Positions 1 through 49,160 of a DNA stretch of 49,160 nucleotides are shown piece after piece (within the stretch, counting starts at the first letter, position 1; each line of letters begins with the position of its first letter). The notes beneath the pieces are model-generated. The model saw only the letters and a program-made list of their open reading frames with translations. It had not been told where the DNA came from and made no database searches. Location of the stretch: NCBI GenBank assembly GCA_029063085.1, contig JAIDOW010000003.1:1-49160 (forward strand), in the 5' to 3' direction. Made by a program: the position numbers and the translations under genes. The DNA comes from Lachnospiraceae bacterium (lineage in GTDB: Bacteria > Bacillota > Clostridia > Lachnospirales > Lachnospiraceae).

Positions 1-95
1 ACAAATAAATCTTCGGCTATCTCATGAAGCTCATACTCTTTATCCTCAGCTGTTTTTTTTGATTTCGCTACAAAACTAATTGAAAAACCTAACAT
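1..95 (-). CDS. Possible 5' end of an unknown gene cut by the window edge
   Basis: An open frame begins at an ATG at position 95 on the minus strand and runs off the left edge after about 31 codons (it starts MLGFSISF and becomes charged with Lys, Glu and Asp). A stop lies two codons upstream of the ATG in the same frame, so this would be the true start, but I see no good ribosome binding site. No family is recognisable. It may be chance coding. Confidence 0.25.
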   Translation of the reverse strand, partial: MLGFSISFVAKSKKTAEDKEYELHEIAEDLF

Positions 96-98
96 AAC

Positions 99-127
99 TT
101 AATAGGATTCATTTATAAGAATATGAT
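99..127 (+). promoter_or_regulatory. Candidate promoter of the oligosaccharide operon
   Basis: TTAATA (99-104) and TATGAT (122-127) are separated by 17 bp and lie about 45 bp before the first gene of the operon. The -35 box is weak. I did not recognise an operator or catabolite-response element here. Confidence 0.35.
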
Positions 128-170
128 AGTAATAAGCAGATAATCAGGTTATAGATGGGGAGGTGATTTC

Positions 171-1808
171 GTGCAGGATACCAAATGGTGGAAACAGACG
201 GTAGTCTATCAGATTTATCCAAGGAGTTTTAAGGATAGCAATGGTGATGGCATCGGTGATATACCGGGAATTATTGAGAAACTTGATTATTTGAAAGAAT
301 TAGGAATCGGAGCTGTCTGGCTGTCACCGGTTTGCAAATCCCCGCAGGCAGATAACGGTTATGACATATCGGATTATCAGGATATTGACCCTATTTTTGG
401 TAGTCTGGCAGATATGGAGAAGCTGATTAAAGAGGCGGCAGACAGGGATATCCGGATTATGATGGATCTGGTGCTGAATCATACTTCTGATGAACATCCA
501 TGGTTTGTGGAAGCAAAAAAGGGCAGAGATAATCCATATCATGACTATTATGTCTGGAAGGATGGAACTAAAGATGTACCGCCGAATGATCTAAGGGCGG
601 CGTTCGGTGGCTCGGCATGGGAATGGGTGCCGGAATGCGGTCAGTACTATCTTCATCAGTTTGCAGTGAAACAGCCGGATTTGAACTGGGATAATCCTAA
701 AGTTCGGAAAGAAATTTATAAGATGATTCGCTGGTGGATGGATAAAGGGATTGGAGGATTCCGGCTGGATGTGATTGACCTTATTGCAAAAGAACCGGAC
801 CGTTTAGTATTGGCAGAAGGAGAGCATCTTCACACTTATATACAGGAGATGAGCCGGGAAACATTCCAGAAGGCGGAATTGATTACTGTAGGTGAGGCGT
901 GGAGTGCAACAGTTGATACGGCTAAGAAGTTCAGCAATCCGGATGGTTCAGAACTTTCCATGGTATTTCAGTTTGAACATATGGTATTAGACCAGCAAAA
1001 GGGAAAGGAAAAATGGGATCTGGACGGACTGCCTTTTATAGAGTGGAAAAAGGTGTTTACAAAGTGGCAGCAGGGATTACACGGAAAGGGCTGGAACAGT
1101 CTGTTTTTGGAAAATCACGATCTGCCAAGATCGGTTTCCCGGTTTGGGAATGAGGGAAAATACAGAGTGCAGTCAGCCAAAATGCTTGCAACGCTTATTC
1201 ATGGGATGGAAGGAACGCCCTACATTTATCAGGGAGAAGAATTGGGGATGACTAATGTCAGATACGATATAGAGGAATACCGGGATATTGAAACCCTGAA
1301 TTTATATAAGGAACGGATGGAGCAGGGATATAGTGAGATGGAAATTATGCAGTCCATTTATGCGAAGAGCAGGGATAATGCCAGGACTCCCATGCAGTGG
1401 GATGACAGTCCATGTGCAGGCTTTACAACAGGTACTCCATGGATACGCTGTAATCCTAATTATACCATGATTCATGCCAGGGCACAGATGATAGAGGAGG
1501 ATTCGGTTTTCCATTATTATCAGCGGCTGATTAAGTTAAGAAAGCAGGAGAGGGTAATACAGAGTGGGGGATATGAACCGCTTTTAGAGGAGAATCCTTA
1601 CGTGTTTGCATATATCAGGCAGCTGGGTTCTGAACAGATTCTGGTAATTTGTAATTTTACAGATAAGGAACAGCATATAAAAGAATTACAGGAGTGGGAG
1701 AACGGGAAGCTTCTGCTTGGTAATTATATAGAGGAACATGATAGATGTTGCTTACGCCCCTATGAGGCAAAAATAGTAAAGGAGGATGCGCAATGCGAAA
1801 AGGAGTGA
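171..1808 (+). CDS. GH13 oligo-1,6-glucosidase / alpha-glucosidase
   Basis: Cytoplasmic glycoside hydrolase family 13 enzyme of 545 residues, the usual length for oligo-1,6-glucosidases (DexB/MalL type). It should release glucose from short alpha-1,6- or alpha-1,4-linked oligosaccharides after import. Conserved regions are visible: DLVLNHTS (about 99-106), QPDLNW (168-173), GFRLDVID with nucleophile D200, GEAW with acid E242, and ENHD with D317. The valine right after the nucleophile is the residue family studies associate with alpha-1,6 preference. The start is a GTG preceded by a good GGGGAGG ribosome binding site. The 3' end overlaps the next gene by 16 bp, so the two are translationally coupled. 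In the Streptococcus mutans msm operon the matching gene is dexB. Confidence 0.9.
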   Translation: MQDTKWWKQTVVYQIYPRSFKDSNGDGIGDIPGIIEKLDYLKELGIGAVWLSPVCKSPQADNGYDISDYQDIDPIFGSLADMEKLIKEAADRDIRIMMDLVLNHTSDEHPWFVEAKKGRDNPYHDYYVWKDGTKDVPPNDLRAAFGGSAWEWVPECGQYYLHQFAVKQPDLNWDNPKVRKEIYKMIRWWMDKGIGGFRLDVIDLIAKEPDRLVLAEGEHLHTYIQEMSRETFQKAELITVGEAWSATVDTAKKFSNPDGSELSMVFQFEHMVLDQQKGKEKWDLDGLPFIEWKKVFTKWQQGLHGKGWNSLFLENHDLPRSVSRFGNEGKYRVQSAKMLATLIHGMEGTPYIYQGEELGMTNVRYDIEEYRDIETLNLYKERMEQGYSEMEIMQSIYAKSRDNARTPMQWDDSPCAGFTTGTPWIRCNPNYTMIHARAQMIEEDSVFHYYQRLIKLRKQERVIQSGGYEPLLEENPYVFAYIRQLGSEQILVICNFTDKEQHIKELQEWENGKLLLGNYIEEHDRCCLRPYEAKIVKEDAQCEKE

Positions 1809-3085
1809 AGCGATTTGTAACTGTATTGTTGGCTTGCTGTACTGTGTTAGGGCTTACTGGATGTAATAAGAAAACAAACAGTGGTGTAACAGAGATTCAG
1901 ATAGTACAGTACAAGCCGGAAGCTGTCAAGGCTTTTGAGGAGATTGCAGAACGGTTTAATGAAACCCATGATGACATTCATTTAACCATTGATTCTCCAA
2001 ATGAAGCTATGACAATTTTGAAGACCCGGTTTATCAGGGAGGATTATCCTGACATTATCGGAATCGGAGGAGATATCAATTATTCAAATTTCCTGGATGC
2101 CGATCTGTTTATGGACATTTCTGATTTTGATGGGATTCAGGATGTAAAGCAGGCTTATCTGGATATGGATAAGGAACTGGAATTTGTTCCCAAGGATGGA
2201 GTATATGCACTTCCGTTTGCAGGAAATGCAGCAGGTGTTCTTTACAACAAGGATATGTTTGAAGAACATGGATGGGAGATTCCCGAGACATGGAGTGAAT
2301 TTACTGCTTTATGTGATGAGATTGAGGCAGCGGGAATTCAGCCGTTGTATTTTGGATTCAAGGATACATGGACCTGTCTTGCACCATGGAATGCATTAGC
2401 GGTAGGTCTTGCAGATTCCGATACCTGTAATCAGGTGAATATGGGAACGACAACTTTTACGGATTCATATAAGGATATTGCGGTGAAGATGAAGGAGCTG
2501 TTAAAGTATTCCCAGCCGAATCCATATGCATATGGTTATAATGATGCCTGTACGGCATTTGCCAGAGGAGAATCTGCAATGTATGCAATTGGAAGTTACG
2601 CTGTACCACAGATTAAATCAGTGAATCCTGATATGAATATTGATTCTTTTGTATTCCCGGCAAATGAAAATGAAGAGGATAATGTATTAAATTCAGGTAT
2701 TGATTTACAATTTAGCGTGATGAAGAATTGTGAAAACAAGGAGGCAGCTTATGAGGTGCTCCGTTATCTGTATGAGGATGAAACAATCCAGATATATTTA
2801 AACGATCAGAGTGGTGTTGCATGTAAGGATAGTGAGTTTGTGCTTCCTGAGATGTTAGATGGCATGAGGGCTTATATTGAGGCAGGAAGAATGGCAGATT
2901 ATCAGGATCATCATTATCCAAGTGAGATGAGTGTAGATGCCATGATTCAGACCTTCCTGCTAGATGAGGGTGCTGATTCTATCGATACCTTTTTAACACG
3001 TTTTGATAAGGATTGGAAACGTTATAACCGTGATTTGATTCGTAAGGTTCAGGAATACCAAAAAGAAACGGAGGGTGCCCAATGA
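1793..3085 (+). CDS. Sugar ABC transporter substrate-binding lipoprotein (MsmE-like)
   Basis: 430-residue family-1 extracellular solute-binding protein. A lipoprotein signal peptide is clear: basic N-terminus, hydrophobic stretch, then lipobox LTGC with the lipidated cysteine at about residue 24. It would sit on the outer face of the membrane and deliver oligosaccharides to the two permeases encoded next. It starts inside the end of the GH13 gene and ends by overlapping the first permease (ATGA), as expected for a tight operon. Neighbouring sucrose phosphorylase and alpha-galactosidase genes suggest raffinose-family or isomalto-oligosaccharide substrates, but the sequence alone does not fix specificity. 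Confidence 0.9.
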   Translation: MRKGVKRFVTVLLACCTVLGLTGCNKKTNSGVTEIQIVQYKPEAVKAFEEIAERFNETHDDIHLTIDSPNEAMTILKTRFIREDYPDIIGIGGDINYSNFLDADLFMDISDFDGIQDVKQAYLDMDKELEFVPKDGVYALPFAGNAAGVLYNKDMFEEHGWEIPETWSEFTALCDEIEAAGIQPLYFGFKDTWTCLAPWNALAVGLADSDTCNQVNMGTTTFTDSYKDIAVKMKELLKYSQPNPYAYGYNDACTAFARGESAMYAIGSYAVPQIKSVNPDMNIDSFVFPANENEEDNVLNSGIDLQFSVMKNCENKEAAYEVLRYLYEDETIQIYLNDQSGVACKDSEFVLPEMLDGMRAYIEAGRMADYQDHHYPSEMSVDAMIQTFLLDEGADSIDTFLTRFDKDWKRYNRDLIRKVQEYQKETEGAQ

Positions 3086-3963
3086 AGAAGTTAAAAGCAA
3101 TGACAAACCGGGAAAAAACTTATTTAGTAATTATCATTCCTGTCGTTATTCTGTTTTTTACCTTTAACACACTTCCCATGCTTAAAGGTATGATCTATAG
3201 TTTTACCAATTATAAGGGGTATGGCAGTTATGATTTTGTAGGCTTTCGTAATTATGCGGATTTGTTTACGGATTCCAGAGTTGGAAAGAGTTATCTGTTT
3301 ACTTTCAAATATGCGATTGCAGGTACTATTTTAGTCAATGTATTAAGCCTGATTATGGCATTGGGATTAAACAGCCGGATAAAATTTAAAAGTACATTAA
3401 GAGGTATCTATTTTGTGCCGAATATCCTTGGTGGTCTGGTAATTGGTTATATTTTCAGTTTTATCTTTACTTATATTATACCTGCGGTTGGTACGGCATT
3501 GAATATCAGCTGGATACAGAACAGTATTCTGGCAGATGAGAGATATGCATGGATTGGTGTTTTAATTGTTGGTGTATGGCAGGCGATTGCCATGAATACC
3601 ATCATTTATATATCCGGTTTACAGACTGTACCTGAGGATGTTTATGAAGCTGGCATGATTGACGGTGCCTGTGGCTGGCAGAAATTCTGGAAGCTGACAT
3701 TTCCGCTGGTAATGCCTTTTGTAACCATTAACCTTGTGCTGAGTACCAAGAATTTCTTAATGGTATTTGACCAGATTATGTCTTTGACCAAAGGTGGTCC
3801 GGCACAGAGTACAGAATCTATTTCTTATCTGATTTACAAAAACGGTATGGATGGCGGACAGTTTGGATTCCAGAGTGCCAATGCAGTTATATTTTTTATT
3901 GTGATTGTTGCGTTCTCTGTATTCCAGACAACCGTACTAAATAAGAAGGAGGAGCAGCTATGA
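3082..3963 (+). CDS. Sugar ABC transporter permease, MalF/MsmF type
   Basis: 293-residue inner-membrane permease with about six hydrophobic segments. The cytoplasmic EAA loop for coupling to the ATPase is visible around residues 190-215 (YEAGMIDGA, then FWKLTFPLVMP). It is the first of two subunits of a carbohydrate importer of the CUT1 type. It overlaps both the binding-protein gene upstream and the second permease downstream by a few bases. No ATPase gene is in the operon, so a shared MsmK/MalK-like ATPase encoded elsewhere is likely (inference). Confidence 0.92.
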   Translation: MKKLKAMTNREKTYLVIIIPVVILFFTFNTLPMLKGMIYSFTNYKGYGSYDFVGFRNYADLFTDSRVGKSYLFTFKYAIAGTILVNVLSLIMALGLNSRIKFKSTLRGIYFVPNILGGLVIGYIFSFIFTYIIPAVGTALNISWIQNSILADERYAWIGVLIVGVWQAIAMNTIIYISGLQTVPEDVYEAGMIDGACGWQKFWKLTFPLVMPFVTINLVLSTKNFLMVFDQIMSLTKGGPAQSTESISYLIYKNGMDGGQFGFQSANAVIFFIVIVAFSVFQTTVLNKKEEQL

Positions 3964-4811
3964 TGAAAAAGAAAAATCGTGTAGGCAAGACAAACTGGGT
4001 ATTAACGCTGGTCCTGATTCTGGGATGCTTAACGGTATTTTTCCCGTTATATATGGCAATTATTATTGCATTTAAACAGCCGTCGGAGATGACCAATGAT
4101 GTTGCCGGAGCACTTGCATTTCCCGCAACATGGAGCTTTGATAATTTCAGGGAGGCGATGGAAGTAACGGACTTCTGGCACTCTTTGGGAAACAGCTTAT
4201 TGATTACAGTGGCAACGATTGTATTGGCGATTGTGATTCATTCCATTGCAGGCTATGTAATCGGACGGAGTATGGCAGGTAAAAAGGCATATAAGTTTAT
4301 CTATCTTTATATTGTAAGTGGTATGTTTGTTCCGTTTGCGATTTTGATGATGCCGGTAGTAAAGCAGACGGCACAGATGGGAATTGCAAACCGTGCCGGT
4401 GTAGTTTTGCTGTATCTGGTATTTTATATGCCGATTAATGTGATGCTGTATACCGGATATTTGAAAAATATCCCGCTTGCCATGGAAGAGGCTGCGGAAA
4501 TTGACGGAGCCAATGCATGGACTACATACTGGAGAGTAATCTTCCCCATGATGAAGCCGATGCATGCTACGGTTGCTATTTTGACAGCATTAGGAACCTG
4601 GAATGACGTAATGACACCGCTTGTTATTATGTCAGGAACAGGAGAGAATACGCTGCCTCTGGCACAGCTTAATTTCCAGACTCAGTTTGGAACCAACTAT
4701 AATCTGGCATTTGCTTCCTATCTGCTTGCATTGATACCTATTTTAATCTTCTATATCATTTGCCAGAAGCAGATTCTGAACGGTGTAGCAAACGGAGCCG
4801 TAAAAGGATGA
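3960..4811 (+). CDS. Sugar ABC transporter permease, MalG/MsmG type
   Basis: 283-residue second permease subunit of the same CUT1 importer. The EAA loop is well conserved (MEEAAEIDGAN, then YWRVIFPMMKP). About six membrane segments are visible and the C-terminus is short, as is normal for MalG-type subunits. It begins with ATGATG overlapping the previous stop. The gene is followed by 160 bp carrying a long hairpin before the sucrose phosphorylase gene. Confidence 0.92.
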   Translation: MMKKKNRVGKTNWVLTLVLILGCLTVFFPLYMAIIIAFKQPSEMTNDVAGALAFPATWSFDNFREAMEVTDFWHSLGNSLLITVATIVLAIVIHSIAGYVIGRSMAGKKAYKFIYLYIVSGMFVPFAILMMPVVKQTAQMGIANRAGVVLLYLVFYMPINVMLYTGYLKNIPLAMEEAAEIDGANAWTTYWRVIFPMMKPMHATVAILTALGTWNDVMTPLVIMSGTGENTLPLAQLNFQTQFGTNYNLAFASYLLALIPILIFYIICQKQILNGVANGAVKG

Positions 4812-4892
4812 TATTTTGTCTGGTATGAATGGATACCGGATATGACTGGAATAAATATTATATAGATTGCTATCAATTTGTAATAAAGAAAT

Positions 4893-4943
4893 CAGGTAAT
4901 TGCGAAACTCTGTTTTTCAAGAAAGGAGTTTTGCAATCACCTG
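4893..4943 (+). repeat. Long imperfect stem-loop between permease and sucrose phosphorylase genes
   Basis: The arm 4893-4910 pairs with 4926-4943: five base pairs (CAGGT/ACCTG), one mismatch, five pairs (ATTGC/GCAAT), one mismatch, six pairs (AAACTC/GAGTTT), with a 15-nt loop. There is no T-run after the stem, so it is not a standard terminator. It could stabilise or set a processing point in the operon mRNA. The 3' arm ends 28 nt before the next start codon. Confidence 0.6.
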
Positions 4944-4971
4944 CATTTCACATAATGGAAGGGAGATCTGA

Positions 4972-6381
4972 ATGGAGTTAAATAATAAGATTATGCTGAT
5001 TACCTATGCTGACAGCCTGGGGAAGAATTTAAAAGAACTGCATGATATTTTGGATACCCATTATAAGGATGCCGTGGGAGGGGTGCATATTCTGCCCTTC
5101 TTTCCGTCTTCTGCTGACCGGGGATTCGCTCCCATGTGCTATGATAAAGTGGATGAGAGCTTTGGCAGCTTTGAAGATGTAGAACAGCTGGGAAAAGAAT
5201 ATTATCTGATGTTTGATTTTATGGTGAACCATATTTCTGCAAGCTCAGAGTATTTTCAGGATTTCCTGGAGAAAAAGGAAGAATCCCCATACAAGGATTT
5301 TTTTATCCGATATCATGAATTCTGGGAAAACGGAGAACCGACAGAGGAACAGGTGGACAAGATTTATAAGAGAAAACCACGGGCACCTTATATTGAAGCA
5401 GAATTTAAGGATGGGACGAAGGAAAAGATATGGTGTACATTCTGTGAGGAACAAATTGATCTGGATGTGACGAAAGAAAAGACGAAGGCGTTTATCAGGG
5501 AAACTCTGGTTAACATGTGTAAAAAGGGAGCATCTGTCATTCGTCTGGATGCATTTGCATATGCAGTAAAGAAACAGGATACAAGCTGCTTTTTCATTGA
5601 ACCGGATATATGGGAGCTTCTTTATGAGATAGAAGATATCGTAAAAAAGGAACACGCGGAAATTTTACCGGAGATTCATGAACACTATACGATTCCAATG
5701 AAGATTGCAGGGAAAGGCTTCTGGATTTATGATTTTGCCCTGCCGGTGATCACACTTCATGCACTGTATAATCATACAGGTGAGTATTTGAAAAACTGGC
5801 TTATGATGTGTCCGAAAAAACAATTTACGACATTGGATACTCATGACGGAATCGGAATTGTCGATGTAAAAGACTTGCTTCCTGATGAGGAAGTTGATAA
5901 AGTAAAAGAGCAGATGTATAAGCAGGGAGCTAATGTCAAGAAAATATACAGTTCGGAGGCTTATAATAATCTGGATATTTATCAGGTGAATACAACCTAT
6001 TATTCGGCATTGGGGAACAATGATGCCGCTTATATATTAGCCCGTGCCATTCAGTTCTTTGCACCGGGTATCCCGCAGGTATATTATGTGGGAATGCTGG
6101 CAGGCTCTAATGATATTGAATTGATGGAGAAGACAAAGAATGGAAGGGATATTAACCGTCACTATTATACAAAGGAAGAGATTGCAAAGGAGCAGTCGCG
6201 TCCGGTAGTAAAAAAATTAAAGGAGCTGATGGAGCTTCGGAATTCCCATCCCGCATTTCATATTGATGGGGATATTTTAGTGGAAACAGAGGGCGACCAT
6301 TTAAAGATTACAAGAACCTATGAGGGAAATAAGATAGTGTTGGATGCAAATCTTACCACATATGAATACGAAATTATATAA
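4972..6381 (+). CDS. gtfA: Sucrose phosphorylase (GH13_18)
   Basis: 469-residue cytoplasmic enzyme that splits sucrose with phosphate into glucose-1-phosphate and fructose, saving ATP. Motifs match the sucrose phosphorylase subfamily: [14 protein letters not shown] near residues 39-52, RLDAFAY with nucleophile D193, PEIHEHY with acid/base E234, and LDTHDGIG with D292. These sit within one or two residues of the characterised Bifidobacterium enzyme. A ribosome binding site (GGAAGGGAG) precedes the ATG. Its place after the importer is that of gtfA in streptococcal msm operons. A sucrose-6'-phosphate phosphorylase is a possible alternative but less likely without a PTS gene. Confidence 0.92.
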
Positions 6382-6445
6382 ATCCTTGGTGTCGATCAGG
6401 CAGGCACTTTCAACATGAGTGGATGATATCCGGACGGATAGTAGA

Positions 6446-6622
6446 AATGTATGAATATGGGGTTCTTATGAAAGATTTGTAAAAACGTCAGTATTTAGAA
6501 GGCAGTTTGAAGTGTGGAGTGGCTTTTAAGTATCATACGTCAGAATATAGAGCGAGAACCGCCGAACATAGTGAGGGGGTATTATTCTACATATCTTTCA
6601 TAGAACTCTATATTCATACATT
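6446..6622. repeat. Inverted-repeat-bounded insert between gtfA and the alpha-galactosidase gene
   Basis: This gap holds no gene. The stretch 6446-6476 is the near-perfect reverse complement of 6593-6622, with only three mismatches or gaps, and 116 bp lie between the arms. The inner part carries ACGTCAG twice. It resembles a small non-coding inverted-repeat element (MITE-like) or a very long intercistronic hairpin. I saw no obvious target-site duplication. Confidence 0.55.
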
Positions 6623-6697
6623 CCTGCATCGGTCTATGTATTATGGAAGAATCTGTTTTGAATGATAAATAAGGTTTTAGCAGAAAGGAGCCCAGCG

Positions 6698-8878
6698 ATG
6701 GCAGTAAGAGTAAAGGACAGGATTTTTTATTTAGAGACAAAAAATACGATGTATCAGATGAAAGCGGATGAGCACGGAGTGCTGCTTCATCTCTGGTATG
6801 GAAAAAAAACAGAAAATGATATGGAGTATCTGCTGTCTTATCCGGATGTGGGATTTGCCGGAAATATTTATGAAGCAGAGGATTGCAGAACCTATTCTCT
6901 AAATACCCTGCCGTTAGAATATGGAACCGCAGGTGTTGGAGATCACCGTATTCCTGCTGTTTCCGTTACTCATGCTGACGGCAGCACGGCACTGGATCTG
7001 CGGTATCAGGAGTATAAGATTTGCAAAGGAAAGTATTCTATACCAGAACTTCCTGCTGTTTATGCACAGGAAGAAGAGGCAGAGACCCTGGAGATTATCC
7101 TGAAGGATACGGCAACAGATATCCGGGTCATCTTAAAATATGGGATTATGGAGAATTTGGACGTAATTACCCGAAGTGCTGTCATTGTTAATGATGGTGG
7201 AAAGCCGGTTACGATCAACAGAGCACACAGCCTTTCAATGGATATGCCATATGGCAGCTGGGAATGGGTACATTTTCATGGCAGGCATACAATGGAGAGG
7301 CAGGTAGAAAGAGCATCTTTGCTGCATGGAGTGCAGGAGAGCAGTAGTACCAGAGGTATGTCAAGCCATCAGCAAAATCCATCCGTTTTATTGTGTGAGG
7401 AAAATTGTACGGAAACCAGTGGCTTTTGTATGGGAGCGGTTCTGATGTACAGTGGAGGATTCCAGACACAGATTGAACTTGATCAGTTAAACCAGACCCG
7501 CGTTGTGATGGGCATTCATCCGGATACATTCCAATGGGTACTGGATAGTAAGGAAAGTTTCTATACACCAGAGGCTGTCTTATCCTGTTCATGTGAAGGA
7601 ATGGAGAAGCTTTCCTCGCAGTTCCATAAGGTGATCAGAGAGCATGTATGCCGTGGGAAATATAAGATGGCAGAAAGACCGGTGCTGATCAATAACTGGG
7701 AAGCTACCTATTTTGATTTTGATGAAGAAAAGATATTTAATATTGCCAAAAAAGCATCTGAGCTGGGTGTGGATATGATGGTTCTGGACGACGGGTGGTT
7801 TGGAAAGCGGGATAGTGATTCCACCGGTCTGGGTGACTGGTTTGTAAATGAAGAGAAGTTAAAAGGTGGTTTGGGAAAACTGGTTGAGAGGATCAACGGT
7901 CTGGGAATGAAATTTGGTCTCTGGTTTGAACCGGAGATGATATCAGAGGATAGTGAACTTTATAAAGCACATCCGGACTGGGCAGTCAGGATTCCCGGGC
8001 GTAGTCCAATGCGGGGACGGTTCCAGCTGGTTCTTGATATGACGAGAAAAGAGGTAAGGGATTATCTGTTTCAGTCTATCAGTTATATACTGGATAGTGC
8101 TAACGTGGAATATATTAAATGGGATATGAACAGGAGTATCAGTGACTGGTATTCAATGGATTTGTCTTCCGGCAGACAGGGTGAAATGCCGCATCGTTAT
8201 GTTTTAGGACTTTATGAACTATTAGAGCGGTTGACAACGGCTTATCCGGATGTGTTGTTTGAAGGGTGCAGCGGTGGCGGAGGGCGCTTTGATGCGGGTA
8301 TGCTTTACTATTGTCCGCAGATATGGTGCAGTGACGATACCGATGCATATGAACGTACAAAGATACAGTATGGCACCAGCTTTTTCTATCCGATTTCAGC
8401 GGTTGGTTCCCATGTATCTGCCGTGCCGAATCATCAGACAGGAAGAATAACACCTCTTTCCGCCAGGGCAGTAACAGCCATGGCAGGAAGCTTTGGTTAT
8501 GAGCTGGACTTAAATACTTTGTCAGAAGAAGAAAAGGCAGAGGTGGCAGAACAGATTATCCGGTTTAAGCAATATGGTCCGTTGATTCATAATGGAAGAT
8601 ATTATCGGCTGAGTAATCCGATGAAGGATAAGTTTGGAATATGGTCTTTTGTATCGGAGGACAAAAAACAGGTGCTGGTACAGGGAATGATATTCCGCAC
8701 AGAGCCTAATATGTTAAGGTATCCGGTCCGTTTACGTGGACTTGACCCCGCTAAGAAATACCAGTTGAAGGATACAGAAGATGTCTATACCGGGCAGGCA
8801 TTGATGAGTGGAGGCATTTTTCTTCCACAGGCGTGGGGAGATTATGTTCCGGTGGAACTCTACCTGACTGAGGTGTGA
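6698..8878 (+). CDS. aga: GH36 alpha-galactosidase
   Basis: 726-residue cytoplasmic alpha-galactosidase that removes galactose from raffinose, stachyose or melibiose. Family 36 landmarks are visible: LDDGWFG, WFEPEMIS, KWDMNRS with nucleophile D476, the glycine-rich CSGGGGRFD, and CSDDTDA with acid/base D546. The 70-residue spacing between the two aspartates agrees with characterised family members. I start at the ATG at 6698 because it has an AAAGGAGC ribosome binding site; an in-frame ATG 12 codons earlier does not. The gene ends the operon and is followed by a terminator. Its product would feed sucrose to the phosphorylase encoded upstream. Confidence 0.93.
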   Translation: MAVRVKDRIFYLETKNTMYQMKADEHGVLLHLWYGKKTENDMEYLLSYPDVGFAGNIYEAEDCRTYSLNTLPLEYGTAGVGDHRIPAVSVTHADGSTALDLRYQEYKICKGKYSIPELPAVYAQEEEAETLEIILKDTATDIRVILKYGIMENLDVITRSAVIVNDGGKPVTINRAHSLSMDMPYGSWEWVHFHGRHTMERQVERASLLHGVQESSSTRGMSSHQQNPSVLLCEENCTETSGFCMGAVLMYSGGFQTQIELDQLNQTRVVMGIHPDTFQWVLDSKESFYTPEAVLSCSCEGMEKLSSQFHKVIREHVCRGKYKMAERPVLINNWEATYFDFDEEKIFNIAKKASELGVDMMVLDDGWFGKRDSDSTGLGDWFVNEEKLKGGLGKLVERINGLGMKFGLWFEPEMISEDSELYKAHPDWAVRIPGRSPMRGRFQLVLDMTRKEVRDYLFQSISYILDSANVEYIKWDMNRSISDWYSMDLSSGRQGEMPHRYVLGLYELLERLTTAYPDVLFEGCSGGGGRFDAGMLYYCPQIWCSDDTDAYERTKIQYGTSFFYPISAVGSHVSAVPNHQTGRITPLSARAVTAMAGSFGYELDLNTLSEEEKAEVAEQIIRFKQYGPLIHNGRYYRLSNPMKDKFGIWSFVSEDKKQVLVQGMIFRTEPNMLRYPVRLRGLDPAKKYQLKDTEDVYTGQALMSGGIFLPQAWGDYVPVELYLTEV

Positions 8879-9000
8879 AAAATGTTTTGGATACCCATGA
8901 CCTGTATTTTGAAACGGTGAGTTTTGTAAATGCTTAAGGTTAAGAATAACAAGTTGTAAAGAAAATAATTTAAGAAAATTTTGCTGACTAAATCATAAAA

Positions 9001-9052
9001 GGCAGGCGGTTGTAAAATAGATGATATTCTATTTTTACAGCTGCCTGTTTTG
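9001..9052 (+). terminator. Terminator after the alpha-galactosidase gene
   Basis: A long hairpin: GGCAG at 9001 with CTGCC near 9041-9046, and inside it TGTAAAATAG pairs with CTATTTTTACA. It is followed by TTTTGT. It closes the oligosaccharide operon. Confidence 0.75.
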
Positions 9053-9176
9053 TATGCAATGGATTTCCGGCTAGGGATTTCAGTGACGAAAAAGTGGCAA
9101 TCGTGTGATGGAATAAAATTTATGAGTATGGCAATATTCACAAAAGATGTCAATAGAAAATTGTGAAAAATATCCT

Positions 9177-9205
9177 TTGATTTTTTTCAGACAGATAAAT
9201 ATAAT
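9177..9205 (+). promoter_or_regulatory. Promoter of the MATE-kinase fusion gene
   Basis: TTGATT (9177-9182), a 17-bp spacer and a perfect TATAAT (9200-9205). Transcription would start near 9212, which gives a leader of about 110 nt. Confidence 0.65.
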
Positions 9206-9233
9206 ATATAAGAATTAAAAATAAGCAATTAAC

Positions 9234-9301
9234 GACACATGTAGCGCATTGCGTGTAAATCTGATTACGGTACAGATATAAGTTACAGGTGTCTTTTTTT
9301 T
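9234..9301 (+). promoter_or_regulatory. Structured leader with terminator (attenuator or riboswitch candidate)
   Basis: GACACATGTA (9234-9243) can pair with TACAGGTGTC (9284-9293), followed by eight T. Inside it ATCTG and CAGAT form a small hairpin whose loop contains ACGG. The 5' ACAC can instead pair with the nearby GTGT at about 9252-9255, giving an alternative fold. The terminator ends only 10 nt before the ribosome binding site of the transporter, which is the layout of a transcription-attenuating leader. It does not match a riboswitch class I recognise. Confidence 0.55.
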
Positions 9302-9323
9302 GCGTCAAATTAAAGGAGGATTT

Positions 9324-11309
9324 ATGGAAAACAGTAATTATTTAGGCACAGAAAAGGTGAGCAGGCTGCTTAGGCAGTTTGCAATCCCGTGTATTTTTTC
9401 TCTTATCATTTCATGTCTTTACAACATTGTAGATCAGATTTTTGTCGGCAATGGTGTTGGTTATCTGGGTAATGCAGCCACAGGTGTTATTTTCCCGATT
9501 ACGGTTGTGGGCTGGGGAATGTCCTTGTTTTTTGGTGATGGCGCAGCAGCATCCCTTAGTGTGTCGCTGGGACGCAATGAAACAGAAATCATTCATAAAG
9601 GTGTGGGAAATGCTATTTTATGTTCCTTTCTTTCAGGCGTGGTGATTATTGCTATCAGTTATATTTGTGGCGATGGATTGTTATTGATGATTGGAGCGAC
9701 GGATGCAAATCTTGCGATGGCTCATGACTATGGATTTATTATTTATGCCATGATGCCGCTGGCACTGGTTCAAAATACACTGGCATCTATTATTCGTGCT
9801 GACGGAAGCCCGAAGTATGCAATGGGGGCAATGCTGGTGGGAGCTGTCATTAATATCATTGGTGATCCGGTTGCTATTTTTGTACTGGATTTGGGAATTA
9901 AAGGGGCTGCCTATGCAACGATTCTTGGTCAGTTTGTAAGCTTTTTGATTTGCGTGGCATATTTGCTTAAAAGTAAAACCTTTCGTATTTCCGTGGAGAG
10001 CTTCAGATTGGATTTTACGCAGTTAAAGAAAATTATGGCATTGGGTACATCCAGTCTTTTAACACAGTTATCAATCGTTGTCATTACAGTAATTAATAAT
10101 ATTCTGTTGGTACGTTATGGAGCAATGTCAGTTTATGGTGCGGATATTCCTCTTGCGGCGTTTGTTGTTATCATGAAGCTTTTTCAGATTGTACTGAATA
10201 TTGCCATTGGTATTGCGGCTGGTGCACAGCCAATCGTCGGTTATAATTATGGAGCAGGGAAATATAGCCGTGTAAGGGAGTTGCTGAAATTAATTGTTAC
10301 ATGGACAGTCATAATCTGTATAATCTGTACCGTATTGTTTGAGGCAATTCCGCAGGTGTTCATTCGTATGTTTGGTGCAGACGGAGAACTTTATACCCAG
10401 TTTGCAGTCCAGTGTCTGCGTATTTATCTTTCTTTGATTATGTTTACCTGTGTACAGAAGGTCTGTGCAATCTTCCTGCAATCCATTGGTCATGCCAAAG
10501 CAGCTGCACCGCTTTCCGTGCTCCGGGATGTATTTTTAATTGTGCTTTCTCTTATCATGCCAATATTTTTTGGTGTTACAGGTATTTTCTGGGCAGCACC
10601 GGCAGCGGATGTTTTGGCAATTGCAATTACGGCAGTTGTTATGGTAAGACTTTGGAGACAGCTAAGCCAGGAGGATCAGGGCATGGAATCTGAAAATGCT
10701 TTGCCGGACTATCCTTCAAAGGAGGGTGTTGTAATTACAATTTCCCGGGAACATGGTTCAGCAGGGAAACGCATTGGACAGATTGTGGCAGAGAAAATGG
10801 GAATACCATGTTATTACAAGGAAATGGTGGCGATTGCTGCTCAGGAAAGCGGACTGGCAGAAGAATTTATCTCCAATTTGAATTCAGATGAAAATGCAGT
10901 AATGAAGGAATTGTATTTAAGTACAAATGTGGTGCAGGATGCAATTACTGCACAGGACAAGGCCATCCGCAGGATTGCTGATGCAGGTTCGTGTGTGATT
11001 GTAGGTCGTTCAGCGGATTATGTGTTGAGGAATTATGAAAACGTTGTGAGGATTTTTATTACTGCACCTAAAGCATACCGTATCAAAAAAGTAATAGAAA
11101 TGTATGGGGATAGTAAGGAACAGGCAAAAAAGAGTATTGTACGTTCCGATGCCGCCAGAAAATCATATTATGAGAATATTACGGGTAAAAAGTGGGGAGA
11201 TTCCCACAGTTATGAACTATGCGTTGATAGTTCCATTGGTGTGGATGAAACTGCTGATTTGATTTTTTCTTATATAGATGCAGTTACTCATAAGGAGATT
11301 TTGGCTTGA
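9324..11309 (+). CDS. MATE-family exporter fused to a cytidylate-kinase-like domain
   Basis: 661-residue two-part protein. Residues 1 to about 445 are a MATE/NorM-type antiporter with about 12 hydrophobic segments and motifs such as YNIVDQIFVG and GAQPIVGYNYGAGK. Residues from about 468 to the end are soluble and match the cytidylate-kinase-like family: ITISREHGSAGKRIG resembles its modified P-loop, and VIVGRSADYVL and the Arg-rich KKSIVRSDAARKSYY follow. The join is a short acidic linker. I start at the ATG at 9324, which has an AAAGGAGG site, not at the TTG 24 bp earlier. What is transported, and whether the kinase domain phosphorylates a nucleotide or only senses one, cannot be read from the sequence. 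Confidence 0.88.
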   Translation: MENSNYLGTEKVSRLLRQFAIPCIFSLIISCLYNIVDQIFVGNGVGYLGNAATGVIFPITVVGWGMSLFFGDGAAASLSVSLGRNETEIIHKGVGNAILCSFLSGVVIIAISYICGDGLLLMIGATDANLAMAHDYGFIIYAMMPLALVQNTLASIIRADGSPKYAMGAMLVGAVINIIGDPVAIFVLDLGIKGAAYATILGQFVSFLICVAYLLKSKTFRISVESFRLDFTQLKKIMALGTSSLLTQLSIVVITVINNILLVRYGAMSVYGADIPLAAFVVIMKLFQIVLNIAIGIAAGAQPIVGYNYGAGKYSRVRELLKLIVTWTVIICIICTVLFEAIPQVFIRMFGADGELYTQFAVQCLRIYLSLIMFTCVQKVCAIFLQSIGHAKAAAPLSVLRDVFLIVLSLIMPIFFGVTGIFWAAPAADVLAIAITAVVMVRLWRQLSQEDQGMESENALPDYPSKEGVVITISREHGSAGKRIGQIVAEKMGIPCYYKEMVAIAAQESGLAEEFISNLNSDENAVMKELYLSTNVVQDAITAQDKAIRRIADAGSCVIVGRSADYVLRNYENVVRIFITAPKAYRIKKVIEMYGDSKEQAKKSIVRSDAARKSYYENITGKKWGDSHSYELCVDSSIGVDETADLIFSYIDAVTHKEILA

Positions 11310-11369
11310 ATATAAAATATGGGAAATAGATTGTTTCTTTGAGATTTAACAATTAATATTATGAAATAC

Positions 11370-11420
11370 AAAGCGTGTTGCAAAAATTGTGTAAATACAG
11401 TATTTTGTTACACGCTTTTT
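11370..11420 (+). terminator. Terminator after the MATE-kinase gene
   Basis: AAGCGTGT at about 11371 pairs with ACACGCTT at about 11410, with extra CAAAA/TTTTG pairing inside, followed by TTTTTG. Confidence 0.6.
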
Positions 11421-11436
11421 GTGTGCATGAATATTA

Positions 11437-11488
11437 TTGACAAAAAGGAGGAGGTAGTGTAAACTGACTATGATTAGTTTTAGCTAAC
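11437..11488 (+). promoter_or_regulatory. Promoter with a dyad operator-like site at +1
   Basis: TTGACA (11437-11442), a 17-bp spacer and TAAACT (11460-11465). Right after it, TTAGTTTTAGCTAAC (11474-11488) is an imperfect dyad resembling boxes of DtxR/MntR-type metal repressors. It would drive the ABC transporter genes at 11721. The metal link is only a resemblance. Confidence 0.45.
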
Positions 11489-11490
11489 TT

Positions 11491-11700
11491 GCGTGATTGT
11501 ATTTATTTCCAAGAGTAATGAGCCCGGTAGTTGCAATAGTGTGGATATTTGGTGAATACTGCGAGGGAGCTAAGTGCTGGAGGCATTTGCTTAGCACGGG
11601 ATGAAACAGAACGTAAATACCCCATCCTTTAGGGTGTCTTAAATTTGAGGCCCCTTGCTTGCAGCAGTTTTTTGATTTAAACATTAGGTTAGGAATACTA
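11491..11700 (+). other. Long untranslated leader before the ABC transporter
   Basis: No convincing gene is present in about 210 bp. Possible hairpins are GCTAAG/CTTAGC around 11560-11600 and ACCC/GGGT around 11619-11637. The second, followed by GAGGCCCC, recalls ends of IS200/IS605-type elements, but I cannot confirm either an IS remnant or a regulatory RNA. Confidence 0.3.
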
Positions 11701-11720
11701 ATTGAAAGGAAGGAGAAAAT

Positions 11721-12437
11721 ATGTCGGATAAAGAAAGGAAATTTTTGGAAATTGTAGATTTGAAGAAAGGGTTTGGTAGCGGGGAAAACCGCCAGGAAGT
11801 GCTTCGCGGAATGAACTTCTCGGTAGCGAAGGGAGAATTCTGTGTGCTTCTTGGACCTTCCGGTTCGGGTAAATCCACGCTGCTTAATATTATCGGTGGG
11901 ATAGACAGTGCTGATTCGGGATATATATCCATAAACGGTGATAAGCTTAAGGAGATGGGAGAAAAGAAGTTGACACAGTATCGGAGAAAGCATCTTGGAT
12001 ATGTCTTTCAGATGTACAATTTGATTGGAAATTTAAATGTAAAGGAAAATATTGAGGTCGGGGCATACTTGTCAGACAATCCACTTGATATTGATGAACT
12101 TTTAAATACCCTTGGACTTTATGAACACAGATATAAGCTTCCAAACCAGCTCTCTGGTGGACAGCAGCAGAGAACTTCTATTGGACGTGCGATTGTCAAG
12201 AATCCAGATATATTGCTTTGTGATGAGCCCACGGGAGCGTTGGATTATAAGACATCGAAGGAAATATTGAAACTTATCGAAGATGTAAATGAGAAATATG
12301 GAAATACCGTCATTATGGTTACGCATAATGAAGCGATTAAAAACATGGCGGATCATGTGGTTAAGCTTCGTGACGGAGGTGTCCGTCATAATGATATCAA
12401 CACGGATAAGATTTCAGCGGTAGATTTGGAGTGGTAA
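11721..12437 (+). CDS. ABC transporter ATP-binding protein, MacB/LolD type
   Basis: 238-residue ATPase. Walker A is GPSGSGKST near residues 47-55, the Q-loop is YVFQMYNLI, the signature is [10 protein letters not shown], and Walker B plus D-loop is [11 protein letters not shown]. This subfamily pairs with FtsX/MacB-type permeases, and such a permease follows 13 bp downstream. These systems usually drive mechanical export or remove peptides from the membrane and do not pump small molecules. The ribosome binding site is AAGGAAGGAG. No two-component sensor of the BceRS type is next to it. Confidence 0.9.
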
Positions 12438-12450
12438 GGAGTGTGCAGGC

Positions 12451-15156
12451 ATGAAAAATCAAAAAGTAAAAAATCCACTTATAAAAAGAATACCCAGAGA
12501 ATTTCTGGGTGATTTTAGAAAGTATCTTGTGGTAAGCCTGTTTCTGATTCTTACAATCGGATTTGTGTCGGGAATGTATGTTGCTAATGGAAGTATGATG
12601 AAAGCGGCGGATGAAGGTATAACAAAATATAAGCTGGAGGACGGAAATTTTGAACTTCACAGCAAAGCAGATGAGGAGTTGCTTTTGGCAATAGAATCAG
12701 GAGAAAAGGCGGATATTAAGCAGCACTATCAGGATAAAGCGAAGGACGAACTGGATGAGAAATTTGAGAATGAGTTTACGGAAAAATTTGATTCTGAATT
12801 TGAGGCAGAGTTTGACAAGACTTTTGAAGACCAGGTAAAACAATCCTTGTTGGCACAGGGACTTGATGAAGGATTGACAGAGGAGATGCTGTCTCGTACG
12901 ATCATGCAGACAAAACAGACAGGAGATTACCAAACAGCCTATGATGAAGCTTATCATAAAGCTTATGATGAGGCATATCAAAAAGCGTATGATGAAACAT
13001 GGGAGGACATTCAGAGCGAGATTGATGAAGAATATGCGGAGGCAGAGAAGAAGTATGAATTAAGCGATTCTGACTTTAAAGCGGTTCCGGTAAAAATATA
13101 TGAAAATTTTTATAGAAATGAGGAAGAGGATAACGACAATGACGGGACAGCTGACGGAACAGTGAGGGTATATGAGAAAACAGAAGAGGTAAATCAGGCA
13201 TGCCTTATGGAAGGACACTTTCCAGAGACAGAGGATGAAATTGCGATTGACCGTATGCATGCGGATAACGTAGGGATTAAGGTGGGAGATGCCATAACAG
13301 TCAGTGGAGAATCATACAAGGTTGTCGGTTTGATTGCATATGTGAATTATTCTACTCTGCATGAAAAAAGCACGGACTTTATGTTTGATGCCTTAAAGTT
13401 TAATGTAGCAATGGTGACTGGGAGTGGTTTTGAAAGGTTAAATAAGACGATTCATTATGTATATGCATGGCAGTATACAGAGAAACCGGCAGACGAGAAA
13501 GAAGAGAAAAGTCTGTCGGATGATTTTATGAAAGCCTTGCTTACACAGACTGTTGCAGGTGACAATGAGATGGAAGCTTACATGCCTGCATACGCGAATC
13601 CGGCAATTCATTTTGCAACAGAAGATATGGGATCTGACAAAGCAATGGGGGGTGTTCTTCTGGATATTCTGATCGTGATCATTGCATTTATTTTTGCAGT
13701 TACGATCAGTAACACGATAACAAAAGAATCGTCGACGATTGGAACCCTGCGTGCTTCCGGCTACACCAGAGGGGAACTTATTAGACACTATCTTTCCATG
13801 CCGATAATCGTGACATTGTTTGCAGCGACCGTTGGGAATATATTGGGATATACTGTGTTCAAAAATGTAGTGGTATCCATGTACTATAACAGTTACAGTC
13901 TTCCTGAATATAAAACGATATGGAATTCGGATGCATTTTTAAAGACAACATTTATTCCGGTAGTGTTGATGCTTGTTGTAAATCTAGTCGTTATTATCAA
14001 AATGATGCAGCATTCCCCACTACAGTTTTTGCGGCATGATTTAAAGAAAAAAAAGCGTAAAAGAGCCATGCGTCTTCCGGGATGGAAGTTCTTTGGCAGA
14101 TTCCGAATGCGTGTGATGTTACAGAATATACCGAATTATATCATCCTCTTTGCAGGCGTATTCTTCATTATGATAATGCTCGCAATGGCAGTAGGAATGC
14201 CGGATACCCTTGAGTATTATCAGGACAATGCCGAAGATATGATGTTTGCAAAGTATCAGTATGTGTTGAAGTCTTACGAAGATAAGGAGGAAAATATAGT
14301 AAATACCCAAAATGATGATGCTGAGGAATTTAGTATGTACTCGCTGCAAAAGAAGAGTGATGTACTTGATGAGGAGGTTTCGGTATATGGGATTACGGAG
14401 GAAAGCAAATATGTGGAGATTGCTGATTTAAATGAACTTGCGGAAGGGAAAGTTTATATTTCGGCATCTTTCCGGGAGAAGTATGGATTAGAAATAGGAG
14501 ATATGCTTGTCCTAGATGAAAAGTATGAGAGCAAACAGTATTCATTTGAAGTCGCAGGAGTTTATGACAGATGTCAAAGTATTGCAGTATTTATGCCGAT
14601 ACAGAATTACCGTTCAATGTTTGATTTAGATGAGAGAGAGTTTAGCGGTTATTTGTCTGATTCGGAAATTACGGATATTGAGGAAGAAAATATTGCAACG
14701 GTTATTACAAAGAGGGATATTACCAAAATGTGTGACCAGCTTGAGCATTCCATGGGTAACTATATGCAGTATTTCCAGATTTTGTGTACTCTTTTGTCAG
14801 CAGTGCTGATTTACCTTCTTACCAAGATTATTATAGAGAAGAACGAAAATGCAATATCCATGACAAAAATTTTAGGATATGAGAATCGGGAAATAGCAAG
14901 TCTGTATCTGCTTTCCACAACCATAATTCTGGTTATATTGGATGCAGTTAGTGTTGTATTGGGTGCAGGTGTTATGGCACAGGCATGGAAAGCGATTATG
15001 GCGAGCTACAGCGGATGGTTTGCGTTTTTGATTAAACCAATAGGATATGTGAAAATGTTTGTATTTGTTCTGATTGGATATCTGATCGTCATGGTTTTCG
15101 ACTTCAGGAGGATTAAAAAGATTCCTATGGGTGAAGCACTTAAGAATGTGGAGTGA
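12451..15156 (+). CDS. Large FtsX-type ABC transporter permease
   Basis: 901-residue membrane protein, partner of the ATPase upstream. One membrane segment lies near residues 28-50. A large extracytoplasmic region follows (about 50-405), then three membrane segments with an FtsX domain (about 410-515), a second membrane segment near 560, a second extracytoplasmic region (about 590-770) and three C-terminal segments. The first external region contains unusual low-complexity repeats: an acidic/Phe stretch near residues 95-130 (EFTEKFDSEFEAEFDKTFED) and an AYDEAYHKAYDEAY-type repeat near 168-190, likely a helical or coiled stalk. This is longer than typical MacB permeases. Substrate unknown. Confidence 0.88.
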   Translation: MKNQKVKNPLIKRIPREFLGDFRKYLVVSLFLILTIGFVSGMYVANGSMMKAADEGITKYKLEDGNFELHSKADEELLLAIESGEKADIKQHYQDKAKDELDEKFENEFTEKFDSEFEAEFDKTFEDQVKQSLLAQGLDEGLTEEMLSRTIMQTKQTGDYQTAYDEAYHKAYDEAYQKAYDETWEDIQSEIDEEYAEAEKKYELSDSDFKAVPVKIYENFYRNEEEDNDNDGTADGTVRVYEKTEEVNQACLMEGHFPETEDEIAIDRMHADNVGIKVGDAITVSGESYKVVGLIAYVNYSTLHEKSTDFMFDALKFNVAMVTGSGFERLNKTIHYVYAWQYTEKPADEKEEKSLSDDFMKALLTQTVAGDNEMEAYMPAYANPAIHFATEDMGSDKAMGGVLLDILIVIIAFIFAVTISNTITKESSTIGTLRASGYTRGELIRHYLSMPIIVTLFAATVGNILGYTVFKNVVVSMYYNSYSLPEYKTIWNSDAFLKTTFIPVVLMLVVNLVVIIKMMQHSPLQFLRHDLKKKKRKRAMRLPGWKFFGRFRMRVMLQNIPNYIILFAGVFFIMIMLAMAVGMPDTLEYYQDNAEDMMFAKYQYVLKSYEDKEENIVNTQNDDAEEFSMYSLQKKSDVLDEEVSVYGITEESKYVEIADLNELAEGKVYISASFREKYGLEIGDMLVLDEKYESKQYSFEVAGVYDRCQSIAVFMPIQNYRSMFDLDEREFSGYLSDSEITDIEEENIATVITKRDITKMCDQLEHSMGNYMQYFQILCTLLSAVLIYLLTKIIIEKNENAISMTKILGYENREIASLYLLSTTIILVILDAVSVVLGAGVMAQAWKAIMASYSGWFAFLIKPIGYVKMFVFVLIGYLIVMVFDFRRIKKIPMGEALKNVE

Positions 15157-15269
15157 TTTATCTATATTGTACAACTTGGACTTTATAATAAGGGTGTTTG
15201 TAATTAGCTATTGATTAGGTAATAGGGGGATAGAGGCAAAATAGGCGAATAAGAGAATTAAAAATACGT

Positions 15270-15689
15270 CTAAATATTTTTTTTCATCCATATATGGGGA
15301 CAGCCCTCATCGTTTTCGATATTGCCGAATTCTATAAATCCTAGTTTTTGGTAGAATCCGGTGGCCTGGCATTGTGCATGTAGTGATATGTTTTTTTGAC
15401 CCATTTTTTTCACATATTTTTCAGCTTCTTTTATCATGACAGAACCTATATTTTTGCCTCTATATTTTTTCATAACAGCAAGCCTGCCAAGAATATACAT
15501 ATTCATCGTTTCATCCCAGAATATGCGGCAGGTGGCAATGGGAACGTCATTTTCATTAAATATCACTATATGTACAGCTGTATCATCGATCGGATCAAAC
15601 TCATGTTGAAATCCCTGCTCATTTACAAAAACTGCCTGTCTGACTATTTTTGCAGCATCAGGCAAATTTTCATATATTAATGTTTTCAT
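15270..15689 (-). CDS. GNAT-family N-acetyltransferase (ElaA-like)
   Basis: 139-residue acyl-CoA-dependent acetyltransferase. Visible features are VFVNEQGF near the N-terminus, typical of ElaA/YjcF-type enzymes, and the acetyl-CoA binding segment LGRLAVMKKYRGKNIGSVMI, then ATGFYQKLGF. I start at the ATG at 15689 behind a weak GAGG; a TTG four codons upstream is the alternative. It is on the opposite strand to its neighbours, converging on the ABC permease gene. Its substrate is unknown. Confidence 0.82.
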   Translation of the reverse strand: MKTLIYENLPDAAKIVRQAVFVNEQGFQHEFDPIDDTAVHIVIFNENDVPIATCRIFWDETMNMYILGRLAVMKKYRGKNIGSVMIKEAEKYVKKMGQKNISLHAQCQATGFYQKLGFIEFGNIENDEGCPHIWMKKNI

Positions 15690-15828
15690 TGTAGTCCTCA
15701 AACTTTCAAAAATTTTAGTTTATTATAACAGATTATATCACTGAACCATGAAAAGTTCCATTGGATTTTTAGTTTTGTTTTTATATGGGGTAACAGGCAT
15801 AAAGCTGATAACGGGCATTAAAAATCGG

Positions 15829-15857
15829 TTTTCACTCAGCCACATTTGTAGTATAAT
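15829..15857 (+). promoter_or_regulatory. Candidate sbcDC promoter
   Basis: A perfect TATAAT (15852-15857) with a poor -35 (TTTTCA, 15829-15834) at 17 bp spacing, about 110 bp before sbcD. The region between the GNAT gene and sbcD holds no other gene I can support. Confidence 0.35.
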
Positions 15858-15965
15858 ATGTCGCAAAGCAGGATATGTCGTAGATAGGAATATACTGTAC
15901 AATGTGTATGGCATTCGTGTACGTCATTACTAATATAGAATATATGTGCAAAGGGTGGAAGCAAA

Positions 15966-17123
15966 ATGAAAGTATTGCATTTAGGGGATCTGCATATTGG
16001 GAAATCAGTGAATGATTTTAATATGATAGAAGACCAAAAATATATGTTAGAGCAAATCCTGGGTATCATCAAAAAACAGAAGATTGATGCCCTTCTTCTT
16101 GCCGGGGATATCTATGATAAGGCTGTTCCCAGTGAAGAAGCCGTTAATCTGCTGGATTATTTTTTGGACGAACTTTCAAAGCTTGGTATAGAGACGTTTC
16201 TGATCAGCGGGAATCATGATTCGGATGACAGGCTGAATTTCGGGAGCAGTCTGTTTGAAGCAAATAAGATTCATATTGCGGCAAAATATAACGGAAATCT
16301 TTACAAAAAAGAGTTACAGGATGAATTTGGGAAAATAAATGTTTATCTGCTGCCATTTGTTAAGGCATCACAGGTAAAGCATTTTTATCCTGATGAAGTA
16401 ATTGAGACTTATGATGATGCAGTGAGAGTGGCACTGGCGCATGCGAAGATTGATACCTCTGAAAGAAATATTTTAGTGACACATCAGTTTGTTGCGGGAA
16501 AAAGTGCAGATCCAAAGCTCGGGGGCTCTGAAAGTGCAGCAGTGCTGAATGTGGGAACGATTGAAAAAATAGGTGCTGACTGTTTTGATGATTTTGACTA
16601 CGTCGCACTGGGTCATATTCATTCACCTCAGGCAATAGGCAGGGAAACTGTCAGATATTCCGGTTCCCTTTTGAAATACTCCCTCAGCGAAGTCAATAAT
16701 CCCAAATCGGCACCTGTAGTTGCCTTTGGTAAAAAAGGAGAGGTGTCAGTGGAACTGATAAAGCTGACGCCTCTTAGGGATATGCGGCATCTGAAGGGGA
16801 AAATGGAGCAGCTGCTAGATAAGAAGCATATCACAGCACCAGAGGATTATATCTATGTAACATTGACAGATGAGGAACCGGTGCGGGATGCAATGGCAAT
16901 TTTTCAGCAGTATTACAGGAATACCATGAAAATCATTTATGACAATGCGTATACCAGACAGACGGAACAGGTAGATATTACACAGGTGACAAAGGAGAAG
17001 ACATATTCCGAACTGATATCGGATTTTTACCGTATGATGTACGGATGCGATATCAGTGATGAGGAAATGGATATTATGAAAGAAGCTGCAAGAGAGGCAG
17101 GTGTGATAAATGAAGCCGGTTAA
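15966..17123 (+). CDS. sbcD: Nuclease SbcCD subunit D
   Basis: 385-residue Mre11-type metallophosphoesterase nuclease. Metal-binding motifs run in order: GDLHIG (residues 7-12), GDIYD (about 47), GNHD (about 83), a later histidine in VTHQF, and GHIH (about 216). With SbcC it cuts DNA hairpins and processes double-strand ends, including protein-blocked ends. It overlaps sbcC by 14 bp, so the subunits are made together. Length and start (AAGGGTGG site before the ATG) are normal. Confidence 0.95.
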   Translation: MKVLHLGDLHIGKSVNDFNMIEDQKYMLEQILGIIKKQKIDALLLAGDIYDKAVPSEEAVNLLDYFLDELSKLGIETFLISGNHDSDDRLNFGSSLFEANKIHIAAKYNGNLYKKELQDEFGKINVYLLPFVKASQVKHFYPDEVIETYDDAVRVALAHAKIDTSERNILVTHQFVAGKSADPKLGGSESAAVLNVGTIEKIGADCFDDFDYVALGHIHSPQAIGRETVRYSGSLLKYSLSEVNNPKSAPVVAFGKKGEVSVELIKLTPLRDMRHLKGKMEQLLDKKHITAPEDYIYVTLTDEEPVRDAMAIFQQYYRNTMKIIYDNAYTRQTEQVDITQVTKEKTYSELISDFYRMMYGCDISDEEMDIMKEAAREAGVINEAG

Positions 17124-20100
17124 ACTGATAATCAGTGCATTTGGTCCCTATGCAGACCGGATGCCTGTCATCGATTTTGAACAGTTTGAAAATAAAGGTC
17201 TTTTTTTGATTTCCGGGGATACGGGAGCTGGCAAGACCACGATTTTTGATGCCATTTGTTTTGCTTTATACGGGGAAACCAGTGGTACATATAGAGATAC
17301 CAGGAATCTTCGCAGTGAATATGCGAAGCCATCGGTGGAAAGCTTTGTGGATTTTTATTTTACCCATCAGGGAAAGGGCTATCATGTATATAGGAAACCG
17401 TCGTATGACAGACCGAAGCAGCGAGGAGAGGGAACAGTTACCGAGAAGGAAAAGGCGGAATTTTATTGTGAAGGCGAGATGCCCGTTGAGGGCACAACGC
17501 AGGTCAATAATGCTGTAAAAGAACTTCTCAAGATAGAATTTAAACAGTTTAAGCAGATTGCAATGATTGCCCAGGGGGAGTTCTGGGATTTGTTAAATGC
17601 ATCCACAGATGACCGGACAAAGATACTTCGGACTATTTTTATGACATCGGGCTATCAGAATATGGGATATCGTTTAAAGGACAGGAAAAATGCTGGTTTT
17701 TCGGGGAAGAAGACGGCAGAAGACAGTATTGTTCAGTATTTTCAAGGTGCAAAAGCAGCAAAGGACAGTGACTTGGAGGAGGAATTACTGTTTTTGCAGG
17801 AAAAGGCAGGGGCAAGCAGCAGTGCATGGAATCTGGATGAAATGCTGACTGTACTATCGGATATCATTTCAGAGGATAAATCAGCGTTAAAGGCTAATAA
17901 GAAAGAGTTAAATGCTGAAAGTAAAAGTCTGGAAGGGAAAAAGAAAGCATTTCATAATGCACATACTAATAATGAATTTCTGTACCGTTTAAAGAGCTTT
18001 GAAGAAGAAAAGGAACGTCTGGATGGCAGAAAGGAAGAAATAAAAGAACTGGAATTTCTTACTGAACGTCAAAAAACTGCTGTCCGGAAGCTGAAACCTG
18101 TTTTTGATATATTGAAAAAAGAGGAGTCAGAGGCTGCAAAGACAGAGAAAGAAATAGCCGTCAAAAAGGAAGAACTGGCAGATGCAAAAACCGCTGTTAT
18201 TTCGGCACAGGAGGGATTGAAAAAGTGCCTTCAGGACAAACCAAGGGCAGAACAGATGATGAAACAATCCGAAAAACTGAAGGAAGATATAGAAAAATAC
18301 GAAAAACGGGATGCACTGGTCTTGGAAATGGAAGAACTGGCAGCGGAAGAGCTGCATCTGAAGAATGAGGAGAAAACACTAAAAGAGAAAGAGCAGGGAT
18401 TAAAGGATAAGATTAAGAAGCTGGACGAGGTAATAAAATCACTTAAAAACTGCGGCGCTCAGCTGGTTCAGATCAGGAATGAGGGAAAAGAATTACGATT
18501 ATTAGAATCGGAGATAGCGGATATCAGGGATCATGCCATTCCTGACTATGAAAAGAAGAGAAAAGAACTTAGGGAAAAACAGGATATTTTTAAGAGTGTG
18601 CGAGAAGAGTATGAGGAAATCCAGGAAAGACGCAGAAGATGTGAACGTGTTTTAGAGCATAGCCGGGCGGGAATCCTGGCAAAAAGTCTGGAAGAAGGAA
18701 AGAAATGTCCGGTCTGTGGTTCCACGCATCATCCGGAACCGGCCGTGTTGTCTGACGAGACTGCTTCGGATGATGAACTGAAAGAACTGTTGGAAAAAGA
18801 AGAGAGGGCAAAGGAAATAAAAGAGCACGCTCTTGTGGAAGCCGAAAAGGCAAAGACAGAAGTGGAAGCAGGGGAAGGACAATTGAGGAGCCGGATTTTA
18901 TCCTGTAAGGAACATAAGCAATGCTCCCAGGTATTTTCGGGAGATGACTCTATGGAAGGGCTATTCCGGGTAATTTCTTTTGCACTAAACAGTGTGAAGG
19001 AACAGGTATTGGTAAATGAGAGAGAAGAAGACAGGGTAAAAAAGAACTGTACAACGTATGATAAAGCCATGGCGGATGTCGAAAAAGCCAGAGGAGAAGA
19101 AACCGACCGTCTTACAACACAGAGGGAGGATTATAATGCAAGAAAAGAGAAGAACCGTACAGCATTGACGGAAAAGAAAGCTGCTCTCAAGGAGTATGAA
19201 AAGCTTGTATTTCCGGATTTAAAGACTGCGAGGGAAGAACAGGAAAGGGCAGAGGAAGAAGCAGGGAAAATTCTTCGTGCGATAGAAGATGCCCAGACAG
19301 CCAGACAGGAAGCAGATACAAAGAAAGCAAAGGCAGAATCCGCTCTTGGCGTCTTGGAAAACACATTTCAATCACAGAAGGAAAAAGCAGAAGAATCGGG
19401 AAAGTGTTTTAAAAAGCTGTTAAAAGCAGAAAAGTTTGTATCGGAAGAATCATTTTTGGATTTTCTCACAGATGAGGAAACAATTGCAGAGAATGAGAGA
19501 AAAATCAATGCATATAAACAGGCGGTTCAAACCAATATTCAACAGTTAAAGCAGGCAGGAGAAGATGCAAAAGGGAAGACAGCAGTTGATGAGGTTAAGC
19601 TGGAAGAAGAGGTTAAGGAGCAGAACCGTCTTGTGGAAACACTGAGGGAGGAGAATACGCAGATCAGCTTCAGGCTTCAAAGGAATGAGGAGATAAAGAA
19701 AAAGATAGAGGGGCAAAGGGGTACGTTAGAAAAATTCCGCAGGGAACATGATATCTGTACCAGACTTTATGATCTTGTTACGGGGAATATTTCCAATAAG
19801 GCAAAGATTACCTTTGAACAGTATATACAGGCGGCAGGCTTTGATCATATCATTGCGGCGGCGAACAGGCGTCTTTTGCCGATGAGCGACGGACAGTATG
19901 AGCTTTTTAGAAAAGATGATTCGGATGATAAAAAGAGTAAAACGATATTAAATCTTGAGGTACAGGATCATTTTACCGGTCATAGAAGACCTGTCGGAAA
20001 TCTGTCAGGCGGTGAAAGCTTTAAAGCATCCTTAAGCCTGGCACTTGGACTTTCAGATACCGTGTCATCTAATCTCGGAGGGGTACAGATGGATGCACTT

Positions 20101-20298
20101 TTTGTGGATGAGGGATTTGGAACCCTGGATAAAAAATCAATCGAGAGTGCCATGGATATTCTGATCAATCTGTCAGGAACCAATAAGCTTGTGGGGATTA
20201 TCAGCCACCGAGAGGAATTAATGGAAAATATTCCCCAACAGATCAGGATTGAAAAGACTAAGACGGGAAGCCGGATTGACATTGATACAGGGTTTTGA
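17110..20298 (+). CDS. sbcC: Nuclease SbcCD subunit C (SMC-like ATPase)
   Basis: 1062-residue Rad50-type ATPase. The N-terminal half-domain has Walker A GDTGAGKTT (about 37-45). Long charged coiled coils follow, split by a zinc hook CPVCG with cysteines at about 533 and 536. The C-terminal half carries the signature NLSGGESFKASLSL and Walker B DALFVDEGFGTLD. The coiled-coil arms link DNA ends held by SbcD. Start overlaps sbcD; the two form one operon. Confidence 0.95.
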   Translation: MKPVKLIISAFGPYADRMPVIDFEQFENKGLFLISGDTGAGKTTIFDAICFALYGETSGTYRDTRNLRSEYAKPSVESFVDFYFTHQGKGYHVYRKPSYDRPKQRGEGTVTEKEKAEFYCEGEMPVEGTTQVNNAVKELLKIEFKQFKQIAMIAQGEFWDLLNASTDDRTKILRTIFMTSGYQNMGYRLKDRKNAGFSGKKTAEDSIVQYFQGAKAAKDSDLEEELLFLQEKAGASSSAWNLDEMLTVLSDIISEDKSALKANKKELNAESKSLEGKKKAFHNAHTNNEFLYRLKSFEEEKERLDGRKEEIKELEFLTERQKTAVRKLKPVFDILKKEESEAAKTEKEIAVKKEELADAKTAVISAQEGLKKCLQDKPRAEQMMKQSEKLKEDIEKYEKRDALVLEMEELAAEELHLKNEEKTLKEKEQGLKDKIKKLDEVIKSLKNCGAQLVQIRNEGKELRLLESEIADIRDHAIPDYEKKRKELREKQDIFKSVREEYEEIQERRRRCERVLEHSRAGILAKSLEEGKKCPVCGSTHHPEPAVLSDETASDDELKELLEKEERAKEIKEHALVEAEKAKTEVEAGEGQLRSRILSCKEHKQCSQVFSGDDSMEGLFRVISFALNSVKEQVLVNEREEDRVKKNCTTYDKAMADVEKARGEETDRLTTQREDYNARKEKNRTALTEKKAALKEYEKLVFPDLKTAREEQERAEEEAGKILRAIEDAQTARQEADTKKAKAESALGVLENTFQSQKEKAEESGKCFKKLLKAEKFVSEESFLDFLTDEETIAENERKINAYKQAVQTNIQQLKQAGEDAKGKTAVDEVKLEEEVKEQNRLVETLREENTQISFRLQRNEEIKKKIEGQRGTLEKFRREHDICTRLYDLVTGNISNKAKITFEQYIQAAGFDHIIAAANRRLLPMSDGQYELFRKDDSDDKKSKTILNLEVQDHFTGHRRPVGNLSGGESFKASLSLALGLSDTVSSNLGGVQMDALFVDEGFGTLDKKSIESAMDILINLSGTNKLVGIISHREELMENIPQQIRIEKTKTGSRIDIDTGF

Positions 20299-20334
20299 GT
20301 GGTGTGGATGATTTATCTGTCATAGAATTTTTTC

Positions 20335-20388
20335 TTGATAATATCACCAAATGGTGGCATAATAGACGTGCAACCATTTGGTGATATT
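20335..20388 (+). promoter_or_regulatory. Promoter overlapped by two dyad operators
   Basis: TTGATA (20335-20340), 17 bp, CATAAT (20358-20363). Two sites based on CACCAAATGGTG lie at 20340-20355 and, as an exact reverse complement, at 20373-20388. The first fills the promoter spacer and the second starts near +1. Such placement is typical of repressor binding, probably by the XRE protein encoded at 20709-20933. Confidence 0.65.
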
Positions 20389-20408
20389 TGGTATAAGGGG
20401 AGAAAGAG

Positions 20409-20699
20409 ATGGAAGAGTTGGAATATGGGTTTTGGTACAATTATGTAAAACAAAACATGGACGTTAAGATGATAGCAGAGCATTATATACAAAATTATGA
20501 GGTGGTTAAAGAGTATCTCAGTTATATTGATAGGGAAGAAAGGGCTAATAATAATTTGATTCACTGTCTGCTAAAGGCAGGATGGGATTATACAGAGATT
20601 GAAGAGTTGGTATATGGATATAGTGGGGTGATACAAAATGTATATATAGAAATTGGATTAAAAATAGGTACACGTTTAGGTGCAGAGTATTTACTATGA
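20409..20699 (+). CDS. Small unknown protein, paralogue of the 21034 gene product
   Basis: 96 residues, mostly helical, no membrane segment. The C-terminal part (VIQNVYIEIGLKIGTRLGAE) matches the end of the protein at 21034-21357 (VIQTMYFEIGVQIG), so the two are related. Start is supported by an AAGGGGAG site. Function unknown. The two genes flank an opposite-strand XRE repressor, and the operators upstream of this one suggest joint control. Confidence 0.7.
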   Translation: MEELEYGFWYNYVKQNMDVKMIAEHYIQNYEVVKEYLSYIDREERANNNLIHCLLKAGWDYTEIEELVYGYSGVIQNVYIEIGLKIGTRLGAEYLL

Positions 20700-20708
20700 G
20701 GGCTATAT

Positions 20709-20933
20709 TTAATTTTTAGGGAATGGTGAACGTTTTGTAGTTAGTCCGACCAGATAGTCTAAAGATACATTATAATATTCAGCAAGTTTGACAGCCGCCC
20801 ATAGGGGAAGTTCTCGTTCGCCTTTTTCATAGCGGCGGTAAACTTCTCTCTGGCAGACTAATATATCAGCAATCTGCTGTTGGGTTTTGTCAGCATCAAT
20901 GCGTAAATCTTCAATTCGATTTGTATAATACAT
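20709..20933 (-). CDS. XRE-family HTH transcriptional regulator
   Basis: 74 residues, a single Cro/C1-type helix-turn-helix: KTQQQIADILVCQREVYRRYEKGERELP is the core, then LAEYYNVSLDYLVGL. A GAGGTGAT ribosome binding site precedes the ATG. It lies between two related small genes on the other strand. A TACCA-N5-TGGTA dyad just upstream of its start (20955-20969) shares half-sites with the promoter sites at 20340-20388, so autoregulation is plausible. Confidence 0.9.
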   Translation of the reverse strand: MYYTNRIEDLRIDADKTQQQIADILVCQREVYRRYEKGERELPLWAAVKLAEYYNVSLDYLVGLTTKRSPFPKN

Positions 20934-20954
20934 AATATCACCTCAAAGGTATGT

Positions 20955-20969
20955 TACCAAACAGTGGTA
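20955..20969. promoter_or_regulatory. Dyad operator candidate between divergent genes
   Basis: TACCA and TGGTA separated by 5 bp, 22 bp upstream of the XRE start codon. The half-sites resemble those at 20340-20388, but the spacer is longer, so the same binder is not certain. Confidence 0.4.
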
Positions 20970-21033
20970 TGAAAATGTTGAAATGCAACTAAATAGTTAC
21001 ATAAAGCAGGAAAGAAGACAGGAAGAAAGAGGA

Positions 21034-21357
21034 ATGGTGGAGAAAGAAAAAATAAGTAAATCTAAGACAAAATATTTTAAGGATATTAATGAGGCCTTAA
21101 ATATTCAACAAATTGCCGGTTTGATTCAGTACGGTTCAGGTGTTGTTATAGAGCACGAGGGTTTTTTAGCGAGAGAAAAAGCTGCGAAAGAGAAGATACT
21201 TAACTCAATAAGGAAACATAATTGCGATAGCAAAGGGATTATGGATGAGTTAGAAAAGTATGAAAAAGTGATACAGACTATGTATTTTGAAATAGGAGTG
21301 CAAATTGGTATCTGCATGCAGGCAGAATTGTTATCAGAACATGCATTTAAGCATTGA
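21034..21357 (+). CDS. Small unknown protein, paralogue of the 20409 gene product
   Basis: 107 residues if started at the ATG at 21034, which has an AGGAAG site. An earlier in-frame ATG at 20983 would add 17 residues but has no ribosome binding site. The sequence is helical and ends with the same motif as the 96-residue protein upstream (VIQTMYFEIGVQIG against VIQNVYIEIGLKIG). Function unknown. Confidence 0.65.
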   Translation: MVEKEKISKSKTKYFKDINEALNIQQIAGLIQYGSGVVIEHEGFLAREKAAKEKILNSIRKHNCDSKGIMDELEKYEKVIQTMYFEIGVQIGICMQAELLSEHAFKH

Positions 21358-21457
21358 ATTTGAAAAAGATTAGTAGTACACTGGTACAGGATATAATAAA
21401 AAGAGAGGGATAAAGTAGTTTAGTCCTTCTAATATTCATAAGAAAAGAGGTATTTTT

Positions 21458-21838
21458 GTGAAATACATGAAACAGTTTGGTATTATTTTAGCGATTTCCT
21501 TTTCAGGGGAAATCTGCCATTTTCTGATTCCCCTTCCGGTTCCGGCAAGCATTTATGGTCTGGCAATTTTATTTACTGGTCTGCTTTTGGGAGTGATCCG
21601 GCTTGATTCCGTAAAAGAAACTGGTCGGTTTCTCATTGAGATCATGCCGCTGATGTTTATTCCGGCAGCAGTAGGTCTGTTGGAAAGCTGGGGAATGTTA
21701 AAACCAATCTGTATTCCCGTGGTTGGAATTACGCTGGTTACCACGATTATTGTTATGGTAGTGGCGGGAAAGGTTACGCAGTTTGTTATAAAACGAGGAA
21801 ATGAAATACGGAAAAATGAGGTGGAAATCAGTGAATGA
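21458..21838 (+). CDS. lrgA: CidA/LrgA-family membrane protein
   Basis: 126 residues with four membrane segments. Family pattern PLPVPASIYGLAILF and RFLIEIMPLMFIPAAVGLL are visible. LrgA/CidA proteins are holin-like and influence murein hydrolase export, cell lysis or pyruvate/acetate handling. Start is a GTG with an AGAGG site. It overlaps lrgB by 8 bp. A TATAAT (21392-21397) lies upstream without a clear -35. Confidence 0.88.
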   Translation: MKYMKQFGIILAISFSGEICHFLIPLPVPASIYGLAILFTGLLLGVIRLDSVKETGRFLIEIMPLMFIPAAVGLLESWGMLKPICIPVVGITLVTTIIVMVVAGKVTQFVIKRGNEIRKNEVEISE

Positions 21839-22523
21839 TATATTGGAAGAATCCGTATTTTTTGGTGTTATACTAAGCCTTGCTGCATATGGAATTGGTG
21901 TGCAGATGAAAAAAAGGTTTGGACTTGCTATTTTTAATCCGCTGCTTGTGGCAGTGGTGATTATCATGATCGTACTGCTTACCTGTCATGTCGAGTATGA
22001 TGTATATTATAAGGGAGCAAAGTATTTGGGATATCTGTTAACGCCGGCAACGGTCTGTCTTGCCATCCCGCTATATGAACAGATGGAAATGCTCAAAGGA
22101 AACTGGAAAGCAATTTTTGCTGGGATTTGTTCAGGAGTACTAACCAGCCTTACCAGTGTATTGGCATTTTCCTTTATTACAGGTTTGAATCATAAAGAAT
22201 ATGTCACCCTGCTTCCAAAGTCTATTACGACAGCAATCGGTATGGGAATTTCCGAGGAACTGGAAGGCTATGTGACGATCACAGTGGCGGTTATTATCAT
22301 AACCGGAGTATTTGGTAATATGATAGCGGAGAGCATTTGCAAAGTGTTCAGAATCGAGGAACCGGTTGCAAGAGGGATTGCCATAGGAAGTGCATCCCAT
22401 GCGATTGGTACTGCAAAGGCAATGGAAATGGGTGAGATTGAAGGTGCAATGAGCAGCTTGTCAATTGCTGTAGCAGGACTGCTTACGGTTTTTGGTGCTT
22501 CTGTATTTGCACAGTTCATGTAA
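21831..22523 (+). CDS. lrgB: LrgB-family membrane protein
   Basis: 230 residues with about six membrane segments and the typical PKSITTAIGMGISEELEG and ASHAIGTAKAMEMGE motifs. I chose the GTG at 21831 because GAGGTGG lies seven bases upstream and the overlap with lrgA becomes 8 bp; an ATG at 21801 would give a longer overlap without such a site. It works with LrgA. Confidence 0.88.
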   Translation: MNDILEESVFFGVILSLAAYGIGVQMKKRFGLAIFNPLLVAVVIIMIVLLTCHVEYDVYYKGAKYLGYLLTPATVCLAIPLYEQMEMLKGNWKAIFAGICSGVLTSLTSVLAFSFITGLNHKEYVTLLPKSITTAIGMGISEELEGYVTITVAVIIITGVFGNMIAESICKVFRIEEPVARGIAIGSASHAIGTAKAMEMGEIEGAMSSLSIAVAGLLTVFGASVFAQFM

Positions 22524-22536
22524 GGAAGTGGTTGAA

Positions 22537-23055
22537 ATGACACCGATACAGATGAAACAGTTTTATAATGATGTGGAACATGTACTGCATGTACCCGGCA
22601 ATCTGGCTGGCAGTTATCTTTCAGAGATGGCAGTAATACTGGATTATAAGCTTTCTTTGGAACAATTAAAGAGTATCAGTGCTGACATGGCAGCTGTTTT
22701 GAAGCGAAAAGGGGATGTATTTCGGAATATCCGGCTGAATGTTGTAAAATGGATTTCGGATGAACAGATCATAACGCAGAATGTGCCGCTTTCCCTGCTT
22801 GGGATAGGCAGGGGATTTGAGGATTATGACAAAATGTCACATACCGGCGATAAAAATATAGAAGTGCTGGCAGGCAGATTAAAATTATTTCATGCCAGAA
22901 GCAAGCTGATGATTTTGATTTCGGACGGTAGATGGCAGGTTAAGAGTCAGGAGGAACTGCAACAAAACTTACAGCCATTTTTACATAAGAAATGGATATG
23001 GTTAGATGCAAATGGCAACAGCAAAGGAAGAGTGAGCCATTTTATGGATTTTTAA
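22537..23055 (+). CDS. Protein of unknown function in the lrgAB operon
   Basis: 172 soluble residues, started at the ATG at 22537 (AAGGAAGTGG site), 13 bp after lrgB. No family recognised. The middle has a hydrophobic strand followed by ISDGR, which recalls a Rossmann-like or von Willebrand A-type fold, but this is weak. It contains a basic helix (AAVLKRKGDVFRN). Its position suggests a role linked to LrgAB or to the HAD phosphatase after it. Confidence 0.6.
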   Translation: MTPIQMKQFYNDVEHVLHVPGNLAGSYLSEMAVILDYKLSLEQLKSISADMAAVLKRKGDVFRNIRLNVVKWISDEQIITQNVPLSLLGIGRGFEDYDKMSHTGDKNIEVLAGRLKLFHARSKLMILISDGRWQVKSQEELQQNLQPFLHKKWIWLDANGNSKGRVSHFMDF

Positions 23056-23102
23056 GAAGCAGTCAACAAAGCAAAATGGATTACAAGTGCAGGAGGATAG
23101 AT

Positions 23103-23927
23103 ATGGAAACAAAATTTATATTTCTTGATATAGATGGAACATTGGTTGGACGGGATGCTGTGATTCCGGATAGTGCAAAGGAAGCAATCTGTAAAGCAAG
23201 GGAAAATGGGCATAAAGTTTTTATCTGTTCAGGTCGTGCCAGATGTGAGATGCATGCTGACATTTTGAGTGTTCCCATGGATGGGATTGTGGGTTCGGCA
23301 GGTGCCTATGTGGAATTAGACGGAAAGATGATTTATCATCGCCCCATGACGGAAGAGATGAACCGGCAGTTATTAGAATATTTTGAGTCAAGAAGAATCG
23401 CTATTTTGCTGGAAACCAATGAGGATTTACTGGTGAGTGATATTGCAGCCGACTACATTAATGAGTATATCGAATACTGTAAGTCCCGTAATGAGCCCTA
23501 TGATAAGGCACTATTCGATCTGGCAAGACCGCTTTCCGAGGTGGCAGAGCCTGCGAAGCTTCCCGTCAATAAACTGCTCTTTGTGGCAACGGAGTATGAT
23601 ATTGAGGATATTCGGAGAGATTTACAGGACAAATTTACAGTTGTGGACAGTGCCATTGATTTGCCCGGCAGCAGTGGAGAATTGTCGGAAATCGGAATGC
23701 ATAAAGGGAATGGTATCCGTATTATTGCAAAGTATTTTGATGTGGATTTAAAGGATACCATCGGAATTGGAGACGGAGAAAATGACATGGAAATGCTAAG
23801 GACAGCCGGAACAGCCATAGCCATGGGAAATGCCAATCCCATGCTTAAAGATATCGCTGATTTTGTGACAACGGATGTAGGTGAGGACGGTATCAAAAAT
23901 GCATTTTTACAGTATGGGTTGATATAG
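23103..23927 (+). CDS. HAD-superfamily phosphatase, Cof/IIB type
   Basis: 274 residues. Motif I FLDIDGTLVG (about 6-15), motif II FICSGRAR, a lysine in NKLL, and motif III/IV GIGDGENDMEML are all present, with a cap domain between. Such enzymes dephosphorylate sugar phosphates, FMN or pyridoxal phosphate; substrate cannot be told. The ATG at 23103 has an AGGAGG site, which beats the upstream in-frame start at 22992 that overlaps the previous gene. Confidence 0.88.
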   Translation: METKFIFLDIDGTLVGRDAVIPDSAKEAICKARENGHKVFICSGRARCEMHADILSVPMDGIVGSAGAYVELDGKMIYHRPMTEEMNRQLLEYFESRRIAILLETNEDLLVSDIAADYINEYIEYCKSRNEPYDKALFDLARPLSEVAEPAKLPVNKLLFVATEYDIEDIRRDLQDKFTVVDSAIDLPGSSGELSEIGMHKGNGIRIIAKYFDVDLKDTIGIGDGENDMEMLRTAGTAIAMGNANPMLKDIADFVTTDVGEDGIKNAFLQYGLI

Positions 23928-23980
23928 GAAATATGTGATTGCCCAAGCAGTATAGGAAGAAAAACAGGAGATAGTATATA

Positions 23981-24343
23981 ATGGATAAGAACAATGATAT
24001 CAAAGAAGTGATCAATGAAAAAAATCCGGAAATTTTATCATTAGAGGAATTTTTCGGAGAGGATTTTCAAAAGGAAGCAGATTTTATAGGAGAGCAGCTG
24101 GGTATGGATCCGGAAATAGTGCAAAAAGCATTAGACGGTGCCGATGCGTTTATGGAATTTGCTGAGGGGAAGGAAGAATATATTGTAGAAGAGATTGACG
24201 AAGATGGTCTGCCTGTAAAGGCAATATCCGGGGACAAGCTGATGGCTTATGTCAGTGAACGTACCGGGATTGATGTGGAGACGCTTGACAAAATATATGA
24301 TTGTGAAGTGGATTATTTTGCACAGTTTGGACTGGCTGAGTAA
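23981..24343 (+). CDS. Small acidic protein, unknown
   Basis: 120 residues, strongly acidic, soluble, predicted helical. Starts MDKNNDIKEV behind an AGGAGAT site. No motif recognised. It sits between the HAD phosphatase and a GNAT gene on the same strand. Confidence 0.6.
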   Translation: MDKNNDIKEVINEKNPEILSLEEFFGEDFQKEADFIGEQLGMDPEIVQKALDGADAFMEFAEGKEEYIVEEIDEDGLPVKAISGDKLMAYVSERTGIDVETLDKIYDCEVDYFAQFGLAE

Positions 24344-24361
24344 GTAAACAGACGTAGGAGT

Positions 24362-24853
24362 ATGGCAGTAATGAATGTAAAAATAGTTCCCGCTTATCAA
24401 TATCCACAAGAAGTAGGCATATTGTTTTCAGAATATACGGATATGCTGATTTCCGGTGACAGTTCATTTAAGAAATATCTTGATATTCAACACTATGATG
24501 AAGAAATAGAACATCTCGAAATAAAGTATGGAATGCCTCATGGCAGGCTTTATATAGCTTATTGCAATGGAGCATTGGCAGGATGTATAGGCTTAAGAAA
24601 AATAGATGAACAAAACTGTGAAATGAAACGTCTTTATGTAAGACCGCAGTTTAGAGGGAAGCAGATAGGAAATCAGCTGATTTCAAAAATCATAGCAGAC
24701 GCAAAGGAAATTGGGTATTCCCATATGCTGTTGGATACGCTTCCTTTTTTGAAAAGTGCAATTCATATGTACAGAAAATATGGATTTTATGAAATAGATA
24801 GTTACAACGATAGCCCGATGACTACTTCTATCTATATGAAATTGGATTTGTAA
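24362..24853 (+). CDS. GNAT-family N-acetyltransferase
   Basis: 163 residues. The acetyl-CoA binding segment is clear (MKRLYVRPQFRGKQIGNQLI), as is the C-terminal AIHMYRKYGFYEI. The start could be 24362 or, with better spacing from TAGGAG, the ATG at 24371. It resembles amino-acid or small-molecule acetyltransferases; substrate unknown. A terminator follows. Confidence 0.85.
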   Translation: MAVMNVKIVPAYQYPQEVGILFSEYTDMLISGDSSFKKYLDIQHYDEEIEHLEIKYGMPHGRLYIAYCNGALAGCIGLRKIDEQNCEMKRLYVRPQFRGKQIGNQLISKIIADAKEIGYSHMLLDTLPFLKSAIHMYRKYGFYEIDSYNDSPMTTSIYMKLDL

Positions 24854-24886
24854 TTTTTTTATTCATCCAATCAGTAAAGAATGACA

Positions 24887-24918
24887 AGATTGCAGGCAGA
24901 AACCTGTGGTCTTTTTTT
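24887..24918 (+). terminator. Terminator after the GNAT gene
   Basis: A 10-bp stem (24887-24896 with 24903-24912, three G-U pairs), 6-nt loop, then seven T. Confidence 0.6.
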
Positions 24919-25116
24919 CTGCAAGGAGATAACAGTGTTGTGTCGGTTATACAGGCATAAGTAAATATCGGGATATATGCTGTAAAATTTTTTCCATAAT
25001 TTGAAAGAAGTATGATATAATGAGCGTTGAGATTTTGTTTTAAAAGAATGATTTAAAAAAAACAGAGCATATATAAAAGAAAATGATGATTTCTTGGAAA
25101 ATTAGGAGGTAAGAAG

Positions 25117-25404
25117 ATGCAGATTACAGATGAAACCATCGAATATGTGGGAATCCTTGCAAAGTTGGAACTTTCCAAAGAGGAAAAGGAACAGGCCAAG
25201 AAGGATATGTCCAATATGCTGGATTATGTGGGAAAATTGAATGAACTGGATACAGACGGGGTAGAGCCGATGAGCCACACATTTTCCGTGCATAATGTAT
25301 TCCGTGAGGATATTGTGGTTAATGGGGATGACAGGGAGAATATGCTGGCAAATGCACCGGAGAAAAAGGACGGAGCATATAAGGTGCCAAAAACCTTCGA
25401 ATAG
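25117..25404 (+). CDS. gatC: Asp/Glu-tRNA amidotransferase subunit C
   Basis: 95 residues, usual length. Typical features are ITDETIEYVGILAKLELS at the start and NMLDYVGKLNELDTDGVEPM in the middle. GatC holds the A-B complex together. A strong AGGAGG site precedes the ATG. First gene of gatCAB. Confidence 0.95.
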   Translation: MQITDETIEYVGILAKLELSKEEKEQAKKDMSNMLDYVGKLNELDTDGVEPMSHTFSVHNVFREDIVVNGDDRENMLANAPEKKDGAYKVPKTFE

Positions 25405-25435
25405 GTAAATAATGATAATAGAAAGGGAGTAAGAA

Positions 25436-26905
25436 ATGGATTTAAGCATAACTGCCGTAGAACTCGGCAAAAAGATAAAAGATAAAGAAATATCCGTAGT
25501 GGAAGCCACAACTGCATTTCTTGACAGCATTGAGGCAAAGGAGAAGGATATTCATGCATTTGTCACAGTAGACAGGGAGGGTGCAATAAAGAGAGCGGAA
25601 GAGGTGCAGAAGCTGATAGATGATGGGACACTTACCGGACCGCTTGCAGGTGTTCCGGTTGCCATTAAAGATAATATGTGTACTGATGGAATGCTTACCA
25701 CCTGTTCTTCTAAGATTTTGTCGAATTTTGTACCTACATTTACTGCAACTGCTGTGGAGAAATTACAGGCAGCGGGAGCGGTTATTGTTGGAAAGGCAAA
25801 CATGGACGAGTTTGCAATGGGTTCCACTACGGAAACCTCTTATTACGGTGAGACAAAGAATCCATGGGATCTGGAAAGAGTGCCGGGAGGTTCTTCCGGT
25901 GGTTCCGCAGCGGCAGTAGCAGCAGAAGAGGTTCCTTATGCCTTAGGTTCGGATACCGGTGGAAGTATCCGTCAGCCGGCCGGTTTTTGCGGAGTGACAG
26001 GCATAAAGCCTACATACGGAAGAGTATCCAGATATGGTTTGATTGCATATGGTTCTTCCTTAGACCAGATTGGACCTCTGGCAAAGGATGTAACAGATTG
26101 TGCAACAGTCTTGGAGATAATCTGCGGTAAAGATGACAGGGATTCCACTTCGGTTAAAGAAGCGGGAGACGATTTTACTGATGCATTGGTGGATGATGTA
26201 AAGGGTATGAAAATCGGAATTCCCAAAGATTATTTTGGGGAAGGACTGGATGCAGAGGTAAAGGAAGCAGTCATGGCGGGGGCAAAAGCACTGGAGGCAA
26301 AGGGTGCTGTTGTGGAAGAGTTTGATTTAAGCCTTGTGGAATATGCTATTCCTGCTTATTATATCATTGCTTCGGCGGAGGCAAGTTCCAATTTGGAGCG
26401 TTTTGACGGTGTGAAATACGGTTATCGTACCGAAGAGTTTTCAGACCTTCATAATATGTATAAAAAGACTCGTTCTGAAGGGTTTGGTGCAGAGGTGAAG
26501 AGAAGAATCATGCTGGGTTCTTTCGTTCTTTCTTCCGGATATTTTGACGCCTATTATATGAAGGCACTTCGGACAAAGGCACTGATCAAACAGGCATTTG
26601 ATAAAGCATTTGAAAAATATGATGTGATTTTGGGACCCGTTGCACCCACAACGGCATTAAAGCTTGGAGAATCCTTGAGTGATCCGATCAAGATGTATTT
26701 GGGAGATATCTATACGGTATCTGTAAATCTTGCAGGTCTCCCGGGAATCTCTCTTCCCTGTGGATATGACAGCAAGGGGCTTCCCATCGGTTTACAGCTT
26801 CTTGGAAAGCATTTTGATGAGAAGAGTATTATCCGTGCGGCATATGCATTTGAGCAGACGACAGAATATAAACGGCCTGCATTTGCAGTAGAAAGGGGGC
26901 TTTAA
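25436..26905 (+). CDS. gatA: Asp/Glu-tRNA amidotransferase subunit A
   Basis: 489-residue amidase-signature enzyme that releases ammonia from glutamine. The Ser-cisSer-Lys triad is visible: the lysine in PVAIKDNM (about 79), the serines in GGSSGGSAAA (about 153-162) and in DTGGSIRQPA. It supplies ammonia through a tunnel to GatB. Ends one base before gatB. Confidence 0.96.
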   Translation: MDLSITAVELGKKIKDKEISVVEATTAFLDSIEAKEKDIHAFVTVDREGAIKRAEEVQKLIDDGTLTGPLAGVPVAIKDNMCTDGMLTTCSSKILSNFVPTFTATAVEKLQAAGAVIVGKANMDEFAMGSTTETSYYGETKNPWDLERVPGGSSGGSAAAVAAEEVPYALGSDTGGSIRQPAGFCGVTGIKPTYGRVSRYGLIAYGSSLDQIGPLAKDVTDCATVLEIICGKDDRDSTSVKEAGDDFTDALVDDVKGMKIGIPKDYFGEGLDAEVKEAVMAGAKALEAKGAVVEEFDLSLVEYAIPAYYIIASAEASSNLERFDGVKYGYRTEEFSDLHNMYKKTRSEGFGAEVKRRIMLGSFVLSSGYFDAYYMKALRTKALIKQAFDKAFEKYDVILGPVAPTTALKLGESLSDPIKMYLGDIYTVSVNLAGLPGISLPCGYDSKGLPIGLQLLGKHFDEKSIIRAAYAFEQTTEYKRPAFAVERGL

Positions 26906-26906
26906 A

Positions 26907-28337
26907 ATGAGTAAGGCATATGAGACAGTCATCGGTTTAGAGGTGCATGTGGAGCTGGCGACTAAGACAAAGATTTTCTGTGGATGCTCTACTGCATTCG
27001 GTGGAGCTCCCAATACCCATACCTGTCCGGTTTGTACCGGTATGCCAGGGTCTTTGCCGGTTCTGAATAAAGAAGTGGTAAATAAGGCCATTGCAGTGGG
27101 ACTTGCTACTAACTGCAAGATTACCCAGAATTGTAAATTTGACCGGAAGAATTATTTCTATCCCGATAATCCGCAGAATTACCAGATTTCCCAGCTGTAT
27201 TATCCCATCTGCCGGGACGGTAAGGTAGAGATTGAGGTGGAGGGAAAGAAAAAATTCATTGGTATCCATGAAATCCATATGGAGGAGGATGCCGGTAAGT
27301 TAATCCATGACCCATATACGGACAGTTCTTTGGTGGATTTTAACCGTTCGGGAGTACCTTTGATCGAAATCGTGTCGGAACCGGATATGCGTTCGGCTGA
27401 TGAGGTAATTGCTTATCTGGATAAGCTTAGAATGACGATCCAGTATCTTGGGGCATCGGACTGTAAATTAAATGAAGGCTCCATGCGTGCGGACGTAAAT
27501 TTGTCTGTTCGGGAAGTGGGGGAATCGGAATTTGGTACACGTACCGAGATGAAGAATCTGAATTCATTTAAAGCAATTGCACGAGCCATTGAAAATGAAA
27601 GAGAACGCCAGATTGATCTGATAGAGGCTGGAAAAGAGGTTATCCAGGAGACCAGAAGATGGGATGATACCAAGGAATACTCTTATGCAATGCGTTCCAA
27701 AGAGGATGCACAGGATTATCGTTATTTTCCGGATCCGGATCTTGTACCGATTATTATCAGTGACGAATGGCTGGAAGAGATAAAAAATAAGCAGCCGGAA
27801 TTCCGTGAGGAGAAAAAGGCACGGTATCAGAAGGAATACGGACTGCCTGAGTATGATGCGGATATTTTAACCGGAACCAAGAAGCTGGCAGATATTTTTG
27901 AGGAAACCATTGCATTAGATGCTAACCCGAAGAAGGTTTCAAACTGGCTGATGGTGGAGACGATGCGTCTGTTAAAGGAAAAAGAAATGGATGCAGAGGA
28001 TATTACGTTTTCTGCGGCAAATCTGGCAAAGCTGATTCAGCTTACGGATTCCCAGGCAATCAATTCCACTGTGGCAAAAGAGGTATTCGAGAAAATATTT
28101 GAAGAGGATATTGATCCGGATAAATATGTTGAGGAAAAGGGACTAAAGACAGTCAATGATGAGGGAGCTCTCCGAGCTACCATTGAACAGGTGATTGCGG
28201 ATAACCCGCAGTCTGTAGAGGATTACCGTAACGGTAAGGAAAAGGCAATCGGTTTCCTGGTGGGACAGACCATGAAAGCCATGAAAGGAAAAGCAAATCC
28301 CGGAATGGTAAACCAGATATTAAAAGAATTATTGTAG
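26907..28337 (+). CDS. gatB: Asp/Glu-tRNA amidotransferase subunit B
   Basis: 476 residues. N-terminal VIGLEVHVEL, zinc-binding cysteines in CGCSTAFG and CPVCTGMPG, the FDRKNYFYPDNPQNYQ segment and a C-terminal tRNA-binding YqeY-like tail are present. It activates mischarged Glu-tRNA(Gln) or Asp-tRNA(Asn) with ATP and transfers the amide. Its presence suggests the organism lacks one of the direct synthetases (inference). Confidence 0.96.
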   Translation: MSKAYETVIGLEVHVELATKTKIFCGCSTAFGGAPNTHTCPVCTGMPGSLPVLNKEVVNKAIAVGLATNCKITQNCKFDRKNYFYPDNPQNYQISQLYYPICRDGKVEIEVEGKKKFIGIHEIHMEEDAGKLIHDPYTDSSLVDFNRSGVPLIEIVSEPDMRSADEVIAYLDKLRMTIQYLGASDCKLNEGSMRADVNLSVREVGESEFGTRTEMKNLNSFKAIARAIENERERQIDLIEAGKEVIQETRRWDDTKEYSYAMRSKEDAQDYRYFPDPDLVPIIISDEWLEEIKNKQPEFREEKKARYQKEYGLPEYDADILTGTKKLADIFEETIALDANPKKVSNWLMVETMRLLKEKEMDAEDITFSAANLAKLIQLTDSQAINSTVAKEVFEKIFEEDIDPDKYVEEKGLKTVNDEGALRATIEQVIADNPQSVEDYRNGKEKAIGFLVGQTMKAMKGKANPGMVNQILKELL

Positions 28338-28342
28338 TAGTG

Positions 28343-28377
28343 CAGCTCTGCCGGAGTGAGATATTCCGGCAGAGCTG
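28343..28377 (+). terminator. gatCAB terminator
   Basis: A perfect 13-bp stem (28343-28355 with 28365-28377), 9-nt loop, followed by TTTATATAAT. Only a few bases after the gatB stop. Confidence 0.85.
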
Positions 28378-28435
28378 TTTATATAATCATGAAATAAAAA
28401 GTGATATGTTGGCAGAAACGGAAGGGGATAACAAA

Positions 28436-28555
28436 ATGATGGGATTTTTAGTGGAATTATTTGATTTTGTGATAAATCTCATTATAGATATCGGTATTAT
28501 ACGTAACGAGAGGTCTAGGTTCTTCAAAAAGAAAGAAAAAGATAAAAACAGATAA
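28436..28555 (+). CDS. Possible small membrane-associated protein
   Basis: 39 residues: hydrophobic segment GFLVELFDFVINLIIDIGII, then a very basic tail rich in Lys and Arg. A GAAGGGGAT element lies upstream of the ATGATG. The frame stays open to the gatB terminator, but the longer version lacks a ribosome binding site. No family recognised; it may not be a gene. Confidence 0.4.
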   Translation: MMGFLVELFDFVINLIIDIGIIRNERSRFFKKKEKDKNR

Positions 28556-28635
28556 GGGATAGATTACGGATAATTACACAATAATAGAGGTAAAGATATT
28601 TTTACAGATTTTATTCGGAAAGGAATCTATTGTGT

Positions 28636-30582
28636 ATGAGTAATCATTTGAAAAAGCAAAGCAGTCCTTATTTGTTGCAGCATGCCGGGAATCCGGTTGA
28701 CTGGTATCCGTGGTGCGAGGAAGCATTTGAAAAGGCAGCAATTGAAGATAAGCCGATATTTCTAAGTATAGGCTACAGTACCTGTCATTGGTGTCATGTA
28801 ATGGCACATGAAAGCTTTGAAGATGCAGAGACTGCCCGGCTTCTTAATCAGCATTTTATATGTATAAAGGTAGATCGTGAGGAACGTCCGGATATTGACA
28901 GTGTGTATATGACATTTTGTCAGGCATTTACAGGAAGCGGCGGCTGGCCTATGAGTATTTTTATGACAGCAGAACAAAAACCTTTTTTTGCAGGCACGTA
29001 TTTTCCGCCAGAAACACAGTTTGGTCGGATTGGCTTTCGGGAATTGCTGCTTCGGATTGTGGAAAAATGGCAGAGTAACAGGGAAGGTCTTTTGCAGACA
29101 GCAGAAGCGATAGCAGACAGCATAAAGACGGAAGATAAATTTTCTGATGATAAACCGGATAAAAAACTGCCTGAATTTGCGGTTGAGATGTTTTTCCAGC
29201 GCTTTGATAAAAAATATGGGGGATTTGGGTCAGCACCGAAATTTCCTATGCCCCATAATCTGATTTTTCTTACCCTGTATGCACGGCTTTTTGAGAATAA
29301 GCAGGCATTAGAGCAGGTGGAAATTACGCTTGACAAGATGAGAAGAGGGGGTATTTTTGACCATATTGGTTATGGTTTTTCCAGATATTCTACGGATGAT
29401 TATTTTCTGGTTCCCCATTTTGAAAAAATGCTTTATGACAATGCACTGATGATACTTGCATATTCCGCTGCATATAAGGCGACCGGAGAAAAGCGTTTGT
29501 TAGATACAGCAAAGAAGACAGCAGAGTATATTTTCCGGGAAATGACGGGGGAGAACGGAGAGTTTTATTCTGCACAGGACGCAGACAGCGAGGGGGAAGA
29601 GGGCAGATTTTATATCTGGGATTATGATGAGGTCTGCAAGATATTAGGTGATGAAAAGGGGAACGCTTTTTGTGAGTATTTTGGTATGACGGAGGAGGGG
29701 AATTTTGAAGGAAAAAATATTCCGAATCTGTTAAATGGAAATGAATTTTCTGATCAGTTTCATCAGGAAATAGAAAAATTATATCATTACCGTAAGTCCC
29801 GCATGAAGCTTCATCTGGATGATAAGGTGCTTACTTCATGGAATGCACTTATGATTTGTGCCCTTTCCATGCTTTACAGGGTGACAGGGGAGGAGTGTTA
29901 TATAGAAGCTGCGATAAAGGCGGGAAAGTTTCTTGAAAATCATCTGATCAAAGGGAATATTTTGTATGTAAGCTTTCGTGACGGAAAATTATCGGTAAAG
30001 GGATTTTTAGATGACTATGCATATTATACGGCTGCACTGATCAGTCTTTATGAGGTGACTTCAAATGCAGAGTATCTGGAACGTGCCAGACAGATTTGCA
30101 AAGAAGCAGAAAAACAGTTTAAGGATGAGAAGGGTGGTGGATATTACCTTTGTGGGACAAAAAATGACAGCCTGATCTCAAGACCGAAGGAAACCTATGA
30201 TGGGGCACTGCCCAGTGGAAATTCTGTAATGGCATATTGTCTTGTACGATTATCGCAGCTTACAGGAGATACGGATATTGGGGAGAAAGCCAGAGAACAG
30301 CTTGCTTTTATGTCTGTTAAGGCATCTTCTTATCCGGTGGGTTACAGTATGTTTTTGACAGCGTTGCTGTTTTATATTTATCCGCCGAAAAAAATTACAG
30401 TGGCATTGTCAAAGAAGGATAATGTACATGAAATTATGACGCATCTGCCGCTTTATGCTGATATCAGGATACCTGTACAGGAGTCAGAGGAATATAAGGT
30501 GCTAAATGACAGGACCACATATTATATATGTGAAAATTATACTTGTCTGCCACCGACAAACAGGACACCATTTTTATATTAG
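28636..30582 (+). CDS. Thioredoxin-fold DUF255 protein (YyaL family)
   Basis: 648 residues, full length for the family. The N-terminal thioredoxin-like domain has [17 protein letters not shown] and the CxxC in [15 protein letters not shown], followed by GGWPMS. The rest is an alpha/alpha-barrel like those of glycan-acting enzymes, with [14 protein letters not shown] and DADSEGEEG. The biochemical role is unknown, though redox or sugar-epimerase-like functions have been proposed. ATG 28636 or a TTG at 28630 could be the start; AAAGGA fits both. Confidence 0.88.
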
Positions 30583-30780
30583 GTTCATACTTTAAAGAAA
30601 AAGATAGAAGAATATGATGCAGAGCGTGATGCCAGAAAAATGCTGAAAGAATTGAGCAGCTTGGTGGGAAACGCCTGCTTTTAGTGGTTTTTGGCATCTA
30701 TAAAAAATTTCTGGTTTTATAAGTATGTGAAAACAGTCCAATTTTTGTAAATATATAAAAAGAATCGCTCTAATTTTTGT
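30583..30780 (+). other. Gap with a possible gene remnant
   Basis: No intact gene. From about 30584 a short frame reads KKKIEEYDAERDARKM and ends near 30683, looking like the tail of a lost coiled-coil protein. AATTTTTGT is repeated at 30740 and 30772. A TATAAT (30783-30788) lies ahead of the ATPase gene, without a good -35. Confidence 0.3.
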
Positions 30781-30872
30781 GTTATAATAATATTATTCCC
30801 TTGTTTTTTTGGAAATATATGATATTATTAAGAAAAAATAATCATAGTAAATATGTGACAGGGGGGCTGAAT

Positions 30873-32231
30873 ATGATTTATTTAAAACGAAAAATAGATA
30901 TTTTTTTACAAGAATGGAAAAGTAAATTTGATAGAAAACCTCTTATTGTTAAGGGACCAAGACAGGTTGGTAAAACAGAATCCATAAGACGTTTTGGTGC
31001 AGGAAACTATGAAAATGTGATTGAGATTAATTTTGTAGAAGAGCCGAAATATAAAATGATTACAACCGATGGATACAAAACCAATGATATCATTAAAAAT
31101 ATTTCCCTGTTAGATCCAGAAAAAAGGTTTATGGAAGGAAAAACGTTAATTTTTTTTGATGAATTACAGGAATTTCCGGAAATTTCGACTGCACTAAAAT
31201 TTTTTCAGTTAGATGGAAGATTTGATGTAATATGCAGTGGTTCTATGTTGGGAATAAATTATAAGAAAATTGAGAGTAATAGTGTAGGCTACAAAACAGA
31301 TTTTGAGATGTATTCATTGGATTTTGAAGAATTTTTATGGGCAAAAGGATATGATGATTCGAAAGTTGGTGATTTACTTAAACATATGGAAAGTAATACA
31401 CCTTTTAACGAGGTTGAATTGTCTGTTTATAACGCATTGTTTTTGGATTTTTGTGTTCTTGGCGGGATGCCGGCGGTAGTGCGGGAATATATAGCAAAAG
31501 GTACTTTTGAAGGGTCATTAGAGACACAAAGACAGTTGATAGCGGATTATAAAGAAGATATCCGGAAATATGCAGAAGGTGTGGATCAAACAAGAGTGTT
31601 GAATGTATTTAACCGGATTGCTGTACAACTTGCAAAGGATAATAAAAAATTTCAGATTTCTAAGGTTGCGTCCGGAGCCCGCTTCAAAGATTATCGAGGG
31701 TGTATTGAATGGCTAGATGATGCAGGAATGATCAATATCTGTTATTGTCTGGGATTTCCGGAACTTCCCTTAAAGGGAAATTATGAGGAGACAAAATATA
31801 AAATATATTTTGCGGATAGTGGATTACTTGTCGCTATGTTAGATGAAGAAGCACAGGAGGATTTACGGAGCAATAAGAATCTGGGAGTATATAAAGGTGC
31901 TCTTTATGAAAATATTGTCGGAGAAGCACTGGTAAAAAGCGGATATGAATTGTATTATTATAAGCGTGAAGATTCCACGTTGGAAGAGGATTTTTTTGTC
32001 AGGACTGCTTCGGAACTGATACCGATTGAAGTAAAAGCAACGAACGGAAGAGCCAAATCATTGCGTACGTTAATCAATAGTGAGAAGTATACAGATATTC
32101 GTTATGGAATTAAATTTACAGGAGGAAATATCGGATATCGTGACAGGGTATATACTTTTCCTTATTTTTGTGCCTTTTTGTTAAAACGATATTTAAAGAA
32201 GGAAATATATATGGAGGGAAATAAGCAATAG
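30873..32231 (+). CDS. AAA-type ATPase with DUF4143 domain
   Basis: 452 residues. Walker A is KGPRQVGKTE (about 29-38) and Walker B is LIFFDELQEFPE (about 91-102). A C-terminal DUF4143/PD-(D/E)XK-like part ends with IPIEVKAT. Many copies occur in gut anaerobes, often as lone genes; function is poorly known. I start at the ATG at 30873, behind a run of G (CAGGGGGGCTG); the upstream TTG frame has no ribosome binding site. Confidence 0.85.
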   Translation: MIYLKRKIDIFLQEWKSKFDRKPLIVKGPRQVGKTESIRRFGAGNYENVIEINFVEEPKYKMITTDGYKTNDIIKNISLLDPEKRFMEGKTLIFFDELQEFPEISTALKFFQLDGRFDVICSGSMLGINYKKIESNSVGYKTDFEMYSLDFEEFLWAKGYDDSKVGDLLKHMESNTPFNEVELSVYNALFLDFCVLGGMPAVVREYIAKGTFEGSLETQRQLIADYKEDIRKYAEGVDQTRVLNVFNRIAVQLAKDNKKFQISKVASGARFKDYRGCIEWLDDAGMINICYCLGFPELPLKGNYEETKYKIYFADSGLLVAMLDEEAQEDLRSNKNLGVYKGALYENIVGEALVKSGYELYYYKREDSTLEEDFFVRTASELIPIEVKATNGRAKSLRTLINSEKYTDIRYGIKFTGGNIGYRDRVYTFPYFCAFLLKRYLKKEIYMEGNKQ

Positions 32232-32268
32232 GAGTATGGTGGTACGATAAAAAATGAATAGAAGGCAA

Positions 32269-32297
32269 TTGACAAATTTAGAGAGCTATTCTATAAT
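32269..32297 (+). promoter_or_regulatory. Consensus promoter of the second MATE gene
   Basis: Perfect TTGACA (32269-32274), 17 bp, perfect TATAAT (32292-32297). Transcription would start near 32304, giving a leader of about 250 nt. Confidence 0.8.
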
Positions 32298-32327
32298 TAC
32301 TTAATATTATAAGAGAGAGGTGAAAAA

Positions 32328-32339
32328 ATGAGGAGATAA
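32328..32339 (+). promoter_or_regulatory. Three-codon leader ORF (Met-Arg-Arg-stop)
   Basis: ATG AGG AGA TAA preceded by a strong GAGAGAGGTG ribosome binding site. Both arginine codons are of the rare AGG/AGA type. The ribosome binding site (32311-32321) can pair over 11 bp with 32434-32444, the 3' side of the downstream terminator and its T-run. A ribosome on the mini-ORF would prevent that pairing. Confidence 0.65.
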
Positions 32340-32417
32340 TCTGCTTTTGAAGACACGAAACATGATTTTGATGTGATTCTGAATAAAAGAATCATATTTG
32401 TTTTTGTCGCCAAAAGT

Positions 32418-32446
32418 GGTTTATGTTCTCATAACCTCTCTTTTTT
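32418..32446 (+). terminator. Terminator hairpin in the MATE leader
   Basis: GGTTTATG (32418-32425) pairs with CATAACC (32430-32436) around a TTCT loop, followed by TCTCTTTTTT. The 3' arm is shared with the long-range helix to the mini-ORF ribosome binding site, so the two folds exclude each other. Confidence 0.6.
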
Positions 32447-32555
32447 GTGTGGAAAAATATAATCAGAAGCATAGGGAGAAATTCTCGGATTATTATTGGA
32501 TGAGGTTGCTTACAGGCATAAGTTTTTTTGGCGAAGAGGAAGGGAGATAAAGTTT

Positions 32556-33914
32556 ATGCAAAGAAAAATAGACAGAAAATTATACAAAAGAATATTTGTG
32601 GTGGCATTTCCAATCATGCTGCAAAATCTGCTGGATGCTGCCGTAAATTCAGCGGATGTGCTTATGCTGAATTATGTAGGGCAGGATGCCATATCGGCAG
32701 TGTCTTTAGCCAGTCAGTACGGAAATGTGATATTTATGTTTCTATACGGAATCGGGACAGGTGTTTCCATGCTGAGTGCACAATACTGGGGAAAGAAGGA
32801 TACCCGCACGATTGAAAAGGTAGAAGGAATTGGTCTGCGTTTTTCCATGTCCATTGCCTGTATATTTGCAATGCTGTGTTTGTTAGTGCCGGAGGGATTA
32901 ATGCATGTTTTTACGGAGGATAAGGAGTTGATCCGTTTAGGAAGCATTTATCTTAGAATCTGTGCACCGGCTATGGTATTGTGGAGTATCAGTGCTGTGT
33001 ATACCGCTGTTTTACGCTGTATTGGAAGGGTTGCGACCAGTACCATTATTGAGATGATATCGTTGTTGTCCAATGTGTTTTTAAATTTTATATTTATATT
33101 CGGCTATTTTGGCATGCCCAAAATGGGGATTGCAGGTGTTGCACTTGCCACTGTGATGTCCAGAGGTATTCAGCTGGTCTGCTGTATGATTGTTTCAGCC
33201 GGAAATCAGGATGTAAAATTATGCGTAAAACCTATTTTTGAGAAGCATCCGGCATTGTTTAAGGATTTTATCGTTATGGCACTTCCGGCTATTGCCAATG
33301 ATGTAATCTGGGCACTGGGATTTTCCATGTATTCGTTTATTTTGGGACATCTGGGAAATGATGCTGTGGCCGCCAATTCTATTGTATCAGTAGTGCGTAA
33401 TCTTGGCAGCGTATTATGTTTCGGTATTGGAAGCGCTTCTGGTATCATTGTAGGGCAAATCCTTGGGGAAAATAAGATTGAGGAAGCTAAGAGAGTCAGC
33501 CGCAGCCTGCTTAGAATGTCTGTGGCTGCCGGGGTGATTGGCGGAGTCTTTGTATTTTTACTGTCACCGGTTGTGATGCATTATGTCAGCCTTTCAGAAA
33601 CAGCTATGGACTATTTACAATTTATGCTATATATCAATACTTATTATATTACCGGGAGCGCAGTAAATACAGTGCTGATAGCCGGAATCTTCAGGGCGGG
33701 TGGTGACAGCAGGTTTGGATTCCTTTGTGATACCATTGATATGTGGTGCTATGCGGTTCCTTTGGGCTTGCTGGCAGCATTTGTATGGAAACTTCCTGTT
33801 AAAATAGTTTATGTCCTGTTATGTACGGATGAGTTTGTAAAATGGCCGTGGGTATTTAAACATTTTTGCAGTTACAAGTGGGCGAAAAATATTACAAGGG
33901 AGAATATTGACTGA
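32556..33914 (+). CDS. MATE-family multidrug/sodium exporter
   Basis: 452 residues, about 12 membrane segments, usual MATE length. Motifs VAFPIMLQNLLDAAVNSADVLM and GIGTGVSMLSAQYWGKKD in the N half and GIASGIIVGQILG-like GSASGIIVGQIL in the C half. It likely exports cationic or aromatic compounds, driven by Na+ or H+. I start at the ATG at 32556, which has an AAGGGAGA site; a TTG at 32496 is 20 codons earlier. The promoter and attenuator upstream suggest it is induced by a ribosome-acting compound. Confidence 0.88.
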   Translation: MQRKIDRKLYKRIFVVAFPIMLQNLLDAAVNSADVLMLNYVGQDAISAVSLASQYGNVIFMFLYGIGTGVSMLSAQYWGKKDTRTIEKVEGIGLRFSMSIACIFAMLCLLVPEGLMHVFTEDKELIRLGSIYLRICAPAMVLWSISAVYTAVLRCIGRVATSTIIEMISLLSNVFLNFIFIFGYFGMPKMGIAGVALATVMSRGIQLVCCMIVSAGNQDVKLCVKPIFEKHPALFKDFIVMALPAIANDVIWALGFSMYSFILGHLGNDAVAANSIVSVVRNLGSVLCFGIGSASGIIVGQILGENKIEEAKRVSRSLLRMSVAAGVIGGVFVFLLSPVVMHYVSLSETAMDYLQFMLYINTYYITGSAVNTVLIAGIFRAGGDSRFGFLCDTIDMWCYAVPLGLLAAFVWKLPVKIVYVLLCTDEFVKWPWVFKHFCSYKWAKNITRENID

Positions 33915-33985
33915 TGGGATTTAAGAGAAGCGGACAGAGAGGATTACGCCGCTGATTGAAGCAAAATATGACGAAATCCAGCAGT

Positions 33986-34864
33986 TCACGGATGAAATCG
34001 CTTCTTTAATTTCTCAAGCATTTTTTCAGCAATGGGAGTAAATACCTGATATTTTTTCCAGATTAAATACAGTTTTGTTTCAAGTTTGGGTGTGAGCGGG
34101 CGGAAGACCAGACCGCTGTCAGGACCTGTATTAATCAGATGTTCAAAGGTCAGAAGATACCCCAGCCCTTCCTTGACGAAAAGAGAGCCATTATAGGACA
34201 GGCGGAAAGAGCCTTCTAGAAGCAGATTGTTGATTTTGTTTCCACACCATCTGGGAATGTCATGGCTCCAGCCCTGTTCAGAGCAGAATAAAGGAAGTCC
34301 GGTTAGATCATCGACAGAGACGGACTGTTTTCCTGCAAGGGGACAGTCTTTAGGCATGACAACACCCCATAAATCCGCTTTTGGAAATGTCAGATAATGG
34401 TATTTATCTGTATTTGGTTCCTCTGCCAGTACAGCAAAATCAATAACTCCTTTATCCAATTTCTCTGTAACCTGTTCCGTGTCTCCGCTGGTGATGTGAT
34501 ACCGCAGGTCGGGATAGGAATTTTTGAATGACTTAATCTCGGCGGCAAGATGTCTGATTTGATAGGATTCTGCCAGACCAAAATAGACTTCACCGCCTAA
34601 TACATCGTCCAGTGAGAGAAATTCCGTAGTAATTTTGTCTGCCATCGATACAAGGTCTTCGGCACGCTTGCGGAGCAGGATACCTTCTTCTGTCAGTTCT
34701 ATGTGAAAGCTGTGACGTACAAATAGTTTTTTTCCCAGTTCATCCTCCAGTGATTTTAATTGTTTGGAAAGTGTAGGCTGGGTAACGTGCAGGAGTTCGG
34801 CTGCACGGGTCATGTTTTCTTCCCTTGCCACAGCAAGAAAATACCGCATAGTTCTCAGTTCCAT
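33986..34864 (-). CDS. LysR-family transcriptional regulator
   Basis: 292 residues. N-terminal winged HTH: MRYFLAVAREENMTRAAELLHVTQPTLSKQLKSLE; the rest is a periplasmic-binding-like effector domain. A GGAAGAA site precedes the ATG. It is divergent from the small protein and the hydrolase genes at 35004-36233, which are its likely targets. A palindrome ATATCATGATAT (34900-34911) in the shared promoter region is a candidate binding site. Confidence 0.92.
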   Translation of the reverse strand: MELRTMRYFLAVAREENMTRAAELLHVTQPTLSKQLKSLEDELGKKLFVRHSFHIELTEEGILLRKRAEDLVSMADKITTEFLSLDDVLGGEVYFGLAESYQIRHLAAEIKSFKNSYPDLRYHITSGDTEQVTEKLDKGVIDFAVLAEEPNTDKYHYLTFPKADLWGVVMPKDCPLAGKQSVSVDDLTGLPLFCSEQGWSHDIPRWCGNKINNLLLEGSFRLSYNGSLFVKEGLGYLLTFEHLINTGPDSGLVFRPLTPKLETKLYLIWKKYQVFTPIAEKMLEKLKKRFHP

Positions 34865-34899
34865 TGAGTTCTTCCTTTCTATTGATATTCCTAAAATTC

Positions 34900-34911
34900 A
34901 TATCATGATAT
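34900..34911. promoter_or_regulatory. Candidate LysR binding palindrome
   Basis: ATATCATGATAT is a perfect 12-bp palindrome, 36 bp upstream of the LysR start. It fits the AT-rich T-N11-A type of LysR sites. Confidence 0.4.
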
Positions 34912-35003
34912 AAATTATAACCATTAGCGAAAGAGAAGTCAATCGCTTATACTAAAATCACGGCAGGAAGGGAGGCGGTCATACGGAGAATATTATTCAG
35001 AAT

Positions 35004-35195
35004 ATGAAAGATGCCGGCTGTGACAGGGAAATCATCATAGAGATTTGCCGGCTGTATACGGATGGGCAGATTCAGGATGCTGTGAAAGTCCTGCGGCGGC
35101 ACCGGTGCAATCTGATGGAGCAGTTACATGAAAGCCAGAGCAAAGTGGACTGTCTTGACTTTTTAATCAGGAAAATGGAAAAAAGTCAGAAATAA
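35004..35195 (+). CDS. Small helical protein beside LysR
   Basis: 63 residues from the ATG at 35004. It is helical: EIIIEICRLYTDGQIQDAV, then a basic RRHR, then DCLDFLIRKMEK. I recall similar small proteins ahead of oxidoreductase or hydrolase genes in Firmicutes, but cannot name a family. The ATG has no ribosome binding site. A strong GGGAGG (34970-34975) instead fits an in-frame ACG at 34983, which would add seven residues (TENIIQN). Either the start mutated from ATG to ACG or a non-standard start is used. Confidence 0.6.
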   Translation: MKDAGCDREIIIEICRLYTDGQIQDAVKVLRRHRCNLMEQLHESQSKVDCLDFLIRKMEKSQK

Positions 35196-35252
35196 TGCAA
35201 AAACAAAATCAAAAATATAAATGCAGGAATGCAGAAAGGATGGTAATGTAAA

Positions 35253-36233
35253 ATGGAAGAAACTATGAAAATGGAATTAACAAAGGAGTGGGATAAGACA
35301 TTCCCGAAAAGCGAAAAGGTAAATCACAGAAAAGTAATTTTTCATAACCGATATGGAATCACGTTGGCGGCAGATTTATATGAGCCGAAAGGGGCAGACG
35401 GTAAACTGGCAGCGATAGCTGTATGTGGTCCGTTCGGTGCAGTAAAAGAGCAGGCTGCTGGCTTGTATGCCCAGACAATGGCAGAGCGTGGTTTTCTCAC
35501 GATGGCATTTGACCCGTCATTTACTGGAGAAAGTGGTGGAACACCTCGCTACATGGCATCACCGGATATTAATACGGAAGACTTTCAGGCGGCAGTAGAC
35601 TTTCTTTCAGTACAGGAAAATGTGGATGCAGAGAAAATTGGTATCATCGGTATCTGCGGATGGGGCGGTATGGCACTGAATGTAGCGGCACTGGATACCC
35701 GTATAAAGGCAACGGTAGCATCTACAATGTATGATATGAGCCGTGTTAATGCAAATGGATATTTTGATGAAAATGACAATGCCGATGACCGGTATGAAGC
35801 CCGTAAGGCACTGAATGCCCAGAGAATTATTGACTACAAAAATGACAGTTATGAGTTGGGAGGCGGAGTTGTTGATCCTCTGCCGGAAGATGCCCCATTT
35901 TTTGTCAAGGATTATTATGATTATTATAAAACATTCCGTGGTTATCATGCCCGTTCACTGAATTCAAATGGAGGCTGGAACAAGATTGGCTGTATGTCCT
36001 TTATGAATCAGCCTATTCTCTGTTACAGTGAGGAAATCCGCAGTGCTGTTTTGTTAATACATGGAGAGAGAGCACATTCCTGCTATTTTAGCAAGGATGC
36101 CTTTAAGAAATTAAAAGGCGATAACAAGGAACTGCTGCTGATTCCTGATGCTGTCCACACAGACCTCTATGACAGGATGGATGTGATACCGTTTGATAAA
36201 CTAGAGCAGTTTTTTCAAAACAATCTGAAGTGA
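35253..36233 (+). CDS. Alpha/beta hydrolase, dienelactone-hydrolase-like
   Basis: 326 residues. The nucleophile elbow reads GICGWGG, with cysteine in the position usually held by serine, as in dienelactone hydrolases. The catalytic histidine is probably in PDAVHTDLYD near the C-terminus, and an oxyanion segment CGPFGAVKEQA lies in the N half. It is cytoplasmic. Substrate unknown. Downstream of the small protein and divergent from the LysR regulator. Confidence 0.82.
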   Translation: MEETMKMELTKEWDKTFPKSEKVNHRKVIFHNRYGITLAADLYEPKGADGKLAAIAVCGPFGAVKEQAAGLYAQTMAERGFLTMAFDPSFTGESGGTPRYMASPDINTEDFQAAVDFLSVQENVDAEKIGIIGICGWGGMALNVAALDTRIKATVASTMYDMSRVNANGYFDENDNADDRYEARKALNAQRIIDYKNDSYELGGGVVDPLPEDAPFFVKDYYDYYKTFRGYHARSLNSNGGWNKIGCMSFMNQPILCYSEEIRSAVLLIHGERAHSCYFSKDAFKKLKGDNKELLLIPDAVHTDLYDRMDVIPFDKLEQFFQNNLK

Positions 36234-36414
36234 TTGAAAACAATGTACTGACGACAGGACAATGATGGTATAGCAGATTTATGGTACACTCTGGGAAGTT
36301 TTCCGATGTAAAGAATAATATTGTAGCTGATTTTGTGATTACTATGTGATCTGCACGTATTGTTTACCAGCAATCTGAATACCAATGGAGCGGTAATGGT
36401 AAGGAAGGGACTAG
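36234..36414 (+). other. Junction of the Rhs remnant locus
   Basis: No gene seen. The Rhs frame becomes open at 36415, right after a TAG, so the 5' part of the Rhs gene was lost at about this place. Confidence 0.4.
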
Positions 36415-36837
36415 CATATTCCGCAAAAGACAACGGCAGGAACCACGAAAACGGATACCTATGTCTACGATGAACTGAACCAGCTGACATATATCAGCGG
36501 CAGTGATGGCAGTCAGGTAGACTATACTTACTATGCTACTGGTCTACGTGCCACCCAAAATGTAAATGGAAACACTGCCGTATTTACCTATGATGGGAAA
36601 AAGCTCCTGACAGAGCAGTCAGCAGGGCAGACAAAAACGAATATTCATGGCACAAATCTGATTGTCACGGCTGGAAGTGATGTGCTATACTACCAGTACA
36701 ACAACCATGGTGATGTCATCAGTGTTCTTGACCAGGCAGGAGCGATTAAGAACGAATACGACTATGATGCCTTTGGTAATGCCATCACAGAGAAAGAAAC
36801 GGTTTCCAATCCTTACCGTTATGCCGGTTATTATTAG
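36415..36837 (+). pseudogene. Truncated Rhs core, closed by an amber codon
   Basis: About 140 codons of Rhs/YD-repeat core without a start: TYVYDELNQLTYISGSDG, FTYDGKKLLTEQ, YQYNNHGDVISVLDQ, EYDYDAFGNAITEKE, then PYRYAGYY and TAG at 36835-36837. The matching codon in the second copy (39448-39728) is CAG, so this is a single C-to-T change. The same frame goes on without a break into the toxin ORF. Rhs proteins are large secreted or surface shells that deliver a C-terminal toxin; most of the shell is missing here. Confidence 0.85.
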
Positions 36838-36932
36838 GATTCTGAAAGCGGGCTGTATTACTTGCAGAGCCGATATTATAATCCAAGGACGGCAAGATTC
36901 TTGACAGAGGATACCGCTTCCGGTAAGTATAC
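36652..36932 (+). repeat. 281-bp Rhs core repeat, copy 1
   Basis: Near-identical to 39448-39728 over the same length (roughly 15-20 differences by eye). Ends abruptly after GGTAAGTATAC, where the toxin-specific sequence begins. Confidence 0.9.
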
Positions 36933-38106
36933 TGATCCGCTGAGTCTGAATAAGTATACCTATTGCCATAACCAGCCAGTAACAGGATATGACCCGGACG
37001 GACATTTTCTGCATATCGTAGTTGGAGCTGCTATTGGAGCTGTTGTTGGTGGTGCTATTTCTGCATACTCTCAGTATAAGAGTACTGGAAAGGTTACCTT
37101 TAAGAAAACGATAGGAGCTGCTGTAGAAGGAGCGGTTGTAGGAGGAGTTGGTGCAGCAACTGCAGGTGCGAGCCTGGGAGTTACAGTGGCGGACGGAGCA
37201 GCAGCAGGTGCAGCTGGAAATACAGCGAATCAATTAATATCTACTGGAAAGGTAAATAAGAAGCAAGTAGCAGTCTCTGCAATAGGAGGCGCAGCAGGAA
37301 GTGCTGGTGCAAAGCTTGCTGGTGCAGCGGTTAATGCTGGAAGTCAAGCTGCGCCACATATTATTAAAAAAGTTGCTGGAGATGCAGGAAAGCAGGCAGC
37401 TTCTAAATTCGGAGGTACGGTACTAGGTAAAACAATTATTGCTTCTGCTAAAGGTGGTATAACTGGTGCTTCAGCGGGTGCATCTGCTGATTTGGCAATG
37501 CAGATTGCTAAAGATAAAAAGCATGACATAAGAAATGTTAACTGGAAAGAAGTTGGAGGAAGTGCACTGCTTGGCGGTGGAATCGGTGCTGGAGTCGGAG
37601 CAGCTTCCCAGACGAAGTTTGGACAGAAAGTCAGTGCTTCTCAGGCAGAATGGGATAAAAAACTAAATGCTGGGATAGAGAAATTTAAGAATGGTTTTAA
37701 ATCTTATGGTCAGAAGGCATTTGCAAAGAGTAGTACAGGTATAAGATATAGAAAAGGGCAACCAGTTGTAGCAACTGAAAAAACTTTGGATATGGCTTTA
37801 GATCCTGAAACATATGCATATGCGATTGCTAAAAAATATGGAATTAACTTGAAGGTCTCTGGTCAAAAAATAACTATCAGATATGATCAGAATTTAAACC
37901 GAGGAACATATGGAAAAACAACCGCTAAAGAGCCAAATGTTATAAAGATAGGGCCTGATGCTTTAATGAGTGAAACCGAGTTGGCAAATACAATTGCTCA
38001 CGAATTAAACCATGCGCGTGATTATATAAGAGGTGGTATAGCACCAGAAGATCCAGCATATAAATCAGGTAATGCACTATCTGAATATATCAATGGGGAG
38101 AGATAA
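36862..38106 (+). CDS. Rhs C-terminal end with metallopeptidase-like toxin domain
   Basis: Continuation of the Rhs frame past the amber codon; 414 codons from a TTG at 36862. Parts in order: Rhs core end SRYYNPRTARFLTEDTASG; LNKYTYCHNQPVTGYDPDGH, the usual end of the shell; a long Gly/Ala-rich hydrophobic zone (residues about 50-270) like pretoxin or translocation segments; and a C-terminal toxin of about 130 residues with TIAHELNHARDYIRGG. HELNH (37999-38013) fits the zinc metallopeptidase HExxH motif. I infer a proteolytic contact or secreted toxin. Without the shell and with the stop, expression and delivery are doubtful. An immunity gene candidate starts on the next base. Confidence 0.75.
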   Translation: MQSRYYNPRTARFLTEDTASGKYTDPLSLNKYTYCHNQPVTGYDPDGHFLHIVVGAAIGAVVGGAISAYSQYKSTGKVTFKKTIGAAVEGAVVGGVGAATAGASLGVTVADGAAAGAAGNTANQLISTGKVNKKQVAVSAIGGAAGSAGAKLAGAAVNAGSQAAPHIIKKVAGDAGKQAASKFGGTVLGKTIIASAKGGITGASAGASADLAMQIAKDKKHDIRNVNWKEVGGSALLGGGIGAGVGAASQTKFGQKVSASQAEWDKKLNAGIEKFKNGFKSYGQKAFAKSSTGIRYRKGQPVVATEKTLDMALDPETYAYAIAKKYGINLKVSGQKITIRYDQNLNRGTYGKTTAKEPNVIKIGPDALMSETELANTIAHELNHARDYIRGGIAPEDPAYKSGNALSEYINGER

Positions 38107-38451
38107 ATGTGGAAAGACGATGATGATAAAATAATTGATATTTTAGATGCTATTGATGGAAAGGATAAAAAAAGTTTGCCACTAAGTTGTCCTATTTGTG
38201 GTAAAGATGAAGGACATTTATATTTTCACAGATTTAAAATTGGTTATGACAAGGGAGGCATGTGGACATGGTGTAGCGCATGTCACCACTGTTCACATGC
38301 TACGGTTAAAGTACCAAGGTGGTGGAAAAATTCAGAAAAAATTAAGTTTGAAAAATTAGCAAGTCATCCTGATTATTTAGAAGAAAATAAAATTTATATT
38401 GATGAGTGGGTTAACAGATTAATGTTTTCTAATTTAGAAAATCAGAAATAA
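38107..38451 (+). CDS. Putative immunity protein with zinc ribbon
   Basis: 114 residues, ATG directly after the toxin stop (TAAATG). Acidic start, then CPICG and CSACHHC, which look like two halves of a zinc ribbon, and a tryptophan-rich stretch. Position and size are those of a cognate immunity protein of a polymorphic toxin; no family name recognised. Confidence 0.6.
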   Translation: MWKDDDDKIIDILDAIDGKDKKSLPLSCPICGKDEGHLYFHRFKIGYDKGGMWTWCSACHHCSHATVKVPRWWKNSEKIKFEKLASHPDYLEENKIYIDEWVNRLMFSNLENQK

Positions 38452-38579
38452 TAACAATTAAAATTATTTAATAGAAATAGTGGAAAGAAAAGCAGATGAT
38501 TATGCCAGTAGAATTTGCCAGTGAGGATGATATGTTAGTTCATATCTATCTCAATTATGATAGAAAATAGGGAGAGATA

Positions 38580-38954
38580 ATGGATATAGTAGATAGTTTT
38601 TTGCGTTATATTGAAACTCGCAATAGAAAACTTCTTATTACATCAGATGTTGAAATTGAACCCAAAAACTTGATTGTAATAACAGTAGATATATTAGCTT
38701 GGTTAAAATTGGAACATAAACGGACTTTGTGGATGGCAGAAGGAAAAAAAACTTGTTTAAAACCATTAAAATTAGATATGCAATGTTCATGGTGTTTAGA
38801 TTTAAATCAACTTGTCGAGAAGGAGAGAGAGTTTCAATTATATTTCAAAATAGAAAACGGATACTTAAATTTTTCGGATCATGTTACAGAAGTGGAGAGA
38901 GAAGCACTACGGGAGAAGGCATTTCAAAATTATAATCCACCAAAGCATGTATGA
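38580..38954 (+). CDS. Putative immunity protein or orphan small protein
   Basis: 124 residues, ATG with a GGGAGAG site. Mixed alpha/beta composition, no membrane segment. No known motif. It lies in the row of small genes that follows the Rhs toxin, so an immunity role is likely by context only. Confidence 0.5.
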   Translation: MDIVDSFLRYIETRNRKLLITSDVEIEPKNLIVITVDILAWLKLEHKRTLWMAEGKKTCLKPLKLDMQCSWCLDLNQLVEKEREFQLYFKIENGYLNFSDHVTEVEREALREKAFQNYNPPKHV

Positions 38955-39420
38955 GTATAGAAGAGCGTCAAGGATATAAACAATATTTTAGTTATATTAC
39001 AAATTAAAGTAATTGAAAAATTGAGGTGAGTTTCGAACAGTGTAGAGATTTGAAAATTGATTGACAATTTAGTCAAAGAATATTTGGAACTGTGACATTA
39101 TATTAAAACAGGAATTTGATGTTGAAATGTTTTGTGAGCATTATTAATGAAAACAATTAGAGTTGAGCATAACATTTTACCATTCACGCAGATTTACAAC
39201 CATTCACGCAATCCTTCTTCTTTTTCTGTCCTACAAATGTTACTGTAAATTTGTAGCAAGACATGAGGGGGTTGGCAAAAGAAAGGAGAAGGATATGTTA
39301 CTGGATATTAATTGGTTATACTGGATTTTGCACCATTGGAAGTAATGGAATTATACTAAAGTGATGCAGAACCGACAATGAAGAAAAAGTAGAAATGTAT
39401 GTCAGTTAGCTAAATGTTAA
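38955..39420 (+). other. Non-coding, AT-rich gap in the Rhs locus
   Basis: I see no sizeable gene. ACCATTCACGCA is repeated at 39179-39190 and 39199-39210 (period 20). A 16-codon ORF (39295-39345) with a strong AAAGGAGAAGGAT site encodes a Trp-rich peptide. A TTGACA lies near 39060 without a clear -10. Confidence 0.35.
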
Positions 39421-39846
39421 TTGGCATACATTTGTATTATCCATGCTACAAATCTGATTGCCACGGCTGGAAGTGAGGTGTTATATTATCAATACAACAA
39501 CCATGGTGATATCATTAGTGTTCTTGACCAGGCAGGAGCGATTAAGAACGAATACGACTATGATGCCTTTGGTAATGCCATCACAGAGAAGGAAACGGTT
39601 TCCAATCCGTACCGTTATGCCGGTTATTATCAGGATTCTGAAAGCGGGCTGTATTACCTACAGAGCCGATACTATAATCCAAGGACGGCAAGATTCTTGA
39701 CAGAAGATACTGCTTCCGGTAAGTATACCTATTTAAAAAATATTAGTAAAAGAACTGACATTGTTGCATATGGAATTCTAATGGAATACAGATTACCGAT
39801 AATGGTAAAAAGAAGATTGTTGATTCAAGAACAGCAGTACATTTAA
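39421..39846 (+). pseudogene. Second Rhs core fragment with an orphan C-terminus
   Basis: About 95 codons of Rhs core (39448-39728, the same segment as copy 1 but with CAG in place of the amber codon), then about 38 unrelated codons. The region after it, to about 39975, carries two more pieces in other frames (NSNGIQITDNGKKKIVDSR and EYGWIQWSGQNGNYFVAG), so the attached toxin or immunity gene is frameshifted. There is no shell start. This is a displaced cassette. Confidence 0.75.
39448..39728 (+). repeat. 281-bp Rhs core repeat, copy 2
   Basis: Matches 36652-36932 over its whole length. Such shared core ends are where Rhs C-terminal cassettes recombine. Confidence 0.9.
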
Positions 39847-39980
39847 TATAGAATACGGATGGATACAATGGTCAGGGCAAAATGGAAATTATTTTGTTGC
39901 AGGGATGACGAAAACAGAATTGCCAGATATGCATTGTAAGGGTATATTTAAAACATTTAAACAGGAAGGAAATTGATGAG

Positions 39981-40328
39981 ATGATATGTGAAAAATGCCA
40001 ATCCAATATGAGTTGGTTTACGGAAGATTCTGTACAGGGGTGGATGTGTTTAAATTGTGGATGGAATTTAATAACAACAAAAATTGACATGATTTGTGAG
40101 GATATCACGGAATATAGCATTTATATTAGGAAAGTAAATGAAATCAATAAGGAAAAGATAAAATGTATAGCTAGAACAGCAGGAGTCAATTTTATTGTTG
40201 CAAGAAAAATGTTGATGGAAAGTCGTGTTTGCATATTAAAGGACAAAGCACCCAAAGTTAGGAATGTAATTAAAGAGTTGGAAAAGTGGAAAATTCCGTT
40301 TGAAGTAATTCCGAAATTTAAGTACTAA
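39981..40328 (+). CDS. Putative immunity protein: zinc ribbon plus L7/L12-like domain
   Basis: 115 residues. N-terminal CEKCQSNM with CLNCGW forms a zinc ribbon. The C-terminal half (KIKCIARTAGVNFIVARKML through KELEKWKIPFEVIP) has the pattern of the ribosomal protein L7/L12 C-terminal domain, which also turns up in small proteins of toxin loci. Start follows AGGAAGG. Immunity role is inferred from its place after a displaced Rhs cassette. Confidence 0.55.
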   Translation: MICEKCQSNMSWFTEDSVQGWMCLNCGWNLITTKIDMICEDITEYSIYIRKVNEINKEKIKCIARTAGVNFIVARKMLMESRVCILKDKAPKVRNVIKELEKWKIPFEVIPKFKY

Positions 40329-40375
40329 CTAAAATGTTTCTATCATGATTACCGGAAAAATATCGTAGCAGGTGA

Positions 40376-40822
40376 TGCTCTCAAAAAGTTGGCAGTAAGT
40401 CGGTCCGCAAGATTGCCGGTGTAGTGGGAGATAGATCTGGTGCTGATGCAATACCGGAAGGTAAAATAATAAGTGCAGTTGATAGGGCAGTGGGGGAGAA
40501 TGCACTAGAAAATAGTGGTCAGCTGTATGTATCTACTGAATCTATTAAACAAAGAGATTTTAAGGATATTATTTTAAAAGTAAAAGGGAAAGTTAATATT
40601 ATTTCTGGAAGACATGGTAATATATTTGATACAGCTAAATTAGAACCCAAATTTTATCAAGAGGATATTGAAAGTTTTGGAGAAATGGATAATGTAGATG
40701 TATTTAATTACAGTGAATTGCCCATGGATGATATTATATCCATGGCTAACTCAGAAGCTACAACGATTTTGGCATGGTGTTATAGTGAATGTTTCAAGCC
40801 TTTAAAGAAACATTTCAAGTAA
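40376..40822 (+). pseudogene. Orphan Rhs-type toxin tip
   Basis: The frame opens after a TGA at 40373 and runs to 40822 without a real start (a GTG at 40424 has no ribosome binding site). It begins SQKVGSKSVRKIAGVVGDRSG, which looks like the inside of a longer protein, and has VNIISGRHGNIFDTAKLEP near the middle. It is probably a C-terminal toxin cut off from its Rhs shell. No catalytic motif recognised. Confidence 0.5.
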
Positions 40823-41055
40823 CCTCGTAAGGGAAGTGCAATGCAAGTATATTTGTATCGCTAATAGTAGAATAATAGCTAGATAATTGATGCTAGAACC
40901 TATGTTGCAGGAGATAGAAAGAATTTATAGTTTAGTTAAGGGTATCTATGCTAGATGGTATGGATGCCCTTATTGCAAATGGATATTAATCTTTACTGTA
41001 GATTGTTTGTTATATACAATGTGGAAAAAATAAAAAAGAGGGTAAATTACCATGA

Positions 41056-41484
41056 ATGTTTTTGAAAAAAATTAAAATGCATAGGGAACACGAAAAAATA
41101 TTCAATAAATACAGGAATCAGTCTAATAATAGAATTTTGATTCCTGATAATTTGAGAATTAATTTAGAAAAAACAGGAAGAGACCTATTGTCAGAAAAAA
41201 CAGTAAATTATTTTTTAACGATTCGCTCACTATACTATGCAAATGTTATAAATAATAAAATAAAAGATTATACCTATATGGAATGGGTGACTTGTATAAA
41301 AGAGAATATTTTGTTAGAATACGCTTTGCCAATATTTTCAAGCGTTCTATTATTTTATCCTATGTTGAGCGGCATACATGCTGAATGGGAAATATTATAT
41401 GAAATTTCTGATATTGATGAAAAATTCTGGATGGAACATAGAAATTGGAAAACTTTTTGTATGTGTGATGAAAGATTTAGTTAA
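41056..41484 (+). CDS. Putative immunity protein (possibly frameshifted at start)
   Basis: 142 residues, rich in Ile, Asn and Lys, with aromatic clusters. No motif recognised. The better start is the ATG at 41052, placed at normal distance from GAGGG, but it runs out of frame after seven codons because of a run of seven A; with six A it would enter this frame. Translation might otherwise begin at 41056. Immunity role inferred from context. Confidence 0.5.
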   Translation: MFLKKIKMHREHEKIFNKYRNQSNNRILIPDNLRINLEKTGRDLLSEKTVNYFLTIRSLYYANVINNKIKDYTYMEWVTCIKENILLEYALPIFSSVLLFYPMLSGIHAEWEILYEISDIDEKFWMEHRNWKTFCMCDERFS

Positions 41485-41610
41485 TTGAGAGGACGTAGAT
41501 AGCGAAGATGAATATTTTTATCAATATATGTGTGGAATTAATGAATTTATAAAAATAGTTGAATATTTGCATATAATTATACAGACCTAGACCGGAAAGA
41601 GAATAAAAAC

Positions 41611-41736
41611 ATGGGAAGAAATGCATGGAAGGGAATTGTTGGAAGAGAAAAAATATACAATAATCTTTTTACAGGGGTTGAAAAAGATACTGCGATACAG
41701 ATAGATGTTTTAAATATAAAAAAGAACAAGAGATGA
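41611..41736 (+). CDS. Very small orphan ORF
   Basis: 41 residues from an ATG with a GGAAAGAG site. Basic, no known motif. Could be a remnant of a toxin or immunity gene. Confidence 0.25.
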   Translation: MGRNAWKGIVGREKIYNNLFTGVEKDTAIQIDVLNIKKNKR

Positions 41737-41761
41737 ATCTGGAGTAAATGTTGGTGAAAGT

Positions 41762-42127
41762 ATGAAAGATGTATTTTATTTATGTTCAAAATCGGTCAAT
41801 ATTATTAATATATATGCGCTGTTTCAGATTAATAATATTGAGTGTAAATGCTTTGGAGAAATGGGAGTTATACAGATTAGAAAAGACAAACAATTTATAA
41901 ATTTAACTCTTATGAGGAAAGAGGAATTTGAGGATAAAGATAAAAAAATATTTCTAGAAAAGGGAATAAGAACAATTGTATGCATTTCTTATAATACTTA
42001 CAGTATAGAAGAACTGAAAAATATTCTTTTTGTTCTTTTGGATAATGAAGGAGGATTAATAGGAAATGATAGTGATGAATTTGAACCTATTTTGAGTATT
42101 AGCAACATTATGGAATTTCAATTCTGA
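41762..42127 (+). CDS. Putative immunity protein, unknown family
   Basis: 121 residues, soluble, alternating strands and helices, moderately acidic C-terminus. Weak ribosome binding site (GGTGAAAG). It is the last member of the small-gene row after the Rhs fragments. No motif recognised. Confidence 0.5.
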   Translation: MKDVFYLCSKSVNIINIYALFQINNIECKCFGEMGVIQIRKDKQFINLTLMRKEEFEDKDKKIFLEKGIRTIVCISYNTYSIEELKNILFVLLDNEGGLIGNDSDEFEPILSISNIMEFQF

Positions 42128-42156
42128 GATTTAAAGCCAGAAGCAGACGGGGCAAT

Positions 42157-42399
42157 ATGCAGACATTATTTGACGATGAAATTATTTCTGGGATGGCACA
42201 GGTAATTCTGTGCTGGCATCTACAGGCGGGGAATATTGCAATTCATGATTCCAGCAACGAGGATCATATACAGGAGAATTTCGAAATCTTTGATTTTGAA
42301 CTGACGGATGAAGAGATGGTGCAGATGACCAGAATGAATGGTTTGCCGAGTATTGATGAACGAGAGGATAAAAAATTGTTGCAAATATCGTTTGGGTAA
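42157..42399 (+). pseudogene. C-terminal fragment of an aldo/keto reductase
   Basis: 80 codons that match the end of NADPH aldo/keto reductases: AQVILCWHLQAGNIAIHDS, then ENFEIFDFELTDEEM. The N-terminal 200 or so residues with the catalytic Asp, Tyr and Lys are missing. No ribosome binding site. It is not a piece of the intact reductase at 47008, whose C-terminus differs. Confidence 0.7.
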
Positions 42400-42476
42400 G
42401 ATATCATTTTAAGTAATAAAGAGTACATTTTTTATTGAAGGGAAGACAGGTATTAAAAACAGAAAGGGCTGATTTT

Positions 42477-42650
42477 ATGGCTGTGGCATTGAAAGAAGAT
42501 TACCAGAGAGTTTTGGATGAACAGAAACAAGAAGTTCGAGAGCTTGTGATAACTGGGTTAGAACAGATAAAAGAGGGAAAGACAAAAGACTTTAATACTG
42601 TGTGTGACAGATTGGAGAAGAAATACAGAGATGAGGCAATATCAAATTAG
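42477..42650 (+). CDS. Small antitoxin-like protein
   Basis: 57 residues from the ATG at 42477 (AAAGGG site). Helical and charged: VRELVITGLEQIKEGKTKDFNTVCDRLEKKY. This resembles small antitoxins that precede ParE/RelE toxins, but no toxin gene follows, so it is either orphaned or something else. Confidence 0.5.
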   Translation: MAVALKEDYQRVLDEQKQEVRELVITGLEQIKEGKTKDFNTVCDRLEKKYRDEAISN

Positions 42651-42840
42651 GATTACGCAATGGTCTATTCGGATGGCAGTTTTCTTTTTCCGCAACGGCG
42701 TGGAAGTCGGGATGGAGATTTAAAGCCGAAAGCGGTCAGGGCATCGGGCTTGCGCCAGATGTCTCCGGCCGCTTTTTCTGTGTGTGGAAATAAGATGGTA
42801 GATAGAGTGGGATGCTTTGTATGGAAATCTGCAAAGAATT
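42651..42840 (+). other. GC-richer patch, possible gene debris
   Basis: Between the small protein and the cupin gene. One frame from about 42680 reads AWKSGWRFKAESGQGIGLAPD before a stop near 42790, which looks like the end of a lost protein. Its base composition is richer in G and C than its neighbours. A related phrase (GATTTAAAGCC and following) occurs at 42128. Confidence 0.3.
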
Positions 42841-42909
42841 GAGGTATAATTTGGTTGCCGGGAGTGTCCGGCAGTCAAGATTTGTTAAAATGAGATGAGG
42901 TGACAGATA

Positions 42910-43239
42910 ATGTTGATTAATTTTAATGAAATGCCGGAAAGGACATTGCCAGGAATGAACGGTGGCACTGGTGAAATGACTGCAAAAATGTATATGAGCG
43001 AAAAGGGTAAAATTATTCCGTGCACAATTCATAAAGGTGGTTCTATTGGGGTACATACACAGAGTACAGGTGATGATATAAATTATGTGATTTCAGGAAC
43101 AGGGAAGGCGATTTGTGATGGTGTAGAAGAAGAACTTGCAGCCGGTGTTTGTCATGTTTGTCCAAAAGGTTCAGAGCATAGCATAATCAATACAGGTGAT
43201 GATGATTTGGTTCTGATAACAATTGTTGTAGAACGATAA
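42910..43239 (+). CDS. Cupin-domain protein
   Basis: 109 residues, single small cupin barrel. Motif 1 is loosely GGSIGVHTQSTGDDINYVISG and motif 2 PKGSEHSIINTGDDDL. The metal ligands are partly kept (His in VHT, Glu/Asp region, His in EHS). A GAGATGAGGTGAC site precedes the start. Such proteins bind a metal and act as isomerases, dioxygenases or sensors; role unknown. Confidence 0.82.
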   Translation: MLINFNEMPERTLPGMNGGTGEMTAKMYMSEKGKIIPCTIHKGGSIGVHTQSTGDDINYVISGTGKAICDGVEEELAAGVCHVCPKGSEHSIINTGDDDLVLITIVVER

Positions 43240-43378
43240 TATTCAGTTAAGCGAGAGACTGATAAAAATTTGGAATAATCCCTTGGGTGCATCTGCCTTT
43301 CTGAAATCCGGCTATACTTCTTGAATAGGATGGCGTATAATGGGGCCAGTGACCAATCGGAAAAAGGAGGGTGCTGAA

Positions 43379-43747
43379 ATGAAATATTATGAAGATGGAA
43401 CTTGGATAGGTGATTTAAGTTACGAAAATATTACGATTGAGTTAATTATAGAGGGGACATCAAGCGGATTCAATCAAAATTATAAGATTCTTTCGGAAGA
43501 TATACTAAAAGATATCGCTAAATATAGAGACTTAGCTTTAGAGAGGCTATCTTTTTTGGCAAAATCTCCTGATAATATAGAGCAGTTATATCAAATATAT
43601 TTTGGGAAGGTGTATTTGGGATTTGCGACAGAAGCTATGGATGACGGATTTTGTTTTAGTTTTAATGACGTAGACGAACATACGGTACATACTATAATTT
43701 TTGACAAATATAAGACCGTTTCGGGCTACTTAATACATTTTGAGTAA
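43379..43747 (+). CDS. Small unknown protein, immunity-like
   Basis: 122 residues, started at the ATG at 43379, which has a perfect AAAGGAGGG site; an in-frame ATG 13 codons earlier is less likely. Acidic, soluble: it begins MKYYEDGTWIGDLSYENITIE and later has FATEAMDDGFCFSFND. Size and acidity fit immunity proteins, but no family was recognised. A TATAAT lies at 43336-43341. Confidence 0.55.
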   Translation: MKYYEDGTWIGDLSYENITIELIIEGTSSGFNQNYKILSEDILKDIAKYRDLALERLSFLAKSPDNIEQLYQIYFGKVYLGFATEAMDDGFCFSFNDVDEHTVHTIIFDKYKTVSGYLIHFE

Positions 43748-43884
43748 ATTCCTGTTTGTCGAACTGACAGCCCATCAAAAAACTAAATACCTTGCCACCC
43801 ACTAGCGGCACACCCAGGCAGGAAATCTGAAAAGGTATCCTGCTTTTTTCATGCCCGGAATCCGGGAGAAAGGAGGGTGCACAC

Positions 43885-43992
43885 TTGCCATGCCCGCATT
43901 GCAAAATCACAATCATCAAACGAAGTAACAACGAATCCGCCGTTTCTGCTGCCGCCTATCAGAGCGGGGACAGCGGCATCTGGATTATCTGA
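43885..43992 (+). pseudogene. N-terminal stub of a MobA/MobL relaxase
   Basis: 35 codons from a TTG behind AAAGGAGGG: CPHCKITIIKRSNNESAVSA then AAYQSGD, the typical N-terminus of MobA/MobL relaxases. It then changes abruptly into TnpV sequence. Remnant of a mobilisable element. Confidence 0.8.
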
Positions 43993-44230
43993 AGCAGTAT
44001 CGCAGGGTTACATACACCAATCTTCTAACAAGTGGCAGGCTTAACGCCTACCTTGCCGACATCGACAGGCAGGCGCAGGAACGCTTTGAAAGGCTCATAG
44101 AGGGCATGAAACAGGCACAGGGCATAACGAACATTTAAAGGCTGAAAACGCCTTAGAATGGACAGGAAGAAGGAATAACATAAGAGCATGTACGAGGGAG
44201 ATTGTGAACGAGGAAATCATTTTTGCATAG
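43972..44230 (+). pseudogene. C-terminal part of TnpV, frameshifted
   Basis: The frame YLKQYRRVTYTNLLTSGRLN, then AYLADIDRQAQERFERLIEGM, is that of TnpV, a small protein of Tn4451/Tn4453-type transposons. Near 44130 one G appears lost (ACGAACAT where ACGGAACAT is expected) and the tail continues in another frame as KAENALEW then EIVNEEIIFA. The N-terminal part is missing and is joined to the relaxase stub. Confidence 0.75.
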
Positions 44231-44240
44231 GTAGACAAAG

Positions 44241-44270
44241 CGGCAGAGTGTAAAAGCTCTGTCGTTTTTT
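44241..44270 (+). terminator. Terminator after the TnpV remnant
   Basis: CGGCAGAG (44241-44248) pairs with CTCTGTCG (44257-44264), followed by six T. Confidence 0.75.
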
Positions 44271-44312
44271 CGGCAGACATATAGGTATTTCTTAGAAAAA
44301 AGAGAAAGAATA

Positions 44313-44351
44313 TTGACATGTAAGTGCTGCATGTATATAATGTGTATATAC
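44313..44351 (+). promoter_or_regulatory. Promoter and operator of the GntR-ABC operon
   Basis: Perfect TTGACA (44313-44318), 17 bp, perfect TATAAT (44336-44341). GTATATA (44333-44339) and TATATAC (44345-44351) form a dyad that covers the -10 box. This is the expected place for repression by the YtrA-like protein encoded next. Confidence 0.75.
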
Positions 44352-44379
44352 AAACATCACACTGAAGGAGGCAGGATAT

Positions 44380-44757
44380 TTGAAAATTGTGATATCTAAC
44401 ACATCAGAAGCCCCCCTTTACCAACAAATCAAAGACCAGATAAAAGACGCAATCTTAAAAGGAGAATTAGTAGAGGGCGATGCACTTCCATCTATTCGTG
44501 CCTTTGCAAATGATTTAAAAGTCAGCGTTCTAACAATACGGAGAGTCTACGATGAATTGGAGCAAGAGGGATTTGTAACGAGCCAAGTTGGTATCGGCAC
44601 TTTTGTTTCTACAAGCAACATTGAATTATTGCGGGATTCCAAGCGGCGGCTTGTGGAGAAAAAAATGCTTGATATGATTCAGACAGCGAAATCTTTGGGC
44701 ATTAGTAAAGATGAATTAAATGCCATGATGGACATTTTATACGAGGAGGAAAACTGA
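44380..44757 (+). CDS. GntR-family regulator, YtrA subfamily
   Basis: 125 residues: an N-terminal winged HTH (APLYQQIKDQIKDAILKGEL, then LPSIRAFANDLKVSVLTIRR) and a short helical tail with no effector domain, as in YtrA proteins that repress ABC exporter operons. TTG start with a GGAGG site. It precedes the ABC ATPase gene by only 0-1 bp and probably represses the operon until the cell wall or membrane is stressed. Confidence 0.9.
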   Translation: MKIVISNTSEAPLYQQIKDQIKDAILKGELVEGDALPSIRAFANDLKVSVLTIRRVYDELEQEGFVTSQVGIGTFVSTSNIELLRDSKRRLVEKKMLDMIQTAKSLGISKDELNAMMDILYEEEN

Positions 44758-45627
44758 ATGGATAACATTTTAGAAGTATCTGGATTAAATAAAAGGTATG
44801 GTGATTTTGCCTTAAAGGACATCTCCTTTTATTTGCCAGAGGGCTGTATCACGGGATTTGTCGGAATCAATGGAGCGGGAAAAACGACAACTCTCCGAAG
44901 TATCTTAGGGCTTACAAATAAGGTATCTGGAAATATAAATTTTTTTGGTATGGACATGGATGGGAATGAAAATAAAGTAAAAGACCGTATCGGCATCGTG
45001 CTTGATGAAGGATGCTTTTATGATGAATTAACGCTCTCGGAAATGAAAAGTGTAATCGCACCTGCTTACAAGAATTGGTGTGAACAGGATTTTATAGATT
45101 ACATGGAACAGTTTTCATTGAATCCTAAGCAGAAAATCAATACCCTGTCAAAAGGAATGCGGATGAAATACGCTTTAGCCCTGGCACTTTCCCATAAAGC
45201 GGAACTGCTTATCATGGACGAGCCAACAAGCGGTCTTGACCCATTAGTCCGAAGCCAGCTTTTAAATATATTAAAGGACTATATGGGCAGAGGTGGAAAA
45301 GGCGTATTTTTCTCTACACATATTACTTCCGATTTGGAAAAGATTGCTGATATGCTGATTATGATTGATAACGGTGAAATTGTTTTTCAAGAGGAAAAGG
45401 ACCAGTTGCTTGACAGCTATCGAATCATAAAAGGCAGCACTGAAAAACTGAATACGGATACAAGAAGATATTTTTTGAATATTGAGGAAAGTGCTTTCGG
45501 TTTTACGGGAATCACAAAACAGGGTTCTGATGTCATGGAGCATATGCAGGATGTTCTTACAGAAAGACCGACAATTGAGGACATCATGCTTGCGAATGTG
45601 GAAAGGAGAAAAAAGGATGTTATTTAG
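44758..45627 (+). CDS. ABC transporter ATP-binding protein (YtrB/BcrA-like)
   Basis: 289 residues. Walker A GINGAGKTT (about 41-49), signature LSKGMRMKYALA, Walker B LLIMDEPTSGLD, H-loop FFSTHI. A C-terminal extension of about 80 residues is typical of BcrA/YtrB-type exporter ATPases, which often give antimicrobial-peptide tolerance. Overlaps the permease gene by 11 bp. Confidence 0.9.
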   Translation: MDNILEVSGLNKRYGDFALKDISFYLPEGCITGFVGINGAGKTTTLRSILGLTNKVSGNINFFGMDMDGNENKVKDRIGIVLDEGCFYDELTLSEMKSVIAPAYKNWCEQDFIDYMEQFSLNPKQKINTLSKGMRMKYALALALSHKAELLIMDEPTSGLDPLVRSQLLNILKDYMGRGGKGVFFSTHITSDLEKIADMLIMIDNGEIVFQEEKDQLLDSYRIIKGSTEKLNTDTRRYFLNIEESAFGFTGITKQGSDVMEHMQDVLTERPTIEDIMLANVERRKKDVI

Positions 45628-46258
45628 CTTAGTGAAAAAGGAATTTTTGATTGTGAAGAAATATGTAGGCATCATGCTTATTGTATCATTTCTGATTCCG
45701 CTTGTTATGCTTTGGCGGATGCCAGAAGCAGCGGGGACAATGGGATTTACACTTGCTGTTATTTTTAGCATTTTCATGTTGACCCAGTATGTTTCTTTAA
45801 AGGAGTACCAGTATCCAAAGGCAACTACCCTGCTTTGTGCATTACCCTATCCCCGTAAAATGATTGTGCTTTCAAAATACTGTTTTTGTTTGATTATTTA
45901 TGCGGTCTGCTGTTTGGTTTTTGGGATTGACACAATCATTTTCCCGAAATTAGGAACTTTTGATATAAGAATGGCTGCTATCGCTTTTTTGGTAATCACG
46001 ATACCATTATCTTTTTATTTTCCTGCTTTGTATAAGTTGGGATACGAAAAGACAAAATTTGTATTTGTCATAATTATTATGGCATCCCCTGTTTTATTTG
46101 CCTTTCTGTTTAAACCAGAAAATGCGATAAAGTTTGATTTTTTTGATACTATCCCTACAACCGTGATGATTGCTTTAAGCGTTATCATCAGTCTTGTTGC
46201 TTTTTCAATATCAGCCATTCTGTCAATTCGTTTTTTTGAAAAAAGTGATTTAACATAG
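45617..46258 (+). CDS. ABC-2 type transporter permease
   Basis: 213 residues with about six membrane segments. It begins MLFSLVKKEFLIVKKYVGI, a start common in ABC-2 permeases. The ATG at 45617 has an AAAGGAG site; the frame is open further upstream but only inside the ATPase gene. It forms the membrane part of the exporter with the ATPase upstream. Confidence 0.85.
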   Translation: MLFSLVKKEFLIVKKYVGIMLIVSFLIPLVMLWRMPEAAGTMGFTLAVIFSIFMLTQYVSLKEYQYPKATTLLCALPYPRKMIVLSKYCFCLIIYAVCCLVFGIDTIIFPKLGTFDIRMAAIAFLVITIPLSFYFPALYKLGYEKTKFVFVIIIMASPVLFAFLFKPENAIKFDFFDTIPTTVMIALSVIISLVAFSISAILSIRFFEKSDLT

Positions 46259-46268
46259 GAGGTTTCAT

Positions 46269-46655
46269 ATGGAGCGTGATGTAATAGTCCTGTATATAAT
46301 AGCGGGCGTATCGTTTTCCTTTGCCTTATTCAACTGTATTCTTTTTGCAATAAAACATGGAAAGACAACGAAAACAAATGGAACGATTGTTTCCATAAAA
46401 TCAACAAATCCGACGAATGAAAAGTGGCGGAATGCAAAATTAGCAGAGATTTCCTATCGGGTTAATGACAGAAACATTATATCAAGAAATCGCATACAAG
46501 TTCCTTTAGCATCCAAGGTAGGAACACCGATTACCATTCGTTATGACCGAAACCAACCAGAGAGAATATACAGTTATTCAGTGAAACGAATAATCACGGG
46601 ATTTTTAATTGGCATAGGAAGTGTGCTAATAGCAGTATTTATGCAAATCCATTAG
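46269..46655 (+). CDS. DUF3592-type membrane protein
   Basis: 128 residues: membrane segment near residues 7-28, an external or cytosolic beta-rich part with the GTIVSIKS and ITIRYDRNQPERIYS patterns of DUF3592, and a second membrane segment at the C-terminus. Last gene of the GntR-ABC operon; function unknown. AGGAGG site upstream. Confidence 0.7.
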   Translation: MERDVIVLYIIAGVSFSFALFNCILFAIKHGKTTKTNGTIVSIKSTNPTNEKWRNAKLAEISYRVNDRNIISRNRIQVPLASKVGTPITIRYDRNQPERIYSYSVKRIITGFLIGIGSVLIAVFMQIH

Positions 46656-46672
46656 AGAGGGGGAGAAAGGAT

Positions 46673-46701
46673 ATGCCACATTTTTTCTGTTTGTGTGGCA
46701 T
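46673..46701 (+). terminator. Hairpin after the GntR-ABC operon
   Basis: ATGCCACA (46673-46680) pairs exactly with TGTGGCAT (46694-46701), loop of 13 nt. The T-run is in the loop and none follows, so termination is uncertain. Confidence 0.45.
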
Positions 46702-46727
46702 AAGCACCATAGACTGTTGAAATGGTG

Positions 46728-46756
46728 TTGAGGCAGAACTGTTTTTCCAATATAAT
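46728..46756 (+). promoter_or_regulatory. Candidate promoter of the reductase-flavodoxin pair
   Basis: TTGAGG (46728-46733), 17 bp, perfect TATAAT (46751-46756). The leader to 47007 holds no gene I can support apart from a doubtful 25-codon ORF at 46825. Confidence 0.5.
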
Positions 46757-47007
46757 ATACATAAAATTAATAAAAGGTGGTTGTTTTGTCTCAATATATA
46801 ATTCAAAAAAAGGACTGGATACAAATGGATAGAATTTCAGACAGCTCCATTAACCGGCAGTTTCCAGGTGGAATACCAGATCGTAAGCAGGAGTTTGGAT
46901 AGAAAAAAGTGCTTTTAAATATTGAATGGAATGACACTGCCAAGGCGGGCAGGCAATCGGTTTTGCAAAGCAAAATTGGTTACAATTGCAGGCAGGGAGG
47001 TATGGAA

Positions 47008-47976
47008 ATGAAAACGAGGCAGTTAGGAGATTTGAAAGTATCGGAAGTGGGTATGGGATGTATGGCGTTTTCACATGGTTATGGAAAGATTCCACCAGAG
47101 CAATACAGCATAGAGGCGATTCGGAACGCATACCGGCATGGCTGTACGCTTTTTGATACTGCGGAGATTTACAGCCCGAACCTTGCGGGCATCGGACATA
47201 ATGAACGGATTGTGGGGAGAGCCCTGAAGGATGTACGGAAAGACGTGGTGCTGGCTACCAAGCTGTTTTTGGGTACATGGGAGGCTGGAGAAGGCTCTGT
47301 ATACAAGGCAGTCCGCAGGCATTTAGAAGATTCCATGGAGCGCCTCCAGACAGATATGATAGACCTCTATTACCTTCATAGGACAAACAGAGGTGTGAGG
47401 ATAGAGGATGTGGCTGAAGCGATGGGACGACTGATAGAAGAAGGCATGATTCGGGGCTGGGGATTATCACAGGTGGATGTGGACATTATTGACAGGGCGC
47501 AGAATGTTACTCCTTTAAGTGCCATCCAGAATATTTATTCCATGGTGGAGCGGGATATGGAGAAAGCAGTGATTCCTTACTGCATGGAGCATGGTATTGG
47601 GGTGGTTCCCTTTTCTCCCATAGCCAGCGGACTTTTATCAGGAAAGATTACAACAAAAACGAAATTTGAGCATAATGATGATGTTAGGAACTGGGTTCCG
47701 CAGCTTTCCAAAGCCAATATAGCCGGAAACCAGCCGATTATTAACCTTTTGAAAGAATATGCAGATATGAAAGATGCCACCAGTGCACAGATTTCGCTGG
47801 CATGGATGCTGCATAAATATCCCAATGTGGTTCCGATTCCGGGTTCGAAGAATAAGGAGCGTATCATTGAAAATCTGGATGCGTCCAAAGTAGAACTGAC
47901 AGAAGATGAATTCCGATCACTGGAAGAAGCACTGAATCAATGTAAGGTATATGGACACAGAGGGTTTAACAGATAG
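47008..47976 (+). CDS. Aldo/keto reductase
   Basis: 322 residues, TIM-barrel NADPH reductase. LFDTAEIY holds the catalytic Asp and Tyr, VLATKLF the Lys, and YYLHR the His; PIPGSKNKERIIENL near the C-terminus binds the 2'-phosphate of NADPH. It looks like the YhdN/AKR13-type. I prefer the ATG at 47008 (seven bases after GGGAGG) over 47002. It is followed after 12 bp by a flavodoxin gene, so a redox pair is likely. Substrate unknown. Confidence 0.9.
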   Translation: MKTRQLGDLKVSEVGMGCMAFSHGYGKIPPEQYSIEAIRNAYRHGCTLFDTAEIYSPNLAGIGHNERIVGRALKDVRKDVVLATKLFLGTWEAGEGSVYKAVRRHLEDSMERLQTDMIDLYYLHRTNRGVRIEDVAEAMGRLIEEGMIRGWGLSQVDVDIIDRAQNVTPLSAIQNIYSMVERDMEKAVIPYCMEHGIGVVPFSPIASGLLSGKITTKTKFEHNDDVRNWVPQLSKANIAGNQPIINLLKEYADMKDATSAQISLAWMLHKYPNVVPIPGSKNKERIIENLDASKVELTEDEFRSLEEALNQCKVYGHRGFNR

Positions 47977-47988
47977 GAGAAAGAGCTT

Positions 47989-48490
47989 ATGGCAAAATTA
48001 GTAGTGTTTTATTCAAGAGCTGATGAAAATTATTTCAACGGAGGTTGCCGTTATATTACGGTAGGGAATACGGAAAAGGTAGCAAAGGCGATTGCTGAGG
48101 CGGTTCAGGCTGATTTGTTTAAGCTTGAGCAGAAAATTCCCTATGCTGCTGATTATAACACCTGTATTGAACAGGCAAAAACAGACCTGAGGGCAAAAGC
48201 AAGACCGGAACTGGTTTCCATGCCGGACAGCCTTGACGGGTATGATGAAATATATCTGGGTTACCCCCAATTATTGGGGAGATATGCCGATGGCAGTATA
48301 TACTTTTTTAGAGAAGTTCGATTGGAACGGAAAGATAATTCATCCCTTCTGTACTCATGAGGGTAGCGGTCTCAGTGGGACGGAGAGAAACATCCAAAAT
48401 GTCTGCAAAGGTGCGTCGGTGACAAAAGGGCTTGCAATTCAGGGAAGTTCCGTAGATAATGCAAGGGCTGCCATTGAAAAGTGGGTTTAG
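47989..48490 (+). pseudogene. Flavodoxin, split by a frameshift
   Basis: The first 92 or so codons (from 47989: LVVFYSRADENYFNGGCRYI then GNTEKVAKAIAEA, the FMN phosphate loop) and a second frame ending at 48490 (YWGDMPMAVYTFLEKFDWNG, then ALAIQGSS-like GLAIQGSSVDNA) make one complete flavodoxin of about 166 residues. The break is at a run of five C (48264-48268); with four C the frame is restored (GYPNYWGD). It is either a real inactivating insertion, a slippery-tract variant or a sequencing error. Confidence 0.8.
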
Positions 48491-48536
48491 TTTATCTGAA
48501 TGGAATATAAAAAGCAACAGGAAAAGCACATAGTAA

Positions 48537-48566
48537 AGCAGCATCTCTTCGGAGGTGCTTCTGTTT
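48537..48566 (+). terminator. Terminator with TTCG loop after the flavodoxin
   Basis: An 11-bp imperfect stem (AGCAGCATCTC with GAGGTGCTTCT) closed by a TTCG tetraloop, then GTTT. It may serve the plus strand. Confidence 0.6.
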
Positions 48567-48675
48567 ACCTGTGCAGTTCCAGTAGTAAGAGGTTTTGTTG
48601 CGTATGGATAGCTTTTTTCAGGATTATTTGCGTCATACGTTCAGCGATTTCGGTAACAATGATGATCATATTCAT
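48565..48675 (-). CDS. Doubtful small ORF
   Basis: 36 residues on the minus strand (MNMIIIVTEIAERMTQII and on), preceded at some distance by GAGGA. It could be the end of a lost regulator. It overlaps the terminator hairpin of the opposite strand, which argues against a gene. Confidence 0.2.
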   Translation of the reverse strand: MNMIIIVTEIAERMTQIILKKAIHTQQNLLLLELHR

Positions 48676-48748
48676 TTTCTGACTATCCTCATACGAGATT
48701 GTTTCTGCTTTCTGATGATTAGAGGAAATTTTCTACTTCGTTTATTTT

Positions 48749-49153
48749 CTATTGTTCTCCTTTGAGAGCATTTTCAACAGCTTTCTTGATTACAGTGCTT
48801 GAATTTGTTGCACCTGAGATTGCATCGACATCAATTTTCTGTTCATCAATTATTTTGTCTATAACTGTTTCGGCAGCTTTGCCACGCTCATGCCTATGCT
48901 TCAAGATGTTAATATTTATAATTTTTCCATTTTCCACAGTAACTTCCACTTTGGCATATATAAAATTCACATCATATTCTCCAATATAAATTCCGTCGGA
49001 AATATCAGCAACATTAATTTCATTAAAAGTGGTTTCCTTTACAGTTTGTTTATAATCAGCAACATTTTTTAAGTAAACAGCTCCCCAAACGAAACCAACA
49101 AGGAAAAGAAATAAGATAATAAATAAAATTATTTTCATTTTTGATATTCTCAT
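48749..49153 (-). CDS. FMN-binding domain protein, membrane-anchored
   Basis: 134 residues. One N-terminal membrane segment (IILFIILFLFLVGFVWGAVY), then an extracytoplasmic FMN-binding domain with GEYDVNFIYAKVEVTVENGK, and DAISGATNSST near the C-terminus. That last motif is the site where flavin transferase (ApbE) attaches FMN to a threonine in related proteins. It is likely part of an extracellular or membrane electron-transfer chain. The start is either 49153 or an ATG at 49138; the upstream region is cut off by the window. Confidence 0.85.
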   Translation of the reverse strand: MRISKMKIILFIILFLFLVGFVWGAVYLKNVADYKQTVKETTFNEINVADISDGIYIGEYDVNFIYAKVEVTVENGKIININILKHRHERGKAAETVIDKIIDEQKIDVDAISGATNSSTVIKKAVENALKGEQ

Positions 49154-49160
49154 TTCAGAC

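Follow-up and report, generated by a model that had tools for sequence, protein, structure and literature searches.

What does a three-codon reading frame do in the leader of a MATE exporter gene, and for which gene did this leader arise? The question is raised by positions 32269-32555 of the window, as we call the whole stretch of 49,160 nucleotides analysed here, which lie ahead of a MATE gene. It is probable, in our view, that the leader is a ribosome-stalling attenuator of the ARE-ABCF type, which once stood ahead of an ABC-F gene and now precedes MATE through loss of that gene. The class of mechanism (ARE-ABCF attenuator) is known, and the capture by an exporter is a corrected identity of the locus.

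Promoter and upstream reading frame

The features of the locus, all on the forward strand, are as follows.

32269..32297 (+): sigma-A promoter TTGACA-17-TATAAT, 12/12 consensus match
32311..32444 (+): long hairpin T1 with the uORF in its 5' arm, proposed terminator and anti-antiterminator
32313..32322 (+): Shine-Dalgarno of the mini-ORF, also within the 5' base of the long hairpin
32328..32339 (+): uORF ATG AGG AGA TAA (Met-Arg-Arg-stop); an ORF of 3-6 codons is here in 60/60 related leaders
32407..32439 (+): shared 3' arm with two alternative partners, the uORF arm (T1) and 32502-32534 (antiterminator), by masked folding and duplex calculation
32418..32436 (+): local hairpin, an alternative fold once the T1 5' arm is occupied, by masked folding
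32441..32446 (+): six-U tract abutting the T1 stem, from sequence
32502..32534 (+): downstream antiterminator partner GAGGUUGCUUACAGGCAUAAGUUUUUUUGGCGA, by duplex energy
32536..32546 (+): ribosome-binding site of the MATE gene, in the same place as the ABC-F one in relatives
32556..33914 (+): MATE family exporter, 452 aa (Pfam MatE 4.4e-46; TIGR00797 8.1e-57)

The perfect sigma-A promoter that a sequence-only reading of this DNA had claimed is confirmed (12 of 12 positions at 32269-32297), and transcription would start near 32304. A promoter of 9/12 or better is found 0-40 bases upstream in 49 of the 60 related leaders, while the same count in shuffled upstream regions gave a mean of 7.85 and a maximum of 14 over 20 rounds. 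The uORF begins 30 bases past the promoter, and the three-codon ORF with a strong ribosome binding site was read correctly, as the letters ATGAGGAGATAA at 32328-32339 stand behind AGAGAGGTGA, the longer stretch directly ahead of the uORF reading GAGAGAGGTG. The leader thus carries a very short uORF with its own Shine-Dalgarno near the 5' end, which is what is expected of ARE-ABCF uORF attenuators. With the motif relaxed to RGAGGTG, five bases, ATG MGN NNN TAA, a pattern designed after the site had been seen, there is one hit in the window, and none of 100 shuffles has any. The 12-mer ATGAGGAGATAA alone is not significant, because a second copy lies at 19685; that copy was dismissed, having neither such a Shine-Dalgarno nor a leader. 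An AAA_14/DUF4143 gene (30777-32231) immediately precedes the leader in the same orientation.

Folding of the leader

T1 is a hairpin of 134 nt and 52 pairs that spans the whole leader, with the uORF and its Shine-Dalgarno in the 5' arm. Its minimum free energy is -53.7 kcal/mol, compared with -26.05 +/- 3.41 for 200 dinucleotide shuffles (z -8.11), none of which was as good. The leader end is U-rich in 58 of the 60 leaders, with five or more T within a stretch of 8 bases. The 11-bp pairing of 32311-32321 with 32434-32444, which had been described earlier from the sequence, is real, but it turned out to be just the base of the 52-pair hairpin. The local hairpin, also noted earlier, reads GGUUUAUG-UUCU-CAUAACC and is predicted as the alternative fold when the 5' arm is unavailable; the long hairpin looks the better terminator, because UCUC parts the local hairpin from the U-run, whereas the T1 stem abuts six U.

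The consensus terminator scan lists nothing in the leader, and T1 is missing from it because the scan permits loops of 3-8 only. In Rfam there was no match in the window at gathering scores, the best sub-threshold one over 32240-32600 having E 0.36. Skipping-rope RNA, a long-hairpin motif, was considered and dropped, since no Rfam family matched at the gathering score.

Distribution of the leader family

A DNA search of 60 genomes gave matches in 10, nine of them of the same genus including the window's own; the tenth, outside the genus, was discarded as a short match to the start of another gene with no leader. Covariance model R1 was built from ten leaders and R2 from 59. With R1, 51 of 397 sampled family genomes were matched, as were 9 of 26 genus genomes at E 1e-6, the window's genome being included in both. 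With R2, 15 of 392 order genomes were matched, all within Lachnospiraceae. The class sample yielded 4 of 391, including two weak matches from outside the order. Filtering was stricter for the order and class samples, at the cost of weak matches. The 60 leaders examined are 52 from the 397-genome family sample (the own genome counted twice) and 8 from genus genomes. Five further loci from the R2 order and class searches were kept out of the 60-leader counts: L202, L204 and L208 precede a clear ABC-F gene, L219 precedes a distant one, and L220 has neither a clear uORF nor ABC-F.

The window's genome holds only two copies of the leader, the other of which precedes an ABC-F gene. There is no sign of mobility of the leader, as judged from a plasmid search, which gave no match, and from a narrow test of viral contigs with one exact pattern, which gave 0.

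Conservation of the uORF and of the pairings

All 60 leaders have an ATG-started ORF of 3-6 codons after a Shine-Dalgarno, a count that is biased upward because the covariance model was trained on MRR leaders. The uORF is three codons long in 57 of the 60 and ends in Arg or Lys in 52. The encoded peptides are MRR (25), MRK (13), MRI (6), MKR (5) and MSR (2), together with MIR, MRM, MRL, MER, MLK, MKK, MSSTR, MAGFIK and MRNR, once each, and the Arg at codon 2 is spelled AGG, AGA, CGA or CGG. The extra bases in G440 (six) and G145 (three) keep, by eye, the frame into the usual AGATAA/AGATAG. The six weakest leaders (30-44 bits) still have the ORF and an ABC-F frame.

In an alignment of 59 leaders (57 distinct), T1 pairs in 92.4% of cells; sliding the 3' partners by 1-3 columns lowers this to 47.2-59.9%. 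Two-sided change was seen at 22 of 37 pairs, whereas shuffles gave 9.4 +/- 2.1 and none of 500 reached 22; kinship alone can exceed shuffles, although for the two-sided measure it does so rarely in the tool's own trials. G022 was omitted from this alignment because of its long loop and is present in the other counts, and the poorly aligned weak rows G298, G444 and G145 were kept. The first ten leaders alone carried no signal: there was a single two-sided pair, reached by 360 of 500 shuffles, and 95.7% of cells were paired, reached by 310 of 500. Of the 52 T1 pairs in the window, G382 and G025 each form 50, and three of the pairs show two-sided change, four times in all. The covariation check that had been proposed gave a signal for the long hairpin on 59 leaders. 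Conservation in relatives had also been named as the point on which the sequence-only reading could fall, and on it the reading held, with the mini-ORF in 60 of 60 leaders and covariation in T1.

The predicted antiterminator and the proposed switch

The duplex of the shared 3' arm with 32502-32534 has -31.2 kcal/mol in the window, compared with a mean of -22.8 for shuffles, none of which out of 100 was as good. When a ribosome footprint on the uORF was masked and five loci (the window, G025, G018, G382 and G248) were folded through the spacer, an antiterminator was predicted in three of five, namely the window, G025 and G018; in G382 and G248 no antiterminator appeared, and the local hairpin was found instead, plus a T2 hairpin in G248. 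The masked window RNA ending at the T1 U-tract shows the local hairpin, which in this short RNA might still terminate weakly. Among the 60 leaders, 51 have an antiterminator duplex that is more stable than at least 95 of 100 shuffles, while 9, including G248, had no duplex beating 95% of shuffles. A mutually exclusive fold with the uORF occupied is therefore obtained by computation for the window and two of the four other loci, and the duplex for 51 of 60. The earlier idea of a mini-ORF attenuator in which the position of the ribosome could pick the fold stands, but the likely antiterminator, downstream at 32502-32534, had been missed.

The facing bases vary with the arm: four arms UGUCGCC with a UUUGGC partner (G000, G025, G382 and G100) face GGCG, and arms UGUUGCC usually face GGCA, although G248, G366, G189 and G440, among others, have GGCG and a U-G pair. 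A terminator-like hairpin is present in the spacer of 38 of the 60 leaders; in many it is GGAACUGUUUGGC...GGUUCUUUUUU, the 5' strand of which is the antiterminator partner, and in some (G025, G440, G109, G000b) it is a different hairpin. By the same criteria, no second terminator was found in the window's spacer.

We infer both termination and ribosome stalling at the window leader, and the switch would work as follows. Without drug, the ribosome would read ATG-AGG-AGA-TAA and depart at once, upon which the 5' arm with Shine-Dalgarno and uORF would close on the 3' arm, whose end is at 32444, and the T1 hairpin abutting six U would halt transcription. A drug that holds the ribosome on the first codons would keep the 5' arm covered, the freed 3' arm would pair with 32502-32534, no terminator would form, and the MATE mRNA would be completed.

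By homology, a ribosome inhibitor would be what induces the window pump. Macrolides are less likely inducers, because they mostly require longer or special peptides, although exceptions are known among short peptides that contain Arg. Lincosamides, pleuromutilins and streptogramin A are, by analogy, the likely ones, as in the excerpts of PMC10201436 it is proposed that three-codon uORFs are stalled by PLSA drugs, which act just after initiation.

The ABC-F gene behind the leader

The leader had been taken for one belonging to the MATE gene, which primarily it is not: an ABC-F frame lies behind the leader in 55 of the 60 cases (one of them, G392, broken, and four matching the query weakly: G336 2e-24, G109 2e-24, G145 1e-18, G313 8e-15), so MATE apparently inherited it. 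The controlled gene is an ABC-F ribosome-protection gene in these 55 relatives and MATE in the window. Both ABC-F proteins tested, from G025 and from the window's own genome, are Lsa-like and score below the curated Lsa cut-off. For the first 483 of the 519 residues of the G025 protein, Lsa is the best NCBIfam model (1.1e-167; 558.9 bits, compared with 136.8 for the CplR model), and Lsa(A) 7nhk is the nearest among solved structures (7.8e-102); for the own-genome protein Lsa is again the best model, with 623.8 bits compared with 168.6 for CplR. A cplR leader proper, where the controlled ABC-F is CplR, is therefore not what was found.

Proposed inheritance of the leader by the MATE gene

The MATE protein of the window has MatE domains and matches TIGR00797, which places it among MATE exporters, and it reaches none of the listed equivalog cut-offs. 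Its dN/dS is 0.05-0.07 relative to two relatives, with dS of 1.0-2.2, near or beyond saturation. A LysR-type regulator gene (33986-34864, -) is convergent with it.

Three gene orders are relevant here. In G025 the order is leader, ABC-F (519 aa), 210 bases and MATE, the latter with 82% DNA identity to the window MATE. In G382 the leader is followed by a 12-codon ABC-F remnant, MAQIDVNNLTFY-stop, and by the same MATE (83% identical protein). In the window the leader is followed directly by MATE, whose start falls in the ABC-F slot, 21 bases behind the antiterminator partner; the ABC-F start is 19 bases behind it in G382 and 30 in G025. Among 80 MATE relatives, some with little upstream DNA, the leader was found at E 0.01 or better in two, G025 and G382.

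That the ABC-F gene was lost is the best explanation of why the attenuator now precedes an exporter. An operon of leader, ABC-F and MATE, from which ABC-F was lost in two lineages, would be the simplest history, and this is the order of evolutionary events that we infer; two losses are suggested because the breakpoints in the window and in G382 differ, although a single loss with later erosion may also account for them. The window leader thus appears to work like an ARE-ABCF attenuator and seems to be descended from one, and it is now no longer the leader of an ABC-F gene. The pump would presumably export a compound of the inducing type; no MATE pump is known to export lincosamides or pleuromutilins.

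Five leaders in all (the window, G382, G100, G248 and G097) are exceptions to the rule of a following ABC-F. In G248 (L190:519-1790) the ABC-F slot is taken by a gene whose product has a GNAT domain and, judged by eye, a P-loop motif, and in G100 (L189:6954-7430, -) by a related stand-alone GNAT gene; both sit behind the leader and a second terminator. In G097 (L188:301-1698) a calcineurin-like phosphoesterase gene lies about 330 bases after the leader and second terminator, with no ABC-F in the stretch read. No ABC-F remnant was seen at G100, G248 or G097, so loss of ABC-F there is an extrapolation. To hypothesize, the Met-Arg-[Arg/Lys] leader could be a portable antibiotic sensor that has been handed on repeatedly by ABC-F loss, to MATE twice with different breakpoints, to a P-loop/GNAT fusion, to a GNAT gene and perhaps to a phosphoesterase, so that deletion alone would create new drug-inducible genes and a stalled ribosome would switch on export instead of ribosome protection; we give this wider proposal a little less than an even chance.

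Other explanations of the locus

A relic is the alternative to which we give most weight, although we hold it unlikely: the leader would persist by inertia and still terminate, while MATE would be mainly silent and gain nothing. The absence of ABC-F and of a detectable second terminator fits this, as does the fact that the leader-MATE arrangement or its precursor is present in only three genomes. Yet a relic would hardly be expected to have a 12/12 promoter, 50 of 52 T1 pairs in common with each of two relatives, an antiterminator duplex that beats 100 of 100 shuffles, and a MATE gene under strong purifying selection; the retained T1 pairs and the dN/dS of MATE argue, at the level of sequence comparison, for function. 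Far less credible is an attenuator specific to MATE that evolved together with the exporter, as had been assumed earlier since the next gene in the window is MATE. This reading is hard to hold with ABC-F behind 55 of 60 leaders, with the ABC-F start that lies between leader and MATE in G382, and with 78 of 80 MATE loci (some with little upstream DNA) lacking the leader at E 0.01 or better.

Attenuation by arginine, in which starvation for Arg-tRNA would stall the ribosome on AGG/AGA, is equally improbable: at least one Arg codon is present in 57 of the 60 uORFs, but three have none (MLK, MKK and MAGFIK), other residues replace either Arg, and 55 of the 60 leaders serve an ABC-F gene and not an arginine gene. 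We give practically no credence to the hairpin serving the upstream gene as its terminator or being a mobile palindromic repeat, with the mini-ORF arising by chance. The upstream gene does end at 32231 on the same strand, but a perfect promoter lies in between, the own genome has two copies only, the other being ahead of ABC-F, and both the uORF and the pairings are conserved.

Comparison with known attenuators

Erm-type stalling leaders combine a longer stalling peptide with a methyltransferase gene, whereas the window combines three codons with a MATE gene, and mef(E), which is also compared below, is of the MFS efflux family. Of the precedents put forward in the sequence-only reading, erm peptides are therefore longer and less apt and short-ORF attenuators are retained, the apt ones, according to excerpts of the papers, being the three-codon uORFs of ARE-ABCF genes (PMC10201436, PMC9226507). 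The comparisons that follow likewise draw on excerpts of the cited papers.

In C. difficile, cplR has a three-codon uORF with consensus MR[I/M] within a hairpin and is controlled by transcription and translation attenuation, with lincomycin and retapamulin as inducers (PMC10201436). Our leader resembles it in the three-codon uORF starting Met-Arg, in the position of the uORF in a hairpin and in a close switch logic, and 7 of the 60 uORFs (MRI or MRM) fit the cplR consensus. Unlike in cplR, the uORFs are mostly MRR or MRK, the ABC-F proteins tested fit Lsa better, the uORF hairpin of the window itself abuts the U-tract and the gene is MATE; the likeness is one of features. In B. subtilis, vmlR has a three-codon uORF, MIN, inside an anti-antiterminator hairpin, the base of which is opened by the stalled ribosome so that the antiterminator forms (PMC9226507). 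The switch logic proposed here is the same as published for vmlR, although sequence and ABC-F subfamily differ; the vmlR terminator SL-3 is a separate hairpin, whereas in the window a U-tract belongs to the uORF hairpin itself; a further terminator-like hairpin is seen in 38 of 60 leaders and not in the window.

In L. monocytogenes, lincomycin relieves premature termination at lmo0919/rli53, before an ARE-ABCF gene (PMC11550727); genus and gene differ from ours, and the two are likened by description. At mef(E)/mel a single ribosome-stalling attenuator governs both an efflux gene and the ABC-F gene mel/msrD, but with an eight-residue peptide (MTASMRLR), macrolide induction and another efflux family, and no loss of ABC-F is described in the excerpts (PMC4335068). 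LsaA, the best-studied Lsa gene, likewise has a short uORF ahead of it, with a reported consensus of MAGN compared with MR[R/K] here (PMC10201436). Neither MATE nor Lachnospiraceae is mentioned in the excerpts of the uORF4u paper (PMC10219788), and in open-licence literature, as far as its excerpts go, no description was found of a Met-Arg-[Arg/Lys] leader or of MATE under such control.

If the proposal is true, it provides a concrete route to drug-inducible genes, in which a resistance gene is lost while its sensor is kept. The family-wide leader offers pairings that can be tested, it predicts inducible ABC-F genes in approximately one in eight sampled Lachnospiraceae genomes (51 of 397), and its narrow Met-Arg-Arg/Lys consensus raises the question of whether peptidyl-transferase inhibitors stall the ribosome in a sequence-dependent way just after initiation.

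Additional observations

The second leader of the window's own genome (G000:C100:17028-17274, L195:329-575) precedes an intact Lsa-like ABC-F of 510 aa, and an insertion of about 110 bases, flanked by TTAA, splits its T1 3' arm; a repeat origin of this insertion was rejected, as the stretch is single-copy in the genome. The apical loop of the G022 leader (L078:1501-1710, -) has about 70 extra bases carrying their own hairpins. In G392 (L015), behind an intact leader, the ABC-F frame breaks after approximately 113 codons and continues into the 3' portion of a P-loop/GNAT gene that resembles the one in G248.
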